Source of the DNA: Gordonia bronchialis DSM 43247 | GTDB taxonomy: Bacteria > Actinomycetota > Actinomycetes > Mycobacteriales > Mycobacteriaceae | Direction of reading: 5' to 3' | Length of the DNA stretch: 64,000 nt | Assembly (NCBI RefSeq): GCF_000024785.1 | Contig: NC_013441.1 | Location: forward strand, 3,038,001-3,102,000 | Shown: positions 1 to 64,000 of the stretch, piece by piece | How the letters are laid out: each line of letters opens with the position of its first letter | Position numbering within the stretch: the first letter of the stretch is position 1 | Made by a program: the position numbers and the translations under genes | The notes under the pieces: model-generated | What the model was told of the DNA's origin: nothing | Seen by the model: the letters and a program-made list of their open reading frames with translations, nothing else | Databases searched by the model: none

Positions 1-1632
1 GACTCCCACGGTGCGACGACGGTCGTCGTCGGCGGGAAGATCCCAGGTGTCGAAGACATTCGCCGGCATGAACGGGTACGGCAACACCTCGACGTAGCCG
101 TTCAATGCGAGGCTGCGGCCCAGGCTCCGACGACGCCGCTGCCCGGCGGTGAGACCGGTCCCGGCCGGTGCATGCGGCACCACCGCCGGAATGCGCTCGA
201 GCCCTTCGAGACGGAGCACCTCCTCCACCAGATCGGCGCGTTGCCGCAGGTCGGGACGCCATGTCGGGGGCGACACCAGCAGCGGGTCGGTCCCGGTCAC
301 CACACAGCCGACCTCGGTGAGCCGGGCCGCGGTGGTCCCGGGCGGGTAACTGATGCCCGCGGTCCGGTCCGGTTCGTCGGCGGCGATGGTGATGTCGGGG
401 ATGGCGGGCACCGTGACCTGCGCCTCCGACAGCGGGGAGGCGATCTGACCGCCGGCGATCTCGACGATCAGTGCTGCGGCACGGTCGGAGGCGGCTGCGG
501 TGATCGCCGGATCCACGCTGCGCTCGAATCGCTTGCTCGCCTCGGAGGTCAGCTTGTGTCGTTTGCCGGTCCGGAAGACACGCACCGGATCGAAGGTCGC
601 CGCCTCGAGCAGGACCCGGGTGGTCTCGTCGCCGACCTCGGTGGCCGCGCCACCCATCACACCGGCCAGCGCGATCGGGCCGGTCTCGTCGGCGATGACG
701 ACGTCTTCGGGGTCAAGGACCCGATCGGTTCCGTCGAGGGTCGTCAACTTTTCCCCGGCCCGGGCGGGCCGCACGGTCACCGTGCCGGACACGCGGTCGG
801 CGTCGAAGGCGTGCAGGGGCTGGCCGAGTTCGAGCATCACGTAGTTCGTCACGTCGACGATGGCCGAGATCGGTCGGACGCCGGCGACCAACAGTCGTTT
901 CTGCATCCACCACGGTGAGACCGCGGTCGCGTCGACGCCGGTGATGAGTCGTGCGGTGTACCGGGTGGCCTGTGACTCGTCGTCGATGGCCACCGGCCAG
1001 GGCTCGCCCTCGGCGGTGGCCAGCGCCTCCTCGGCTTGTGCCGGGTCGACGAACGGCACGCCGAAGCTGCCGGCGAGTTCTCGCCCGAGTCCGCGGACGG
1101 AGAAGGCGTAGCCCCGGTCGGGGGTGACGTTGACATCGATGGCGGTGTCGTCGAGGCCGAGGACCTCGCGCGCGTCTGCTCCCGGCTCTGCGGTTGCGGG
1201 TGCGAGGACCAGGATGCCGCTGTGATCGGTGCCGATGCCGAGTTCGGACACCGAACAGATCATGCCGTCGGAGATGCGACCGTAGGTCTTGCGGGACGCG
1301 ATCTCGAACGGGCCCGGCAGCACCGTGCCCGGCAGAGCCGCGACGATCAGGTCACCTTCGGCGAAGTTGCGTGCGCCACAGACGATTCCGCGCGGTTCCG
1401 CCTCCCCCACCTCGACGGTGCAGAACCGAATCGGCTTCTTGAACTCGGGGAGTTCCTCGATGGACGCCACCCGGCCGATGACGAGCGGGCCGGTGATCTG
1501 CGGGAACGGCTCGATGTCCTCGATCTCGAAGCCGACGCGGACGAACCCCTCGTCGACCTCGGCCGCCGTCGCCGACCAGGCCGGGTCACCCTGGCGTAGG
1601 ACCTCGGTGTACCAGGACTGTGGTGCGCGCAC
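1..1632 (-). CDS. pheT: Phenylalanine-tRNA ligase beta subunit (3' end outside window)
   Basis: Encodes the large beta subunit of the alpha2-beta2 phenylalanyl-tRNA synthetase, which attaches phenylalanine to tRNA-Phe in the cytoplasm; the beta chain carries the tRNA-binding and editing domains. The visible 544 codons begin at a GTG (MRAPQSWYTEVLRQ) and run off the left edge without a stop, so about two thirds of a usual 800-840 residue protein is present. An EMAP/OB-fold tRNA-binding domain lies near residues 40-150 (VIGRVASIEELPEFKKPIRF), followed by the B3/B4 editing domain (TNYVMLELGQPLHAFD) and the B5 domain. It sits 51 bp downstream of pheS on the same strand, the standard pheST operon. 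Confidence 0.95.
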   Translation of the reverse strand, partial: MRAPQSWYTEVLRQGDPAWSATAAEVDEGFVRVGFEIEDIEPFPQITGPLVIGRVASIEELPEFKKPIRFCTVEVGEAEPRGIVCGARNFAEGDLIVAALPGTVLPGPFEIASRKTYGRISDGMICSVSELGIGTDHSGILVLAPATAEPGADAREVLGLDDTAIDVNVTPDRGYAFSVRGLGRELAGSFGVPFVDPAQAEEALATAEGEPWPVAIDDESQATRYTARLITGVDATAVSPWWMQKRLLVAGVRPISAIVDVTNYVMLELGQPLHAFDADRVSGTVTVRPARAGEKLTTLDGTDRVLDPEDVVIADETGPIALAGVMGGAATEVGDETTRVLLEAATFDPVRVFRTGKRHKLTSEASKRFERSVDPAITAAASDRAAALIVEIAGGQIASPLSEAQVTVPAIPDITIAADEPDRTAGISYPPGTTAARLTEVGCVVTGTDPLLVSPPTWRPDLRQRADLVEEVLRLEGLERIPAVVPHAPAGTGLTAGQRRRRSLGRSLALNGYVEVLPYPFMPANVFDTWDLPADDDRRRTVGV

Positions 1633-1683
1633 TGTGAATCGTTTCCTTCTGGTCTCTCGCGGATCGTCGGTTGCGCGGTCGGG

Positions 1684-2754
<1,071 letters not shown>

Positions 2755-2818
2755 CTACGCGTACAGGACGGTCACCTGCTGCGATGACCCCAATCGAGAG
2801 TAGTCGACCGCCTTGGAC

Positions 2819-2896
2819 CCGTTGACCGTGCGTCCGAAAGCGTTGACCGTGCACGTCGCGCTACCCGGTCAACGGATCTGAGCGCACGGTCAACGG
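2819..2896. repeat. Inverted/direct repeat cluster between tex and pheS
   Basis: A perfect 14-bp inverted repeat, CCGTTGACCGTGCG at 2819-2832 and its complement at 2883-2896, encloses two more copies of the same core: a direct copy (CGTTGACCGTGC, 2841-2852) and a partial inverted copy (GGTCAACGGAT, 2867-2877). The array lies just upstream of pheS and could fold into a long hairpin in the tex-pheS transcript. There is no U run, so an intrinsic terminator is not evident; a REP-like element or attenuating structure is possible. Confidence 0.75.
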
Positions 2897-2925
2897 ATTC
2901 CGTGCACGATCGACGACGGGTCGGG

Positions 2926-5484
2926 TCAGCGGCCGTAGCCGGCACGCTTGAGTGCATCTGCCATCGCACCGCCGGGCGCGGGGCGGTTCTCACCGCGACG
3001 GCGATCACCGTTCTTGCCGCCGGCGCCCTTTTTACCCGTGGCGTTCTTACCTGAGGTGTTGTGGCCCGACGCCTTGTTGCCCGACTTGCTGGTGGCGCCG
3101 TCGGTGCGCGGGGCGCCGCCCCGGCCATCGGTGCGACGCCGGTCGTCGGTGCGCGGACCGCCGCCGCGCTCCTCACGCCGACCGGACCGACCGCCCGTCG
3201 AGGGTGCCCCGGGCTCGTCGTCGAGGCGCAACGAGAGGCCGATCCGCTTGCGCTCGACGTCGACCTCCATCACCTTCACGGTCACGATGTCGCCGGACTT
3301 GACCACCTCACGCGGGTCCGAGACGAACCGGTTGGCCATCGCCGACACGTGCACGAGTCCGTCCTGGTGGACGCCGACGTCGACGAAGGCGCCGAAGGCG
3401 GCGACATTGGTGACCTGTCCCTCGAGGATCATCCCGGGCCGCAGGTCGGACACCTTCTCGATGCCGGCGGCGAAGGTGGCCGTCTTGAATTCCGGCCGCG
3501 GGTCGCGCCCCGGTTTGTCGAGTTCGGCAATGATGTCGATCACCGTGGGCCGGCCGACAGTGTCATCGACGAAGTCGTCGGGCCGCAGTCGCTTGAGTGT
3601 CGCGGAATCACCGATCAGGGTCCGCACGTCGGTGCCCACCTTCTCGACGATGCGCGCGATCACCGGATAGGACTCCGGATGCACACTCGAGGCGTCGAGG
3701 GGATCGTCGCCGTCGGGGATGCGCAGGAAGCCCGCGCACTGCTCGAAAGCCTTGGGGCCCAACCGCGGAACGTTCGTTAGATCCTTGCGGCGACGGAACG
3801 CACCGTGTGCGTCCCGATGGGCCACCAGGGATTCGGCGAGACCTGCGGTGATGCCGGAGACCCGCGAGAGCAGCGGCACGGATGCGGTGTTCACATCCAC
3901 GCCCACCGCGTTGACGGCATCTTCGACGACCGCGCCGAGCGACCGGGCCAGCAGGGTCTCGGAGATGTCGTGCTGATACTGGCCGACGCCGATCGACTTC
4001 GGGTCGATCTTGACCAGTTCGGCGAGCGGATCCTGCAGACGCCGCGCGATCGACACCGCGCCGCGCAGCGAAACATCGAGATCGGGAAGTTCCTTGGACG
4101 CATATGCCGACGCCGAGTACACCGACGCGCCGGCTTCGGACACCACGACACTGACCGGCGGTGTGGCGCCCGACGCCTTGATCGCCGACACGAGTTCGTC
4201 GGCGAGGGCGTCGGTCTCGCGGGACGCGGTCCCGTTGCCGATCGCGATGAGTTCCACGTTGTGCCGGGCGACGAGCGCGCCGAGGACCGCGAGCGCGCCG
4301 GATCGGTCCCGTCGCGGCTCGTGCGGGTAGATCGTCGCGGTCTCCACCACCTTGCCGGTCGCATTCACCACAGCCACCTTCACCCCGGTCCGCAGGCCCG
4401 GATCGAGGCCCATCGTGGTGCGCGCACCGGCCGGTGCGGCGAGCAGCAGATCGCGCAGGTTGGCTGCGAAAACGCCCACCGCGTCGGCTTCCGCCGACTG
4501 CCGAAGCCGCATCCGGATGTCCAGCGAGAGCCCGACGAAGAGTTTGGTCCGCCACGCCCAGCGCACGGTGTCGAGCAGCCAGCGGTCGGCCGCGCGGCCC
4601 TGATCGGCGATCCCGAACCGCGCTGCGATGCGCTGTTCGTACACGGTCGGTCCGACGGGCCTCCCCGCCGCATCGGTGTCGGCGTCCGGGTCGGCGTCGA
4701 GCGTCACCGAGAGCACGTCCTCACGCTCGCCACGCAACACCGCGAGGACCCGGTGCGACGGCAGCGAGGTGAAGGGTTCGGCGAAGTCGAAGTAGTCGGC
4801 GAACTTGGCGCCCGCGGTGTGTTTGCCCTCACGAACGGCGGTACGCAGCACGCCACGTTCCCACATCGACTCCCGCAACTCCCCGACGAGATCGGCGTCC
4901 TCGGCGATCGTCTCGACGATGATCGCGCGCGCACCTTCGAGTTGCTCCGGCGTGTACGCGGCCGGGTCGGTGGTCGCGTCGGCCAGCAACGCATCGGCCA
5001 CCGGCTGGTGGCCCGCCTCCCGGGCGATCTGCGCCTTGGTCCGGCGTTTGGGTTTGAACGGCAGGTAGATGTCCTCGAGGCGCGCCTTGGTGTCGGCCGC
5101 GACGATCCGGGCATCGAGTTCGGGATCGAGTTTGCCTTGCGCGGCAATGGATTCACGGACCGATGCTCGACGCTGTTCGAGTTCCCGCAGATACTCGAGA
5201 CGCTCGTCGAGGGTGCGCAGCGCGACGTCGTCGAGGCCGCCGGTCGCTTCCTTGCGGTAGCGGGCGACGAACGGGACGGTCGCCCCGCCGTCGAGGAGGC
5301 CCACCGCCGCACGCACCTGACCGACGCCGACGCCGAGTTCGGTGGCGATGGTCGAGGAGATGCGCGCGTTCACCTCGTCGGGCGAGGGCTGGGTCACGAC
5401 GGTCGACGCGCCGCCGGTTTCGACGGCGGTCGACGATGCCGATTCCGGTGCGGATTCTGCGGAGTGGGAGCGAGGATCAGACAC
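2926..5484 (-). CDS. tex: Tex family S1 RNA-binding transcription accessory protein
   Basis: Homologue of Tex/YhgF, a cytoplasmic nucleic-acid-binding protein linked to transcription and stress tolerance. The order of elements is classical: N-terminal helical region (GLDDVALRTLDERLEYLREL), a YqgF/RuvX-like RNase H fold (TTMGLDPGLRTGVKVAVV), helix-hairpin-helix segments (VPLLSRVSGITAGLAESLV) and a C-terminal S1 domain (GQVTNVAAFGAFVDVGVHQD). After the S1 domain comes a basic, Arg/Gly/Lys-rich low-complexity tail of about 90 residues, probably disordered and able to add RNA contacts. I placed the start at GTG 5484 (852 aa) with AGGG 9 nt upstream; a GTG at 5532 would add 16 residues that do not look conserved. 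Confidence 0.92.
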   Translation of the reverse strand: MSDPRSHSAESAPESASSTAVETGGASTVVTQPSPDEVNARISSTIATELGVGVGQVRAAVGLLDGGATVPFVARYRKEATGGLDDVALRTLDERLEYLRELEQRRASVRESIAAQGKLDPELDARIVAADTKARLEDIYLPFKPKRRTKAQIAREAGHQPVADALLADATTDPAAYTPEQLEGARAIIVETIAEDADLVGELRESMWERGVLRTAVREGKHTAGAKFADYFDFAEPFTSLPSHRVLAVLRGEREDVLSVTLDADPDADTDAAGRPVGPTVYEQRIAARFGIADQGRAADRWLLDTVRWAWRTKLFVGLSLDIRMRLRQSAEADAVGVFAANLRDLLLAAPAGARTTMGLDPGLRTGVKVAVVNATGKVVETATIYPHEPRRDRSGALAVLGALVARHNVELIAIGNGTASRETDALADELVSAIKASGATPPVSVVVSEAGASVYSASAYASKELPDLDVSLRGAVSIARRLQDPLAELVKIDPKSIGVGQYQHDISETLLARSLGAVVEDAVNAVGVDVNTASVPLLSRVSGITAGLAESLVAHRDAHGAFRRRKDLTNVPRLGPKAFEQCAGFLRIPDGDDPLDASSVHPESYPVIARIVEKVGTDVRTLIGDSATLKRLRPDDFVDDTVGRPTVIDIIAELDKPGRDPRPEFKTATFAAGIEKVSDLRPGMILEGQVTNVAAFGAFVDVGVHQDGLVHVSAMANRFVSDPREVVKSGDIVTVKVMEVDVERKRIGLSLRLDDEPGAPSTGGRSGRREERGGGPRTDDRRRTDGRGGAPRTDGATSKSGNKASGHNTSGKNATGKKGAGGKNGDRRRGENRPAPGGAMADALKRAGYGR

Positions 5485-5574
5485 GAGACGCGACCCTACC
5501 GGGTCGGTCCGACGGTGCGTCCACACAGACACACCTCATGCACAGCGCCGACCACTACGGACCGCTGCGGACAG

Positions 5575-6384
5575 TCAGTCCCGGGTTTGCCGGCGTGCAC
5601 TCGCGTACAGACAGATCGCGGCGGTCGCCGCGACATTGAGACTCTCGGCCCGGCCGCGAATGGGAACGGCGACACGATGATCGGCCATCGCCTGCACATC
5701 CACAGGCAGACCGTGCGCCTCGTTGCCGAACAGCCAAGCGGTCGGCCGTGTCAACAGCCCATCCGCGTCGTCGCTGATGTCGTCGAGGATCAGCTCGCCG
5801 TCGGCGGCCGTGGCCAGCACGCAGACGCCGGCGGCCGCAATTGCCGAGAGCGCGTCGGAAACCGATCGTTCGCGCACGATCGGGAGATGGAAAATACTGC
5901 CCGCGCTGGACCGGACACATTTCCCGTTGTGCGGGTCCACGGCGTCGCCGAGCAGGACGACGGCATCGGCGCCCATCGCGTCGGCACATCGGATCAGTGT
6001 TCCGGCGTTGCCGGGCTCGCGTGGCTCGACGCCGACGGCGAGTAGGCGGGGTGCGGCGGCCAGAACCCGGTCGAGCGAGTCGTCGAGCAGCCCGCAGACG
6101 GCGAAGATGCCGGTCGGCGTCGATGTCTCGGCCAGTTTCACCGCGGCCTGCGGCCGAATCGCCACCACGTCGACGCCCGCGTCGCGCGCCTCGGCGATGA
6201 GCGATGCATGGCGGTCCTGATCGTCGTCGGGTACCAGCATGATCTGCGCGTGCCCCGATCGGAGGGCGGCCTGCACCGCGTTGACACCCTCGACGAGGAA
6301 GCGACCCTGCTCACGTCGAGCTGCGGCACGATGCAGCTTGGCATACGACACGACCCGCGAGGAACGCTCGGACAAGACCTCCAT
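5575..6384 (-). CDS. tsnR: TrmH/SpoU-family RNA 2'-O-methyltransferase
   Basis: Probable SAM-dependent 2'-O-methyltransferase acting on rRNA or tRNA. An N-terminal L7Ae-like substrate-binding domain (EQGRFLVEGVNAVQAAL) precedes a SPOUT knot with all three motifs: motif 1 (EPREPGNAGTLIRCADAMGA), motif 2 (LFGNEAHGLP) and motif 3 (IRGRAESLNVAATAAICLY). The ATG at 6384 has AGGA 8 nt upstream; a GTG directly before it is an alternative. It lies 49 bp downstream of rplT in the same orientation, as tsnR does in M. tuberculosis, so it is probably expressed with the ribosomal protein operon. The exact RNA target cannot be read from the sequence. Confidence 0.9.
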   Translation of the reverse strand: MEVLSERSSRVVSYAKLHRAAARREQGRFLVEGVNAVQAALRSGHAQIMLVPDDDQDRHASLIAEARDAGVDVVAIRPQAAVKLAETSTPTGIFAVCGLLDDSLDRVLAAAPRLLAVGVEPREPGNAGTLIRCADAMGADAVVLLGDAVDPHNGKCVRSSAGSIFHLPIVRERSVSDALSAIAAAGVCVLATAADGELILDDISDDADGLLTRPTAWLFGNEAHGLPVDVQAMADHRVAVPIRGRAESLNVAATAAICLYASARRQTRD

Positions 6385-6433
6385 CACAGAAGTCCTGCCG
6401 CGCGTCCGCTCGCGGGTCGGCGGGTGTGCTCGA

Positions 6434-6814
6434 TCAAGCAGCCGGTGCGTTGACGTCGGTCGGCAGCGCCTTGCGCGCGACCTCGACCAGACCGGTGAAG
6501 GCCTCCGGGTCGGTCACGGCGATGTCGGCGAGGACCTTACGGTCCACCTCGACACCCGCGGCCTTGAGGCCCTGGATGAAGCGGTTGTACGTGATGTCGT
6601 TGGCACGGGCCGCGGCGTTGATGCGCGCGATCCACAGCTTGCGGAACTCGCCCTTGCGGGCGCGGCGGTCCCGGTAGGCGTAGGTCATCGAGTGGAGCTG
6701 CTGCTCCTTGGCCTTGCGGTACAGCCGCGAACGCTGTCCGCGGTAGCCCTTGGATGCCTCCAGCGTCGAACGACGCTTCTTCTGGGCGTTGACAGCCCTT
6801 TTCACGCGTGCCAT
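6434..6814 (-). CDS. rplT: 50S ribosomal protein L20
   Basis: L20 (126 aa) binds 23S rRNA early in assembly of the large subunit. The N-terminus is the standard [20 protein letters not shown] and the basic [20 protein letters not shown] segment is intact; the C-terminal globular part ([20 protein letters not shown]) is also complete. Third gene of the infC-rpmI-rplT operon, 66 bp after rpmI. In several bacteria L20 represses this operon; nothing in this window proves that here. Confidence 0.98.
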
Positions 6815-6880
6815 GTGTCAGTCCTTCAGTCGTCGGTGTGCCCCGGTGCGCTCATCGGCGTACGCACCACGGGCTGGTGA

Positions 6881-7075
6881 TCAGCGGTTGAGCAGTCGCT
6901 TGATGCGCGGGGCGTCGTTCTCGCTCACGACGGTGGTGCCGTCGAGACGACGGGTGCGGCGCGACGACTTGTGCTCCAGCAGGTGGCGACGGTTGGCCTT
7001 CTGGCGCACGATCTTGCCGCTGCCGGTGACCTTGAACCGCTTGGCGGTTCCCTTGTGGGTCTTGCTCTTGGGCAT
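6881..7075 (-). CDS. rpmI: 50S ribosomal protein L35
   Basis: Small basic L35 (64 aa) of the large ribosomal subunit. It begins [20 protein letters not shown], as is usual for the family, and keeps the basic core [19 protein letters not shown]. The ATG is preceded by a GAA-AGGA-type site within AATGAAGGAAAGAC. It lies between infC (133 bp upstream) and rplT in the conserved order infC-rpmI-rplT. Confidence 0.98.
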
Positions 7076-7208
7076 GTCTTTCCTTCATTCGGGCGAATCT
7101 CAGCACCGGGCCGGTCGGGGGTCCGGTGCTGGGCTTCGCGTGTCGGTCGGCCGGTGGTCCACGACGAGTGGTCGTGGCGATCCGGCCGGAGGCTGGTCGG
7201 CTCGGGCG

Positions 7209-7793
<585 letters not shown>

Positions 7794-7796
<3 letters not shown>

Positions 7797-7807
7797 GGGG
7801 CCTCCTT
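7794..7807 (-). promoter_or_regulatory. Strong ribosome-binding site before the ATC start of infC
   Basis: On the minus strand AAGGAGG (7801-7807) is followed by CCCC and then ATC. A near-perfect anti-Shine-Dalgarno match directly before a rare start codon decides the infC start and fits IF-3 discrimination against AUC/AUU as an autoregulatory switch. Confidence 0.88.
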
Positions 7808-7875
7808 GATCAGGTTTCTTGTGAAGGCCGCCGCGATAGTGTTCGGGTGCAGATGGAACACCACTCTCAGCACAA

Positions 7876-7910
7876 GAGCCCCGCGGTGATCAGATCAATG
7901 CGCAGGGCTC
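7876..7910 (-). promoter_or_regulatory. Stem-loop in the infC 5' leader
   Basis: GAGCCCTGCG and CGCGGGGCTC (7901-7910 and 7876-7885 read on the minus strand) can pair over 10 bp with one G-U pair and a 15-nt loop, about 80 nt before the infC start. No U run follows, so it is not an obvious terminator. It may be part of a regulatory leader for infC-rpmI-rplT; that role is inferred from position only. The rest of 7797-8103 holds the divergent promoters of infC and the next gene. Confidence 0.5.
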
Positions 7911-8103
7911 CGTTACCGACCGATTCGTCGACTGACGTCGACCACCGACTACGCAGCAGGTAGCGCCCGTGGCGATACGCTGCGACCGTCGGCGTGAACC
8001 GGACCGTACAACTGCGACAAGTCGCGTCGTGACGGTGGGAGCGGAACTCCACTTGCGACCCCGGGCAGAACCGGGGCGGTCGTGCTATGGGAGTCTATCA
8101 GCC

Positions 8104-8541
8104 ATGACCGAGAACTCCTATTCGTCGTCGGACAAGCCCGCTGGTGAGGGTCCTGCCGATGACGCAGGTGGGGATCTCGGCGCTGACGGATCGACGATCC
8201 CGGCAGCCGACGGGGACAACGTTCGCGAGCTCGCGACCATTCCCGCCATCGAGGTCATCACCCGCGCCGCGATCATGCTGATGAGCGCCGCTGCGGAAAA
8301 GGTGGGACCGGAGGCCGGTGGCGACGCCCAGTTCCAGGACATGCCGGAGGCGCGGTCATTGATCAACGCACTCGCCGGCCTGGTAAAGGCAGCCGAAGGC
8401 GATCTCGGGCTGCATCGCAAACCGATCGTCGACGGCCTCAAGGCACTGCAACTCGCCTTCCGCGACGCGAGCGCCTACCCGGACGAACCCGGCGAGGGCC
8501 CCGGTGAGAAGTACACCGGCCCCGTGCGCGACCGCCGCTGA
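8104..8541 (+). CDS. DUF1844 domain protein
   Basis: A 145-residue soluble protein. The first 45 residues are acidic and low in complexity, then a helical DUF1844 domain follows: ITRAAIMLMSAAAEKVG and ARSLINALAGLVKAAEGDL are its hallmark helices, ending in LKALQLAFRDAS. The family is widespread in Actinobacteria and its biochemical role is unknown. The ATG at 8104 fits the end of a leader that diverges from infC. It lies between infC and uvrA, a conserved neighbourhood in mycobacteria and relatives. Confidence 0.8.
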   Translation: MTENSYSSSDKPAGEGPADDAGGDLGADGSTIPAADGDNVRELATIPAIEVITRAAIMLMSAAAEKVGPEAGGDAQFQDMPEARSLINALAGLVKAAEGDLGLHRKPIVDGLKALQLAFRDASAYPDEPGEGPGEKYTGPVRDRR

Positions 8542-8601
8542 GCTGATTCGACGCCCAGCTGAATCGGGTGCAGTCGGCGACGGTGACCGTAGGCTGGACC
8601 C

Positions 8602-8949
8602 ATGAGCACAGACGATCCGAACGGCGTCGGGCCCACGGAGGAGCCCGCGGTCATCGAGGGCACCCTCGTCGACGGTGAGCCGGTGCCCGGCCAGGCCACC
8701 TCGACCACTCCGGCCGGAACCGGCGGCGGATATCTGCCACCGATCCCCGATCCGAACTACACCGACGCCGGTGTCCCGACCTTCGACTTCGTGCGGGACA
8801 AGATCGAGAACCGAATCAGCACCGCGATCGGTTCACAGGAACTCGCCGAGGAATCCCACGAAGGCCAACAGGTCGACGAGATGATGCGCAAGCGCGACGA
8901 GGCGGCCAAGAAGCGACTCGAGGAGATCCGCAAGTCGATGGGTTCCTGA
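8602..8949 (+). CDS. Conserved hypothetical protein, charged C-terminal helix
   Basis: A 115-residue protein of unknown function. The N-terminal half is Pro/Gly/Thr-rich and probably disordered (AGTGGGYLPPIPDPNYTDAG). The second half is predicted helical and strongly charged (FVRDKIENRISTAIGSQELA; MRKRDEAAKKRLEEIRKSMG), perhaps a coiled coil. There is no signal peptide or membrane segment. It follows the DUF1844 gene by 60 bp on the same strand and converges on uvrA. I do not recognise a family; codon use matches its neighbours, so it is likely real. Confidence 0.65.
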   Translation: MSTDDPNGVGPTEEPAVIEGTLVDGEPVPGQATSTTPAGTGGGYLPPIPDPNYTDAGVPTFDFVRDKIENRISTAIGSQELAEESHEGQQVDEMMRKRDEAAKKRLEEIRKSMGS

Positions 8950-8989
8950 GGCCCCGGCACGCGGTGAGTCGGAGGGCTCGTCGTCCACC

Positions 8990-11872
<2,883 letters not shown>

Positions 11873-11984
11873 TGCTGTCCTAACATTCTCTACTCGGGGG
11901 CCGACGCCCCGAGGGCTGGTCGTCGGCGGGCCGTGTCGGCGGCTGTGACCGGCGCATTCGGGTCTAGACGCGGGCCTGCGCAAC

Positions 11985-12007
11985 ACACTATCGACGGGCA
12001 CCGACAC
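11985..12007 (-). promoter_or_regulatory. Putative PafBC (RecA-NDp) damage promoter of uvrA
   Basis: Read on the minus strand: GTGTCGGTG (11999-12007), an 8-nt spacer, then TAGTGT (11985-11990). This matches the LexA-independent mycobacterial damage promoter consensus TTGTCRGTG-N8-TAnnnT with one mismatch at the first base. Transcription would begin near 11978, leaving a 5' UTR of about 105 nt before uvrA. No LexA palindrome is visible here. Confidence 0.75.
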
Positions 12008-12152
12008 ATCCGTGCGCGACCGATGGTCGGGCAGTCGCCTGCCGCCGAGCAAAGTCGGATGCGCCAGGACCGGAGCCGGTATTCCACGATACCCGCGCCC
12101 CGGTCCGCAGCGGCCTCGACGAGTTGCCGATCACATCTGGTCGAGAGACGCC

Positions 12153-13340
12153 TCAGTCGACGTCCGGCGAGGGCAGCAGAACACTGAGCACCACACCGGC
12201 CACAGGCACCACACACAGCACCGTCAGCACCATCGACGGTCCCCACCGGTCGGCGACCGCACCGAGGACGGGCGCGAACAGTCCACCGATGGTCACGGCC
12301 AGTCCGAGCGTGACTCCGGCCGCGGTCCCGGGCCGGGACGGCAGGTAGTCCTGCCCCAGCTTCACCAGCACCCCGAAGGGGAGGTTCACGCAGATACCGG
12401 CGAGCGCCGCACCGGCCAGTCCGATCCACATGTTCGGAATCAGGCGCACGGCGACGATCGTCGGGATGACCGCCAGCGATCCGGCCTGCACCACCCGGAC
12501 CTCACCCCAGCGGTCGGCCAGTCGGCCGCCGAGCAGCGTGCCGAGCACACCGCCGCCCAGGAACAGGGTCAGCACGACGCCGCCGAGGGTGACGCCGGCA
12601 CCGTGATGGCGAATCCAGAACAGTGCGATGAAGGTGTTCATCCCGAAGAAGACCACCGAGCGCACCACCTCGAGGGCTGTCAGCACGGAGAACGCCAACC
12701 AGCGGTCTGGCCCGGTGCGCACCGCGGTGCCGGTGGGCACGCTCACCCTGCGCCGCTGATGACGCTGCAGGATCCCTGCCATCAGCACCGCCGGCGGGAT
12801 GAACATTGCCGTTGCCCCGACGCCGAGAGTGACCAGCGCGGGCGTGACCAGTGCCGGGGCGAGAAAGAACCCGATGCTGCCGCCCGCGGCGAACAGACTC
12901 ATGCCCGTGCTACTGCTGCCGGCATCCCGCCGGGCGTCGCGACCGGCCGCCGGGTGGAATGCGGCGACGCCGAGACCGGAGAGCAACATGACCAGCCACA
13001 CCGCGGCGTAGACGGGCATGAGACCGGACAGTCCGGCTCCTATCCCGGCCACCGCCAACCCCACCGGCGCGAGCCAGAGCATCGGTCGACGGTCGGCGAG
13101 CACTCCGATGAGCGGCTGCGGCAGCGACGAGCCGAGCGTGGCGGCGAGTGCGAGCCCGGAGGCGGCGGTGTAGCTGTATCCGCGTTCGAGGACGAAGAAC
13201 GGGATCGCCGCAGGTACCAGGCCCTGGTAGAAGTCGTCGATCGCATGCGCGATCATCCAGTGCCGCATCCGAATCCACACGCGCGGTGGCGCCTGGTCCG
13301 TCGGCGGACGGGTCATGTCGGTGACGTCGGGTGTCTTCAC
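12153..13340 (-). CDS. MFS transporter, fosmidomycin-resistance-like
   Basis: A 395-residue integral membrane protein with about twelve hydrophobic segments, organised as a major facilitator superfamily exporter. The segment LLSGLGVAAFHPAAGR in the first half is characteristic of the Fsr (fosmidomycin resistance) type, and FGVLVKLGQDYLPSRPGTAA marks the second half. The substrate cannot be deduced. GTG 13340 is the chosen start; an ATG at 13316 would give a protein eight residues shorter. It is transcribed divergently from an AraC-type regulator gene 55 bp away, which is its most likely regulator. Confidence 0.82.
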   Translation of the reverse strand: MKTPDVTDMTRPPTDQAPPRVWIRMRHWMIAHAIDDFYQGLVPAAIPFFVLERGYSYTAASGLALAATLGSSLPQPLIGVLADRRPMLWLAPVGLAVAGIGAGLSGLMPVYAAVWLVMLLSGLGVAAFHPAAGRDARRDAGSSSTGMSLFAAGGSIGFFLAPALVTPALVTLGVGATAMFIPPAVLMAGILQRHQRRRVSVPTGTAVRTGPDRWLAFSVLTALEVVRSVVFFGMNTFIALFWIRHHGAGVTLGGVVLTLFLGGGVLGTLLGGRLADRWGEVRVVQAGSLAVIPTIVAVRLIPNMWIGLAGAALAGICVNLPFGVLVKLGQDYLPSRPGTAAGVTLGLAVTIGGLFAPVLGAVADRWGPSMVLTVLCVVPVAGVVLSVLLPSPDVD

Positions 13341-13395
13341 GATCTTCGACGCTAGGTCCGCCTACCGCGACGCACTTCCGGTATTCTGCCCAAAT

Positions 13396-14175
13396 ATGTC
13401 GGAAACCCGCCAGTACGGTGAGATCGCTGCCGAGTCGGCACCGAACCCCACCGTCGACGCCGCAGATCGGCATCCCGGCGGGCACCGCATCGCCCGGCAT
13501 CACCATCTGACCCACCAGATCGTCTACGCCAGCAGCGGCCTGGTGGAGGTGACGACGCAAGCCGGGACGTGGGTGGCCCCGCCCGACCGTGCGATCTGGA
13601 TACCGGCCCTCGCCTGGCACGAACACCGCTTCTATGGCAACACCGAGTTCAATTGCGTCTCCATCGAACCGTCGGCGCGGCCTTTCGCCGACGACGCACC
13701 GGTGGTCGTGGCCGTCACCGGACTGGTTCGCGAACTCATCGTCGAAGGCTCCCGCACCTCCGACCCGACGTGTCCCGCACAGCAGCGACTTCGCTCGGTG
13801 CTGCTCGACCAGTTGCGACGCACCGACGAGACCGCGCTCTCGCTGCGGACCCCGAGCGATGATCGTCTGGTGCACGCCTGCGCCATCGTCACCGCAGACC
13901 TCACCCGCAATCACTCCCTCGCCGACCTGGGCCGGACGGTGGGCGCAAGTAAGCGCACGCTGAGCCGACTACTCCGGGACGAACTCGGACTGACCTACCC
14001 GCAGTGGCGGACCAGTGTCCGGCTGCATCGGGCGCTGATCCTGCTCGCCGAAGGCGCCGGGGTCACCGAGGTGGCGCATCGTTGCGGCTGGGCGACGCCG
14101 AGCGCGTTCATCGACGCCTATCGGCGTGTACTCGGCCATACCCCCGGGTCACGTCGCGCGCCCGCACGCGTCTGA
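13396..14175 (+). CDS. AraC-family transcriptional regulator with cupin sensor
   Basis: A 259-residue regulator. The N-terminal half is a cupin-type effector-binding domain (HLTHQIVYASSGLVEVTTQA; WVAPPDRAIWIPALAWHEH) and the C-terminal 100 residues form the AraC double helix-turn-helix: SLADLGRTVGASKRTLSRLL and VTEVAHRCGWATPSAFIDAY, ending in the usual FxxxYRRVLGHTPG. ATG 13396 was preferred over an upstream start at 13315, which would overlap the divergent MFS gene. It shares a 55-bp promoter region with the exporter on the opposite strand, so local control of efflux is likely; the ligand is unknown. Confidence 0.85.
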   Translation: MSETRQYGEIAAESAPNPTVDAADRHPGGHRIARHHHLTHQIVYASSGLVEVTTQAGTWVAPPDRAIWIPALAWHEHRFYGNTEFNCVSIEPSARPFADDAPVVVAVTGLVRELIVEGSRTSDPTCPAQQRLRSVLLDQLRRTDETALSLRTPSDDRLVHACAIVTADLTRNHSLADLGRTVGASKRTLSRLLRDELGLTYPQWRTSVRLHRALILLAEGAGVTEVAHRCGWATPSAFIDAYRRVLGHTPGSRRAPARV

Positions 14176-14221
14176 CGCTGATGACGACCACGCTTCCGAC
14201 CGCCGTCCTATCGTGGTCGTC

Positions 14222-14902
14222 ATGACCTCAGCAGCCCCCATCACCGACACCTACACCGGCGACCTCTCCGCATCGAAGACACCTCAGCGCCGAACCCTGG
14301 ACTCGGCGTCGATCGTCAAACTCTCGGTGGGTCCGATGGACAACAACGTTTACATCGTGACCTCCCGCGCGACCGGCGAGCAGCTGATCATCGACGCCGC
14401 GAACGACGCCGAGGACATCCTCGCCGTCCTCGACCAACTACCCGGAACCCCGGCACTGATCCTCACCACCCACCAGCACTACGACCACTGGCAGGCACTG
14501 AAAGAGGTCGCCGCGGCGACCGGTGTGCCCACCGCCGCCGGTCGGCTCGACGCCGCCGAACTGCCGGTGACGCCCGATCGCCTCATCGACGACGGCGACG
14601 TCATCACCGTCGGGGACCTGGCCTTCGACGCGATCCACCTCGTCGGGCACACCCCGGGATCCATCGCGCTGGCACTCACCGACGGTGACACCGTGCATCT
14701 GTTCACCGGCGACTCGCTATTCCCCGGCGGGGTCGGCAAGACCTGGCAGCCGGGTGACTTCGAGACCCTGCTCGACGACGTCAGCACCAAGCTCTTCGAC
14801 CGCTACGACGACTCCACGGTCGTCTACCCGGGCCACGGCAAGGACACCACACTGGGTGCCGAACGACCGTCGCTGCCCGAGTGGCGCGAACGCGGATGGT
14901 GA
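14222..14902 (+). CDS. Metallo-beta-lactamase-fold hydrolase (glyoxalase II-like)
   Basis: A 226-residue MBL-fold enzyme. The metal-binding motif is THQHYDHWQAL near residues 82-92, further ligands appear at HTPGSIALAL and FTGDSLFPGG, and the final histidine at YPGHGKDTTLG. This arrangement is that of glyoxalase II-like thioester hydrolases, but other small hydrolytic functions are possible. No signal peptide, so cytoplasmic. In M. tuberculosis an MBL protein of this type (Rv1637c) lies beside uvrA, which fits the position here. The ATG at 14222 follows the preceding gene by 46 bp. Confidence 0.85.
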   Translation: MTSAAPITDTYTGDLSASKTPQRRTLDSASIVKLSVGPMDNNVYIVTSRATGEQLIIDAANDAEDILAVLDQLPGTPALILTTHQHYDHWQALKEVAAATGVPTAAGRLDAAELPVTPDRLIDDGDVITVGDLAFDAIHLVGHTPGSIALALTDGDTVHLFTGDSLFPGGVGKTWQPGDFETLLDDVSTKLFDRYDDSTVVYPGHGKDTTLGAERPSLPEWRERGW

Positions 14903-15062
14903 GCCGACGATCGCCGGGCGGACGCACCGGACCAGGTAGCGTGGACAAGGCCAAGAAGTGCGCACCATGGAGTCGGTCCCAGCCGGAAACCGGGCCCGGC
15001 TCCGAATATGACACCGCAGGAATTCGTCAACACAGAACCCAACCACCGAAGGTCGTGACCGA

Positions 15063-16202
15063 ATGATCCTCCGCCGTATCGCCCGTCCCATGCTCGCCTC
15101 GGTCTTCGTCTACGCGGGCATCGACTCCCTCCGGAATCCCACACACCGCGCCGACGTGGCGCGTGACTTCGTGAACGAGGCCGTAGACAAGCTGCCGGAC
15201 GAGGCAACGGCAAAGGTGCCCACCGATCCCGAGACCCTCGTCCGGATCAACGGTGCCATCCAGGTCGGCAGCGGGCTGCTGCTGGCCACCGGCAAATTCC
15301 CACGCGTGGCCGCGAGCACGCTCGCCGTCAGTCTGGTGCCGACCACCGTCGCCGGTCACGCGTTCTGGGAGGAGACCGACCCGGCCAAGCGGGCGCAGCA
15401 ACGCACCCAGTTCCTCAAGAACCTCAGTCTGCTCGGTGGTCTGCTGATCACTGCCGCCGACACCGAGGGCAAGCCCTCGCTGGCCTGGCGGGGCAAGAAG
15501 AAAGCCGGTGCCGCGGGTGACGCCATCGCTGCCGCACTGCCGATCGGCGCGGCCGCCGGCACGTCCACCTGGGAGTCGCTGCGCGAGCGCACCCATGAGG
15601 GTGCAGAGGTCCTCGGCGAGCGGTCGTCGGAGGCCGGCGAATACGTCAAGGAAGGTGCGCACCTGCTCTCCGAGCGATCCGCGGAGGCGGCCGCCAAGAT
15701 CCGCGAACACGCTCCTGAGATCGCCGAGGCCGCGCGGGAACGCTCAGCCGACGCCGCGGCGAAGTTCCAGAAGCATGCGCCCGAGATCGCGGATGCGGCT
15801 CGGGAACGGTCGGCGGAACTCGCGGAGAAGGCCGCCGACGCGGCGAGTGTCGTGGCCGACCGGATTCGTGACCGCGCTCCCGAGGTCGCCGACGCGGCCC
15901 GCGAACGGTCCAGCGGGCTCGCCCGGTTCGCCCGCAAGCGCGGACCGGAGATCGCCGACACCGCCCGCGAACGGTCGGCCGACCTGGCCGACGCGGCTCG
16001 CGCCAAGTCGAACGAGCTCGCCGACCTGGCCCGCACGAAGGGCCCGCAGGTTGCCGAGGTCGCCCGCGGGAAGGGCGCCGAGCTGGCCGACGCCGCCCGC
16101 GAACGCTCCGCTGACGTCGCCGACTCCGCCCGGGCCCTGGCCGCGTCGGCGAGCGACACCGCTGACGAGGGCCGTCGGCGCTGGCGCAAGGCCCGCAGCT
16201 GA
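15063..16202 (+). CDS. DoxX-family membrane protein with long repetitive helical tail
   Basis: A 379-residue protein. Residues 1-140 form a DoxX-type membrane domain with about four hydrophobic helices (PMLASVFVYAGIDSLRNP; VGSGLLLATGKFPRVAAS; FLKNLSLLGGLLITAADTEG). From residue 175 onward the chain is an array of roughly 11-residue repeats of the type AARERSADLADAARxxS, rich in Ala, Arg and Glu and with no Pro apart from periodic APE/GPE breaks. This resembles LEA/apolipoprotein-like amphipathic helices or a coiled coil. DoxX domains are known in redox-linked membrane complexes of mycobacteria; the function of the tail is unknown. The ATG at 15063 overlaps no other gene. Confidence 0.8.
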   Translation: MILRRIARPMLASVFVYAGIDSLRNPTHRADVARDFVNEAVDKLPDEATAKVPTDPETLVRINGAIQVGSGLLLATGKFPRVAASTLAVSLVPTTVAGHAFWEETDPAKRAQQRTQFLKNLSLLGGLLITAADTEGKPSLAWRGKKKAGAAGDAIAAALPIGAAAGTSTWESLRERTHEGAEVLGERSSEAGEYVKEGAHLLSERSAEAAAKIREHAPEIAEAARERSADAAAKFQKHAPEIADAARERSAELAEKAADAASVVADRIRDRAPEVADAARERSSGLARFARKRGPEIADTARERSADLADAARAKSNELADLARTKGPQVAEVARGKGAELADAARERSADVADSARALAASASDTADEGRRRWRKARS

Positions 16203-16284
16203 GAGATCCGCAGAGGTATAGCGCCTGATCACCCCAGCCGAGACGCAGCCGGACGCGGCGCACCCACCGCACGAGTACCCGTGG

Positions 16285-16956
16285 GTGTCCGCGGTCCGTG
16301 CTGTCTACCCGCAGCCGGACCGGCCCCTACCCGAGCGTCCCGACGCCGCCGCCCGGCTCGTCGTCGCAGTCGGCTCCAACGCGTCGCCCGCGGTGATGGC
16401 GGCCAAACTCGGCCACGCGATCCCCATCTTCGGCGTCCGCGTGGCCGGTCTGGCCGTCGGGCACTCCGCCCACGTGGCGGCACGCGGCTACATCCCGGCC
16501 ACCCCCGTACCGAGCCCCGGCGCTGCCCTCAGCACCGGTGCCGCCTGGCTCGGCGACGACGACCTCGCGACACTGGACTCCACCGAACCGAACTATCATC
16601 GATTAACAGTGACTACGCACGACCATCCCCTGTGTCCCTCCCCGGATCAGCCACCGACGCCCGACGACGCGCCCACCGAGTTCTCGGTGTACGTGTCGCG
16701 CCACGGTGCGCTCGGCGACGCCCGGACCGGCGAGGTGCTGACCTTCGGCCCGCAGCAACGCGTCCTGGACTGGCTGCACGCGCGCGTCGGTGACCCCGTG
16801 TTCAGCGGGGATGCCGCCACCGTCTGTGCGCGACTCGGCCGACCCGCCACCGCGCGCACGATCACCGAGCGCCTGCACGCACACGGCCTCGCGCTTCCGG
16901 TGTGGCCGTCGCACGGTGACGCCGCGAGCGCAGTCGGGACCGGAGTCCGCAGATGA
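16285..16956 (+). CDS. GGCT-like fold hypothetical protein
   Basis: A 223-residue cytoplasmic protein. Two segments recall the gamma-glutamylcyclotransferase-like fold: an N-terminal VVAVGSNASPAVMAAKLG, like the YGSN loop, and WLGDDDLATLDSTEPNYHRL, like the conserved LDxxE-Y region. Function is not established; other GGCT-like enzymes act on gamma-glutamylamines or on peptide adducts. The start is uncertain: GTG 16285 is the only standard start, yet the codons before it (HEYPW) also read as protein and the first upstream stop is at about 16219. Its stop overlaps the ATG of helR by four bases, so the two are translationally coupled. Confidence 0.6.
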   Translation: MSAVRAVYPQPDRPLPERPDAAARLVVAVGSNASPAVMAAKLGHAIPIFGVRVAGLAVGHSAHVAARGYIPATPVPSPGAALSTGAAWLGDDDLATLDSTEPNYHRLTVTTHDHPLCPSPDQPPTPDDAPTEFSVYVSRHGALGDARTGEVLTFGPQQRVLDWLHARVGDPVFSGDAATVCARLGRPATARTITERLHAHGLALPVWPSHGDAASAVGTGVRR

Positions 16957-19319
16957 CCGCGGTCTCTCCCGACGCCGATCCCCGCTTCGACGAGGAACAG
17001 GCTCATCTCGACCGCGTCTACGGGCGTCTGGACCGCATGCGATCCACGACCCGCCGGCGCCTGTCGACCACGCTGAGCGAGTCCGGCGGCACTCCGCAGG
17101 CCCGGTCCGAGCGCGAGTCGTATGAACGGATGTACACCGAGGATCTCGCCAAATTCGATGCCGCCGAACACAATCTGTATTTCGGCCGGCTCGACCTCGA
17201 CGACGGTGAAGTCCGTCGGATCGGACGGATCGGGGTCCTCGACGACGGGATCGGCGAAGACGGCGTCCGCGACGAGGAAGCAGCCGACTCGACGTTGCTG
17301 CTGGACTGGCGGGCTCCGCTGTCGCGCCCGTTCTATCTGGCCACACCGGCCGCACCGGAGGAAGTCACCCGCCGTCGTCACATCCGCACCCGCAGCCGTA
17401 AGGTCCGCGGCGTCAGCGATGAGCTGCTCACCGGCGCCGAAGCCGACTTCGACGACGTGGGCAACGGCGACGTGGTGAATGAATCCGCCCTCGTCGCCGC
17501 ACTCAACGCCGCCCGCACCGGCGAGATGACCGACATCGTCGAGACGATCCAGCGTGAGCAGGACCTCATCATCCGCTCGACGCACCGGGGTGTCACCGTC
17601 ATCCAGGGCGGACCGGGCACCGGCAAGACCGCCGTCGCGCTGCATCGCGCCGCCTACCTGCTCTACACGCATCGGGACATCTTGTCGCGCAGCGGAATTC
17701 TGATCGTAGGCCCTAACGACGACTTCCTGACCTACATCGGTCAGGTGCTGCCGTCGTTGGGCGAGTCCGGTGTCCTGTTGTCCACCATCGGAAATCTGTT
17801 CCCGGGGGTCACCGCGCAGGCTGTGGATTCTCGCGCGGCCGCGGTGGTCAAGGGCGATCTGCGGATGGTCGACGTACTCAAGCGTGCGGTCCGCGCCCGT
17901 CAGTCATTGCCGAGCACGCCGGTCACCGTCGACTTCGACGGCTATCAGGTGCAGATCGATTCTGCTCTGATCAAGAATGCCCGTGCGAAGGCACGCAGCA
18001 CCCGCCGCGCGCACAATCTCGCCCAGCGTCCCTTCCTGCGCGCCGCCGTCGGCGAACTCGCAGTCCGTCATGCCAACACCATCGGCGCCAGCCTCCTCGA
18101 CGGTTCGCAGCTGCTCAGTGTCGATGACATCGCCGACATCCGCGACGACATGAGCCGCGATCCCGACATCCGCGCAGCCCTGGTCCGCTACTGGCCGTCG
18201 CTGACCCCGCAGGATCTGTTGCGCGACTTCTACGCCGACCCCGCCGCCATCCGCCGCGCCACCCCGGGGTGGTCGGATGCGGAGCGTGGCGCTCTCGGCC
18301 GGCCCGCCGGGCCACGTGAGTCGTCGGGGACGGACTTCTCCCCTGCCGACGTCCCGTTGCTCGACGAGCTGGCCGAACTCATCGGCTACGGCACCGAGGA
18401 CGCCGAACGTGCCGAACGAGCACGCTGGCGGCGTCAGCTCGCCGAGGCCCAGGACGCCCTCGACATCCTGACCGGCTCCGCGCCGCAGGACATCGAGGAC
18501 GAACTCGACCCCGAGATCCTGATGGCGTACGACCTCATCGACGCCGAGCAACTCGCCGCCCGCCAGACCGAGGTCCGCAGCGCCACCACCGCCGAACGCG
18601 CCTACGGCGACCGGACCTGGACGTTCGGTCATGTGATCGTCGACGAAGCACAGGAACTCTCCGCGATGGCCTGGCGGATGATCATGCGCCGCATACCGAA
18701 TCGTTGGATGACCATCATCGGCGACACCGCGCAGACCAGTGACGAGGCGGGCACGCGGTCGTGGCGCGAGGTGCTGCAACCGTACGTCGCCAACCGCTGG
18801 CAGTTGCGCGAACTGACCGTCAACTACCGCACCCCCAGCGAGATCATGCGCTACGCCACGCGTGTACTGGGCCGCATCGGCGACGCCGCTACAGCACCGA
18901 CATCCTTGCGCAGCAACGGAATCCAGCCCACCTCGGTCACTCCCGATGCTGTCGGTCAGCCGACCCTGGAGGATGCGGTGGTCGCGGTCTCGCGCCACCA
19001 GCACACCGGTCTCACCGCCGTCATCGTGCCCGAGATGCTGTACCGGTCGGTGTCCGCAGCGGTCGCCGGCGCCGGACTCGACGACCCGCCGCGCGTCTAC
19101 ACCGTCCGCACCGCCAAGGGCCTGGAGTTCGACACGACGGTCGTCGTCGAACCGTCCGCGATCATCGGCGAGGCCGATGGGCCGGAACAGTACGGCTACA
19201 GCGATCTCTATGTGGCCCTCACCCGCGCGACCCAGCGCCTGCTGGTGGTGCACGCCCAACCGCTGCCCGACGAACTCGCCGATATGCCCACGCAGCCCAA
19301 CCCCACACCCGCCGACTGA
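16953..19319 (+). CDS. helR: HelD/HelR-type RNA polymerase-recycling helicase-like ATPase
   Basis: A 788-residue SF1-type ATPase of the actinobacterial HelD/HelR class, which removes stalled or rifamycin-bound RNA polymerase from DNA. The N-terminal coiled coil (FDEEQAHLDRVYGRLDRMRS) that reaches into the polymerase secondary channel is present, then WRAPLSRPFYLATP, the Walker A GGPGTGKTAVALHRAAYLLY near residue 218, Walker B IVDEAQELSAMAWRMI, motif III GDTAQTSDEAG, motif IV NYRTPSEIM and the C-terminal VYTVRTAKGLEFDTTVVVEP. Such proteins give rifampicin tolerance in several actinobacteria. The ATG overlaps the preceding stop (ATGA). A rifamycin-associated element was not recognised upstream. 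Confidence 0.9.
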   Translation: MTAVSPDADPRFDEEQAHLDRVYGRLDRMRSTTRRRLSTTLSESGGTPQARSERESYERMYTEDLAKFDAAEHNLYFGRLDLDDGEVRRIGRIGVLDDGIGEDGVRDEEAADSTLLLDWRAPLSRPFYLATPAAPEEVTRRRHIRTRSRKVRGVSDELLTGAEADFDDVGNGDVVNESALVAALNAARTGEMTDIVETIQREQDLIIRSTHRGVTVIQGGPGTGKTAVALHRAAYLLYTHRDILSRSGILIVGPNDDFLTYIGQVLPSLGESGVLLSTIGNLFPGVTAQAVDSRAAAVVKGDLRMVDVLKRAVRARQSLPSTPVTVDFDGYQVQIDSALIKNARAKARSTRRAHNLAQRPFLRAAVGELAVRHANTIGASLLDGSQLLSVDDIADIRDDMSRDPDIRAALVRYWPSLTPQDLLRDFYADPAAIRRATPGWSDAERGALGRPAGPRESSGTDFSPADVPLLDELAELIGYGTEDAERAERARWRRQLAEAQDALDILTGSAPQDIEDELDPEILMAYDLIDAEQLAARQTEVRSATTAERAYGDRTWTFGHVIVDEAQELSAMAWRMIMRRIPNRWMTIIGDTAQTSDEAGTRSWREVLQPYVANRWQLRELTVNYRTPSEIMRYATRVLGRIGDAATAPTSLRSNGIQPTSVTPDAVGQPTLEDAVVAVSRHQHTGLTAVIVPEMLYRSVSAAVAGAGLDDPPRVYTVRTAKGLEFDTTVVVEPSAIIGEADGPEQYGYSDLYVALTRATQRLLVVHAQPLPDELADMPTQPNPTPAD

Positions 19320-19348
19320 GCCGCCACCCGTCCAGCCAGCCGACGGCG

Positions 19349-19972
19349 CTAGCCTGCAGAAAGTGCGGCCAGCGCCTCGTCCACGCTCAGCACATCGGCG
19401 TATTTGGCCTGTAGGTCAAGGAGATTGGCCCGATGAATGGCAGGTTCCCGCTCGCCACAGGCCTCATCGATGACGAGCGGCCGGAATCCGTGTTGCAGGG
19501 CGTCGGTCGCCGTCGCCCGGATGCATCCGCTGGTGCTCAATCCGCAGATGTAGAGCGTGTCGATGCCCGCGGCAGTGAGTGTGGCGGCCAGCGTCGTCCC
19601 GAAGAAGGCACTGGCGTACTGCTTGGTCACGATCACCTCGCCGGGTTCGGGACGTGGCTCGTCGACGAAGTCGCCGAGCGCCGATCCCTCCTCGAACACC
19701 TTGAGTGCCGGAATCTTTCGCATGAACAGTCCACCGTCGGCCCCGCCGGGGAGGTAAACGACCCGGGTGAACACCACCGGTACCGCGCTGTCGCGTGCGG
19801 CCGCGACCACTCGCCCGCAGGCCGCAACCGCATCTTCGACCGGCGCGCGCAGCGGCGACGCGTCGTCAAGGTACGCGCGTACCAGATCGACGACGAGCAC
19901 CGCCGGCCGGCGACCGGGACCGAGGTCACCGGCGAACCCCGAATCCCGGTAGGCCTCGAGGGCGTCGTTCAC
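19349..19972 (-). CDS. Isochorismatase-family amidohydrolase (N-carbamoylsarcosine amidase-like)
   Basis: A 207-residue cysteine hydrolase of the isochorismatase superfamily. The catalytic triad can be placed: Asp29 (VLVVDLV), Lys117 (VIVTKQYASAFFGT) and Cys150 (CGLSTSGCIRATATDAL). The sequence around the Lys and Cys resembles N-carbamoylsarcosine amidohydrolase and maleamate amidase more than nicotinamidase, so cleavage of a carbamoyl or amide group with release of ammonia is expected. The GTG start overlaps the stop of hyuB (GTGA), which implies translational coupling and a shared pathway with the hydantoinase/oxoprolinase subunits. Last gene of the leftward operon. Confidence 0.82.
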   Translation of the reverse strand: MNDALEAYRDSGFAGDLGPGRRPAVLVVDLVRAYLDDASPLRAPVEDAVAACGRVVAAARDSAVPVVFTRVVYLPGGADGGLFMRKIPALKVFEEGSALGDFVDEPRPEPGEVIVTKQYASAFFGTTLAATLTAAGIDTLYICGLSTSGCIRATATDALQHGFRPLVIDEACGEREPAIHRANLLDLQAKYADVLSVDEALAALSAG

Positions 19973-21858
19973 GCCCCAACTGCCTTGCGCACGTTGACCG
20001 GCGGCCGCGGCGGCTGCAACCCGGTCTCCGCCTCGCAGTTCGCCAGGATCTCGGCGATCTCGGGCCCCTTGTCGAAGACCGGGAGTTCCCCACGGCCCGA
20101 GCGTATCTCGGTCCGCAGCGCGTCGGTGGCCGCCACGTCGACGGTGCCGTCCTCAGCACAGACGACGCCGTATCCGTCGCGGGCGCCCGCCGCGCTGACC
20201 AGCTTGCGCCGTACTTCCAGCGCCACCAGTTCCGGGTCCCGCTCGAGCGGATCACCCCATCCGCCGCCACCCCAGGTGACGAAGTGCAGGACATCACCGC
20301 GACCGACCGGGACATCGTGAATCTTGCTGGGCAATACTTCCACCTCGCCCGATGCTCGCACGATCCACTTGCGGCCCCGCGCACCGGGTTTGCCACCGTT
20401 CACACCCCATGGGTAGGTGAGCCACCGATCGTCGTGGATGGCGATGGTGCCGGGCTCCTCGAAGTGGTACGCGACGTCCACACCGTTCCCGCCGCGGTGC
20501 AGGCCTGCCCCGCCGGTGTCGCGGATGGTCTCCCACCGTTCCACCCGCAACGGATAATACGACTCGAGGTATTCGCACGGGATGTTCACGAACGACGGCC
20601 AGAGCGAGTGGCCGTCCGGCCCGTCGCCCATCGGACGGCCCGGGATGCCACCGAAGCCGATCGAGTACAGCTGGAACCACTCTCCGTCGCGAGGACCGCC
20701 GTCGTAGTGTCCCGAGTACATGAAGTGCGGCGACGACGAGAAGCCGGCCGCGTTGAGGATCTCCGGGTTGTTCTTGCCGAGCAGACCACCGAACAGATCA
20801 AAGACGCGGCCGATCCCGTGATTGCGACCGTTGAGCGCGGCCGGATACCGGGGTTTCCAGAATGAGTCCTCGGGAATGGTCACGTCGATCAGCGGGTAAA
20901 AGCCGTCGTTCCAGAGGATCTGGGGGTCGGCGACGGTGATCACGTAGATCCCGAAGAACATGCGGACCAGGTTCTCGTTGATGAAGTAGTTCACCGGGCC
21001 GACGGCCTGCGGCGCCGCCTCGGAGAAGTCGAGGTGGACCTTCTCCCCGGTGCGGGTCAGCTTGATGGTGAGTTCGTAAGGGCCGTAACCACATCCGTCG
21101 TCGCAAATGTAGTCGCTGAACTCGATGGTCTCACCGTCGACGAACAACATCGACAACAGGACTTTCATCGCCTGGTAGTTGCGGTCGAGCAGCGCGTCGA
21201 GCGCCGAGAGGTACACGTCCGCACCGAAGCGGTCGCACAGTTCACCGATGCGGCGCGCCGCGGTGGTACACGCGGCGACGAGCCCGTTGAGGTCGGCGCG
21301 ATTCCAGTCCGGCATCCGCACCTGGTTGAGGATGATGTCGAGCGCGGTCTCGTTGAGCTCCCCGCCGCTGTAGAGCTTGAACGGCGGGATCACCACGCCC
21401 TCTTCGAAGATCGTGCGCGCGTCGGTCGGCATCGACGACGGGGTCTTGCCACCGACGTCGGACATGTGACCGAACATCGACGCCCAGCCGACGACTCGAC
21501 CCTCGTGGAAGATCGGCAGCACGATGAGCCAGTCGTTGGCGTGGCTGATCGCGGCACCACACGCATAGGGATCCGACGTTAGCAGGATGTCACCCTCGCC
21601 GACGGTGCCGTCGAAGTTGTCGAGGAAATCCGGAACCGACAGCCCGAACTGGCCGACCACCATCTTGCCACTCGGGTCGGCGATGAGCGGGAACTCGTCG
21701 TGTTGTTCGCGGATGCCCGGTGAGAGCGCTGTCCGGAACAGCACCTCATCCATCTCGTAACGGGCGTTGCGCAAGGCGTTTTCGATGATGTCGAGGGTGA
21801 CCGGATCGACCGGCACCTTGGTGGCGGGGGTGGTCGAGGTCTCGATGATGGTTGCCAT
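19969..21858 (-). CDS. hyuB: Hydantoinase B/oxoprolinase family protein
   Basis: The 629-residue B subunit of an ATP-dependent hydantoinase/oxoprolinase-type enzyme. It has the family landmarks ISHANDWLIVLPIFHEGRVVGW, FGHMSDVGG near residue 130, and the C-terminal GGNGVDVAYHF and TWGGGGWGDPLERDPE. It needs the A subunit encoded next to it. Known members open hydantoins, 5-oxoproline or caprolactam, or carboxylate acetone/acetophenone; the substrate here cannot be told from sequence. It lies 52 bp downstream of hyuA and overlaps the amidohydrolase gene. Confidence 0.9.
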   Translation of the reverse strand: MATIIETSTTPATKVPVDPVTLDIIENALRNARYEMDEVLFRTALSPGIREQHDEFPLIADPSGKMVVGQFGLSVPDFLDNFDGTVGEGDILLTSDPYACGAAISHANDWLIVLPIFHEGRVVGWASMFGHMSDVGGKTPSSMPTDARTIFEEGVVIPPFKLYSGGELNETALDIILNQVRMPDWNRADLNGLVAACTTAARRIGELCDRFGADVYLSALDALLDRNYQAMKVLLSMLFVDGETIEFSDYICDDGCGYGPYELTIKLTRTGEKVHLDFSEAAPQAVGPVNYFINENLVRMFFGIYVITVADPQILWNDGFYPLIDVTIPEDSFWKPRYPAALNGRNHGIGRVFDLFGGLLGKNNPEILNAAGFSSSPHFMYSGHYDGGPRDGEWFQLYSIGFGGIPGRPMGDGPDGHSLWPSFVNIPCEYLESYYPLRVERWETIRDTGGAGLHRGGNGVDVAYHFEEPGTIAIHDDRWLTYPWGVNGGKPGARGRKWIVRASGEVEVLPSKIHDVPVGRGDVLHFVTWGGGGWGDPLERDPELVALEVRRKLVSAAGARDGYGVVCAEDGTVDVAATDALRTEIRSGRGELPVFDKGPEIAEILANCEAETGLQPPRPPVNVRKAVGA

Positions 21859-21910
21859 CGCGAAGCTCCTGTGATCGGGGAAAGGGAGAGTGTGGGTGGG
21901 TCGGGCGGGC

Positions 21911-23965
21911 TCAGATCGGGCGGATCAGCAGACTCCCGTTCGGATGAACCGTCGCCGCGTGACCGGAGAGGACCAGGGTCGTCGAATCCATCTCGGTGAT
22001 GACGGCGGGACCGGGAATGACGTTGCCGGACAGCAGTTGTGCGCGGTCGTATATCGGCGCCTCGACGTGACCGCCGTCCATCCACACCGTGCTCTGCGCC
22101 ACCCGCGCCGCCGACGGATCAGCATCACCCTCCGCGAGTGGCTGCCAGGCGACCTCCGGACGTGGACCGCTGAGGGCGACACGCAGGTTGATCACCTCGC
22201 GTTCGTTCTTGAGCAGGAACGAGAACAGTCGCTGGTGTTCGGCGTCGAAGGCGGCACCGAGTGCGCCGAGGAGATCGTCACCGGCAAGGGTCTCGGCGTC
22301 GAGGTCGACGGGGATCTCGAAACCCTGACCGTGATAGCGCAGATCGACCTGATAGCGGGCCGTCTGTTGCTCGGCCGGCACCCCTTCGGCGGAAAGTCGT
22401 TGCGCCGAAGCCGAAGCCAATTCTTCTAGCGCGGTGCGGAGCTCGGCGTCGTCGAGTTGGGAGAAGGACCGCACCATGGTGCGCGCGCTCTCGTCCTTGA
22501 CACATGTGGTGGCGTCGCCGTAGGCACACAGCACACCGGGCGACGGTGGCACGATCACCGGCCACGACCCGGTCAGTCGGCCCAGCGCGTTGGCGTGCAG
22601 CGGGCCGGCACCGCCGAACGCGACGAGGGCGAAATCCCGTGGGTCGTAACCCTGCTGCACACTCACCAGACGCAACGCGCCGAACATGTTCTCGTTGACG
22701 ATGTCGATGATGCCCGACGCGGCGGCTTCGGGGCTGTCGAGTCCCATCGCCTCGGCGATGGTGGCCACCGCCTTGCGCCCGGCCTCCACGTCGAGGGCAA
22801 CCTCGCCGCCGGCCAGTTCGTGCGGCAGATAGCCGAGGACGACGTTGGCGTCGGTGACCGTCGGTTCCACGCCACCGGCCCCGTAGGCGGCGGGACCCGG
22901 ATCGGCTCCGGCCGATTGAGGCCCCACCCGCAGCGCCCGCGTCAGTTCGGGTACGTGGGCGATCGAACCGCCGCCGGCTCCGACGGTTCGCACATCGACG
23001 CTGGTCGCCCGTACCGCGAGATCGCCGACCTTGGTCTCGCGGCCGATCCGCGGTTCGCCGCCGAGGACCAGCGCGACGTCGGTGGACGTGCCGCCCATGT
23101 CGAAGGTGAGGAAGTCGCTGAACCCGGCCTGCTGTGCGAACCACACCGCGCCGGTCACGCCACCGGCCGGTCCGGACAGCAGCAGCGACACCGGGTCCTC
23201 GGCGGCCTTGGACGCCTGCACGAGACCGCCGTCGCTGCGCAGGATCGACAGCGGCGCGGCGCTGCCCTGTCCGCGCAGGGTGTCGTCGAGATTGCGGACA
23301 TACCGCGACACCTCGGGCTGCACGTAGCTGTTGGCGACGGTGGTGAGAGTGCGCTCGTACTCCCGCATCTCGTGCAGCACGTGGCTCGAGATCGACACCG
23401 GGATGCCGGGCAGCTCCTCGGCAGCCCAGGCCGCCACCTGCTTCTCGTGCGCGTCGTTGGCGTAGGAGTTGATCAGCGAGATGGTCAGCGCCTCGATACC
23501 GGCGCCGGCAAGACCGCGCAGCGCGGTACGTGCCTGCTCCTCGTCGAGCGCGATCACCTCGCTACCGTCGGCCGCGATCCGTCCGGTGACCTCGATGGTG
23601 TGCTCGAGCCTGGCCAGCGGCTCGGGTTTGGGCCAGATGATCCAGCCCGCGAGTCCGCCTGGCACGAACGACCGTGCGATCTGCAGCACCTGGCGGAATC
23701 CGTCGGTGGTCACCAGCCCGACACGCGCGCCCCGACCCTGCAGGATCGCGTTGGTGGCGACGGTGGTGCCGTGCAGGACCTGTCCCACCTCGGACAGGTC
23801 GATCCCCGCTTCGGCACAGACCTTCGCGACGCCGTTGAGAACGCCCACGGACTGGTCCGACGGTGTCGATGGGGTTTTAGCGCGGTAGGTGGTTCCGGAC
23901 GTCTCTTCCAAGAGCAGGACGTCGGTGAAGGTGCCGCCCACGTCGACGCCGAGTCGGTAACGCAT
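21911..23965 (-). CDS. hyuA: Hydantoinase A/oxoprolinase family protein
   Basis: The 684-residue A subunit, carrying the actin-like ATPase fold. The N-terminal phosphate loop YRLGVDVGGTFTDVLLLEE is diagnostic, followed by GTTVATNAILQG, the second nucleotide motif FDMGGTSTDVALV, and GAGGGSIAHV. The C-terminal third carries the family's beta-rich domain (LRYHGQGFEIPVDL). ATG 23965 is preferred (GGAG six nucleotides upstream); an in-frame TTG 12 bp earlier lies inside the ribosome-binding site. It partners HyuB in ATP-dependent amide or ring opening. Third gene after the regulator and CoA-transferase. Confidence 0.9.
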   Translation of the reverse strand: MRYRLGVDVGGTFTDVLLLEETSGTTYRAKTPSTPSDQSVGVLNGVAKVCAEAGIDLSEVGQVLHGTTVATNAILQGRGARVGLVTTDGFRQVLQIARSFVPGGLAGWIIWPKPEPLARLEHTIEVTGRIAADGSEVIALDEEQARTALRGLAGAGIEALTISLINSYANDAHEKQVAAWAAEELPGIPVSISSHVLHEMREYERTLTTVANSYVQPEVSRYVRNLDDTLRGQGSAAPLSILRSDGGLVQASKAAEDPVSLLLSGPAGGVTGAVWFAQQAGFSDFLTFDMGGTSTDVALVLGGEPRIGRETKVGDLAVRATSVDVRTVGAGGGSIAHVPELTRALRVGPQSAGADPGPAAYGAGGVEPTVTDANVVLGYLPHELAGGEVALDVEAGRKAVATIAEAMGLDSPEAAASGIIDIVNENMFGALRLVSVQQGYDPRDFALVAFGGAGPLHANALGRLTGSWPVIVPPSPGVLCAYGDATTCVKDESARTMVRSFSQLDDAELRTALEELASASAQRLSAEGVPAEQQTARYQVDLRYHGQGFEIPVDLDAETLAGDDLLGALGAAFDAEHQRLFSFLLKNEREVINLRVALSGPRPEVAWQPLAEGDADPSAARVAQSTVWMDGGHVEAPIYDRAQLLSGNVIPGPAVITEMDSTTLVLSGHAATVHPNGSLLIRPI

Positions 23966-24034
23966 GGTGATCTCCAAAGTGTTGGGAGTTGAGCTGATGG
24001 GATTGTGTTCTCTTGGTACAGAATGGGTTCGGTG

Positions 24035-25267
24035 TCAGATGACGCCGTGCGCGGCGAGTTCGGCCAGTCCGTCGTCGTCGATGTCGAGCAGACCGGAGTA
24101 GATCTCGACGTTGTGTTCACCGAGTTGCGGCCCGGGATGGCGTACCGCGCCCGGGGTGTCACCGAGTTTCGGGAAGACCCCGTGCATGGGGATCTCGCCG
24201 AAGTCGGGGTGCGCCAACCTGACGATGGCCTCGCGCGCGGCGAAGTGCGGGTCAGCGAACATGTCGCGCGCGGTGTAGATCCGTCCGGCCGGAACCCCGG
24301 CCTCGTGCAGGATCTCGAGCAATTCCTCGGTCCCGTGGTCACGGGTCCACGCGGCGATCACTTCGTCGAGTTCGGCCATGTTCTCGCCGCGGAATGCGTG
24401 ATCGCGATAACGCGGATCCGTGATCAGGTCGTCGCGGCCCATCGCCCCGGCCAGTCGCGCGAAAACGGTGTCCTGGTTGGCGGCGACCAGGATCATCTCG
24501 TCGCCCTTGGTGGGGTAGACATTGCTCGGTGCGATGTTCGGCAGCACCGAGCCGGTCCGTTCGCGCTGGTATCCGCCGATCTCCCATTCCGGTAGCAACG
24601 ATTCCATCATGCCGAGGACCGCCTCGTAGATCGCCGAGTCGACGAGCTGTCCTCGCCCGGACCGCGCACGCTGATGGACGGCAGCGAGGACGCCGATGGT
24701 GGCGAACACGGCGGCGAGTGAATCCCCGATGGAGATGCCGCTGCGCGACGGTGGCATGCCGGCATCGCCGGTGACATAACGGATTCCGCCCATCGCCTCG
24801 CCGATGGACCCGAAGCCGGCTCGCGGCGAGTAGGGACCGTCCTGTCCGTAGCCGGTGACCCGCGCCATGATCAACCCGGGGTTGTCGGCCCGTAGCTCCT
24901 CGAAGCCGAGCCCCCAGCGTTCGAGCGTCCCGGGGCGAAAGTTCTCCACCACGATGTCGGCTTCGGCGATGATGCGGCGGGCCAGGACCTGTCCTTCGGG
25001 ACTGCGCAGATTGCAGGTCACCGACTTCTTGTTGCGCGCGACCACCGGCCACCACAACGACTTGCCATGTGGTTTCTCGCGACCCCACTGCCGCATCGGG
25101 TCGCCGACGCCCGGCGGCTCGAGCTTGATCACCTCAGCGCCGAAGTCGCCCAGCAGTTGCCCGCAGAACGGTCCGGCGAGCAGCTGCCCCATCTCCACGA
25201 CACGCAGATCCGACAGCGGGCCCCGACGCTCCCCCACGGCGCCCGTGGTGGTTGCGACATCAGTCAT
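24035..25267 (-). CDS. CaiB/BaiF-type family III CoA-transferase
   Basis: A 410-residue family III CoA-transferase, which moves CoA between carboxylic acids without a covalent acyl-phosphate stage. Typical stretches are LRVVEMGQLLAGPFCGQLL, DFGAEVIKLEPPGVGDPMRQ, DIVVENFRPGTLERWGL and FGSIGEAMGGIRYVTGD; the family's catalytic aspartate lies downstream of these, probably in SAIYEAVLGMMESL or nearby, but I cannot assign it with certainty. ATG 25267 has AGAGGA seven nucleotides upstream; the longer ORF extension is rejected. The substrate is probably a dicarboxylate or hydroxyacid made by the neighbouring hydrolases. It lies between the GntR gene and hyuA on the same strand. Confidence 0.88.
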   Translation of the reverse strand: MTDVATTTGAVGERRGPLSDLRVVEMGQLLAGPFCGQLLGDFGAEVIKLEPPGVGDPMRQWGREKPHGKSLWWPVVARNKKSVTCNLRSPEGQVLARRIIAEADIVVENFRPGTLERWGLGFEELRADNPGLIMARVTGYGQDGPYSPRAGFGSIGEAMGGIRYVTGDAGMPPSRSGISIGDSLAAVFATIGVLAAVHQRARSGRGQLVDSAIYEAVLGMMESLLPEWEIGGYQRERTGSVLPNIAPSNVYPTKGDEMILVAANQDTVFARLAGAMGRDDLITDPRYRDHAFRGENMAELDEVIAAWTRDHGTEELLEILHEAGVPAGRIYTARDMFADPHFAAREAIVRLAHPDFGEIPMHGVFPKLGDTPGAVRHPGPQLGEHNVEIYSGLLDIDDDGLAELAAHGVI

Positions 25268-25311
25268 CTGGCATTCCTCTTCTCGTTCGGTAGGGGTGCG
25301 CAGGCGCCACG

Positions 25312-26001
25312 TCAGACCGCGGTGTCCGACGGCACTGTCACGGGACCGCCCTGGGCCGCCTCGTCGGCGGCAAGTGCTTGTAGCAGAACAGATTTGGCCG
25401 CGCGGACGTGGGCGCGCATCACCGAGCCCGCCCACACCGGATCACCCGCGCGTAGCGCTGCGACCAGGTCACGATGATGTGCGTGGCTGCGTGCCAGGTC
25501 CGTGGGTGTGTACCGATGGAAGGTTCGCATCACCAGGGGCAGCGCGATGACCGCACCGAGCATCGAGACCAACCGCGCACTCGCCGCCGCCGATCGGACG
25601 ATCGCATGGAACTCGTCGTTCAGGGCGGCGAGCCGGTCGAGATCAGGGTTGTCGGCGGTGGCGGACTCCATCAGAACGCACAGCTCGTCCATACGATCCA
25701 GTTCGGCGGGCCGGATTCGTCCGGTCGCGCGCTCGGCTGCCATCGCCTCCAGCGTCATCCGCAGGTCGTAGATCTCCTCGAGGTCATCGGCGGTCCAGGT
25801 GTACACACGCGCGCCGCGATGGGGAAGGACCTCGACCAGTCCCTCCATCTCGAGTTGACGTAACGCCTCCCGAACCGGGGTCCGGCTGGTCCGGGTCAGT
25901 TCGGCGATCTCCACCTCACCGAGCCGCGCCCCCGGGGCGTACCGACCGTCGACGATGGCATCACGGATGTGTGCGTACACGCGGTCGACTGCCCTGGTCA
26001 T
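25312..26001 (-). CDS. GntR-family regulator, FCD (FadR) subfamily
   Basis: A 229-residue repressor type. The N-terminal winged helix shows VYAHIRDAIVDGRYAPGARL and TSRTPVREALRQLEMEGLVE; the C-terminal FCD helical domain has the metal-binding pattern in ALNDEFHAIV and HAHHRDLVAALRAGD. ATG 26001 has GAGGGAG just upstream; a GTG at 26028 is rejected for lack of a ribosome-binding site. It heads the leftward operon and is divergent from the HMG-CoA-lyase-like gene. Two palindromes in the shared promoter are its likely operators; FCD proteins usually sense a pathway carboxylate. Confidence 0.88.
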   Translation of the reverse strand: MTRAVDRVYAHIRDAIVDGRYAPGARLGEVEIAELTRTSRTPVREALRQLEMEGLVEVLPHRGARVYTWTADDLEEIYDLRMTLEAMAAERATGRIRPAELDRMDELCVLMESATADNPDLDRLAALNDEFHAIVRSAAASARLVSMLGAVIALPLVMRTFHRYTPTDLARSHAHHRDLVAALRAGDPVWAGSVMRAHVRAAKSVLLQALAADEAAQGGPVTVPSDTAV

Positions 26002-26020
26002 TGCACTCCCTCGGCCTTGA

Positions 26021-26030
26021 TTGTTCACAA
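26021..26030. promoter_or_regulatory. Candidate GntR operator 1
   Basis: TTGTTCACAA is a near-palindrome (TTGT-N2-ACAA) 20 bp upstream of the GntR start codon. Its half-sites resemble those bound by FCD-type GntR regulators. Autoregulation is inferred. Confidence 0.5.
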
Positions 26031-26093
26031 CCTAGACCGAGATCGGCTGATTCGTGCGGTAATCACCGTAAAAATCGGGTTACTTCCCCACCG

Positions 26094-26103
26094 TTGCATG
26101 CAA
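26094..26103. promoter_or_regulatory. Candidate GntR operator 2
   Basis: TTGCATGCAA is a perfect 10-bp palindrome, 27 bp before the HMG-CoA-lyase-like start codon. Its centre is 73 bp (about seven helical turns) from that of the similar site at 26021-26030, so both could be bound on the same face of the DNA to control the divergent promoters. Confidence 0.55.
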
Positions 26104-26129
26104 TCGCTGACGAGTGTCACGATGGACGG

Positions 26130-27032
26130 ATGACATCGGTGGAACTGGTCGAGGTGGGCCCCCGCGACGGGCTGCAGAACGAGCAGACGTTGCTCTCGGT
26201 CGATGAGAAGGTCGAACTCATCACCCGCGCGGTCGACGCCGGGGTTCGTCGCATCGAGGCGGTCAGCTTCGTCAATCCCAAACGCGTACCGCAGATGGCC
26301 GGTGCCGAGGAGGTCATGGCGGCGGTCCCCCGGCGTTCCGACGTCTCCTACATCGGTCTCGTCCTGAACCGACGCGGCCTCGACCGTGCGGTCACCGCCG
26401 GCGTCGACGAGGTCAACGCCGTCGTCGTGTCGACCGAGGAGTTCAGTAGACGAAATCAGGGATGCAGTGTCGCCGAGGGGATTTCGGCGGCAATTGACGT
26501 GGTGCGCGACGCCCGGGCGGCCGGCATGCGCACCACGGTCACGGTCGCAACCGCCTTCGGCTGCCCGTTCTCCGGTGAGGTCGAGGTGGACTGGATCAGG
26601 CAGATCGTCGCCGATCTCGTCGACGGTGCCGCGCCGGATGAGATCGCCCTCGCCGACACCATCGGCGTCGGGGTACCCGCGCAGGTCCGGGCGTTGTCGG
26701 CGGCCGCTACAGCCTCAGCGCCGGGGATCGCGCAGCGCTGGCATTTTCATAACACGCGCAACACCGGATACGCGAACGCATTGACTGCCTTGGACACCGG
26801 CGCACACGCGCTCGACGCGAGCATCGGCGGCTTCGGCGGGTGCCCGTTCGCACCGGCCGCCACCGGCAACATCGCGTCCGAGGACCTGCTCTACGCACTC
26901 GATCGGTCCGAGGTGTCCACCGGTGTGGACATGGCCGGATTGATCGACGCCGCACAGTGGCTCGGCGGGGCGCTGGACAAAGCGGTGCCGGCACTACTCG
27001 GACGCGCCGGGGGATTCCCGACGCGTCCGTGA
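26130..27032 (+). CDS. Hydroxymethylglutaryl-CoA lyase-like protein
   Basis: A 300-residue TIM-barrel lyase of the HMG-CoA lyase family, which splits 3-hydroxy-acyl-CoA thioesters to acetyl-CoA and a keto product. The active-site GPRDGLQNEQ is at residues 9-18, the metal-site histidines are in RWHFHNTRNTGYAN, and the catalytic-cysteine loop is GGFGGCPFAPAATGN. ATG 26130 is preferred over an upstream in-frame start at 25971 that would run into the GntR gene. Being divergent from a CoA-transferase/HyuAB operon with a shared regulator, it probably cleaves a CoA ester made by that pathway; leucine catabolism is the alternative. Confidence 0.85.
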   Translation: MTSVELVEVGPRDGLQNEQTLLSVDEKVELITRAVDAGVRRIEAVSFVNPKRVPQMAGAEEVMAAVPRRSDVSYIGLVLNRRGLDRAVTAGVDEVNAVVVSTEEFSRRNQGCSVAEGISAAIDVVRDARAAGMRTTVTVATAFGCPFSGEVEVDWIRQIVADLVDGAAPDEIALADTIGVGVPAQVRALSAAATASAPGIAQRWHFHNTRNTGYANALTALDTGAHALDASIGGFGGCPFAPAATGNIASEDLLYALDRSEVSTGVDMAGLIDAAQWLGGALDKAVPALLGRAGGFPTRP

Positions 27033-27042
27033 GTGACAGGTG

Positions 27043-27489
27043 TCAGTGGGTGGTGTGCACGATCAGCACGTCACACGCCGACTTGCGCGCGACATCGGCC
27101 GGCACCGACCCGAGGAGCCGGCCGGCGATCGAGTTCAGTCCACGGTTGCCGACGACAAGCAGGTCGGCCTTCACGTCGGTCACCAACTGCAACAGCGCGT
27201 CCACGGGCGCGCCTTTGACGGGCCGCGGCACGATGTTGGTCGCACCGGCACCGGCCGCACGCTCACGTGCGGTCCGCAGGATCTCCTCGGTCGGCGCGGA
27301 GCCGGTCACCTGATAGGCCTCGTCCTTGAGGATGTCGGCCGCCTCGCCGGAGCCGCGGTCATTGGGGAAGTAAGCGCAAGCGATCACGAGCTGAGCCCGT
27401 TCCCCGGCCAGAGCACCTGCGCGTTCCACCGCCTTCATCGATGATTCGGAACCGTCCGTACCGACGACGACGGTCTCGTATGCGCTCAT
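27043..27489 (-). CDS. Universal stress protein (UspA family)
   Basis: A 148-residue single-domain Usp. It starts YETVVVGTDGSESSMKAVER and ends with the ATP-binding pattern GNRGLNSIAGRLLGSVPADV, which fits the G-2X-G-9X-G-S consensus of nucleotide-binding Usps. By position it matches Rv1636 of M. tuberculosis, which binds cAMP; that property is not shown here. It converges on the lyase gene with 10 bp between stops and lies downstream of uvrB on the same strand. The 180-bp gap to uvrB holds no recognised element. Confidence 0.9.
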   Translation of the reverse strand: MSAYETVVVGTDGSESSMKAVERAGALAGERAQLVIACAYFPNDRGSGEAADILKDEAYQVTGSAPTEEILRTARERAAGAGATNIVPRPVKGAPVDALLQLVTDVKADLLVVGNRGLNSIAGRLLGSVPADVARKSACDVLIVHTTH

Positions 27490-27669
27490 CCCAACCTCCA
27501 GAAGAAGATTCCCACCCCACTGCCCTCCAGCAGGGCTCATGCATCCCCACACTGTAGGGCCCCTGATCGGGCAGGGTAATGCGCACGCGCCGGGTTTGCC
27601 AGAGGTTCGTGGTGATCGGCACAAATCCGACCGTCGGCGTCGCAGCGCACGCACATGGCGCCGACCGCG

Positions 27670-29826
27670 CTACTTGATGCCGGCCGCGTCCATCCCGCGG
27701 AGCTCCTTCTTAAGATCGGCGATCTCGTCGCGGAGACGCCCGGCCAGCTCGAACTGCAGGTCGCGGGCCGCGTTCATCATCTGATCGGTGAGCTGTGCGA
27801 CCAGGTCGGCGAGTTCGGCCCGCGGCATCGACGAGACGTCGCGCTTCTCGATGACACCGGCGCTGCCCGCCTTGGACACCTCCCCCTGAGCACGCCGGCC
27901 GCGACTGGCGTTACGTCCCGAGCCACCGACCTTGACGGTGTCGTCGTCGGCTTCGCGATAGACCTGGTCGAGGATGTCGGCGATCTTCTTGCGCAACGGC
28001 TTCGGGTCGATGCCGTGTTCGGTGTTGTAGGCGACCTGCTTCTCCCGCCGACGTTCGGTCTCCTCGATGGCATTGCGCATCGAGTCGGTGATCGTGTCGG
28101 CGTACATGTGGACCTCGCCGGAGACGTTGCGGGCCGCACGGCCGATCGTCTGGATCAGCGACGTGGTGCTACGCAGGAAACCTTCCTTGTCGGCGTCGAG
28201 GATCGCCACCAGCGACACCTCGGGCAGGTCCAGACCTTCACGGAGGAGGTTGATGCCGACGAGGACGTCGTAGTCGCCCGAGCGGAGCTGCCGCAGCAGT
28301 TCGACGCGACGCAGCGTGTCGACCTCGGAGTGCAGATAGCGCACCCGGATTCCCAGCTCCAGCAGATAGTCGGTGAGATCCTCGGCCATCTTCTTGGTCA
28401 GGGTCGTCACGAGGACGCGTTCGTCACGTTCGGTGCGCTCACGGATCTCGTGGACCAGGTCGTCGATCTGCCCCTTGGTCGGTTTCACGACGACCTGCGG
28501 GTCCACCAGGCCGGTCGGGCGGATGACCTGTTCGACGAACTCACCGTTGGCCTGCCCCAGTTCGTAGGGGCCCGGGGTCGCCGAGAGGTACACGGTCTGC
28601 CCGATGCGGTCGACGAATTCGTCCCAGGTGAGCGGGCGGTTGTCCACGGCCGACGGCAAGCGGAACCCGTACTCGACGAGGTTGCGTTTACGGGACATGT
28701 CGCCCTCGTACATGCCGCCGATCTGCGGGACGGTCACATGGGATTCGTCGATCACCAGCAGGAAGTCGTCGGGGAAATAGTCGATGAGGGTGGCCGGGGC
28801 GCTGCCCGCCGCCCGTCCGTCGATGTGACGCGAATAGTTCTCGATACCCGAGCAGAAGCCGACCTGCCGCATCATCTCGAGGTCGTAGGTGGTGCGCATG
28901 CGCAGCCGCTGCGCCTCGAGCAGTTTGCCCTTGCCCTCGAGGTCGGCGAGCCGTTCCTCGAGTTCGGCCTCGATACTCGTCATCGCCCGTTCCATGCGTT
29001 CCGGACCGGCGACGTAGTGGGTGGCCGGGAAGATGCGCAGCGAATCGACTTGGCGTACAACGTCTCCGGTGAGCGGGTGCAGGTAGTACAGCGCCTCGAC
29101 CTCGTCGCCGAAGAACTCGATACGCACCGCGAGTTCCTCGTAGGACGGGATGATCTCGACCGTGTCGCCGCGCACCCGGAACCCGCCACGGGTGAACGAC
29201 TGATCGTTGCGGGTGTACTGCACGTCGACGAGGAGCCGCAGCAGCGCATCGCGATCGATGTTCGCACCGACCTCCACCTCGACGGACCGGTCGAGGTAGG
29301 ACTGTGGGGTGCCCAGGCCGTAGATACAGGACACCGACGCCACCACCACCACATCCCGCCGGGACAGCAGACTCGACGTGGCCGAGTGCCGGAGCCGTTC
29401 GACGTCGTCGTTGATCGACGAGTCCTTCTCGATGTAGGTGTCGGTCTGCGCGATGTACGCCTCGGGTTGGTAGTAGTCGTAGTAGGAGACGAAGTACTCC
29501 ACCGCGTTGTTCGGCAGCATCTCGCGCAGTTCGTTGGCCAGCTGTGCGGCCAGCGTCTTGTTGGGCGCCATCACCAGCGTCGGGCGCTGTACGCGCTCGA
29601 TCAGCCAGGCGGTGGTGGCCGACTTACCGGTGCCGGTGGCACCGAGCAGCACGATGTCCTTCTCGCCTCCGCGGATGCGGCGTTCGAGGTCATCGATCGC
29701 CTCGGGCTGGTCACCGGCAGGTTCGTACTCGCTGACGACTTCGAACTTCCCGCCGGTGCGCACGATCTCACCCACCGGCCGGAACTCTGAATGCGCGAGG
29801 ACCGGGTGTTCAGCAGCAAAAGCCAT
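27670..29826 (-). CDS. uvrB: Excinuclease ABC subunit B
   Basis: UvrB (718 aa) is the SF2 helicase-like subunit that verifies damage after UvrA and recruits UvrC. It has Walker A ([18 protein letters not shown]), the beta-hairpin region ([20 protein letters not shown]), the DEAD-like DESH in [16 protein letters not shown], motif VI ([19 protein letters not shown]) and a C-terminal UVR domain ([20 protein letters not shown]). ATG 29826 starts the protein; a PafBC-type promoter immediately upstream places the transcription start at or next to this ATG, so the mRNA may be leaderless and damage-inducible. Confidence 0.97.
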
Positions 29827-29832
29827 AGTGCC

Positions 29833-29855
29833 AGGGTAAACGCGAACACCGACAG
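29833..29855 (-). promoter_or_regulatory. Putative PafBC (RecA-NDp) damage promoter of uvrB
   Basis: On the minus strand CTGTCGGTG (29847-29855), an 8-nt spacer and TACCCT (29833-29838) match TTGTCRGTG-N8-TAnnnT with one mismatch. The -10 ends six bases before the ATG at 29826, which points to a leaderless transcript. Confidence 0.75.
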
Positions 29856-29902
29856 GAATGTTCCGTCGCTGAGCCGGGGCGGCGCTGCACTACAGTCTGC
29901 TC

Positions 29903-30430
29903 ATGGCCGACGAGCCCCATCCACCCAAGCGCGAGGTCTTCGACGTACCCGCGATGACCAACACCGACAACAAAGGCTTCGTACGGCCGGTGCTCGACTA
30001 TCAGGTCAACGACTACGGCCTCTACATGTCCCGCACCGCCGACCATCCACGGTTCGAGCATCTGGAAACCTGGCTTCTGCCCTCACTGGGATTGCGCGCC
30101 AACATCTTTCATTTTCGGGACGGGTATCGCGACGGTCAGCGGCTCTACCTCGACGTCGGGAGCTCCACCGGACCCGACGACGCCGGACGCTGGCACGCCG
30201 TCGACTGGTATCTCGATCTCGTCGACGTCCCCGGCCGGCCGCTGGATCTCGTCGACGTCGACGAGCTGTTCGAGGCGCATGCCGCCGGCCTGATGACGCT
30301 CACCGAGTCCGAGGAGGCAGTGACCATCGCCACCCGTGCCCTGGTCGGGGCAGCCGAGTTCGGTCACGACGTCCAGGCGTGGCTCGACGCCGCGATCGGG
30401 CATCGACTCACCTGGATGGATCGCTCATGA
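29903..30430 (+). CDS. DUF402 domain protein
   Basis: A 175-residue cytoplasmic protein with the DUF402 beta-barrel signature WYLDLVDVPGRPLDLVDVDE followed by FEAHAAGLMTLTESEEA. Characterised DUF402 members include metal-dependent nucleoside di/triphosphatases and FomD, so phosphoester hydrolysis is plausible; the acidic residues that bind metal in the family (D-L-V-D-V-D-E) are present. The ATG lies 76 bp from the divergent uvrB start, and the stop overlaps the next gene by four bases. Confidence 0.82.
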   Translation: MADEPHPPKREVFDVPAMTNTDNKGFVRPVLDYQVNDYGLYMSRTADHPRFEHLETWLLPSLGLRANIFHFRDGYRDGQRLYLDVGSSTGPDDAGRWHAVDWYLDLVDVPGRPLDLVDVDELFEAHAAGLMTLTESEEAVTIATRALVGAAEFGHDVQAWLDAAIGHRLTWMDRS

Positions 30431-30891
30431 CACTCTGCCGAGTGGTACAGACCTCCGTGGTGCACGCACAGCCCGATGCCGTCTGGGACCGGGTGGCGAG
30501 CATGCCCGGCATCAATGCCGAGCTCATGCCGTATATGCGCATGGTGTTACCGCGACGGCACCGCGGCAAGACCGTCGCCGACATCGAGGTGGGTGTACCC
30601 GTCGGCAAGGTGTGGCTGCTCTACGGCGGGTTCCTGCCGTTGGACTACGACAACCTGACCATCGCCGAACTCGTGCCCGGATCCGGTTTTCGCGAGGAAT
30701 CATCCATGCTCGCCATGGCGATCTGGCGACACACCCGTCGGCTGACCACCGTGGACGGCGGAACCGAGGTCAGCGACACCCTCGAGTTCCGGCCGCGACG
30801 GGTTCTGCGGCCTGCGACACCGCTACTCGAGTGGTTTGTCGGTCATCTCTTCCGACACCGCCACCGCCGCCTCGCCGATCACTTTCGCTGA
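30427..30891 (+). CDS. SRPBCC (START-like) domain protein
   Basis: A 154-residue protein with a START/polyketide-cyclase-like fold: N-terminal VVHAQPDAVWDRVASMPGIN, then the strand-rich middle and a C-terminal long helix (PATPLLEWFVGHLFRHRHRR). Such domains bind hydrophobic ligands; no catalytic residue is recognisable. It is translated from an ATG overlapping the DUF402 stop (ATGA), so the pair form one operon. Ligand and function unknown. Confidence 0.75.
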   Translation: MTLCRVVQTSVVHAQPDAVWDRVASMPGINAELMPYMRMVLPRRHRGKTVADIEVGVPVGKVWLLYGGFLPLDYDNLTIAELVPGSGFREESSMLAMAIWRHTRRLTTVDGGTEVSDTLEFRPRRVLRPATPLLEWFVGHLFRHRHRRLADHFR

Positions 30892-30915
30892 TCGGCGCCG
30901 ATCTTTGGGCCCCGG

Positions 30916-31362
30916 TCAGGGGATCAACACCGCACACTGCCCGCGGCCGAAGAACGGCGGGAATTGCACCCCGGTTCCGACCTGTGCACGCAGCGACCTC
31001 GACGACGACCCCTGCGTGGCGGTGAGGACGTAGGTTCCCGGCGCCGGCGGCGTCCAATTCGCGGACACGACGCGTCGAGTCGGCTTCACGTCGACCAACC
31101 GCACGGCCGGACCACCCAGACGTCTACTGGTGATCGAGACGCGCTGGGCCGACGGCGCCGTGTCGTCGACCATCGCTGCCACCTAGTAGGTACATCCGGC
31201 GCCATAGTGTCCGGCGACCGACCCGTATCCCGGATAAGTACCGATCGCGATGCCCTCGACCCTCACCGACGCCTCCGACGGCGTCACCGCACCGAGGATT
31301 CCGGCGGCCGCGGCCACGACTCCGACGACGGCGACACGAACACGAAACTTGTTTCCCGACAT
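30916..31362 (-). pseudogene. Small secreted protein interrupted by an in-frame amber codon
   Basis: ATG 31362 begins a clear signal peptide (VRVAVVGVVAAAAGILGAV, cleavage near PSEAS) and a mature start that ends at TAG 31183-31185 after 59 residues (YGAGCTY). The same frame continues without a break as VAAMVDDTAPSAQRVSITSR... to a stop at 30916, giving a coherent 89-residue remainder that looks like the second half of an Ig-like beta domain (WTPPAPGTYVLTATQGSSS). One base change would restore a protein of 148 codons. A good ribosome-binding site (GGGGAAAG) precedes the ATG. Alternatives: sequencing error, or two separate short proteins. Confidence 0.7.
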
Positions 31363-31505
31363 GACTTTCCCCGACCTCCCGACTGGATTGCACTCACCGG
31401 CCACCAGTGGGTGGCGCAGCTCACTGCGACCCTAACAACCACGACCCGCCCGTATCCCCGGATTCGAAAATCCACTCCCCCGGACCAACCTGCCCGTGAA
31501 CCGGT

Positions 31506-31624
31506 TGCGCCGCCGCCCTATCTGCTGGTCACGCCGCCCCCCTACCCGCTGGTCACGCCGCCGCCCTACCCGCTGGTTGAGCCGCGCCGGGCGAGCCTGC
31601 GAGCCCGCCGCGCGTCGAAACCAC
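31506..31624. repeat. 24-bp tandem repeats followed by a REP-like intergenic sequence
   Basis: Three 24-bp units of the form CACGCCGCCGCCCTACCCGCTGGT occupy 31506-31529, 31530-31553 and 31554-31577, with unit 1 slightly diverged. They run into 31578-31624, a GC-rich stretch with the inverted word pair CGGGCGAGCC/TGCGAGCCCG. On the minus strand that stretch begins GTGGTTTCGACGCGCGGCGG, a style common in intergenic repeats of Gordonia-like genomes. The remainder of the 324-bp gap (31363-31686) contains no gene that I can support. Confidence 0.7.
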
Positions 31625-31686
31625 AAGCGAGCCAACCATGTCCGCAACCAACGACACACCCCGACAGGGAGCCTCAGGCCCCGCGT

Positions 31687-32607
31687 TCACGGAGCCGGCG
31701 TGACCACCCGTACCGTCGCCGGGCGGCCCGGATCACACGAACGATGCACACCGGTTTCCACCGGTGCGAATCCGCCGTCGGCCAGCGGATCGGTCAGCGC
31801 GGCCGCCGCCTCGACATCCCGTGCGGTGATCGTCAGCTCGGTCACCGAGCCGGTCGCGTTCTGGTCAACAGCGGTCACGTCAACAGCAGTGGCCTTCTCA
31901 CCGGCGATCGCCCACAGCCGGTTGGTGAGTCGGGCGGGAAGCGCTGCCGGATCGGGTTCGGCGGCAACGAGGTCCGCGATCGGCTCGGCCGCCGTCCGTT
32001 GCCGGACGTGCGCCTCGAGCGGCACCAGCCGCCCTTCCCAGAGCGCGGCCGCCGCCTCGGCCAGATCGTCGGCCGTCCCGGAATTGTCCAGCCAGGCGTC
32101 AGCCACCGCCCGCCGCTGCTCCTCGGTGGCCTGGGCAGCGATCCGGGCGCGCGCGTCGGCCTCGGCGACCCCGCGCAAGGTGGTGAGTCGCTGCACCCGG
32201 AGCTCCTCGTCGGCGTGCACGACGACGACGAGGTGGAAGAACGGTGCCGTGTGGTTCTCGACCAACAGCGGAATGTCCTGCACCACAATCGCATCGGCCG
32301 GTGCGGCGTCGAGCAGCTCCTGGGTGCGGGCGCCGATCAGCGGATGGGTGATGCCGTTGAGTGTGGTCCGGGACTCATCGTCGGCGAAGGCCTTGGCGGC
32401 CAGCGCCGGCCGGTCCAGCGCACCGTCGGCGCCCAGGATGTCGTCGCCGAAGGCAGCGACGAGCGCGGCGAGTCCCTCCGACCCGGGGGCCACCACCTCG
32501 CGCGCGATCTTGTCCGCGTCGATGATGTACGCACCGTGTTCGACGAAGGTCTTTGCCACTGTCGATTTACCGGCCCCGATGCCGCCGGTCAGTCCCAGCC
32601 TGATCAC
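31687..32607 (-). CDS. coaE: Dephospho-CoA kinase with degenerate C-terminal GrpB-like remnant
   Basis: CoaE phosphorylates the 3'-OH of dephospho-CoA, the last step of CoA synthesis. Residues 1-200 form the kinase: P-loop RLGLTGGIGAGKSTVAKTF, DADKIAREVVAPG, and VVVVHADEELRVQRLTTLRG. In mycobacteria the kinase is fused to a full GrpB/UPF0157 domain. Here only about 105 residues remain after the kinase, yet the CDPGRPATVRVV motif of the GrpB domain is still recognisable near the end, so the domain appears shortened. GTG 32607 (306 aa) is chosen because it directly precedes IRLGLTGG; GTG 32613 is possible. It follows rpsA on the same strand, with the AztD gene inserted between. Confidence 0.92.
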   Translation of the reverse strand: MIRLGLTGGIGAGKSTVAKTFVEHGAYIIDADKIAREVVAPGSEGLAALVAAFGDDILGADGALDRPALAAKAFADDESRTTLNGITHPLIGARTQELLDAAPADAIVVQDIPLLVENHTAPFFHLVVVVHADEELRVQRLTTLRGVAEADARARIAAQATEEQRRAVADAWLDNSGTADDLAEAAAALWEGRLVPLEAHVRQRTAAEPIADLVAAEPDPAALPARLTNRLWAIAGEKATAVDVTAVDQNATGSVTELTITARDVEAAAALTDPLADGGFAPVETGVHRSCDPGRPATVRVVTPAP

Positions 32608-32688
32608 GTCCACCAGTGTGGCAAACCCGCCGGAGTCCGCGCCGGGTGCCCCGCCGCCGGCGTGCCGGGGGCAGGGCATCCACGGACC

Positions 32689-33921
32689 TCAGCCGGTGAC
32701 GCCGGTGAGTTCGATGGTGGGATGGGGCAGCGTGGCCTCACCCACCTTCTCCTTGGTCGCCAGGTCGACCGCGACGATCTTCTTGGCGGCCGGATCCGAG
32801 ACGTAGGCCACGCCGTCTTGCACGAACAGATTCGGCATCGGCGACTGCCATTCGTCGGGCTCGGTCCAGGCGCCGATCACCGGGATGCGGGCCGTCCGGG
32901 CCGCGGTGTTCACGTCGAAGACGTGCAGGGCGCCGTCGGTGCCCAACAGGACGGCCGAGCCGCCCGGGCCGCGTTCGATGGAGCGGAAACTGTAGCTGGA
33001 GTCGAAGGGAACCACGCGCAGTTGTCCACTGCGGGTGTTGGTGAGGGTGAAGCGGTTGGGTCGCTCGATCTCGGCGTCCTTGTCGGTCTTGTAGTCGCCG
33101 AAGACGATGGGTGACGTTTCGTCACCCGCCTGGTTTCCGATCCGGCCGTAGGGATCCGGGTTCGCGACCTTCTGGATCTGATTGCCCCGCACGATGAGGA
33201 TGCCGTTCTCGCAGCCGAAGGTGAGCACGCCGTCGGCCGCGGCCGCCTCGCCGTGTATGCCCGGGCACTGGTCGTTGCGCGCGATCTCGCGCCGATCACG
33301 ATCGAGAATCGCTATGCCACTGCGGGATTCCTCGTTTCCGACGGTGACCACCAGCGTCCCGTCCGCGCGGGCGACGGCAACCCCGTGATGTGGCTGCGGG
33401 ACCGTGAAACTCGTCGATTTCGCGTTGCCGCGCAACAGTTCTGCCGGTTCCACGATGTTCACCTCACCCGTGCCGTCGCTGAACAGCGTGATGCGGGCGT
33501 CATGCGGGACCACATGGCCGGGTTCCTCGCCGCCGAATCGGATATCCGTGAGCTGCGGGGTCGTCGTGTAATAGTGGCCGTGATCGCCGTGTTTACGGGT
33601 CCAGGTCCCCATGTCCAGAACACGGAAACCGCCTGTCTCCGAGACGAAGACGTTGCGCCCGTTCTGCGCGCTGTTGAGCCGGATGAAGCCTTCGGTCTCG
33701 ATGTCGGCGACCTGCTCGAGCGACTCGGCGTCGAGCACCAGGATGCCGCCGTCGTAGCTGAGGGCGAGTCTCGGTGTGGCGCTCTGCTGCTCGACCGGGG
33801 CGCTCGGTGAACTCGACGTCGAGGCCGTATCGTCGCCGCCACTTCCGCAGGCGGTCAGCGCGACGGCGAGCGTCGCGAGCAGGGTCAAGGATCGTGTCCG
33901 ATATGTCCGTGGTGAATGCAC
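32689..33921 (-). CDS. aztD: AztD-type zinc metallochaperone lipoprotein
   Basis: A 410-residue exported lipoprotein: signal peptide with lipobox LAVALTACGSG (Cys25). The mature part reads as a beta-propeller and contains the His-rich loop RKHGDHGHYYTTTPQL near residues 109-124, a hallmark of AztD, which holds zinc outside the cell and hands it to the AztC binding protein. Other histidines (PQPHHGVAVA; GIHGEAAA) are consistent with metal binding. No aztABC transporter genes are in the window, so it is an orphan here. A Zur-like box lies 22-36 bp upstream of the GTG start, which predicts derepression in zinc starvation. Confidence 0.82.
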   Translation of the reverse strand: MHSPRTYRTRSLTLLATLAVALTACGSGGDDTASTSSSPSAPVEQQSATPRLALSYDGGILVLDAESLEQVADIETEGFIRLNSAQNGRNVFVSETGGFRVLDMGTWTRKHGDHGHYYTTTPQLTDIRFGGEEPGHVVPHDARITLFSDGTGEVNIVEPAELLRGNAKSTSFTVPQPHHGVAVARADGTLVVTVGNEESRSGIAILDRDRREIARNDQCPGIHGEAAAADGVLTFGCENGILIVRGNQIQKVANPDPYGRIGNQAGDETSPIVFGDYKTDKDAEIERPNRFTLTNTRSGQLRVVPFDSSYSFRSIERGPGGSAVLLGTDGALHVFDVNTAARTARIPVIGAWTEPDEWQSPMPNLFVQDGVAYVSDPAAKKIVAVDLATKEKVGEATLPHPTIELTGVTG

Positions 33922-33942
33922 GACGGACAGTCAACTGGTTAA

Positions 33943-33957
33943 TGAAAATTATTGTCA
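33943..33957. promoter_or_regulatory. Candidate Zur box upstream of aztD
   Basis: TGAAAATTATTGTCA is a 15-bp palindrome with one mismatch (TGAAAAT-T-ATTGTCA), set in unusually AT-rich sequence. It matches the TGAAAATnATTTTCA type of site bound by Zur. It lies between the aztD start codon (33921) and the rpsA terminator, so it can only serve aztD. Confidence 0.75.
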
Positions 33958-33991
33958 AATGACCATGGATCGGCTCCTGGTGCCGCACTGA

Positions 33992-34032
33992 CGAAGGGGG
34001 CCCTTCCGGACGAATCCGGAAGGGCCCCTTCG
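33992..34032 (-). terminator. Strong hairpin terminator after rpsA
   Basis: CGAAGGGGGCCCTTCCGGA (33992-34010) and TCCGGAAGGGCCCCTTCG (34015-34032) form an 18-bp stem with one bulged G and a CGAA loop, 20 bp after the rpsA stop. It lacks a long U run but is the strongest hairpin between rpsA and aztD and separates the two transcription units. Confidence 0.8.
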
Positions 34033-34051
34033 GTTCAGCTGAGTGCAGCTA

Positions 34052-35515
34052 TCAGGCGTTGCCCGAGAGCTTCTCACGCAGCGCGGCGAGCTGCTCGTCG
34101 CTGGCCAGCGAGCCACCGGTCGAGGCCGGCGCGTTGCTGCCGGTACCACGGCTCTCCGATGCCGACGAGTAATCCGACGGTGCGTTGGCCGCCTCGGCGG
34201 CGGCAGCGGCGAACTTCTCCATCTGAGCGGTGTGCATCTTGTGGCGACGCTCGGCCTCGGCGTACCGGGCCTCCCATGCCTCACGCTGCTTCTCGAAGCC
34301 TTCGAGCCACTCGTTGGTGTCGGCGTCGAAGCCCTCGGGGAAGATGTAGTTGCCCTGCTCGTCGTAGCTGTCGGCCATGCCGTACTTCGACGGGTCGAAC
34401 TCCTCGGTGTAGTCCTCGTTGGCCTGCTTGAGGCTCAGCGAGATTCGACGACGCTCGAGGTCGATGTCGATGACCTTGACCATCGCATCGTCGCCGACGG
34501 CGACAACCTGATCCGGCACCTCGACGTGGCGCTCGGCCAGCTCGGAGATGTGAACCAGGCCCTCGATGCCCTCGTCGACGCGGACGAACGCACCGAACGG
34601 CACCAGCTTGGTGACCTTGCCCGGCACGATCTGGCCGATCGCGTGGGTACGGGCGAACTGACGCCACGGATCTTCCTGGGTTGCTTTGAGCGACAGCGAA
34701 ACCCGCTCGCGATCGAGATCGACGTCGAGAACCTCGACGGTGACCTCGTCGCCCACCGCGACGACCTCGGACGGATGATCGATGTGCTTCCAGGACAGCT
34801 CGGAAACGTGCACCAGGCCGTCGACGCCGCCGAGATCGACGAAGGCGCCGAAGTTGACGATCGAGGACACGACGCCCTTGCGGACCTGGCCCTTCTGGAG
34901 CTGGTGCAGGAACTCGCTGCGCACCTCGGACTGGGTCTGCTCCAGCCACGCGCGGCGCGAGAGCACCACGTTGTTGCGGTTCTTGTCGAGTTCGATGATC
35001 TTGGCCTCGATCTCCTTGCCGATGTACGGCTGCAGATCGCGCACGCGACGCATCTCCACCAGCGACGCCGGGAGGAAGCCACGCAGGCCGATGTCCAGGA
35101 TCAGGCCGCCCTTGACGACCTCGATGACGGTGCCCTTGACGGCCTCGTCCTTCTCCTTGAGCTCCTCGATGGTGCCCCAGGCGCGCTCGTACTGTGCGCG
35201 CTTCTTGGACAGGATCAGGCGGCCTTCCTTGTCCTCCTTGGTGAGGACCAGGGCCTCGACCTCGTCACCGACGTTGACGACCTCGTTGGGGTCCACGTCG
35301 TGCTTGATCGACAGTTCACGGGAAGGGATGACGCCTTCGGTCTTGTAACCGATGTCGAGCAGAACCTCGTCCCGATCGACCTTGACGATGGTTCCTTCCA
35401 CGATGTCGCCATCGTTGAAGTACTTGATCGTGGAGTCGATGGCGGCGAGAAAGTCCTCGGCCGAGCCGATATCGTTGACGGCTACTTGCGGCGAGGTGAT
35501 CGTGGGGGACGACAT
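34052..35515 (-). CDS. rpsA: 30S ribosomal protein S1
   Basis: Actinobacterial S1 (487 aa), which holds mRNA on the 30S subunit. Four S1 motifs are visible in order: GDIVEGTIVKVDRDEVLLDI, VKGTVIEVVKGGLILDIGLR, GVVSSIVNFGAFVDLGGVDG and GKVTKLVPFGAFVRVDEGIE. The last 100 residues form a low-complexity Ala/Ser-rich tail typical of this lineage. ATG 35515 begins MSSPTITSPQVAVNDIGSAE; the longer reading to 35608 is not conserved in character. It lies in the polA-rpsA-coaE neighbourhood known from mycobacteria, though other genes have been inserted on both sides. Confidence 0.97.
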   Translation of the reverse strand: MSSPTITSPQVAVNDIGSAEDFLAAIDSTIKYFNDGDIVEGTIVKVDRDEVLLDIGYKTEGVIPSRELSIKHDVDPNEVVNVGDEVEALVLTKEDKEGRLILSKKRAQYERAWGTIEELKEKDEAVKGTVIEVVKGGLILDIGLRGFLPASLVEMRRVRDLQPYIGKEIEAKIIELDKNRNNVVLSRRAWLEQTQSEVRSEFLHQLQKGQVRKGVVSSIVNFGAFVDLGGVDGLVHVSELSWKHIDHPSEVVAVGDEVTVEVLDVDLDRERVSLSLKATQEDPWRQFARTHAIGQIVPGKVTKLVPFGAFVRVDEGIEGLVHISELAERHVEVPDQVVAVGDDAMVKVIDIDLERRRISLSLKQANEDYTEEFDPSKYGMADSYDEQGNYIFPEGFDADTNEWLEGFEKQREAWEARYAEAERRHKMHTAQMEKFAAAAAEAANAPSDYSSASESRGTGSNAPASTGGSLASDEQLAALREKLSGNA

Positions 35516-35713
35516 ATGTTGAGTTGCTCCGGACAGGTGTGTAGTAGGTACAGTTCCGCTTGTCGTAGCCGGAGGTCGTAGAGTCGACACCAGGCACGAC
35601 GACGGCACGCGACTATGCGCGCGTGCCCGTATAACACTACGCCAGACCCGTTGTGCTGGGCAAATGCGTCCGTGGCGACTGACAACGGTCAGGTAGCGAG
35701 GGGGAAATCACCG

Positions 35714-36763
35714 ATGAACGACCAGCGACCCGGCAACGAGGGATATCCGGGGCCGGACGATCCTCGCCACCACGGTCCCCAGTACGGCGGCCCCCAACAC
35801 AACGGTCCCCAGTACAACACCCCTCAGCACAACACCCCTCAGCCTGGCAATCCCCAGTACGGCGCTCCCGCCCAGGGACAGCCGAGCGGCGGAGACCAGC
35901 ACGGTGGCCAGTGGGGCAGCGAGACATGGGGCAACGAGACCCCGAAGGACGATCCACACTTCGCGCCCACCCAGTACAACGCCACCCCCTACGGTCAGCC
36001 GGGTCCACTGCCGTCGGAGCCGACACAGGCGTTCGGGCCCTCCGGTGTCCAGCCGCCCGGACAGCCGCCGACCGGGAACGCAGGTCAGCCCGGCGCCCCG
36101 TTCGGTGCACCCGGCTTCGGTGGTCCCCCGTTCGGTCCGCCTCCCGGCGCTCCGGGATTCGGCGGGCCCGGATTCCCGCCGCCGCGCCGGAACAACAACA
36201 CCGCAGTACTCGCCGTGATCGGCGGCGTCGTCCTGATCGTGGCGATCGCGGTCGCGGCGACCGTCGGCATCGTCTTCGCGAACCGATCGTCCGACGACTC
36301 GCACACCAGCGCCGACGCGAGCAGCTCCTCGTCGACCGCCGACGACAGCACCGAGTCGTCGGATTCGAGCACCACACCCGGGTACACGCCGTACCCCACG
36401 TACACGACGACGACCACCACCGAGGCGCCGACGCTCTACGGCGGGATCGCGTTCGCCGGGTCGGGCGCCTACAACACGAGCGTCAACTACTCCGACGCCG
36501 ACACCGCCAAGACCACTGCCGTCAACGCCTGCAACACATCGATCCACAGCAAGGGATGGGGGTCGGACAGCTATTGCGGCTACGTCCCGATCCAAACCGG
36601 TTACTGCGGATCTGTGGCAACTGCCACTGTCGCGAGCGGCTGGGGCCCCACGGGCTGGTCGCAGACCACCGGTGGCCGTGCCCAGGCGATCACCCTCGCC
36701 CGCGAGAAGTGCGACTCGCTCGGCCAGGGCACGTGCCACGAGCTCATCACGCTCTGCATGTGA
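35714..36763 (+). CDS. Membrane-anchored DUF4189 protein with Pro/Gln/Gly-rich cytoplasmic arm
   Basis: A 349-residue protein in three parts. Residues 1-158 are Pro/Gly/Gln/Asn-rich with short repeats such as HNGPQYNTPQHNTPQ. One transmembrane helix follows (TAVLAVIGGVVLIVAIAVAA, about 163-182) with a Ser/Thr linker behind it. The exported C-terminal domain (YGGIAFAGSGAYNTSVNY to CHELITLCM) has six cysteines and fits DUF4189, found in exported actinobacterial proteins of unknown function. The cytoplasmic arm resembles Pro-rich tails of cell-division or secretion proteins, but no partner is evident. It is divergent from rpsA. Confidence 0.75.
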   Translation: MNDQRPGNEGYPGPDDPRHHGPQYGGPQHNGPQYNTPQHNTPQPGNPQYGAPAQGQPSGGDQHGGQWGSETWGNETPKDDPHFAPTQYNATPYGQPGPLPSEPTQAFGPSGVQPPGQPPTGNAGQPGAPFGAPGFGGPPFGPPPGAPGFGGPGFPPPRRNNNTAVLAVIGGVVLIVAIAVAATVGIVFANRSSDDSHTSADASSSSSTADDSTESSDSSTTPGYTPYPTYTTTTTTEAPTLYGGIAFAGSGAYNTSVNYSDADTAKTTAVNACNTSIHSKGWGSDSYCGYVPIQTGYCGSVATATVASGWGPTGWSQTTGGRAQAITLAREKCDSLGQGTCHELITLCM

Positions 36764-36804
36764 GCGTCGGTCGGTGATGTACGCGGGTCTGTTTGACTGG
36801 AGCC

Positions 36805-37362
36805 GTGGCGCATTCCATCGAGCTCCTACCCGACGACGAGACCGACGCCCTCACCCGCGCCCAGTGGCGGGCGCTCGTCGATGCCGACCTGCCCAGCGCC
36901 GCGACGATCAGATCGTCCACCAACCGCCCACACGTCACGCTCGTGGCGGCCGGCCGGATCTCGGCGAGCGCCGACACCGCGATCCTGCCGGTGGCCCAGC
37001 GCCTGCCGATACGCGCCCGCCTCGGTGCCCCGATCGTCTTCGGCGGTGGCTCGCATCACACGCTCGCGCGACTGGTGGTGCCGTCGAGCGACCTGCTCTC
37101 CATCCATGCGCAGGTGGCCCGGCTCGCCGGTCCCGCCATGGTCGACGATGCGGGCGCCCCAACGCTTTTCGCGCACAGCGCACCGGGATGCTGGACTCCG
37201 CACATCACACTGGCACGACGACTGTCCGGCGAGCAGGTCGCCGCGGCGCTCGCCGTCCTGGCGACCGTCGACAGCCGGGAGCCCGCCATCGTCTTCGACG
37301 CGGTGCGACGCTGGGACTCGGATGCGAAGAGCGAGCACGTACTACCGGGACGCGCCTGCTGA
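36805..37362 (+). CDS. 2H phosphoesterase (2'-5' RNA ligase superfamily)
   Basis: A 185-residue protein with the two HxT motifs that define the 2H superfamily: RPHVTLVAA near residue 38 and TPHITLARR near residue 134. Known members hydrolyse cyclic phosphodiesters or act on 2'-5' RNA linkages; the substrate here is unknown. I placed the start at GTG 36805, giving MAHSIELLPDDE; a TTG at 36793 is possible. Neither start has a strong ribosome-binding site. The gene follows the DUF4189 gene by 41 bp. Confidence 0.82.
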   Translation: MAHSIELLPDDETDALTRAQWRALVDADLPSAATIRSSTNRPHVTLVAAGRISASADTAILPVAQRLPIRARLGAPIVFGGGSHHTLARLVVPSSDLLSIHAQVARLAGPAMVDDAGAPTLFAHSAPGCWTPHITLARRLSGEQVAAALAVLATVDSREPAIVFDAVRRWDSDAKSEHVLPGRAC

Positions 37363-37435
37363 CCCGGTGTTGCAAATCGGGAGCGATCCGTGGGGTTCAG
37401 GTCCGGACGTGTGAGCGCACGTCGATCATCAGCAG

Positions 37436-38523
37436 ATGACCCGCTCCGAACCCACCGATTACACCTCGTCGGCCGACGACTTCGCCGAAAGACTCTTCGC
37501 ATCCGCTCTGGCCACCGCCGAGACCATGAGTATCTACGTGGGTGAACGCCTGGGTGGTACGCCGATCTCGCGACCCACGGTCCCACCGGCGCCGACGACG
37601 TCGCCGCGCGCACGGGCACACATCCCCGATATGCACGCGAATGGCTGGAGATGCAGGCCGCCTACGGCATCGTCGACGCCGATCCCGATGCCACGCCACC
37701 GCTCTTCGCGCTGCCACCCGCCCACGCCGAGGTCCTGCTCGACGAGCACAGTCTGACCTATCTGGGGGCGCTGCCCCGAATGTATGCCGCCGCGTTCACC
37801 CATCTTCCCGAGCTGATGGCGGCCTACCGCGACGGGGGCGGGGTGAGCTGGGCACAACTCGGTGCCGACGCCCGCGAGTGTCAGGCCGCACTCAATCGCC
37901 CCTGGTTCGAGCAACGTCTCGCACCGGCACTGGCCGGCGTCGACCATCTGCACGCCGTGCTGTCCCGGCCGGGCGCCCGCGTTCTCGACGTGGGCTTCGG
38001 GGGCGGTTGGTCGACCATCGCACTCGCCGAGGCCTACCCCGGCGCCACCGTCACCGGCCTCGACATCGACCCCGAATCGGTGCGCATGGCGCAACGCAAC
38101 GCCGCCGCGCGCGGAGTGTCCGAGCGCGTCGACTTCCGCATGGCCGACGGCGATTCCGCCCGTGCCGCAGGCAGTTTCGACATCGCGTTCGCCTTCGAAT
38201 GTGTACATGACATGCCGCAGCCGGTCGATGTCCTCGCGTCCGTGCACGCGGCGCTGGCTCCCGGGGCGTCCATGGTGGTCATGGACGAGGCAGTCTCCGA
38301 TCGATTCGACGGCCCGGCCGATGAGGTGGACCGGCTGATGTACGGCTTCTCGATGTTTGTATGCCTGCCCGACGGGATGTCCGTCCAGCCGTCGGCCGCG
38401 ACCGGCACGGTGATGCGCCCTGACACGCTGGCCCGGTATGCGCGCGACGCCGGATACCGTTCCGCCGCAACGCTACCCATCGACGATTTCGCATTCTTCC
38501 GGTTCTACGAACTCGCCACGTGA
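37436..38523 (+). pseudogene. SAM-dependent methyltransferase, frameshifted near its N-terminus
   Basis: The first 40 codons (MTRSEPTDYTSSADDFAERL to SIYVGERLGG) are in one frame and the rest is in another. From TAC 37558 the second frame reads YADLATHGPTGADDVAARTG, a natural continuation that forms the winged-helix dimerisation domain, and runs on through the SAM motif VLDVGFGGGWSTIALAEAYP and TGLDIDPESV to the stop at 38523. The span is 1088 bp, one base short of whole codons, so one base is missing between about 37551 and 37558. The repaired protein (362 aa) resembles Rv2258c-type methyltransferases. Restarting at ATG 37651 would yield 290 aa that retain the SAM domain. Confidence 0.82.
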
Positions 38524-38626
38524 CCCCGGCCCGTGGTTCCCCGGCCGGATGTACCTGCGACGACGCCAACGCAGCGAGGCACCGCCTGGGCGTCGGACTC
38601 GTCAATGAATTTCCAACACCGGACCC

Positions 38627-38632
38627 TAGAAT
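38627..38632 (+). promoter_or_regulatory. Likely -10 element for a leaderless methyltransferase mRNA
   Basis: TAGAAT lies six bases before the GTG at 38639, the spacing expected if transcription starts at the start codon itself. No ribosome-binding site precedes the GTG, which supports a leaderless message; no clear -35 is seen. Confidence 0.5.
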
Positions 38633-38638
38633 GCTGCT

Positions 38639-39490
38639 GTGAACTGCGACGTCCCTGATGCCCCGCGAGCGCCACGACTGCTACCCGACGTCGATTCGCA
38701 GATCAGTATGCAGGCGAATCGCTCCTGGTGGGATTCCGACGCCGAGGAGTATCACCGTGAGCACGGCGAGTTTCTCGGCACCGGCCGCGACGGTGGTGAT
38801 TTCGTCTGGTGCCCAGAAGGTGTCCGCGAGGAGGATGCCCACCTCCTCGGCGACATCGCCGATCGGGATGTGTTGGAGATCGGCTGCGGATCGGCACCAT
38901 GCGCGCGCTGGCTGACCGCACACGGCGCACGCGCGGTCGGCATCGATCTGTCGCGTCGGATGCTGGCGATCGGGGTCGCGGCGATGGGCCGCGACGCTCG
39001 GCGGGTCCCGCTGATCCAGGCAACCGCCGAGGCACTCCCCTTTGCCGACGATTCCTTCGACTCCGCGTGTTCGGCCTTCGGCGCGGTCCCGTTCGTGGCC
39101 GACTCCGCCCGGGTGATGGCCGAGGTCGCCCGGGTACTGCGTCCCGGCGGACGGTGGGTGTTCGCGGTGAATCATCCGATGCGCTGGATGTTCCCCGACG
39201 ATCCCGGCCCCGACGGCCTGACGGTCTCCATCCCCTACTTCAGCCGTACCCCCTACGTCGAGACCGACGAGACGGGTGAGGTCACCTACGTCGAACATCA
39301 CCGCACCATCGGTGACCGGGTCCGCGAGATCCGCGCCGCCGGACTGATCCTCGACGACATCATCGAACCGGAGTGGCCCGACGGTTTCGACCGCGTCTGG
39401 GGTCAATGGAGTCCGTTGCGGGGCAGCTACTTTCCGGGCACCGCGATTTTTGTGTCGCATCTGTCGGAGGATCGCCGCGCAATCAACTGA
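38639..39490 (+). CDS. Class I SAM-dependent methyltransferase
   Basis: A 283-residue Rossmann methyltransferase. SAM-binding motif I is VLEIGCGSAPCARWL, the acidic end of strand 2 is AVGIDLSRRML, and a UbiE/type-11 pattern continues as PLIQATAEALPFADDSFDSA and VLRPGGRWVFAVNHPM. The N-terminal ANRSWWDSDAEEYHREHGEF is typical of a widespread actinobacterial group with unknown small-molecule substrates. The GTG start at 38639 is probably the first base of the mRNA. Its 3' end overlaps the convergent receptor kinase gene by 8 bp. Confidence 0.85.
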   Translation: MNCDVPDAPRAPRLLPDVDSQISMQANRSWWDSDAEEYHREHGEFLGTGRDGGDFVWCPEGVREEDAHLLGDIADRDVLEIGCGSAPCARWLTAHGARAVGIDLSRRMLAIGVAAMGRDARRVPLIQATAEALPFADDSFDSACSAFGAVPFVADSARVMAEVARVLRPGGRWVFAVNHPMRWMFPDDPGPDGLTVSIPYFSRTPYVETDETGEVTYVEHHRTIGDRVREIRAAGLILDDIIEPEWPDGFDRVWGQWSPLRGSYFPGTAIFVSHLSEDRRAIN

Positions 39491-41836
39491 CCTCGAATAC
39501 CCAGGCGCGCGGAAAGGTCAGCTCTCCGTTGGCAGACCACTGGTAGTCGCGTGCCATGCCGGACCCGCTGTAGCGGCGGAAGTAGTCCGCCATGGCAGCG
39601 CGCGTGGTCACACCTGAGTCGATCGCTGCCAACATGATGGTGGCCAGATCGTATGGCTCCGAGGCAAAGACGAAGGGCTCCTGCTGGAACTTGTCGCGGT
39701 AGGCGGCGCTGAACTTCGGAGTCGCTGGTCCGCACGGACAGGTCACCAAGCTGCGCGACGCAGCTGGACCGGCCGTTGCCGGGAAGCGCGGGTTGTACAC
39801 CGAGTCAGGACCCGCGAGAAAGACTGATGTCACCGCGGCCGCCCGCAGCTGGCGCACCAACGCCGACGCCTCCAGGTAGGTGCCGGCGTAGAAGACCGCA
39901 TCCGGAGCGATTTGCTTGATCCGTGAGACCTGCTCCGAGTAGTCATTGGCCCCGCGCGTGACGGTGAGAACGCATCCGACGGCAGCTGCCTGTCCCAGGT
40001 TCGCGGCCACCGTCGGTGCGAGATCGCTTGAGCTGTCGGAGTCGTTGCCCACTACACAGACCTTGTTGAATCGTCGGGTCTTGGACATGTGGTTCGCCGC
40101 GGCGACACCGAGATCCTGGTCGGTGATGGTGCCCCGGAAGAAGGTGCGCCACCCGGACTGGACCAACTTCGGGGATGTGGCCGACGGACTGGCAAATACA
40201 AGGCCAGCGGTGTTGAGTGCCGGACCCATCGCGAAAGCCTCTCCCGATGTCCAGGGTCCCACGAGACCGACGACCGACGGATCGCCGAGGATGCCGGCTG
40301 GCAGTTGGGCGGCCCGCTCGGGTGTGCCCTCCGTGTCGAATTCACGAAGTCTCACCTGGCAGCCGGGATTTGCCTCATTGTGAGCGGAAACGGCAAGGCC
40401 GACCCCGTTGCGCATGCCGCTCGCTCGCTCAGTCCGCTCGCCACTCAGCGGCCCAGCCCAGGCGATCGTTGTCACCGGACAGGTCGCATGTCCCGATCCG
40501 CGAGGATCGAGTGCCTGATTCTCGTCGTGGGCGGCCACGCTGCCGTCGGCGTTGATCTCCGTGAGCGGCACAAAGGTGCCCGGCAGAGCGCCATCAGTGG
40601 ACGACGCGTTGGATTCTCCGTTCGACCTGAACACGGACACACCGACGACGGCGAGCAACGCGACGGCCAGAACGCCGGCGACGAGGGCCGCCCACAGCAG
40701 CTTGCGCCGACGCCCTTTCGCTGGTTGAGACGACGAGACCAACGGTGGTTGGGATGGATGTGACTGCGGTTGCGATGGCCAGGATGACTGCGATGGCGGT
40801 CCCATCGGTCCCACCGCCTGTTGGCCGGGTCCGGGCGCTGCGCCACCCGATGCCGGTGGCGGACTGGACGATTCATGGGCAGCGGAGTAGCCCATGGCAG
40901 CGATCGGACCAGCACGCTGGGCACGCAGCGACTCCGGTGACACGGTCGGTCCGATGCCGGGCCTCGGCGGGCGTGCCACCACCTGGGTTGCCGCGGGCGA
41001 TGACGTCGGACCGACATGGAGGAGGGCGGCCGTGAACTCATGCGCGAAATCGGCACATGTCGGGTATCTCGCCGCCGGTTCCCTCGCCACTGCGCGGCGC
41101 ATGCAATGATCCACGGGGGCAAGGTCCGGCGACGTCTCGGATGGCAGCATCGGCGGTTGAGTCAACTGCGCCGCGACCAACGCACCCGGGTGCTCGGCGG
41201 TGAATGGCGCCCCCCTGTCAGTAGTTCGAACGCGGTCGACGCGAGCGAATACTGATCGGCGCGATCGGTGGCCGACACCCCCTCCAGCACCTCCGGTGCC
41301 GCGTAGCGAAATGTCCCGATGAACGCGGAGGTCGCTGTCAACCGCGCACCGGACATCAGGCGGGCGATGCCGAAGTCCAGCAAAACCACACGATCGAGGG
41401 CGGTCGAGTCCTCGGCTCGAGTAACCATGATGTTGGCCGGCTTGACATCTCGGTGCACCACGTCGTGGTGATGCGCGTAGTCGAGAGCCTCCGCAGCTCG
41501 AGCAATCACCACGCCCACTTCAGCGCTCGTCAGATGCTGACCCGAGGCCAGGTCGGCGCCGTCGACGAAGTCCATGGTGAACCACGGGGTCCGCTCCTCG
41601 ATCCCGTAGTGATAGATGGTCACGATGCCGGGGTGTTTCAGCGCTGCCGCCGTTCTGGCCTCGCGTGTGAACCGTTCTTCGAACTGTGGGTCGCCATGGT
41701 CGACCGCGATCAGCTTCAGCGCCTCCAGGCGACCCAGGTGCGGATGCTCGACAAGGTAGACCTGCCCCATTCCGCCTTGCCCGATCATGCGCAGCACCCG
41801 ATACCCGGCGAACCGTGCCCCGGTTTCAAGATTCAC
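39483..41836 (-). pseudogene. Receptor Ser/Thr kinase with LivJ-like outer domain, frameshifted in a G run
   Basis: The kinase starts at GTG 41836 (GGAGG eight nucleotides upstream): P-loop IGQGGMGQVYLVEH, Lys41 in ALKLI, catalytic HRDVKPANIMV, DFG in VVLLDFGIARL. The frame breaks at a run of six Gs (41210-41215) after ADQYSLASTAFELLTGG and would stop at 41162. The other frame resumes at once as APFTAEHPGALVAAQLTQPP, the end of the kinase lobe, then a Pro/Ser-rich linker, a transmembrane helix (LLWAALVAGVLAVALLAVVG) and an outer domain of about 350 residues like a periplasmic branched-chain amino acid-binding protein (TTIAWAGPLSGERTERASGM; LVGPWTSGEAFAMGPALN). Slippage, decay or a sequencing error could explain the break. 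Confidence 0.82.
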
Positions 41837-42036
41837 AGCAGGGACCTCCAGCGCCCCCCCCCGGGTGCGGATGCTCGGAGCGTCACAGCCATCCGCCTGA
41901 ACTGTGATGTGACTCACACTAGGAGCGTCGGGGTCTGCTTGTATTGGGCTCGGCGACGCAATCCACCGTTCGGAGGACACCGACGGCGACTCGACGGACT
42001 TGGCATCGCATAACCTATGCGGCACGCTGATCGGCG

Positions 42037-43005
42037 ATGCCCGACGAATTCCTCATCGCCCGCAACCCCGAGGAAGGCACGACGCTGCCCTATCTCGTCC
42101 GACTGCCGCTCGGGACAGACGGAATCGTGCTCAAGGTGCGCGAGACGTGGCCCCGGACAAGCAAGGTGTATTGCCACCGCGTCGCCGACTGGCCTGAGGA
42201 CGCCGAGATCGTCGAACGGCTCCCGGTCCGCTCCATCAGGAAACGTGGCGCCGCGATCGACCTCGTCCTCGACCGGGGACGGGAGAACCGATCACAGTTC
42301 GTCCTCACCCGCGCGCGTGGGCGCGAGATGATCTTCTGGCAGTCGCGTCGTACCGCGAAGCAGGCCCGGCCCAACGTGAACACCCCGAAAGCGCGGGCAC
42401 ACGGTCAGGTATTCGAGATCGCTGTCGACACCCGGGAGCGGTACGGCTATCGCTTCGCCGAGCAGCAGGCGACCACCGTCAAGCGTGCGCTCCCGTCCGG
42501 CGACTACGCCGTCTTCGACGAGGATGAGCTGATCGCCGTCGCCGAGCGCAAGAGCATCGAAGACCTCGCCGGGACACTGTTGTCGGGCAAACTCACCTAC
42601 CAGCTGGCCGAGTTGTCGACCGCACCCCGCGCCGCGGTCGTCGTCGATTCCGGCTACTCCCGGCTGTTCAAACTCGAGCACACGCCGGCGTCGTCGGTGG
42701 CCGATGCCGTCGCCGAGGCACAGGCGCGTTTCCCGTCGGTGCCGATCGTGTTCTGCGAGACCAGAGCACTCGCGCAGGAGTGGCTCTATCGATGGTTCGG
42801 TGCGTGCCTGCACGAGGCGGCACTGTCGGGCACCTCGGGTCACGCGTTCGCTCAGGACAACGAGACCGTCCCCGCGCCGGCGAAGCCGCCAACCCCGACG
42901 TCCGGACAGATTCGAGAATGGGCTCGCGCCAACGGTTTTCAGGTGTCTGACCGCGGGCGAATCCCCCGCGAGGTGCAGTCGGCTTTCGCCGATGCCCAGC
43001 GGTGA
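42037..43005 (+). CDS. ERCC4-type nuclease with Lsr2-like C-terminal DNA-binding domain
   Basis: A 322-residue protein. The middle holds an XPF/ERCC4 nuclease core: EIAVDTRERYGYRF, then LPSGDYAVFDEDELIAVAER and KSIEDLAGTLLSGKL, which matches the GDY...ERK-S-DL catalytic pattern near residues 130-190. The last 30 residues, SGQIREWARANGFQVSDRGR then IPREVQSAFA, closely resemble the AT-hook-like RGR DNA-binding domain of Lsr2. The N-terminal 110 residues are not recognised. Cleavage of branched or AT-rich DNA is plausible, but no substrate is known. The ATG at 42037 follows the divergent kinase promoter. Confidence 0.85.
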   Translation: MPDEFLIARNPEEGTTLPYLVRLPLGTDGIVLKVRETWPRTSKVYCHRVADWPEDAEIVERLPVRSIRKRGAAIDLVLDRGRENRSQFVLTRARGREMIFWQSRRTAKQARPNVNTPKARAHGQVFEIAVDTRERYGYRFAEQQATTVKRALPSGDYAVFDEDELIAVAERKSIEDLAGTLLSGKLTYQLAELSTAPRAAVVVDSGYSRLFKLEHTPASSVADAVAEAQARFPSVPIVFCETRALAQEWLYRWFGACLHEAALSGTSGHAFAQDNETVPAPAKPPTPTSGQIREWARANGFQVSDRGRIPREVQSAFADAQR

Positions 43006-43026
43006 TGTCGACCGGGCCCATTTCGG

Positions 43027-43689
43027 TCAGTCGATCACGCCCCGCCGCCGTGCCTCGGCAACCGCAGCGGTGCGCGAGCCGACTCCCAGCTTCGTGAATG
43101 CATGCACCAGGTGTGACTTGACCGTCATCTCACTCAACATGAGTTCGCGGGCGATCTGCCGGTTGCTGCGGCCCGTCGCCACCTCGGCGATGATCTCGAT
43201 CTCACGGGGCGTCAGGACGGTGTCCGGCGGAGTGCGCATCCGCGACAGCAGCCTCGACGCCACGGCAGGCGACAGCGCGCTCTCCCCGGCCGCAGCTCCT
43301 CGGACCGCGCTCACCAATTCCTCGGGTGGGGTGTCCTTCAGCAGGTAACCGCTGGCGCCTGCCTCGATGGCGGCAAGGATGTCGGCATCGGTGTCGTAGT
43401 TGGTCAGCACGAGGACGCTGGGCGCGTTCGGGGATTCCCGGATCTGTCTGGTCGCCTCGACACCACCGCGGCCGTCCCCGAACCGGAGATCCATCAGTAC
43501 CACGTCGACGCGTGTTCCCAGAACCGCCGTGCACAGTCGGACCGCCTCGTCCGCGGTGGTCGCCTCGGCGACGACCCGGATGTCGTCGTGATGCGCGAGA
43601 AGTGCGCGCAGACCGGCACGCACGATCGCGTGATCGTCGGCGAGCACGACGGACAGCGTGGAATCCCCGGCCGAGTCAGCCACGGTCAT
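43027..43689 (-). CDS. NarL/LuxR-family response regulator
   Basis: A 220-residue two-component regulator. The receiver has the acidic pocket LADDHAIVRAG, the phospho-acceptor Asp in VVLMDLRFGDGRGG and Lys in YLLKDTPPEE. The C-terminal LuxR helix-turn-helix is LTPREIEIIAEVATGRSNRQ followed by IARELMLSEMTVKSHLVHAF. ATG 43689 overlaps the end of the kinase gene by 14 bp, so the two are co-translated. The likely targets are its own operon and the divergent ABC transporter. Confidence 0.92.
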   Translation of the reverse strand: MTVADSAGDSTLSVVLADDHAIVRAGLRALLAHHDDIRVVAEATTADEAVRLCTAVLGTRVDVVLMDLRFGDGRGGVEATRQIRESPNAPSVLVLTNYDTDADILAAIEAGASGYLLKDTPPEELVSAVRGAAAGESALSPAVASRLLSRMRTPPDTVLTPREIEIIAEVATGRSNRQIARELMLSEMTVKSHLVHAFTKLGVGSRTAAVAEARRRGVID

Positions 43690-44917
43690 ACCGCACACGC
43701 CGTGCCGCCGAGTCGGATTCCATCGGCTCGATGTCGACCGACTCATCCGGCGAGCAGATCGGAAAGGCAACCGCCACAGACGTGTTGCCGGGTTCGGAGG
43801 TGATGTCGAGCTGACCGTCGAGTTCTTCGGCGCGACGCCGAATCGTCGCGAGTCCGAACGCTTGCGCATCCTCGACGTCGAACCCCCTTCCGTTGTCCAC
43901 GATGTCGAGATGGACACGGTCGGGTGCGTAGGTGATCGTGACGCGCAAGGACGTCGCGCCGGAATGCCGGACCACGTTGGAGACCGCGCCCTGAGCGATG
44001 CGCACCATCACCGACTCGAGAGCCATCGGCAATACCTCGGGGTTCCCGTCCACGACGACGTCGGTGTCGATGCCGTGCGTGCCGGCCCCGTCCGCGATAC
44101 GTCGGATGGCCGAGACGAGCGACCTGCCGGCGAGCGGGGCGGGACTGAGTTCGGCGATCAGCCGACGAGTCTCGGTCAATGCCTCGGCCGCCGCTTCGCG
44201 GGCTACCGGCAACTCGGCGGGCACCGGCGCATCGGCGTGGACGACCGACCGTTCCGCGGCGAACAACAACATCTGGATACTGGACAGGCTCTGGGCAACC
44301 GTGTCGTGGATCTCCCGCGACAGGCGTTCACGCTCTCGTGCCCGGCCGACGGCGCGTTGCTCGGCCGCCAGGTTCTCCCGGGTGGCCACCAACTCGTCGA
44401 TGAGCTGTTGCCGGGCAACAACTTCGGCGTAGAGACCGCGGTATCCGGCAGAGATGACCACGGCGACGCCGGCGCCGAGGACCGGGCCGATCAGGGCCGC
44501 TACCGACCAGCCGTTGTGTGCGGCGAACCCGACGACCGCGACGACGGTCGCGGCGCAGACCGCCAGGGTGCCGCGGCGCATCCCGAGCAGGTGCAGATAC
44601 ACGAAGAACAGCACGAACGCCAGATACACGGCTTCGGCACTCACACACAGACAGGCCAGCCACGCCACCGTGAGGGCGGCGGCCCACCCGTACCCCCACG
44701 CTTTTCCGACTGGATGTAGCGGCGTCTTCCCGGCGATCGCGACAGCCCCGACGACGTAGGTGATGGCCCAGGCGAGCGCAAGTGCCGCCGCAGCCACGCC
44801 ACCTCCACTGTCCGCGATGAGCGCGCGGAGCGCGACGACACCGGCGAGGACGACTGCCAGCACATGCAGGCTCCACTGCAGCGCGGTGGCTGCCGAACTC
44901 GCGGCTGTTCGATGCAT
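43676..44917 (-). CDS. NarL-type sensor histidine kinase (HisKA_3)
   Basis: A 413-residue membrane kinase. About six hydrophobic segments in the first 155 residues (LHVLAVVLAGVVALRALIA; VYLAFVLFFVYLHLLGM; VAALIGPVLGAGVAVVISAG) have no large outer loop, so it may sense within the membrane. The dimerisation and phosphoacceptor helix is SREIHDTVAQSLSSIQMLLF, and the HATPase domain has NVVRHSGATSL and VDNGRGFDVEDA. Start ATG 44917 is chosen (GGGGG just upstream), with TTG 44926 as the alternative. The HK/RR pair is divergent from an FtsX-type ABC exporter, an arrangement known from envelope-stress and antibiotic-response systems. Confidence 0.9.
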   Translation of the reverse strand: MHRTAASSAATALQWSLHVLAVVLAGVVALRALIADSGGGVAAAALALAWAITYVVGAVAIAGKTPLHPVGKAWGYGWAAALTVAWLACLCVSAEAVYLAFVLFFVYLHLLGMRRGTLAVCAATVVAVVGFAAHNGWSVAALIGPVLGAGVAVVISAGYRGLYAEVVARQQLIDELVATRENLAAEQRAVGRARERERLSREIHDTVAQSLSSIQMLLFAAERSVVHADAPVPAELPVAREAAAEALTETRRLIAELSPAPLAGRSLVSAIRRIADGAGTHGIDTDVVVDGNPEVLPMALESVMVRIAQGAVSNVVRHSGATSLRVTITYAPDRVHLDIVDNGRGFDVEDAQAFGLATIRRRAEELDGQLDITSEPGNTSVAVAFPICSPDESVDIEPMESDSAARRVRYDRG

Positions 44918-45070
44918 GTCCCCCAACGGTAGCGTCCGATCGTCTCAGCGCATCCATCAAAAGTGCCAGACGGCACGACACCAACGATGCAGCCAACCGC
45001 ATCCGGACGCGCGACGCCGTCGACCCAGCACGCGACGACACTGGTCATCGAACCCGTCGAAAGGAATGTC

Positions 45071-46114
45071 ATGTTCGTCGCCATTCGCGAACTCCGCAGA
45101 GCCCGAGGGCGATTCGCACTGATCACGCTCGTCGTCGTCCTGGTGACGGTGCTCGTCACCTTCCTCGGTGGACTCACGGCAGGACTGCGTCACCAAAATG
45201 TGTCGGCACTGAACGCGCTGCCCGGATCGCAGATCGTGTTCGCCGCCAACGGCACCGATCCGTCCTATGACCGTTCGGCCCTCGACCCGGCGAGCATCTC
45301 TGGCTGGCAGGCGTCGGGTGCCGAAGTCACCGAGGTGGGCATCTCGCGCAATCAGGCGACCACCCATCAGCACTCCGATCCCTTTCAGGTTGCCCTGTTC
45401 GGCATCAGCGGTGCCGCTCGCAATCCCGCTCCGGGAACCGTATTCGTCAGCAGTCCGGCGGCCGCGGAGCTCGGGGTCTCGCCCGGTCAGACGGTATCAC
45501 TGGGTAATCGCGAGTTCCGGGTTGCCAACACAGTCGGCGATCTCTGGTACGCGCACACACCGGTGGTCTACCTCGCACTGTCCGACTGGCAGCAGCTGAG
45601 CCCGAACTCCGGTGCAGCCACCGTCCTGGCGGTGAATCCGGCACCCGGCACCGACGTCGGCGCGTTGGCGAAGGCCACCCGCACCACAAGTATGTCCACG
45701 TCGGATTCGCTCGCAGCCTTGCCGTCCTACAACGCGGAGAACACCTCGCTGACTCTGATGACCCTGATGTTGCTGGCCATCTCGGCACTGGTCATCGGCG
45801 CCTTCTTTCTCGTGTGGGCCATCCAGCGCATCCCGGATACTGCCGTCCTCAAGGCCCTCGGCGCACCCACCGCCAAGCTCGCTGTTGATGCGCTCGGTCA
45901 GGCGGGCATCGTTCTGGTCGGCGGCAGTCTGATCGGCATCTCCGTCACGATCGGCGCCGGCGGGCTTCTCGGCTCCATTCCGTTCGTGCTGTCCACGAGC
46001 ACGGTGCTGTGGCCGGCCACCGCCATCGTCCTTCTCGGCCTCGCGGGCGCGGCGCTGTCGCTCCGCTACGTCGTCACCACCGACCCACTCACCGCACTAG
46101 GGAGCACCCGATGA
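45071..46114 (+). CDS. FtsX-type ABC transporter permease
   Basis: A 347-residue MacB/DevC-like permease: an N-terminal transmembrane helix (FALITLVVVLVTVLVTFLGG), an outer domain of about 180 residues and three C-terminal helices (LTLMTLMLLAISALVIGAFF; GIVLVGGSLIGISVTIGAGG; LWPATAIVLLGLAGAALSLR). ATG 45071 with AAGGA upstream is preferred to the longer in-frame ORF from 44963. It ends with ATGA overlapping the ATPase gene. The pair, divergent from the two-component genes, may export a peptide or lipid or act as a detoxification module; the substrate is unknown. Confidence 0.88.
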   Translation: MFVAIRELRRARGRFALITLVVVLVTVLVTFLGGLTAGLRHQNVSALNALPGSQIVFAANGTDPSYDRSALDPASISGWQASGAEVTEVGISRNQATTHQHSDPFQVALFGISGAARNPAPGTVFVSSPAAAELGVSPGQTVSLGNREFRVANTVGDLWYAHTPVVYLALSDWQQLSPNSGAATVLAVNPAPGTDVGALAKATRTTSMSTSDSLAALPSYNAENTSLTLMTLMLLAISALVIGAFFLVWAIQRIPDTAVLKALGAPTAKLAVDALGQAGIVLVGGSLIGISVTIGAGGLLGSIPFVLSTSTVLWPATAIVLLGLAGAALSLRYVVTTDPLTALGSTR

Positions 46115-46884
46115 TCACCGATACCGCACACATGCCCGACATCACCCCGGCCGCGCACGACGTCGCCCTCGACCTGCGGGACCTCACCCGGCGGTTCCCC
46201 GACGGCGATACCCGCATCACCGCTCTCGATCGGGTCGATCTGCGTCTACCGCGAGGTTCCATCGCCGCCATCACCGGTCCGTCCGGGTCAGGTAAGTCCA
46301 CGCTGCTCGCCGTGGCGGGCACCCTGCTACGCCCGGACTCCGGCAGCGTCCACCTGAACATCGACGGCGATCCGGTCGAGGTTACCGGCCTCAGCAGGGC
46401 CCGGCTTGCCGCCATCCGGCTCACGCATATCGGGTTCGTCTTCCAGCAACCGAACCTCATTCCGTCCCTCACCGCGACCGAACAGCTCGAAGCCGTCGCG
46501 CGTCTCACGAGCTCGACGAGTTGGCGTCCGGCCCGAGCACGCCGCATCCGTGAACGCGCCCACGAACTGCTCGATGCGGTCGGCCTGTCCGAGCACGCCG
46601 GCAGGCTACCCGGCCAGATGTCGGGCGGGCAACGACAACGCGTCAACATCGCCCGTGCCCTGATGAACCGGCCCGACGTGCTGTTGGTGGACGAACCCAC
46701 CAGTGCTCTCGACAGTGAGCGAGGGGCAGCCATCATCGATCTGATCGTCGAGCTCACTCGTGAGCGCAACACCGGAACCCTTCTCGTCACCCACGATCTC
46801 ACCCATCTCGATCACATGGACAACACCTACGAGATGGTCGACGGACGACTGTCGATCAAGAACCCGAGCCGGCCGACTTCGTGA
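46111..46884 (+). CDS. ABC transporter ATP-binding protein (LolD/MacB type)
   Basis: The 257-residue ATPase partner of the FtsX-type permease. Walker [22 protein letters not shown]-loop IGFVFQQPNLIPSL, signature QMSGGQRQRVNIARAL, Walker B VLLVDEPTSALDSE and the His switch LLVTHDLTHLDH are all intact. Its ATG overlaps the permease stop. The 3' end overlaps the convergent dehydrogenase gene by 29 bp. Confidence 0.93.
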   Translation: MITDTAHMPDITPAAHDVALDLRDLTRRFPDGDTRITALDRVDLRLPRGSIAAITGPSGSGKSTLLAVAGTLLRPDSGSVHLNIDGDPVEVTGLSRARLAAIRLTHIGFVFQQPNLIPSLTATEQLEAVARLTSSTSWRPARARRIRERAHELLDAVGLSEHAGRLPGQMSGGQRQRVNIARALMNRPDVLLVDEPTSALDSERGAAIIDLIVELTRERNTGTLLVTHDLTHLDHMDNTYEMVDGRLSIKNPSRPTS

Positions 46885-47944
46885 TCGCCTGCACGATCCC
46901 CTCACCCACCTGGGACGTCGAAGCGCTGCCGCCCAGGTCTGCGGTGGCAAGTCCCGACGCCAAGGTGGCCGCCACAGCATCCGCGATGCGATCGGCGACG
47001 GCGGCCAGTCGAGGGTCGTCGTCACGATTTCCCCACCAGCGCAACATCATCGCGGCCGACGCGACGATGGACACCGGGTTCGCGACGCCACGACCCGCGA
47101 TGTCCGGCGCGGCCCCGTGGGTGGCCTGTGCCATCACCTTGGTCGCGGAGCAGTTCACCGATCCGGCCAGCCCGAGCGAGCCGGCCAACTCGGCTGCGAG
47201 ATCAGACAGTATGTCGCCGAACAGGTTCTCGGTGACGAGGACGTCGAACTCAGCCGGACGCCGAACCAGCAGCGCGGCCATCGCATCGACGTGCTTGTCG
47301 TCGACGACGACGTCCGGATACTCGGCGGCGACCTCGCGGCAGACGTCGCGGAACAACCCGGTCGTGAGCTGCAGGACATTGGCCTTGTGCACGATCGTGA
47401 GCCGTCGCGAGCGCTGCTCGGCGATCGCAAAGGCCTGGCGTGCAATACGTTCGGTGGCCTGCCGGGTGATCACCCCCACCGCGAGGGCCACATCCGGGGT
47501 CGGCATGAATTCACCGGAACCGACGGCCATGTTGCGGTCGGCGTACAGACCCTCCGAGTTCTCCCGCACGATCATCACGTCGATGCCGGGGGTGGTGGCC
47601 GGCACACCCGGGTAAGCGCGGCACGGTCGCAGATTGGCGTAGAGGCCATATCGCTTGCGGCACAGCGCACTGGGATTCGGCATGCGCAGATGCTCCGGCG
47701 GATACGACGCCGAGTCATGCGGACCCAGAATCCAGGCGTCCAGAGTATCGAGGACCGCGAGACTCTCCGCCGGCAACGACGACCCGTGCGAAGAGATCGC
47801 CGACGACCCCATCGGCAGTTCAACCCACTCGATGCCGACATCCTCGAGCGCTGCGGCGGCGTCCACCGCGGCGAGGGCACACGGCACTATCTCGGCACCG
47901 ATGCCGTCGCCGTACAGAACGCCGATCCGCAGGTCAGCGCCCAT
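46856..47944 (-). CDS. Isocitrate/isopropylmalate dehydrogenase-family enzyme
   Basis: A 362-residue NAD(P)-dependent beta-decarboxylating dehydrogenase. It has IGVLYGDGIGAEIVPCA at the N-terminus, the substrate-loop arginines in CRKRYGLYANLRPCR, VRENSEGLYAD, the catalytic Lys in IVHKANVLQLTTGLF, and the metal-binding DVLVTENLFGDILSDLAAEL. IPMDH, homoisocitrate and tartrate dehydrogenases share these features; its distance from leucine genes suggests a catabolic hydroxyacid role rather than LeuB. Its ATG overlaps the polA stop (TGATG), an unusual coupling of a metabolic enzyme to a DNA polymerase. Confidence 0.85.
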   Translation of the reverse strand: MGADLRIGVLYGDGIGAEIVPCALAAVDAAAALEDVGIEWVELPMGSSAISSHGSSLPAESLAVLDTLDAWILGPHDSASYPPEHLRMPNPSALCRKRYGLYANLRPCRAYPGVPATTPGIDVMIVRENSEGLYADRNMAVGSGEFMPTPDVALAVGVITRQATERIARQAFAIAEQRSRRLTIVHKANVLQLTTGLFRDVCREVAAEYPDVVVDDKHVDAMAALLVRRPAEFDVLVTENLFGDILSDLAAELAGSLGLAGSVNCSATKVMAQATHGAAPDIAGRGVANPVSIVASAAMMLRWWGNRDDDPRLAAVADRIADAVAATLASGLATADLGGSASTSQVGEGIVQAITKSAGSGS

Positions 47945-50793
47945 CAGTGGGCCGCGTCGTCCCAGGACCGCCCGAACCCGACCGACACCTCCAGGGGCAC
48001 CGACAGCGTGATCGCGGCACCCATCTCCTCGCGCACCACCGCCTCGACGGCGTCACGTTCACCCGTCGCCACCTCGACGACGAGTTCATCGTGCACCTGC
48101 AGCAGCATCCGTGATCTGAGCTCTTCGGACTGAAGTCGCTTGTGCACGTTGATCATCGCGACCTTGATGATGTCGGCGGCGGTGCCCTGGATGGGGGCGT
48201 TGAGCGCCATCCGCTCGGCCGACTGACGCCGCTGCCAGTTGTCGCTGTTGAGGTCCGGCAGATAGCGGCGACGACCAAACAGTGTTGCGGTGTACTCGTT
48301 ACGCCTCGCCTCGGCGACGACGTCGTGCAGGTAGTCGCGCACCCCGCCGAACCTCGCGAAGTAGGCGTCCATCTGTTCCTTGGCCTCGTCACGGCTGATC
48401 TTGAGCTGCGCGGCGAGACCAAAGGCACTGAGCCCGTAGGCAAGTCCGTACGACATGGCCTTCACCCGATGACGCATCTCGGTGGTCACCTCGTCGATCG
48501 GCACGCCGAAGGCGCGCGACCCGACGAAGTTGTGCAGGTCCTCCCCGGTGTTGAACGCTTCGATCAGCCCGGCGTCCTCGGACAGGTGCGCCATGATCCG
48601 CATCTCGATCTGGCTGTAGTCGGCGGTCATCAGGCAGTCGAAGCCATCGCCGGTACCACCATCGTGCCCGCTCGATCCGCTCCCGGCGCCCACACCATCG
48701 GGCCCGCTCGCTCCGCTCCCGGCGCCCACACCACCATCCCCGCTCGCTCCGCTCCCGGCGCCCACAATGAAGCCCTGCCGGATCTCCCGTCCCGCGGCGG
48801 TGCGGACCGGGATGTTCTGCAGATTCGGTTCGGTCGAAGACAACCGGCCCGTCGCCGCGATCGTCTGGTTGAAGGTGGTGTGGATTCGCCCGTCGTCGGC
48901 CACCGACTTCAGGAGGCCGTCGACGGTCACCTTCAGCCGGGTGGCGTCGCGATGCTCGAGGAGATGAGCGAGGAACGGGTGCTCGGTCTTCTCGTACAAG
49001 GCCTGCAGCGCATCAGCATCGGTGGTGTACCCGGTCTTGGTCTTCTTCGTCTTCGGCATGTCGAGTTTGTCAAAGAGCACCGTCTGCAACTGCTTGGGTG
49101 AGCCGAGGTTGATCTGCTCGCCGATGACGTCATAGGCGGCGTTGGCCGCGACGCGGATACGCTGCGCGAAGTTCTTCTCCAACTCGCCGAAGTGGTCGAC
49201 GTCCACCGCGATGCCCGCCGCTTCGAGATCGGCCAGCACAAAGGCCAGCGGCAACTCCATCTCGGTGAGCAACGGCAGCGAGTCGATCCGGTCGAGCTCG
49301 GTGTCGAGGACCTCGGCCAGTTCGACGACGGCGCGCGCTTCCAGCATGTGCTGTTCGGCGAGCTTCGCGGCTCCCCCGTCGTCGTCGAGCAGCGAGAGCT
49401 GCCCGTCACCGGACCCGTCGTCGGCACGCAACTCACGACGGAGGTAGCGCAGGGCGAGGTCGTCGAGGTTGAAGGTGCGCTGACCGGGCCGCACGATGTA
49501 GGCCGCCAGCGACGTGTCACTGGTGACCCCGGCGAGCGTCCAGCCCCGCGACCGCAACGCATGAATCCCCCACTTGACCTCGTGCAGGGCCTTGCCCATC
49601 GCGGGGTCGGCAAGCCAGTCGGCAAGGGCCTGCTCGTCGTCGGCGTCGACGGCGGTGACATCGACGTAGGCCGAGGTGCCGTCGGCAGCGGCGATTGCCA
49701 GGCCGGTGGGGTCGGCGCCGACCACCACATGCGGTGCGGTGACCGCGAGTCCGCTGCGTCCGGTGCCGGCGTGCTCGGCGAGCCACGCCCGCACCTCGCC
49801 CTGCCCCAACACAGCTCCGTCCAGATCGAAGCCCGATTCCGCTTCGGGCGTCGCGGAACTCAGCGTCGAGAACAGTCGATCGCGCAGAACTCGGAACTCG
49901 AGATCGTCGAAGAGCTGGTGGATGCGGTCGCGGTCCCAGCCGACCATGGCCAGTTCGTCGGGCCCGGCCGGCAGTTGCATGTCGCGGACCAGTTCGGTGA
50001 GCTGACGATTGGTCTGCACCGACGCCAGGTTTGCGCGCAGTGCGTCGCCGACCTTGCCCTTCACCTCGTCGACATGATCGACGAGGGAGGCCAGCGAGCC
50101 GTACTCCCGAATCCACTTCGAGGCCGTCTTCTCCCCCACACCCGGAATGCCGGGAAGGTTGTCGCTGGGGTCACCACGCAGCGCCGCATAGTCCGGATAC
50201 TGTGTCGGCGTCAACCCGTACTTCTTCTCCACCTCGGCCGGGGTGAACCGCGTCAGCTCCGAGACCCCCTTGCGCGGGTAGAGCACCGTCACCGAGTCGT
50301 TGACCAGCTGCAACGAATCGCGGTCGCCGGTGACGACCAGCACCGAGTAGCCCTCGGCGTCGGCCTGGGTGGCGAGCGTGGCGATGATGTCGTCGGCCTC
50401 GTACCCCTCGATCGCCATCACCGGGATACCCAGGGCGTCGAGCACTTCCTTGGTGAGGTCGACCTGACCGTTGAACTCGTCCGGCGACTTGGATCGTTGC
50501 GCCTTGTACGCGGGGTACATCTCCGAGCGGAAGGTCTTGCGCGAGACGTCGAAGGCGGCCGCGATGTGCGTCGGTTCCTCATCGCGGAGCAGGTTGATGA
50601 GCATCGACGTAAAGCCGTAGACAGCGTTGGTGGTCTGCCCGGTCGCGGTCTTGAAGTTCTCGGCGGGCAGCGCGAAGAACGCACGGTAGGCCAGTGAATG
50701 GCCGTCGAGGAGCATCAGTACCGGCTTGCGCTCGGCCTTCTTACCCCGGGTGGTCGTCTTGGTCGCTGTCGTGGAACTCTGCGCGGGACTCAC
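47944..50793 (-). CDS. polA: DNA polymerase I with Gly/Ser minisatellite insertion
   Basis: PolA (949 aa) fills gaps in repair and removes RNA primers. The 5'-3' exonuclease is complete (LLDGHSLAYRAFFALP; EGYEADDIIATLA; GIPGVGEKTASKWI). The middle 3'-5' exonuclease-like domain lacks the catalytic DxE residues, as is usual in actinobacteria, so no proofreading is expected. The polymerase domain has motif A (MTADYSQIEMRIMAHLS), motif B (RHRVKAMSYGLAYG) and motif C (LLQVHDELVVE). Just before motif A, between QGFIVG and FDCLMTADY, three 12-residue Gly/Ser repeats are inserted. GTG 50793 lies eight bases after a TAGACT -10 element, which suggests a leaderless mRNA. Confidence 0.96.
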   Translation of the reverse strand: MSPAQSSTTATKTTTRGKKAERKPVLMLLDGHSLAYRAFFALPAENFKTATGQTTNAVYGFTSMLINLLRDEEPTHIAAAFDVSRKTFRSEMYPAYKAQRSKSPDEFNGQVDLTKEVLDALGIPVMAIEGYEADDIIATLATQADAEGYSVLVVTGDRDSLQLVNDSVTVLYPRKGVSELTRFTPAEVEKKYGLTPTQYPDYAALRGDPSDNLPGIPGVGEKTASKWIREYGSLASLVDHVDEVKGKVGDALRANLASVQTNRQLTELVRDMQLPAGPDELAMVGWDRDRIHQLFDDLEFRVLRDRLFSTLSSATPEAESGFDLDGAVLGQGEVRAWLAEHAGTGRSGLAVTAPHVVVGADPTGLAIAAADGTSAYVDVTAVDADDEQALADWLADPAMGKALHEVKWGIHALRSRGWTLAGVTSDTSLAAYIVRPGQRTFNLDDLALRYLRRELRADDGSGDGQLSLLDDDGGAAKLAEQHMLEARAVVELAEVLDTELDRIDSLPLLTEMELPLAFVLADLEAAGIAVDVDHFGELEKNFAQRIRVAANAAYDVIGEQINLGSPKQLQTVLFDKLDMPKTKKTKTGYTTDADALQALYEKTEHPFLAHLLEHRDATRLKVTVDGLLKSVADDGRIHTTFNQTIAATGRLSSTEPNLQNIPVRTAAGREIRQGFIVGAGSGASGDGGVGAGSGASGPDGVGAGSGSSGHDGGTGDGFDCLMTADYSQIEMRIMAHLSEDAGLIEAFNTGEDLHNFVGSRAFGVPIDEVTTEMRHRVKAMSYGLAYGLSAFGLAAQLKISRDEAKEQMDAYFARFGGVRDYLHDVVAEARRNEYTATLFGRRRYLPDLNSDNWQRRQSAERMALNAPIQGTAADIIKVAMINVHKRLQSEELRSRMLLQVHDELVVEVATGERDAVEAVVREEMGAAITLSVPLEVSVGFGRSWDDAAH
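48661..48768 (-). repeat. Three 36-bp in-frame repeats inside polA
   Basis: Units at 48661-48696, 48697-48732 and 48733-48768 share the core CGCTCCGCTCCCGGCGCCCA and encode VGAGSGASGDGG, VGAGSGASGPDG and VGAGSGSSGHDG. The insertion keeps the frame and lies in a surface loop before polymerase motif A; copy number could vary between strains. Confidence 0.9.
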
Positions 50794-50800
50794 CTCTGGG

Positions 50801-50806
50801 AGTCTA
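50801..50806 (-). promoter_or_regulatory. -10 element of polA
   Basis: On the minus strand TAGACT precedes the GTG of polA by seven bases (TAGACTCCCAGAGGTG), so transcription would start next to the start codon. No separate ribosome-binding site is seen. Confidence 0.5.
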
Positions 50807-50835
50807 GTGATGTGCCCCGACAGCTGATGCGGCCG

Positions 50836-51408
50836 TCACGGCATCGGCCGGTACATCAGCCATACCTTCGGGCCGTCATACGGCAGCACCACCTCGTCGG
50901 TCACGCGGAACCCGAACCGTTCATAGAGCGGGACGTTGCGTTCATGCGAACTTTCCAGGTACGCAGGTGCCTCGATCTGGGACAACCGATGTTCGAGCAG
51001 CGCGGTGCCGATTCCGAGTCCGGGTGCGGCCGCGCCGATCTGGCCGAGATACCAGTGCGGTTCCTTGGGTCGACGGGGTGTGAAGGTCTGCTCGATGGCG
51101 ATCCCGCGCGGCATGCGCGGACCGAGCGCACGGGCAAATCGGAGCATGGACACCGCCTGATCGCGCACACCGACCTTGTGGCCGGGCGGCTCCCATGCGG
51201 AGGCGCCCGCGGCGACACCGTCGCGGATGGCCAGATCGAAGGTCGAGCGCGCGCCGTGCACGTTCTCCACGAGCACGCGATGCAGCAGACGATGCCTGCG
51301 GCGATCTGGCTGGAGCCACACCATCACCGGGTCGTCGATGAAGGCCTGGGTCAACACCCGCTCCACCACGTCGAGGTCCGTCGTCGCCGCCACACGCACC
51401 GCCACCAT
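50836..51408 (-). CDS. GNAT-family N-acetyltransferase
   Basis: A 190-residue acetyltransferase with the GNAT fold. The acetyl-CoA-binding stretch HWYLGQIGAAAPGLGIGTAL contains the Q/RxxGxG/A pattern as APGLGIGTAL, and the C-terminal ESSHERNVPLYERFGFRVTD is typical of this group. Substrate unknown. It lies 42 bp upstream of polA on the same strand and is divergent from the liv operon; the 211-bp divergent gap (51409-51619) should contain both promoters. Confidence 0.88.
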   Translation of the reverse strand: MVAVRVAATTDLDVVERVLTQAFIDDPVMVWLQPDRRRHRLLHRVLVENVHGARSTFDLAIRDGVAAGASAWEPPGHKVGVRDQAVSMLRFARALGPRMPRGIAIEQTFTPRRPKEPHWYLGQIGAAAPGLGIGTALLEHRLSQIEAPAYLESSHERNVPLYERFGFRVTDEVVLPYDGPKVWLMYRPMP

Positions 51409-51619
51409 GGGTCAAGACTACGGATCCGCGACACGATCGTCGCCCGACCGGAGACTGACACCCCACTGACCACGGACGCATCAGATGTAACCTCCGGGAA
51501 ACGCAGTTGTCGTCACCTTGAAGCGATGTGGCCGCTAAGGTCCGGCAATGCGGCGGTGGGGAGATCGTGGCCCCAATGCGTCGGCAAATGATCGACTCGA
51601 CCGGGAGGTTGCACACGCG

Positions 51620-52960
51620 ATGACCCAGCCTGACTGCCAGGTGGCCGTACCGGCCGAATCCCCTCCGGGACACCCACGATCCGCCCTGGCACGATGCGTC
51701 TCGCTCCTACTCCTGTTGATGGCGGCACTTGCTGTCGGTGGCGTCGTCGGGACCTCTTCGGCATCCGCGGCGCCCGAAGACGCCGTTCGGGTGTTCGGCG
51801 TCCTGCGCAACGGGGCAACGCCGGTCCCCAACGTCACCATCCAGGCGAAAGAGAGCTCCGGTGCGGTGGTCGGTACTGCGACGTCGGCCTCGACCGGGTC
51901 CTGGGAGATCGAGGTACAGCCGGGCCAGTACACCGTGGTCCTCGACGCCAAGACACTCCCTCAAGGGGTGACGGTGCAGGAGGACGAGGTGAAGGTCACC
52001 GTCGAGGAGGGCTCCGACAAGCCGGTCATCTTCTCCTTCGGCGCCAAACGCACCGGCCTGGAGGTGTCACCGCTCGAAGAACTCACCCGGCTCACCATCG
52101 ACGGACTGCGCTTCGGTCTCATCATCGCGATCACCGGTGTGGGCCTGAGCCTCATCTTCGGCACCACGGGGCTGACCAACTTCGCGCACGGTGAGCTCGT
52201 CACCCTGGGTGCGGTCATCGCCTGGGTCATCAACGTCAAACTCGGGGTGCAATTGATCCCGGCGACGATCATCGCGGTCGTGATCGGCGTGGGTGTCGGC
52301 ATCGTCAACGAACTCGGCTTGTGGCGTCCCCTGCGCCGACGACGAACCGGGCTGGTGGCCATGCTGGTGGTGTCCATCGGTCTCGCCCTGGTCATCCGCT
52401 ACCTCATCCTGATGTTCTTCTCCGACCGGTCCGAGCCATTCGCCGACTATCAGGTGCAGACCCAGATCGGCTCCGGGGCTTTCGCGATCACCCCGGTCAA
52501 CCTGGCCTGCATCATCATCAGCCTCGTCACGCTGCTCGCGGTGGCGGTGATGCTGCAGAAGACCCGAATCGGCAAAGCAATGCGCGCCGTCGCCGACAAC
52601 CGCGACCTCGCCGAATCCTCCGGCATCAACGTCGACCGCGTCATCTTGTTCGTCTGGGGTTTGGCCGGCGGCCTCGCGACACTCGGCGGTGTGCTCTTCG
52701 CACTGTCCGAGCTCGGCGGGCGCGTGCAATGGGAGATGGGTTTCAAACTGTTGTTGCTAATGTTCGCCGGCATCACCCTCGGCGGCCTGGGTACCGCCTA
52801 CGGTGCGCTGCTCGGCTGCGTGATCGTCGGACTCGTCGTTCAGCTCTCGACATACGTACTCAGTCCCGACCTCAAATACATCGGCGGGCTGCTGATCCTC
52901 ATCGTCATTCTCACCATCAGGCCTCAGGGCATTCTCGGATCACGAGCGAGGATCGGCTGA
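51620..52960 (+). CDS. livH: Branched-chain amino acid ABC permease LivH with exported N-terminal domain
   Basis: A 446-residue LivH-type permease. The last 290 residues are the canonical membrane domain (GLRFGLIIAITGVGLSLIFG; TTGLTNFAHGELVTLGAVIA; the EAA-like loop MRAVADNRDLAESSGINVDR). Unusually, residues 1-150 contain a signal-like hydrophobic helix (SLLLLLMAALAVGGVVG) and then a carboxypeptidase-regulatory/PEGA-like beta domain (VRVFGVLRNGATPVPNVTIQ; STGSWEIEVQPGQYTVVLDA) that should lie outside the membrane. ATG 51620 is preceded by GGGAGG at a long spacing; an ATG at 51548 is the alternative. First gene of livHMGF. Confidence 0.9.
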   Translation: MTQPDCQVAVPAESPPGHPRSALARCVSLLLLLMAALAVGGVVGTSSASAAPEDAVRVFGVLRNGATPVPNVTIQAKESSGAVVGTATSASTGSWEIEVQPGQYTVVLDAKTLPQGVTVQEDEVKVTVEEGSDKPVIFSFGAKRTGLEVSPLEELTRLTIDGLRFGLIIAITGVGLSLIFGTTGLTNFAHGELVTLGAVIAWVINVKLGVQLIPATIIAVVIGVGVGIVNELGLWRPLRRRRTGLVAMLVVSIGLALVIRYLILMFFSDRSEPFADYQVQTQIGSGAFAITPVNLACIIISLVTLLAVAVMLQKTRIGKAMRAVADNRDLAESSGINVDRVILFVWGLAGGLATLGGVLFALSELGGRVQWEMGFKLLLLMFAGITLGGLGTAYGALLGCVIVGLVVQLSTYVLSPDLKYIGGLLILIVILTIRPQGILGSRARIG

Positions 52961-52961
52961 C

Positions 52962-53951
52962 ATGGACATCGTCTCCGCACTACAGGTCGCGCTGGCGCAG
53001 CTCGTCGGACCGTCGGCCATCTTCTACGCGCTCCTCGCGATCGGACTCAACCTGCATTTCGGCTACGCAGGCCTGCTCAACTTCGGTCAGATCGGCTTCG
53101 CGCTGCTCGGCGGCTACGGCGTCGGCATCATGGCCGTCAACTACGACCAGCCGCTGTGGTTGGGCGCCATCGTCGGCATCGCGGCCGCGGCCGTACTGGC
53201 CATGGTTCTCGGTGTGCCGACGCTACGACTACGCGCGGACTACCTGGCCATCGTCACCATCGCGGCCTCGGAGATCCTGCGGCTGGTGTTCCGATCGACG
53301 TCGACCGACGAGGTCACCCACTCCACCAACGGGATCTACGGCTATTCGGCACCGTTCTACGCCCAGAGCCCGTTCGACAACGGCAAGCAGTATTCCTTCC
53401 TCGGGATCAAGTTCATCGGCGGTGACCTGTGGGCGATGGTGATCGGGTGGAGCATCGTCGCGCTGCTGTGCCTCATGGTGTACCTGCTCTCGCACAGCCC
53501 GTGGGGACGCGTGCTGAAGGCCGTTCGCGAGGACGAGGACGCGGCCCGCGCACTGGGCAAGAACGCCTACTTCTTCAAGATGCAGGCGCTGGTTCTCGGC
53601 GGATGTATCGGCGCACTCGGTGGCGTGTTCAATTCCCTTGCCTCACCGTCGATCAACCCCGACTTCTTCTCCACGGCACAGACCTTCTTCGCCTACGGCG
53701 CACTCATCCTCGGCGGCGCGGCCACGGTGTTCGGTCCGGTGGTCGGGGCGATGCTCTTCTGGTTCCTGCTCGCGATTCCCGACGTGCTGCTGCGTCAGGC
53801 CACCGCCGGCGACAACCCGTTGATCTCGATGACCGAACAGCAGGTCGGCGCGGTGCGTTACGTGATCCTCGGACTCGCAATCATGCTCATGATGGTGTTC
53901 CGTCCACAGGGGATACTCGGCAACAAGAGGGAGGTGCAACTCGATGCCTGA
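52962..53951 (+). CDS. livM: Branched-chain amino acid ABC permease LivM
   Basis: A 329-residue LivM-type permease with about eight to ten transmembrane helices: FYALLAIGLNLHFGYAGLLN and FGQIGFALLGGYGVGIMAVN at the start, the conserved TLRLRADYLAIVTIAASEIL, and the cytoplasmic coupling loop KAVREDEDAARALGKNAYFF. It forms the channel with LivH. It begins one base after the livH stop and overlaps livG by 8 bp. Confidence 0.95.
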   Translation: MDIVSALQVALAQLVGPSAIFYALLAIGLNLHFGYAGLLNFGQIGFALLGGYGVGIMAVNYDQPLWLGAIVGIAAAAVLAMVLGVPTLRLRADYLAIVTIAASEILRLVFRSTSTDEVTHSTNGIYGYSAPFYAQSPFDNGKQYSFLGIKFIGGDLWAMVIGWSIVALLCLMVYLLSHSPWGRVLKAVREDEDAARALGKNAYFFKMQALVLGGCIGALGGVFNSLASPSINPDFFSTAQTFFAYGALILGGAATVFGPVVGAMLFWFLLAIPDVLLRQATAGDNPLISMTEQQVGAVRYVILGLAIMLMMVFRPQGILGNKREVQLDA

Positions 53952-55005
53952 CATGCACAAGACGTCACCACCGCAGACGGACGCCACCGCAGGCGGGCGC
54001 CTCAGACCGCTGTCGGCGCACGAGCGGACCCGCATCTTCGCCGAGGTCACCGCCGAACCCGGGTCGGCCAAGCCCGATCCGATCATCAAGGTGGACAACA
54101 TCACTCGCACCTTCGGCGGCCTCAAGGCGGTGCAGGTCGATCATCTGGAGATCCAGCGCGGCGCCATCACCGGTCTGATCGGCCCCAACGGAGCGGGCAA
54201 GACGACTTTCTTCAACCTCATCACCGGGTTCGACAGACCTGCCACCGGCACCTGGGAGCTCGACGGCGAGTCGCTGGGCCGGATGGTCCCGCATCAGGTC
54301 GCCCGACGCGGGATGGTGCGAACCTTCCAGCTCACCAAGGCGTTATCGAAGCTGAGCGTGCTCGACAACGTGAAGCTCGGCGCCACCGGTCAGCGCGGCG
54401 AACACTTCCTCGCCGCCCTCGCCCCCTGGATGTGGCGCCGTCAGGAACGCGAGATCACCGAGCGGGCACACGAGATGCTGGTCCGGTTCAAGCTCGACGC
54501 CAAGGCCCACGACCTGGCCGGCTCCTTGTCCGGCGGGCAGCGCAAACTGCTCGAGATGGCCCGCGCGCTGATGACCGACCCCAAGATCGTGATGCTCGAC
54601 GAGCCGATGGCCGGCGTCAATCCCGCTCTGACACAGAGCCTTCTGGAGCACATCAAGTCGCTGCGCGACGACGGCGTCACCGTCGTCTTCGTCGAACACG
54701 ACATGGACGTCATCCGTGACATCAGCGACTGGGTGGTAGTGATGGCCCAGGGACAGGTGATCGCCGAGACGCTGCCCCACCGGCTCGGGGAGAACGAAGC
54801 CGTGGTGGACGCCTACCTGGGCGGCCACCATGACCAGGTGCTCGAGTTCGACGACGACGGCCGGCCGGTGGGAGCCACCGCGGTCATCGCCGAACGTGTC
54901 GAGGCTGCCATCGAAGCCACCCTGGAAGAAGGTGGCGATCTGTCCACGGCCTCGGATCACCTCGTCGTCGGAAAGGCCGCCGACGACAGAAAGGGTGAGG
55001 AATGA
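53944..55005 (+). CDS. livG: Branched-chain amino acid ABC ATPase LivG
   Basis: A 353-residue ABC ATPase, longer than the usual 255 because of a 45-residue N-terminal and about 60-residue C-terminal extension. The core is intact: Walker A LIGPNGAGKTTFFNLITGFD, LivG-type RTFQLTKALSKLSVLDNVKL, signature SLSGGQRKLLEMARAL, Walker B IVMLDEPMAGVNP and the His switch VVFVEHDMDVIRD. The C-terminal extension is acidic (EATLEEGGDLSTASDHLVVG) and of unknown use. The gene overlaps both neighbours. Confidence 0.95.
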   Translation: MPDMHKTSPPQTDATAGGRLRPLSAHERTRIFAEVTAEPGSAKPDPIIKVDNITRTFGGLKAVQVDHLEIQRGAITGLIGPNGAGKTTFFNLITGFDRPATGTWELDGESLGRMVPHQVARRGMVRTFQLTKALSKLSVLDNVKLGATGQRGEHFLAALAPWMWRRQEREITERAHEMLVRFKLDAKAHDLAGSLSGGQRKLLEMARALMTDPKIVMLDEPMAGVNPALTQSLLEHIKSLRDDGVTVVFVEHDMDVIRDISDWVVVMAQGQVIAETLPHRLGENEAVVDAYLGGHHDQVLEFDDDGRPVGATAVIAERVEAAIEATLEEGGDLSTASDHLVVGKAADDRKGEE

Positions 55006-55856
55006 ACACCGACCCCGAATCCCTCACTCCCGCACAGCTCGCCGCCACGCCGGAGGAGCATGCGAAGCTGGCCGTCAACGCGCTGCTCCGCGCCGACGAC
55101 ATCACCGCCGGTTACCTGCCGGGCATCAACATTCTCGAGGGCTGCAACTTCTTCCTCGACGACGGTGAGATCGTCGGCATCATCGGGCCGAACGGTGCGG
55201 GCAAATCGACACTGCTCAAGACGTTGTTCGGGTTGATCCCGGTGCGCCGCGGTTCGGTCACTCTCCGCGACGCCGACATCACCTCGGCCAAGGCGCACGT
55301 CCTCGTCGACCGGGGTGTCGGGTATGTCCCGCAGACGCAGAATGTCTTCTCCGCGTTGACCATCGAAGAGAACCTCGAAATGGGCGTCTATCTGCGCCCC
55401 AAGAAGTTCAAGGAGCGCTTCGAGTTCGTCTCCGAACTCTTCCCGCTGCTGGCCGAACGCCGAAAGGTGAAGGCAGGGGCCTTGTCCGGCGGCGAACGTC
55501 AGATGGTCGCGATGGGCCGCGCACTCATGATGGAGCCGTCGGTGTTGCTGCTCGACGAGCCGTCGGCGGGGTTGTCCCCGATGTTCCAGGACGAGGTGTT
55601 CATTCGCTGCAAGGCGATCAACGCGACCGGCGTCTCGATCATCATGGTGGAACAGAATGCCCGTCGTTGCCTGCAGATCTGCGACCGCGGCTACGTTCTC
55701 GATCAGGGCCGCAACGCCTATACCGACACCGGCCGCAACCTCGCCAATGACCCCAAGGTGATCGAACTCTACCTGGGCACGCTGGCCGGCAGTTCGGAGA
55801 AGAAGTCGCAGCCCGCCAGGACGGAACCGCCGGGCCGGCACGCGAAGGAACCCTGA
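55002..55856 (+). CDS. livF: Branched-chain amino acid ABC ATPase LivF
   Basis: A 284-residue partner ATPase. Walker A IGPNGAGKSTLLKTLFG, LivF-type GVGYVPQTQNVFSALTIEEN, signature ALSGGERQMVAMGRAL, Walker B VLLLDEPSAGLSPMF and IMVEQNARRCLQICD are present. Its ATG overlaps the livG stop (ATGA). Last gene of the operon; a perfect palindrome 15 bp after the stop should terminate it. Confidence 0.95.
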   Translation: MNTDPESLTPAQLAATPEEHAKLAVNALLRADDITAGYLPGINILEGCNFFLDDGEIVGIIGPNGAGKSTLLKTLFGLIPVRRGSVTLRDADITSAKAHVLVDRGVGYVPQTQNVFSALTIEENLEMGVYLRPKKFKERFEFVSELFPLLAERRKVKAGALSGGERQMVAMGRALMMEPSVLLLDEPSAGLSPMFQDEVFIRCKAINATGVSIIMVEQNARRCLQICDRGYVLDQGRNAYTDTGRNLANDPKVIELYLGTLAGSSEKKSQPARTEPPGRHAKEP

Positions 55857-55870
55857 GGGGTGACACCAAC

Positions 55871-55912
55871 GCGAGAGGGGCTGGAAGCGAATTCGCTTCC
55901 AGCCCCTCTCGC
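55871..55912. terminator. Bidirectional palindromic terminator between livF and livJ
   Basis: The 42 bp are a perfect palindrome with 21-bp arms: GCGAGAGGGGCTGGAAGCGAA and its exact complement. It lies between the convergent stops of livF (55856) and livJ (55936) and can stop transcription from both sides. There is no U run; a cruciform or RNase-resistant 3' end is an added possibility. Confidence 0.85.
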
Positions 55913-55935
55913 CTGTCAGTATCGGATCGCTCCGA

Positions 55936-57255
55936 TCAGTTGGCCTTCACCTTGACGTACTTGGCGACCGGATCCACCAGGGTGTTCTTGTTGGTGAACT
56001 CCAGGATTCCGTAGGACCCGTTGGTCGGCTCACCAGATTTGTTGAACGCCAGGTCACCGGTCTGCCCCACGTAGCCGATGTCCTTGTTCTGGCCTAGCAT
56101 CTCCAGGCACTGCTGGTAGGTGTTGCACTTGTCGGGGCCATTGGTGATCGCGTTGATGTTCGCGGCGATGGTGCGACCGTCGGTCGACTTGGCCTTGGCC
56201 GCGGCCAGCGCCGAGATGACCACAGCGTCGTAGCTCTCACCTGCGTAGTTGTAGTCGATCAGGTTGGGATCGACGCTCTTGAGTTGTGCGTGGAACTGAT
56301 CCGACGTCTTGGTCAGCGGCGTCGTACCCTTCATCCCGGCCAACAGTCCCGGCCCGACCGCCTTGCCGAGTGCGTTGCCCATGTTGCCGTCGACGCCGTA
56401 GACCTTCTTGCCGTCCGACGGGCCGATGCCCACCTCATGCATGCGGGTCAGGATCTTCGAGGACTCCTCGAAGCCGATGACCGCGATGCCGTCCGGGTTG
56501 AAGTTCTTGACCTGATCGACCTCGGCGTTGAACGACTGCGCGTTGGGGTCGTAGATGATCTTCTGGATCTGATCCGACGGAATGCCCGCCGCCTCGAGAT
56601 CCTTGGCGGTGTTCTCCGCGAGGCCCGTGCCGTACGGGTCGTTGAGCGCCAGGATCGACACTCGCTGGACCCCGTCGCCGGCCATCGTCTGGGACAGCGC
56701 CTGCGCCTGGAGCACGTCGGCTGGGGCGGTACGGAAGTACATGCCCTTGTCCTGGTAGCAGGTGAACTGGTCGGAGGTGTTGGCCGGCGAGAACATGACC
56801 ACGCCGGCGTTGGCGATCTTGTCGATGACCTTCAGCGACACCGATGACGACGCGGCACCCACGATGACCTGCGTGCCGGCCGCGAGTTCGCGGTCCACGG
56901 TGGCGTTGGCGGTGTCGGTGGTGGTATCGCCCGAGTCGCCGGTCACGAGCTGGACCGGTTTGTCCAGCACGCCGCCGGCCTGGTTGATGTCTCGGACTGC
57001 GAGCTTGGTACCGGCCACCATCGGCGGGCCGAGGAAGGCGAGGCTGCCGGTTTCCGGCAGCAACGTGCCGAACTTGAGGGGCGCGGTACTGACCGGTCCT
57101 GGGGTGGCCTGCGGCGGGTTGTCGCACTTGGCTGCAACGGTCGACGACGCGGCGCTCTCGGACGAGTCCGAGCTGGAGCTGCTACACCCCGCCACTGCGA
57201 GCGCTGCGGCAGCGGTGATCACCACTGCCCCGCTCTTCACAAAGCGAAAAGACAT
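55936..57255 (-). CDS. livJ: Branched-chain amino acid-binding lipoprotein (LivJ type)
   Basis: A 439-residue solute-binding lipoprotein. The signal peptide ends in the lipobox ALAVAGCSSS (Cys24), then a Ser-rich linker and the type I periplasmic-binding fold: PLKFGTLLPETGSLAFLGPP, VIVGAASSSVSLKVIDKIAN, VSILALNDPYGTGLAENTAK and DYNYAGESYDAVVISALAAA. ATG 57255 has AGGAG seven nucleotides upstream. It delivers ligand to LivHMGF, whose operon converges on it. The 150 bp upstream (57256-57407) contain its promoter, with no element I can name. Confidence 0.93.
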   Translation of the reverse strand: MSFRFVKSGAVVITAAAALAVAGCSSSSSDSSESAASSTVAAKCDNPPQATPGPVSTAPLKFGTLLPETGSLAFLGPPMVAGTKLAVRDINQAGGVLDKPVQLVTGDSGDTTTDTANATVDRELAAGTQVIVGAASSSVSLKVIDKIANAGVVMFSPANTSDQFTCYQDKGMYFRTAPADVLQAQALSQTMAGDGVQRVSILALNDPYGTGLAENTAKDLEAAGIPSDQIQKIIYDPNAQSFNAEVDQVKNFNPDGIAVIGFEESSKILTRMHEVGIGPSDGKKVYGVDGNMGNALGKAVGPGLLAGMKGTTPLTKTSDQFHAQLKSVDPNLIDYNYAGESYDAVVISALAAAKAKSTDGRTIAANINAITNGPDKCNTYQQCLEMLGQNKDIGYVGQTGDLAFNKSGEPTNGSYGILEFTNKNTLVDPVAKYVKVKAN

Positions 57256-57407
57256 CACTGCTCTCCTCGTGTTCTGTTGTGGCGAATGCGGTGCGTCGTG
57301 ACGACGCGTCGAACCGCGCTTCGCTTCCGAAAAGCTAGCGCGATCGTGTTGCCTCTACGTAAAGACAGTGAAACTCGCGTGCTGCCAACCGAGTTCGCAC
57401 TCTGACG

Positions 57408-58028
57408 TCAGGTAGCCAGGGTCTCCACGACGACCTGCGCGACGGCCTTCATCGTGGTACGACGATCCATCGCGGCACGCTGGATCCACTTGAACGCCTC
57501 GGGTTCGGAGAGCGCTTGCTTCTCCATCAACAAGCCCTTGGCCCGCTCGACCAGTTTGCGGGTCTCCAGACGGTCGTTGACCGTCGCGACCTCGCGTTCG
57601 AGCATCTTCAGTTCTTGGTAGCGACTGACCGCGACCTCGATCGCCGGGACCAGGTCGGCCTTGGTGAACGGTTTGACCAGGTAGGCCATCGCGCCGGCAT
57701 CGCGGGCCTTCTCGATGAAGTCACGCTGGCTGAACGCGGTCAGCATCACCACCGGCGCGAGGCGCTTCTGTGCGATCTCGGTGGCGGCGTCGATGCCATC
57801 GCGGATGGGCATCTTGATGTCCATGATCACCAGGTCGGGTCCGAGGCTCTCGGTGAGTTCGACGGCGGCCTGCCCGTTGGGCGCCTCCCCGACCACGTCA
57901 TAGCCCTCTTCACGGAGCATCTCGATGAGGTCCATCCGGATGAGTGAGTCGTCCTCGGCCACGAGCACCTTGTGCGCGCTCGCCATACCCTCGCCGGACA
58001 CCTTGGCGCTGTCGGTCACGGTCACCAT
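57408..58028 (-). CDS. pdtaR: ANTAR-domain response regulator PdtaR
   Basis: A 206-residue two-component antiterminator. The receiver has the acidic pair in VLVAEDDSLIRMDLIEMLRE, the phospho-Asp in LVIMDIKMPIRDGID, the switch Thr in MLTAFSQRDF and Lys in YLVKPFTKADL. The C-terminal ANTAR domain (RLETRKLVERAKGLLMEKQA, then EAFKWIQRAAMDRRTTMKAV) binds paired RNA hairpins. ATG 58028 lies directly after GGAGGAGGGG. Its cognate kinase PdtaS, encoded elsewhere in related genomes, is absent from the window. It matches Rv1626 and marks one end of the conserved block. Confidence 0.95.
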   Translation of the reverse strand: MVTVTDSAKVSGEGMASAHKVLVAEDDSLIRMDLIEMLREEGYDVVGEAPNGQAAVELTESLGPDLVIMDIKMPIRDGIDAATEIAQKRLAPVVMLTAFSQRDFIEKARDAGAMAYLVKPFTKADLVPAIEVAVSRYQELKMLEREVATVNDRLETRKLVERAKGLLMEKQALSEPEAFKWIQRAAMDRRTTMKAVAQVVVETLAT

Positions 58029-58173
58029 CCCCTCCTCCACGTCGAAGACCTCACCCGATCCCGCCACCCGATGGGTCGGCGACGTCGAGGTCGATGGTGG
58101 CAGAGTACCGGTTGACGCCCCGGCCGGCCGATCATCTAGAGTTGGTCGTTGCAGCGGAGCGATCCGCGCACAC

Positions 58174-58250
58174 GCCCTCGTAGCCCAATTGGCAGAGGCA
58201 ACGGATTCAAAACCCGTCCAGTGTGAGTTCGAGTCTCACCGAGGGCACCA
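58174..58250 (+). tRNA. tRNA-Leu (anticodon CAA)
   Basis: 77 nt including an encoded CCA. The acceptor stem GCCCTCG/CGAGGGC is perfect, the T arm GTGAG-TTCGAGT-CTCAC is perfect, and the anticodon loop is TTCAAAA (CAA, reading UUG). The D arm (GCCCAATTGGCAGAGGC) has the extra 20a/20b bases of a leucine tRNA. The variable region is only about five bases instead of the long arm expected of tRNA-Leu, and the anticodon stem closes on an A-C mismatch. A terminator follows directly. Confidence 0.88.
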
Positions 58251-58252
58251 CG

Positions 58253-58277
58253 AAACCCCTGTCCGGCAGGGGTTTTT
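58253..58277 (+). terminator. Intrinsic terminator of the tRNA gene
   Basis: AAACCCCTG (58253-58261) and CAGGGGTTT (58267-58275) form a 9-bp stem with a TCCGG loop and run into TTTTT, a textbook rho-independent terminator two bases after the CCA. Confidence 0.92.
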
Positions 58278-58281
58278 CACA

Positions 58282-58641
58282 CTACTCCAAACGCCGGTTC
58301 AACTCGGCCGACCACTCTGCTGCGCGTCGCGCCAAGTCCTCGATGCTGGGCTGATCATGGGCGACGATCGGTGCCATCTCGATCAGATTCGCACGTGCAC
58401 GAGACCGGCGAAGATCGCATGTCGTCTGCAGGTTCAGCCAGAACTCGTCGGACTGATTATAGAGTCGGCCGAGCCGCAGCGACATTTCTGCAGTCACGGC
58501 CGCACGACCGTCGACTATTTCGCCGATCGTCTCGGGCGCGACACCTAGCCGCTTGGCAAGGTCCGTCTGGGACATGTCGAGGTCGTCGAGGCACTCGGCC
58601 AGAATCTCCCCAGGATGAATGTCGAACTCACTGCTGTCCAT
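58282..58641 (-). CDS. HigA-family helix-turn-helix antitoxin-like protein (orphan)
   Basis: A 119-residue Xre/HigA-type regulator. The sequence FDIHPGEILAECLDDLDMSQ opens the domain and the helix-turn-helix is TDLAKRLGVAPETIGEIVDG, followed by AEMSLRLGRLYNQSDEFWLN, typical of the HigA/VapI antidote family. The partner toxin (HigB/RelE) normally lies just upstream; the sequence above 58641 has no such ORF, so it is an orphan. It sits beside a tRNA gene, a common integration spot, which may hint at acquisition, although codon use is ordinary. Confidence 0.85.
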   Translation of the reverse strand: MDSSEFDIHPGEILAECLDDLDMSQTDLAKRLGVAPETIGEIVDGRAAVTAEMSLRLGRLYNQSDEFWLNLQTTCDLRRSRARANLIEMAPIVAHDQPSIEDLARRAAEWSAELNRRLE

Positions 58642-59257
58642 GCGACGTGTGGTTATGGGGTCCAGCCGCGGCCGTCATCCGATTTTTGACGCGTGACGTA
58701 TCCCACCCGCCAGCGTCGTCCTGCTGTGGCTCTCATCCGCACACCACGATGGCGCGCTCGATACCCGAGACAACCGACCGGACGTGACGCCGTCATCGGT
58801 AGGCCCACCTGACAACCTTTCGGTCGTTTCGCCGCCTGCCGATCCGCGCGCCCCACAGGGGGTTCCGCACGCGTTGAAAACGACTGCATCGTCGGGCGGC
58901 ATCCGGACCACCTGGCCGCGAATGCGGGTGTGACGCTTGCGCGCAACGCCGCGAGGATGCTTCGACCAAGTACCTACGACGCCCTGCGGCGACGAGCAAC
59001 TCGATCGCCCGTCGACGCTCGCGTCGAGCCTCGACACGGAGGACCCTCGCCCGTCGGGACGCCGTCGGCCGTGGGGCGCGACGCACGGTCAGCCCACGGC
59101 CGAATCGGATTGCATCCATCACGCCGGCCGGATGGCCGACCACATGTGACCCGCGCCACGGAATCCGCCCGCACTCAGGGTCCGCTTAAGTAGCCGTGGG
59201 TAGCCTCGCCGTGTCCATTCCGAAATCAATCCGTTACCGAACAAGATTGGACCCGCT
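58642..59257. other. 616-bp gene-free stretch
   Basis: No convincing coding region is present: the ORFs here are Arg/Pro-rich shadows without homologous character or ribosome-binding sites. A perfect 10-bp inverted repeat, CGGCCGTGGG (59066-59075) and its complement (59093-59102), is the only structure found. The right end must contain the promoter and leader of the secreted M23 gene. A decayed partner of the HigA-like gene or a structured leader RNA is possible but not shown. Confidence 0.5.
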
Positions 59258-59914
59258 GTGTCACGACAAGGACCGAACAACCGCACGAACACCCACCGAG
59301 CCCGGAGCACCCGGGTGAAGGCCGGAGCTATCGCGGCCTTTGCCGGCGTCATCGGCCTCGGCATCGGCGGTGCCGCGCAGGCCGACGCCCAGCCCGCGCC
59401 GAAGCCGACTCCCCCGGCACCCGTGGTCCTGCCGCCCAAACTGTCGCCAGAGAATCTGAACCTGCCCCCGCAGGTCAAAGACCTGGCACGCAACGTGCTG
59501 CCCCCGAATCTGCTGGGCCCGGGTAAGAGCCGCGCCGCGGTACCCGTCCATGGAACGGTCACCTCCGGATACGGACAGCGCTGGGGCTCGCAACACAACG
59601 GCGTCGACATCGCCAACCGCATCGGAACACCCGTGTACGCCGTCACCGACGGCACCGTCCTCGAATCCGGTCCGGCGTCGGGCTTCGGGATGTGGGTCCG
59701 GGTCAGCCAGGACGACGGCACCACCGGTGTCTTCGGACACGTCGACAAGAGCCTCGTGCACAAGGGCCAGAAGGTCCGCGCAGGCCAGCAGATCGCCACC
59801 GTCGGCAACCGCGGGCAATCGACCGGCCCGCACCTGCACTACGAGGTGTGGGACAAGAGCGGCAACAAGATCAATCCTCAGGTGTGGCTGAACAAGCGCG
59901 GCGTCCATCCCTGA
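59258..59914 (+). CDS. Secreted M23-family (LytM-like) metallopeptidase
   Basis: A 218-residue exported protein. After a basic N-terminus comes a hydrophobic signal helix (AGAIAAFAGVIGLGIGGAAQ) with likely cleavage at AQADA, then a Pro-rich linker (about residues 45-85). The C-terminal LytM/M23 domain has TSGYGQRWGSQHNGVDIANR (zinc ligands His and Asp) and GPHLHYEVWD (HxH), so the active site is complete. It should cut peptidoglycan cross-bridges or stems during growth or division. GTG 59258 is the start; no strong ribosome-binding site is visible. Confidence 0.88.
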   Translation: MSRQGPNNRTNTHRARSTRVKAGAIAAFAGVIGLGIGGAAQADAQPAPKPTPPAPVVLPPKLSPENLNLPPQVKDLARNVLPPNLLGPGKSRAAVPVHGTVTSGYGQRWGSQHNGVDIANRIGTPVYAVTDGTVLESGPASGFGMWVRVSQDDGTTGVFGHVDKSLVHKGQKVRAGQQIATVGNRGQSTGPHLHYEVWDKSGNKINPQVWLNKRGVHP

Positions 59915-59959
59915 CACACCCGCCCACGCAATCAGAGTCGTGGGAAATGTGACGTCACC

Positions 59960-60120
59960 AGAATCCGTGGACGCGGGCAATCGGCGGCACTCCACCAACG
60001 CTGCCTGAGATGCTCGCGGCGCCGGCAGGGCGCCTCGGAGGGGCCTGGTGAGGCAACGCTTGTGGGTGACCCTATGCGGGCTCAGAGAGCGGGCAATCGG
60101 CGGTCGCGCCCACGGATTCT
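59960..60120. repeat. 161-bp element with terminal inverted and internal direct repeats
   Basis: AGAATCCGTGG (59960-59970) and its exact complement CCACGGATTCT (60110-60120) bound the element; inside, GCGGGCAATCGGCGG occurs twice in direct orientation (59973-59987 and 60089-60103). It fills the gap between the convergent M23 and GntR genes. It could be a MITE-like remnant or a terminator/REP region; no target-site duplication was seen. Confidence 0.65.
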
Positions 60121-60123
60121 CGC

Positions 60124-60894
60124 TCAGAGGCGATAGTCATGCAGAGTGGGCAGCCGTTCATAGGCGCCCCGGATGTGCTCGGCCGACAAAGCCGCCGCAC
60201 CCTTTCCGTCACCGGCGGTGATCGCGTCGAGGATCGCACGATGCTCCCTCATCAGGACATCGCGGATCGCTGCCCAGTCCTCGACATCGTTGAACGCGGC
60301 CAGGATCGCCTGGCGTTGTGCATTGCGGATGGCGACGGTCATCGCGGCGACGAGACGGTTGCCGCCCGCTTCGGCGATCGCGGTGTGAAATGCGGTGTCG
60401 GCGTCGTTGAACGCCGCGCGATCCTCTCCGGCGGCATCCATGGCGGCCATCGCCGCGTGTACGGGGGCCAGTCGCTCGGGATCGTTTGCGAGAGCGGCGA
60501 GTTCGACGCTCGAGGACTCCAGCGTGACGCGCGCGTCGACGACGTCGCGAAACTCGAAGTTCGACAGCGCCAGGTGCAGCCGGAGAAAGTGCGTCAGCGC
60601 TTCCGCGGGCATGGCGGCGACAAAAGTCCCAGCGCCCGCACCACTTCCGACGCCCGAACGCAACACTCCCTGCGAGTCGAGGACACGCAGCGCTTCGCGG
60701 ACCGCCGGTCTGCTCACCTGCAGCTTGGCCGCCAGATCACGTTCGGCGGGCAGCGGATCACCCACACCGAGTGACCCGGCCAGGATCTGCGCCTCGATCG
60801 CGTCGATGACCATCTCGTAAGTGCGGCTGCGCGCCACCGGTTGCCAGTCTTGCATTGCGGCGCGCACGTCCGGAGGCGATTCGTCGATCGACAT
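60124..60894 (-). CDS. lldR: FadR/LldR-type GntR regulator of the lactate genes
   Basis: A 256-residue GntR regulator. The winged helix has EMVIDAIEAQILAGSLGVGD and KLQVSRPAVREALRVLDSQG; the C-terminal FCD domain has FNDADTAFHTAIAEAGGN and LMREHRAILDAI with the metal-binding Asp/His set. It is divergent from lldP. A perfect operator (60988-61004) of the TGGTC-n-GACCA type lies between the two starts. Repression relieved by lactate is the expected mode, by analogy with LldR. ATG 60894 is the chosen start. Confidence 0.85.
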   Translation of the reverse strand: MSIDESPPDVRAAMQDWQPVARSRTYEMVIDAIEAQILAGSLGVGDPLPAERDLAAKLQVSRPAVREALRVLDSQGVLRSGVGSGAGAGTFVAAMPAEALTHFLRLHLALSNFEFRDVVDARVTLESSSVELAALANDPERLAPVHAAMAAMDAAGEDRAAFNDADTAFHTAIAEAGGNRLVAAMTVAIRNAQRQAILAAFNDVEDWAAIRDVLMREHRAILDAITAGDGKGAAALSAEHIRGAYERLPTLHDYRL

Positions 60895-60987
60895 GACCAC
60901 CGCCCTTTCACGCGTGACGCCGCAGATCATCCGGGCTGTCGGGTCGACGGGATTGACAACGTGACCTCCATCACCTTACCGTATCCG

Positions 60988-61004
60988 GTGTGGTCAGACC
61001 ACAC
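60988..61004. promoter_or_regulatory. 17-bp perfect operator for the LldR-type regulator
   Basis: GTGTGGTCAGACCACAC is perfectly symmetrical around 60996 and contains the TGGTnnGACCA-like core (TGGTC-A-GACCA) of FadR-subfamily GntR proteins. It lies 93 bp upstream of the regulator start and 46 bp upstream of lldP. Confidence 0.85.
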
Positions 61005-61050
61005 GACGGACGGCCACACCCCACAGCCCCCATAATCCTGCGGAGTCCGC

Positions 61051-62781
61051 ATGTACATTCCCGACCTGGCACCGGTCGGCGGCAGTTTGGTCGCTTCGGC
61101 CATCATCGCCGCGCTCCCCCTGCTCACCGTCTTCATCGCACTCGGCGTGCTGCGCTGGAAGGCGCACTGGTCCGGTCTCGCCGGCCTGCTCGTCGCCCTG
61201 GTGGTGGCGATCGCCGCCTACCGAATGCCCGTCGAACTGGCATTTCTGTCTGGCACGGAGGGCTTTGTCTTCGGCATCTTCCCGATCATGTGGATCGTCA
61301 TCAACGCCATCTGGCTCTATGAGCTGACGGTGGCCAGCGGACGGTTCGAGGATCTGCGCCGTGTGATCAACGGAGTCTCCGACGACCCGCGCATCCAGGC
61401 GATCATCATCGCCTTCTGCTTCGGCGGCCTCCTCGAGGCACTGGCCGGCTTCGGCGCGCCGGTGGCCATCACCGGCGTCATGCTCATGGCCGTCGGATTC
61501 ACCGCACTGCGTGCCGCCGCCGTCGTCCTGCTCGCCAACACGGCACCGGTCGCCTTCGGTGCCATCGCCACCCCGATCATCACCGCGGGCAAACTCACCG
61601 ACATCGACTATCACGACATCGGCGCCATGGTGGGCCACCAGACACCGTTGCTCGCCGTCTTCGTCCCCACCTTCCTGGTGCTGCTCGCCGACGGCCGACG
61701 GGGACTGCGCGACGTGTGGCCGATCGCGGTCGTGGTCGGCGTGGCGTTCGCGGTGACCCAGTGGGTCAGCGCCACGTTCATCTCGGTGGAGCTCACCGAC
61801 ATCATCGCCTCCCTCGTCTCCCTCGCCGTCGCCGTCGTCATGTTGCGGTTCTGGCAGCCGACCGGTGGCACCGCGGCCGCCGAACGCCTCGGTGTGGAAC
61901 GCCGCAACGAACTCACCGCACTCGGTGAGGATGTGAATGATGGTGGCGTGCAGCGCACTTCGGGGGCAACCCGGGTGACCGGTGGTGGTGGCGTGGCCGC
62001 CGTCGCAGGCCCGGCGGTCGACGACGAGGCACTCGGCGCCCGCCGCACCCTGATGGCCCTGTTCCCCTACCTGCTGGTGATCGTGGTCTTCGCGGTGGCC
62101 AAACTCCTCACACCCGTGAAGTCGTTCCTCGCCGATACCGACGTGACCATCAACTGGCCCGGACTCGACGGCCAGATCGCCACCGCGTCGGGCAAGGTCT
62201 CGACGTCCACGCAGTACGCGTTCGGTTGGCTGTCCTCGCCAGGCACGTTGCTGCTCATCTCCGGCGTCATCGTCGCGCTGGTCTATCGCCTGTCGCTCGT
62301 CGAAGCCGGCCGGATCTGGGTGGCCAACGTCGTCAAGATGCGGTACTCCATCCTCACCGTGGCGGCGGTGCTCGCGCTGGCGTACGTGATGAACCAGTCC
62401 GGTCAAACCATCACCATCGGCACCTGGATCGCCGGCGCGGGAGCCGCCTTCGCGTTTCTCTCCCCGATCCTCGGGTGGCTGGGAACCGCGGTCACCGGAT
62501 CGGACACCAGCGCCAACGCGTTGTTCGCGACGCTGCAGCAAACCGCCGGCCAGAAGGCCGGCATCGATCCGACACTTCTGGTGGCGGCCAACACATCCGG
62601 TGGCGTCGTCGGCAAGATGATCAGCCCGCAGAACCTCACCATCGCCGCCACCGCGGTGGGTCTGCTCGGACGAGAATCGGAGATCTTCCGCAAGGTCATC
62701 TGGTGGAGCATCGGTCTGCTCATCGCGCTCTGTCTGCTCGTCGGTCTGCAGTCGACGGTCCTGTCCTGGATGGTGCCGTGA
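61051..62781 (+). CDS. lldP: L-lactate permease
   Basis: A 576-residue LctP-family lactate/H+ symporter with about 13 transmembrane segments. Family landmarks are FPIMWIVINAIWLYELTVAS, FCFGGLLEALAGFGAPVAIT and ANTAPVAFGAIATPIITAGK; the C-terminal FATLQQTAGQKAGIDPTLL and NTSGGVVGKMISPQNLTIAA are also typical. A hydrophilic loop around residues 275-330 is the least conserved part. It imports lactate for the LutABC dehydrogenase encoded directly downstream; its stop overlaps the lutA start (TGATG). Confidence 0.94.
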   Translation: MYIPDLAPVGGSLVASAIIAALPLLTVFIALGVLRWKAHWSGLAGLLVALVVAIAAYRMPVELAFLSGTEGFVFGIFPIMWIVINAIWLYELTVASGRFEDLRRVINGVSDDPRIQAIIIAFCFGGLLEALAGFGAPVAITGVMLMAVGFTALRAAAVVLLANTAPVAFGAIATPIITAGKLTDIDYHDIGAMVGHQTPLLAVFVPTFLVLLADGRRGLRDVWPIAVVVGVAFAVTQWVSATFISVELTDIIASLVSLAVAVVMLRFWQPTGGTAAAERLGVERRNELTALGEDVNDGGVQRTSGATRVTGGGGVAAVAGPAVDDEALGARRTLMALFPYLLVIVVFAVAKLLTPVKSFLADTDVTINWPGLDGQIATASGKVSTSTQYAFGWLSSPGTLLLISGVIVALVYRLSLVEAGRIWVANVVKMRYSILTVAAVLALAYVMNQSGQTITIGTWIAGAGAAFAFLSPILGWLGTAVTGSDTSANALFATLQQTAGQKAGIDPTLLVAANTSGGVVGKMISPQNLTIAATAVGLLGRESEIFRKVIWWSIGLLIALCLLVGLQSTVLSWMVP

Positions 62782-63521
62782 TGAGAGTCGCCCTGTTCGC
62801 CACCTGTTTCAACGACACGATGTGGCCGGGAACGCCACGCGCCACGGTGCTGCTCCTCGAACGACTCGGCATCACAGTCGAATTCCCGATGGCCCAGACC
62901 TGCTGCGGACAGATGTTCACCAACACCGGCTACGCCGACGAGGCCATTCCGGGCGTCCGGCAGTTCGCCGACGTCTTCTGCGACTATGACGCCATCGTCG
63001 CACCGTCGGGCTCCTGCGTCGGGTCGGTCCGCCATCAGCACCCCACGCTGGCGGCCCGTGCGGGAGATCGTTCGCTTCAGGACGCGGTGGCCACCTACGC
63101 GCCCAAAACGTATGAGCTGAGCGAGTTCCTGGTCGACGTGCTCGGCGTCGTCGACGTCGGGGCGTATTTCCCCCACCGTGTCACCTACCATCCCACCTGT
63201 CATTCGCTGCGGATGCTTCGGGTGGGCGACAAACCGCTCCGGCTCCTGCGCGCAGTCAAGGGCATCGACCTGGTGGACCTGCCCGCCGCCGATCACTGTT
63301 GCGGGTTCGGCGGTACCTTCGCGATGAAGAACGCCGACACCTCGGTGGCGATGGGGTCGGACAAGTCGGCTCACGTCAAGGCCACCGGCGCGGAAGTTCT
63401 TGTTGCCGGCGATAATTCGTGCCTCGCGCACATCGGTGGACTGCTCAACCGGGAGCGGGCAGGGGTTCGCATGATGCACCTCGCCGAGATCCTCGCCTCG
63501 ACCGAGAAGGAGCTCGCATGA
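62781..63521 (+). CDS. lutA: Lactate utilisation protein A (Fe-S oxidoreductase)
   Basis: A 246-residue LutA/LldE subunit of the non-flavin L-lactate dehydrogenase LutABC. It has the two CCG-type cysteine-rich domains: FPMAQTCCGQMFTNTGYADE and DLPAADHCCGFGGTFAMKNA, with supporting cysteines in VAPSGSCVGSV and YHPTCHSLRML. These bind Fe-S clusters that carry electrons from lactate oxidation. Translation is coupled to lldP and to lutB (ATGA). Confidence 0.94.
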   Translation: MRVALFATCFNDTMWPGTPRATVLLLERLGITVEFPMAQTCCGQMFTNTGYADEAIPGVRQFADVFCDYDAIVAPSGSCVGSVRHQHPTLAARAGDRSLQDAVATYAPKTYELSEFLVDVLGVVDVGAYFPHRVTYHPTCHSLRMLRVGDKPLRLLRAVKGIDLVDLPAADHCCGFGGTFAMKNADTSVAMGSDKSAHVKATGAEVLVAGDNSCLAHIGGLLNRERAGVRMMHLAEILASTEKELA

Positions 63522-64000
63522 GAACCAACACCCACCGCCTGGACGCCGCCGCCACCCTCGATGCCGCCCCAGTGACCGGATCGGGACATCCACATGTCGG
63601 CGTCACCTCGACATTTGTCGGGATGCCCAAGTTCCCCGCCGCCGCCAGAACGGAGCTGGCCAACACCACCCAGCGCCGAAATCTGGCGCATGCCACCGGG
63701 ATCATCCGCACCAAACGCGCGGCCGTGGTCGACGAACTCGACAACTGGGAGGAGTTGCGCCGGGCGGCCGAGCAGATCAAGAATCGCACCCTACGCAACC
63801 TCGACGCCCTGCTGGTGGAGTTCGAGGAGAAGGCCACCGCCGCCGGTGCCGTGGTGCATTGGGCACGCGATGCGCAGGAAGCCAACCGCATCGTGGTCGA
63901 CCTGGTCCGCGCGACCGGCGCCGACGAGGTGGTCAAGGTGAAGTCGATGGCCACCCAGGAGATCGAACTCAACGAGGCACTCGAGGACGCCGGGATCGAC
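63518..64000 (+). CDS. lutB: Lactate utilisation protein B (Fe-S protein; 3' end outside window)
   Basis: The first 161 codons of LutB, the ferredoxin-like/oxidoreductase subunit of LutABC. The N-terminal LANTTQRRNLAHATGIIRTK, followed by DELDNWEELRRAAEQIKN and VVDLVRATGADEVVKVKSMA, is the LUD-type domain; the C-terminal 4Fe-4S motifs lie beyond the right edge. Its ATG overlaps the lutA stop. lutC would be expected next. Confidence 0.92.
   Translation, partial: MRTNTHRLDAAATLDAAPVTGSGHPHVGVTSTFVGMPKFPAAARTELANTTQRRNLAHATGIIRTKRAAVVDELDNWEELRRAAEQIKNRTLRNLDALLVEFEEKATAAGAVVHWARDAQEANRIVVDLVRATGADEVVKVKSMATQEIELNEALEDAGID

Follow-up and report, generated by a model that had tools for sequence, protein, structure and literature searches.

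Gene content and regulatory region of the locus

The window analyzed here is a 64,000-nt stretch of Gordonia bronchialis DSM 43247 (NC_013441.1, positions 3,038,001 to 3,102,000). Positions 19349-27032 contain six reading frames, all present and each matching its named family. The leftward genes encode, in order, a GntR regulator, a CaiB CoA-transferase, HyuA, HyuB and an isochorismatase-type amidase, and an HMG-CoA-lyase-type gene (HMGL) is divergent from them. The listed starts of HyuA, CaiB, GntR and HMGL were too long, and ATG starts were picked from the sequence instead. The gaps on the leftward strand are 44 bp (GntR-CaiB), 69 bp (CaiB-HyuA) and 52 bp (HyuA-HyuB), and HyuB and the amidase gene overlap by 4 bp (GTGA). 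This gene row, its short spacings, the overlap and the divergent HMGL gene had all been noted in a preliminary description, and all are seen in the sequence. No sigma-70-like promoter or terminator was matched within 19000-27300.

The GntR/FadR-type regulator (25312..26001, minus strand) carries an FCD ligand domain (PF00392, 65.8 bits; PF07729, 83.5 bits), and its start codon lies 128 bp from that of HMGL. The divergent region between them harbors a probable GntR operator, TTGTTCACAA (26021..26030), a TTGT-N2-ACAA inverted repeat that recurs in relatives. The pattern TNGTNNACNA was found in 14 of 37 CaiB/HMGL-type divergent regions including that of the window, with the same 10-mer in all 14, against a mean of 1.2 and a maximum of 5 in 200 mononucleotide shuffles; it matched 1 of 26 lyase-type divergent regions. 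GntR probably controls both divergent units via this putative operator.

HyuA (21911..23965, minus strand; 684 aa from ATG; PF01968, 297.8 bits) is the ATP-binding subunit of the HyuAB hydrolase, with N and C domains matching PF05378 (162.3 bits) and PF19278 (52.9 bits). HyuB (19969..21858, minus strand; PF02538, 464.2 bits) is the metal-site subunit of this ATP-dependent hydantoinase/oxoprolinase-type ring-opening hydrolase. Hydantoinase_A, its N-terminal domain and Hydantoinase_B all score above curated cut-offs, which places both proteins in the hydantoinase-oxoprolinase family. The best solved relative of each is N-methylhydantoinase (463 bits for HyuA, followed by 6yra at 390 bits; 7hk5, 209.9 bits, for HyuB). 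The Asp-His-Asp-His metal site of the B subunit, as defined in an excerpt of PMC8453981, is present in the window HyuB as D54, H106, D109 and H131, a match read from motifs without structural alignment. D54, H106 and D109 are found in 122/122 loci and H131 in 102, the other 20 having Asn. Three candidate identities were rejected: caprolactamase CapAB (519.6 and 177.9 bits; NCBIfam equivalog cut-off 1000), acetone/acetophenone carboxylase (ApcC 318.5 and ApcD 99.7 against 1500, ApcA 173.7 against 1250; NCBIfam) and the 5-substituted hydantoin operon (HyuABC, racemase), as no HyuC-type M20 hydrolase or hydantoin racemase is among the six genes.

The amidase (19349..19972, minus strand, GTG start; PF00857, 129.5 bits) belongs to the isochorismatase superfamily and resembles half-amidases and N-carbamoylsarcosine amidase. 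An Asp-Lys-Cys triad defines the active site of N-carbamoylsarcosine/maleamate-type amidases, and this triad is present in the isochorismatase fold here, with D29 conserved in 111/111 aligned relatives and K117 and C150 in 110/110. Among solved structures the best match is N-carbamoylsarcosine amidohydrolase 26st (164 bits), then 3ot4 (139.5) and 1nba (118.1).

CaiB (24035..25267, minus strand, 410 aa; PF02515, 416.4 bits) is a CaiB/BaiF family III CoA-transferase. Its nearest NCBIfam model, succinate--glutarate CoA-transferase, scores 279 bits, below the equivalog cut-off of 750, and its best solved relatives are 4ed9 (CaiB/BaiF family) and then 9br7 (succinate--hydroxymethylglutarate CoA-transferase). 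HMGL (26130..27032, plus strand, 300 aa) scores 297.1 bits with NCBIfam PRK05692, above the HMG-CoA lyase subfamily cut-off of 246. The residues that we take to be catalytic are present: R12, D13, E43, H205 and H207 are found in 73/73 aligned relatives, and D176 and C238 in 72/73. Arg210 has no diagnostic value, as solved HMG-CoA lyases share it.

Conservation and exchange of modules in relatives

The search for this neighborhood across Actinobacteria that the preliminary description had proposed upheld both the gene set and its tie to HMGL: all six genes occur in 46 of 80 actinobacterial loci, with shuffled gene orders, and the amidase in 75. This linkage is far above chance. The set or its variants are found in Gordonia, Rhodococcus and Actinomadura, related sets occur in Rubrobacter, Novosphingobium, Acidiphilium, Geobacillus and haloarchaea, and several hosts carry it on plasmids. 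In the f32 group, probably Rubrobacteraceae, 13 extended loci drawn from 17 matching genomes all contain CaiB, adjoined by HMGL in 11.

CaiB and HMGL occur without an isocitrate-lyase-type enzyme at 47 of the 80 loci, while at 28 both are missing and a methylisocitrate-lyase-like enzyme is present. The remainder comprises two loci with CaiB only, two with none, and L066, which has both plus a distant lyase. Thus 78 loci have a substituting lyase or CaiB, the latter not always with HMGL, and HMGL and CaiB are jointly missing from 30. Within Actinomycetota the exchange represents one change on the HyuB tree, and a single event weakens the case. Four haloarchaeal plasmids likewise carry HyuA-HyuB-amidase-lyase with neither CaiB nor HMGL, and three others, two of them near-identical Haladaptatus plasmids, carry HyuA-HyuB-amidase with CaiB and a citramalate/LeuA-type (citramalate-synthase-like) enzyme. 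The best PDB relatives of the one such lyase compared are petal death protein and 2,3-dimethylmalate lyase; methylisocitrate lyase PrpB was rejected as the identity of these lyases (227.6-290.7 bits in eight proteins scanned; NCBIfam cut-off 354.4).

The joint loss bears on whether HMGL is a leucine-pathway enzyme that is divergent by chance from an unrelated lactam-hydrolase operon. Of the five PF00682 matches in the genome, two bear DmpG domains and two more are presumably LeuA and pyruvate carboxylase, judged by length, so that HMGL may be the only protein of HMG-CoA lyase type. However, HMGL is co-directional within or adjoining the operon in Mumia, Lentzea, Nocardioides, Micromonospora, f32, Novosphingobium and Geobacillus clusters. 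The genome also encodes PF03328 proteins, candidates for the leucine step from a family including Rv2498c, which serves leucine breakdown in Mycobacterium tuberculosis. A role of HMGL only in leucine catabolism, named beforehand as an outcome that would refute the proposed pathway, is therefore disfavored, and we regard this explanation as very improbable.

LeuCD-type hydratases are encoded in or beside L164, L108 (whose genome has a second full leuC), L066, L172, the plasmids of Geobacillus and Acidiphilium, and five plasmids of Novosphingobium. By sample, LeuCD was found at 2/80 actinobacterial loci, 1/13 extended f32 loci and 7/20 plasmid records. No LeuCD was found near the window, and most clusters are without it, which counts against the imide scheme proposed below. 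Aconitase-family proteins are encoded in this genome, unlinked to the cluster. The replacement of HMGL by isocitrate-lyase-type or citramalate-synthase-like enzymes in relatives, together with the LeuCD-type hydratases of some clusters, makes a 2-hydroxy-2-alkylsuccinate the probable diacid.

These replacements weigh on a second explanation, in which a six-membered imide or lactam yields 3-hydroxy-3-methylglutarate, CaiB makes HMG-CoA in the manner of succinate--hydroxymethylglutarate CoA-transferase, and HMGL splits it into acetoacetate and acetyl-CoA as any HMG-CoA lyase would. The HMGL subfamily score and the second solved relative of CaiB agree with it, but the stand-in enzymes indicate a 2-hydroxysuccinate core that is absent from HMG, and LeuCD-type hydratases act on maleate-type acids. 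We consider this route unlikely. The module exchange argues for a 2-alkylmalyl-CoA over HMG-CoA as the substrate of HMGL, which may thus be a lyase for 2-hydroxy-2-alkylsuccinyl-CoA such as (R)-citramalyl-CoA, and CaiB the CoA-transferase for the corresponding acid.

At two loci, parallel operons pair a homologous amidase, LeuCD and lyase with ring openers of another family, one that includes imidases. On the Acidiphilium plasmid with the HyuAB set, a second operon has CaiB divergent from HMGL-isochorismatase-two PuuE-type proteins-LeuC-LeuD. Its amidase, HMGL and CaiB share only 34%, 37% and 35% identity with those of the window, which counts against the comparison, and the LeuCD pair of this plasmid sits in that operon, making one observation rather than two. 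In L066 the order is dihydropyrimidinase-type-isochorismatase-LeuC-LeuD-lyase. Proteins of PuuE or dihydropyrimidinase type are neighbors of homologous amidase-LeuCD-lyase sets in L212 and L066; in L206 they lie inside a single cluster. Against an imide reading, the enzyme PuuE is an allantoinase, and the ring that allantoinases open is a ureide. HxnM, a fungal cyclic imidase, is related to the PuuE group according to an excerpt of PMC9304392. PuuE/CE4-type 'polysaccharide deacetylase' genes also occur in two of five control stretches (H21, H27), so that the family is not specific to the imide-like set.

A candidate pathway for cyclic imides

We propose, with a probability of roughly 55%, that the genes form an inducible operon for the catabolism of a small cyclic imide, likeliest five-membered and alkyl-substituted (maleimide or succinimide type). 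HyuAB would hydrolyze one ring C-N bond with ATP to give a half-amide, from which the amidase would release ammonia to leave an alkylated C4 dicarboxylate of the maleate or malate type. An unsaturated diacid would then be hydrated to 2-hydroxy-2-alkylsuccinate by a hydratase of LeuCD/aconitase type, whose genes some relatives have within the cluster and this genome would have elsewhere. CaiB would form the CoA ester, the donor probably being succinyl-CoA, and cleavage of the ester by HMGL would give an acyl-CoA and a 2-oxo acid (acetyl-CoA and pyruvate in the citramalate case). Relatives with the isocitrate-lyase-type enzyme may cleave the diacid directly, without a CoA ester.

The order given in the preliminary description, from ring opening through nitrogen removal to a diacid, CoA ester formation and C-C cleavage, is backed by comparative genomics, although its step list lacked the hydration, which is likely. 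CoA activation and cleavage stand as its HMG-CoA-lyase-like end, but with an acid probably of citramalate rather than HMG type, as indicated by the stand-in lyases, and acetyl-CoA would be the product in the simplest case only.

Several observations weigh against an imide. Imide hydrolysis is thermodynamically possible without ATP, and two Sphingomonad plasmids with 58% HyuB lack both amidase and lyase. In PDB the amidase is closest to N-carbamoylsarcosine amidohydrolase and both Hyu subunits to N-methylhydantoinase, which would suit a ureide instead. A ureide pathway would begin with a hydantoin, N-methylhydantoin or another, that HyuAB opens; the amidase would then cleave the N-carbamoyl amino acid, as happens when creatinine is degraded, with CaiB and HMGL serving elsewhere. 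The annotation of a Novosphingobium capsulatum amidase homologue as N-carbamoylsarcosine amidohydrolase and the naming of the PuuE group after an allantoinase fit as well. Yet this leaves unexplained the CaiB or substituting lyase at 78/80 loci, and an amino-acid product is no substrate for LeuCD, CaiB or the lyases. At five control plasmid loci with paralogous HyuB (34-36% identity, 8-kb flanks), isochorismatase, CaiB, HMGL, lyase and LeuCD genes were found in 0/5, and HyuAB was accompanied instead by M20 hydrolases (4/5) and Asp/Glu-racemase-family genes (2/5). On balance, a ureide pathway is doubtful.

If the substrate is an imide, one attractive candidate source would be oxidized chlorophyll, haem and bilins, whose alkyl-maleimides include methylmaleimide, methylethylmaleimide and hematinic acid. 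HyuAB would open the pyrrole-2,5-dione and the amidase give an alkylated maleate; LeuCD hydratase and a 2-alkylmalate lyase would then yield pyruvate or 2-oxobutyrate plus acetyl-, propionyl- or glutaryl-units. We regard this as quite unlikely. The tie between cluster and tetrapyrroles is one of chemistry only, and no pigment gene was seen beside the cluster among annotated or scanned neighbors. If this holds, pigment nitrogen in soil, in lakes and on leaves and rock surfaces would be recycled through the maleimide route as a terminal step.

For the cyclic imide pathway in general, the logic stays constant across hosts while lyases are exchanged and two loci have another ring opener. The same logic across a wide host range points to widespread use of a cyclic nitrogen compound, and no description of such a route was found in open-licence PMC literature. 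The proposal yields a short list of candidate substrates and would improve the annotation of genes that presently bear the names 'N-methylhydantoinase' or 'hydroxymethylglutaryl-CoA lyase'.

Comparison with known systems

The bacterial imidase/half-amidase pathway converts a ring imide to a half-amide and then to ammonia and a dicarboxylate, as proposed here; the imidases of known imide catabolism have other folds and are ATP-independent. Fungal HxnM/HxnN perform the same sequence in nicotinate breakdown (excerpt of PMC9304392). Unlike these imidase systems, the present cluster has HyuAB of the ATP type, an amidase with the isochorismatase fold, and a CoA-transferase and lyase for the last steps. 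The first two steps of the N-methylhydantoin (creatinine) pathway use the same enzyme families, ATP-dependent N-methylhydantoinase and N-carbamoylsarcosine amidohydrolase, but that pathway is not known to use a CoA-transferase, lyase or hydratase and ends in the amino acid sarcosine. HyuA/HyuB-type subunits also catalyze ATP-dependent ring opening in CapAB, 5-oxoprolinase, HyuAB/HyuC hydantoinase and IaaCE of indoleacetate breakdown, according to an excerpt of PMC8453981. These four systems have other downstream enzymes than this cluster.

The later steps have separate precedents. (R)-citramalyl-CoA lyase (EC 4.1.3.46) belongs to the HMGL family and succinyl-CoA:(R)-citramalate CoA-transferase (EC 2.8.3.20) to the CaiB family. 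Both enzymes are named in a part of PMC8307300. The pair transfers CoA onto 2-methylmalate and cleaves the ester, as proposed here, with no known linkage to an imide-opening hydrolase. Clostridial nicotinate fermentation uses a 2,3-dimethylmaleate hydratase (LeuCD-type) and a 2,3-dimethylmalate lyase (isocitrate-lyase family), the diacid deriving from 2-methyleneglutarate and not from an imide. The L066, L172 and L206 clusters likewise combine a LeuCD-type hydratase with a lyase of the isocitrate-lyase family.

The six-gene locus and its conservation in Actinomycetota

The window covers positions 3038001-3102000 of contig 1 in a two-contig genome of 5.29 Mb, in which the HyuB gene is present as a single copy. 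Between a UvrD-helicase-like gene on the amidase side (16953-19319) and a usp gene and uvrB (UvrB domains confirmed) on the other side, the amidase, hyuB, hyuA, caiB and gntR genes are read leftward and the HMGL gene rightward (19349-27032). The leftward genes are spaced by 52-69 bp among caiB, hyuA and hyuB and by 44 bp between gntR and caiB, and the hyuB-amidase junction is a GTGA overlap. A scan of 19000-27300 for sigma-70-like promoters and terminators gave no match. When aligned with relatives, the window's amidase and the metal site of its HyuB retain the conserved residues. This metal site was defined in the B subunit of CapAB and its relatives, which open lactams in an ATP-dependent manner, according to passages of PMC8453981. 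Its fourth ligand, His (H131), is replaced by Asn (motif WGNLMDVG) in 20 of 122 HyuB loci, confined to haloarchaea (L192, L193, L201-L204) and to f32, which is probably the family Rubrobacteraceae, or Rubrobacter (L158, L160, L161, L164-L171, L182, L183, L194).

We searched for HyuB orthologues in the genome_contigs collection (84,980 species) and kept the best 80 of 507 related stretches, all from Actinomycetota. We queried these loci with the six window proteins: all 80 carry HyuA and HyuB, 77 GntR, 75 the amidase, 50 CaiB and 48 HMGL. All six occur together in 46/80. Of the HyuB proteins at these 80 named loci, the one from Gordonia tangerina is closest (92%), and the uvrB/usp flank there is alike. 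The HMGL gene is divergent in Rhodococcus, Williamsia, Gordonia and Actinomadura loci, and lies on the same strand after the amidase gene in Mumia, Lentzea, Nocardioides, Intrasporangium and Micromonospora loci. As order and strand differ among loci, the linkage reflects more than inherited gene order. A match of this close kind is rare in the genus (2/37 same-genus genomes, the window's own counted), and in a phylum sample the HyuB profile matched 30/396 genomes at E <= 1e-150. In f32 (17 genomes matched), CaiB is present in 13/13 and HMGL in 11/13 extended loci, with HyuA merely ~45% identical. All counts keep unmerged L040 and L041 (one MAG, identical HyuB), L036 and L176 (probably one genome), L171 and L194 (one plasmid), the near-identical Haladaptatus plasmid records H17 and H18, and the similar clusters of plasmid records H8, H9 and H10.

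Judged from these comparisons of sequence, the six genes do form a conserved catabolic unit, and its logic can be read from the genes exchanged among relatives. The overall scheme proposed earlier, in which a cyclic amide or imide is opened, deaminated, activated with CoA and split, appears right in outline, with reactions and a substrate that we infer.

Exchange of the lyase end

Twenty-eight of the 80 loci lack both CaiB and HMGL and encode in their place a protein of the isocitrate-lyase/PEP-mutase family (hereafter the lyase). These loci belong to Geodermatophilus, Blastococcus, Modestobacter, Pseudonocardia, Prauserella and other genera, and the lyase gene is divergent from gntR in 26 of the 28. 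Its K[KR]CGH motif recurs in 28/29 aligned segments. Forty-seven further loci carry CaiB and HMGL without the lyase, 2 carry CaiB only and 2 none of the three, one of the latter being a 4-kb contig. Only L066 combines CaiB and HMGL with a lyase, which is merely 47% identical. The HyuB tree shows one change of lyase type, which points to a single event within Actinomycetota.

A comparable split is seen in haloarchaea: four plasmids carry HyuA-HyuB-amidase-lyase, and three carry HyuA-HyuB-amidase with CaiB (40% identical) and a LeuA/citramalate-synthase-like enzyme in the HMGL position. The lyases compared between archaea and actinobacteria share 44% identity. When one lyase was compared with the PDB, the closest entries were petal death protein and 2,3-dimethylmalate lyase; assignment to PrpB of the methylcitrate cycle was rejected, as all eight scanned proteins fell under the PrpB cut-off. 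Since the acid would be cut either as a CoA ester by the HMGL-like or LeuA-like enzymes or as a free acid by the isocitrate-lyase-type enzyme, the chemistry of these families suggests a 2-hydroxysuccinate substituted at C2. The Arg of the HMGL motif HNTR was discarded as a mark of specificity, being present too in the solved HMG-CoA lyases 1ydo and 6nds.

The GntR-HMGL intergenic region of the window contains TTGTTCACAA (26021-26030), a match to TNGTNNACNA, which we take to be a FadR-like recognition pattern. The pattern is found in 14/37 GntR-HMGL regions vs a mean of 1.2 in mononucleotide shuffles, is missing from the other 23/37, and occurs in 1/26 lyase-type divergent regions. All 14 matches are the same 10-mer, carried by the window, Gordonia tangerina, eight Rhodococcus/Rhodococcoides and four Williamsia loci.

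Elsewhere in the window's genome, another CaiB gene lies ~6 kb or less from an HMGL-like gene (L154:4614-13082), whose product bears a DmpG domain of the 4-hydroxy-2-oxovalerate aldolase type, with acyl-CoA dehydrogenases and a thiolase nearby. The PF03328 family has five matches in four proteins of this genome, one of them marginal; in M. tuberculosis, a PF03328 enzyme serves leucine breakdown, according to part of PMC6689899.

Hydratase and ring-opener families in plasmid and other relatives

The plasmid set comprised the best 20 of 136 HyuB-matching records, with counts rechecked by tblastn. For seven Novosphingobium records without usable annotation (eight stretches), ORFs were called by a script that is crude and may miss genes, e.g. 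HMGL in the HyuB locus L166. Among these best 20, HyuB is 57-60% identical in Alphaproteobacteria and 47-49% in Geobacillus, Rubrobacter and haloarchaea, and 16/20 records carry the isochorismatase-type amidase. Some lyase is present in 17/20 (CaiB with HMGL in 4, CaiB with a LeuA-type enzyme in 3, the isocitrate-lyase type in 10), CaiB alone in 1 and neither in 2. The isocitrate-lyase-type gene of H3 is ~14 kb away, and H1 and H7 have an extra, distant CaiB/HMGL pair adjoining another LeuCD. Counterexamples in the close group are two Sphingomonad plasmids (58% HyuB) with neither amidase nor lyase by annotation and tblastn. On L189 and L195, plasmids of Sphingomonas JE1 and Sphingobium TomTYG65, HyuAB from this group occur with flavin oxidoreductases and a succinate-semialdehyde dehydrogenase; amidase and lyase are absent, and the enzyme may serve another purpose there.

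LeuCD-type hydratases immediately follow the amidase gene at L164 and L108. The L108 pair was rejected as the leucine-biosynthesis pair, since that genome has a second full leuC, presumably the housekeeping copy. They occur also at L066 and on Geobacillus, Acidiphilium and five Novosphingobium plasmids, and L172 carries lyase, LeuC, HyuA and HyuB, with no amidase seen on its 10.7-kb contig. Their frequency is modest: 2/80 actinobacterial loci (L108 pair as query), 1/13 in f32 and 7/20 best plasmid records. Searching the window's genome for the aconitase family gave four matches, which fall in three proteins: leuC, a long protein that is probably aconitase, and a 674-aa protein with both aconitase domains encoded far from the cluster (L198:346-2370). 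Any of the three might act as an unlinked hydratase for the acid, the 674-aa protein being a candidate.

Parallel operons with a different ring opener were found at two loci, the Acidiphilium plasmid and L066. The second Acidiphilium operon lies a few kb from gntR of the HyuAB cluster, in the order HMGL-isochorismatase-two PuuE/CE4-type proteins-LeuC-LeuD-FAD oxidoreductase-porin-MFS transporter, with CaiB divergent; its amidase, HMGL and CaiB are 34%, 37% and 35% identical to those of the window. At L066:188-5138, a HyuAB-free operon (dihydropyrimidinase-type-isochorismatase-LeuC-LeuD-PEP-mutase/ICL-type lyase) directly adjoins the HMGL-CaiB-HyuAB-amidase cluster. HyuAB, lyase, PuuE-like protein, LeuCD and amidase lie in one larger cluster in Novosphingobium H8, H9 and H10 and in H1; no amidase was found in that of H7 by scripted ORFs and tblastn. 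The Novosphingobium megaplasmid stretch L206:18102-41948 has this content with an isocitrate-lyase-type lyase, and in a family scan also a flavin amine oxidase, a flavin monooxygenase, aldehyde and alcohol dehydrogenases and an IclR regulator. L207, L208, L209 and L211 are alike, although the amidase was not found in the L208 cluster. This large cluster may show the parent compound.

Cyclic imide or ureide as possible substrate

Opening of a cyclic imide by HyuAB, after which the amidase would free ammonia and a 2-hydroxy-2-alkylsuccinate would be cleaved, is the best explanation of the set, with a probability of roughly 0.55. An imide is preferred over a ureide or a lactam mainly because the PuuE-type and dihydropyrimidinase-type openers relate to imidases. 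Dihydropyrimidinase-type enzymes are classical imidases. HxnM, a fungal cyclic imidase, is kin to the PuuE/HpPgdA group and to the cyclic imide hydrolase of Pseudomonas putida, according to excerpts of PMC9304392. Maleimides and hematinic acid occur in senescent leaves and lake sediments, as cited by PMC7318184, whose own data, in the portion consulted, report hematinic acid in leaves and no maleimides. In the open-licence PMC, we found no paper about the gene set, none tying maleimides to these genes and none on Acidiphilium JZ-6. HyuAB as an acetone/acetophenone-type carboxylase was rejected, as the acetophenone carboxylase cut-offs were unmet and the amidase would be left unexplained.

As controls we picked H21, H22, H23, H27 and H28 from the ten paralogue rows H21-H30 among the 136 matched records; their HyuB paralogues are 34-36% identical, and their flanks (8 kb) are shorter than the 10-18 kb of the focal plasmids. 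A 'polysaccharide deacetylase' (PuuE/CE4-type) gene is present in two of them, H21 and H27. Because of these two genes and because PuuE itself is an allantoinase, the imidase link is not conclusive. The same two genes lower our trust in the imide reading and raise it in a ureide pathway, in which HyuAB would open a hydantoin and the amidase would hydrolyze the N-carbamoyl amino acid, as in creatinine breakdown; we consider this pathway unlikely. No isochorismatase, CaiB, HMGL, lyase or LeuCD was found within the 8-kb flanks of the five controls by annotation and tblastn. Four of the five control loci carry an M20 hydrolase, which is a feature of the HyuABC pathway.
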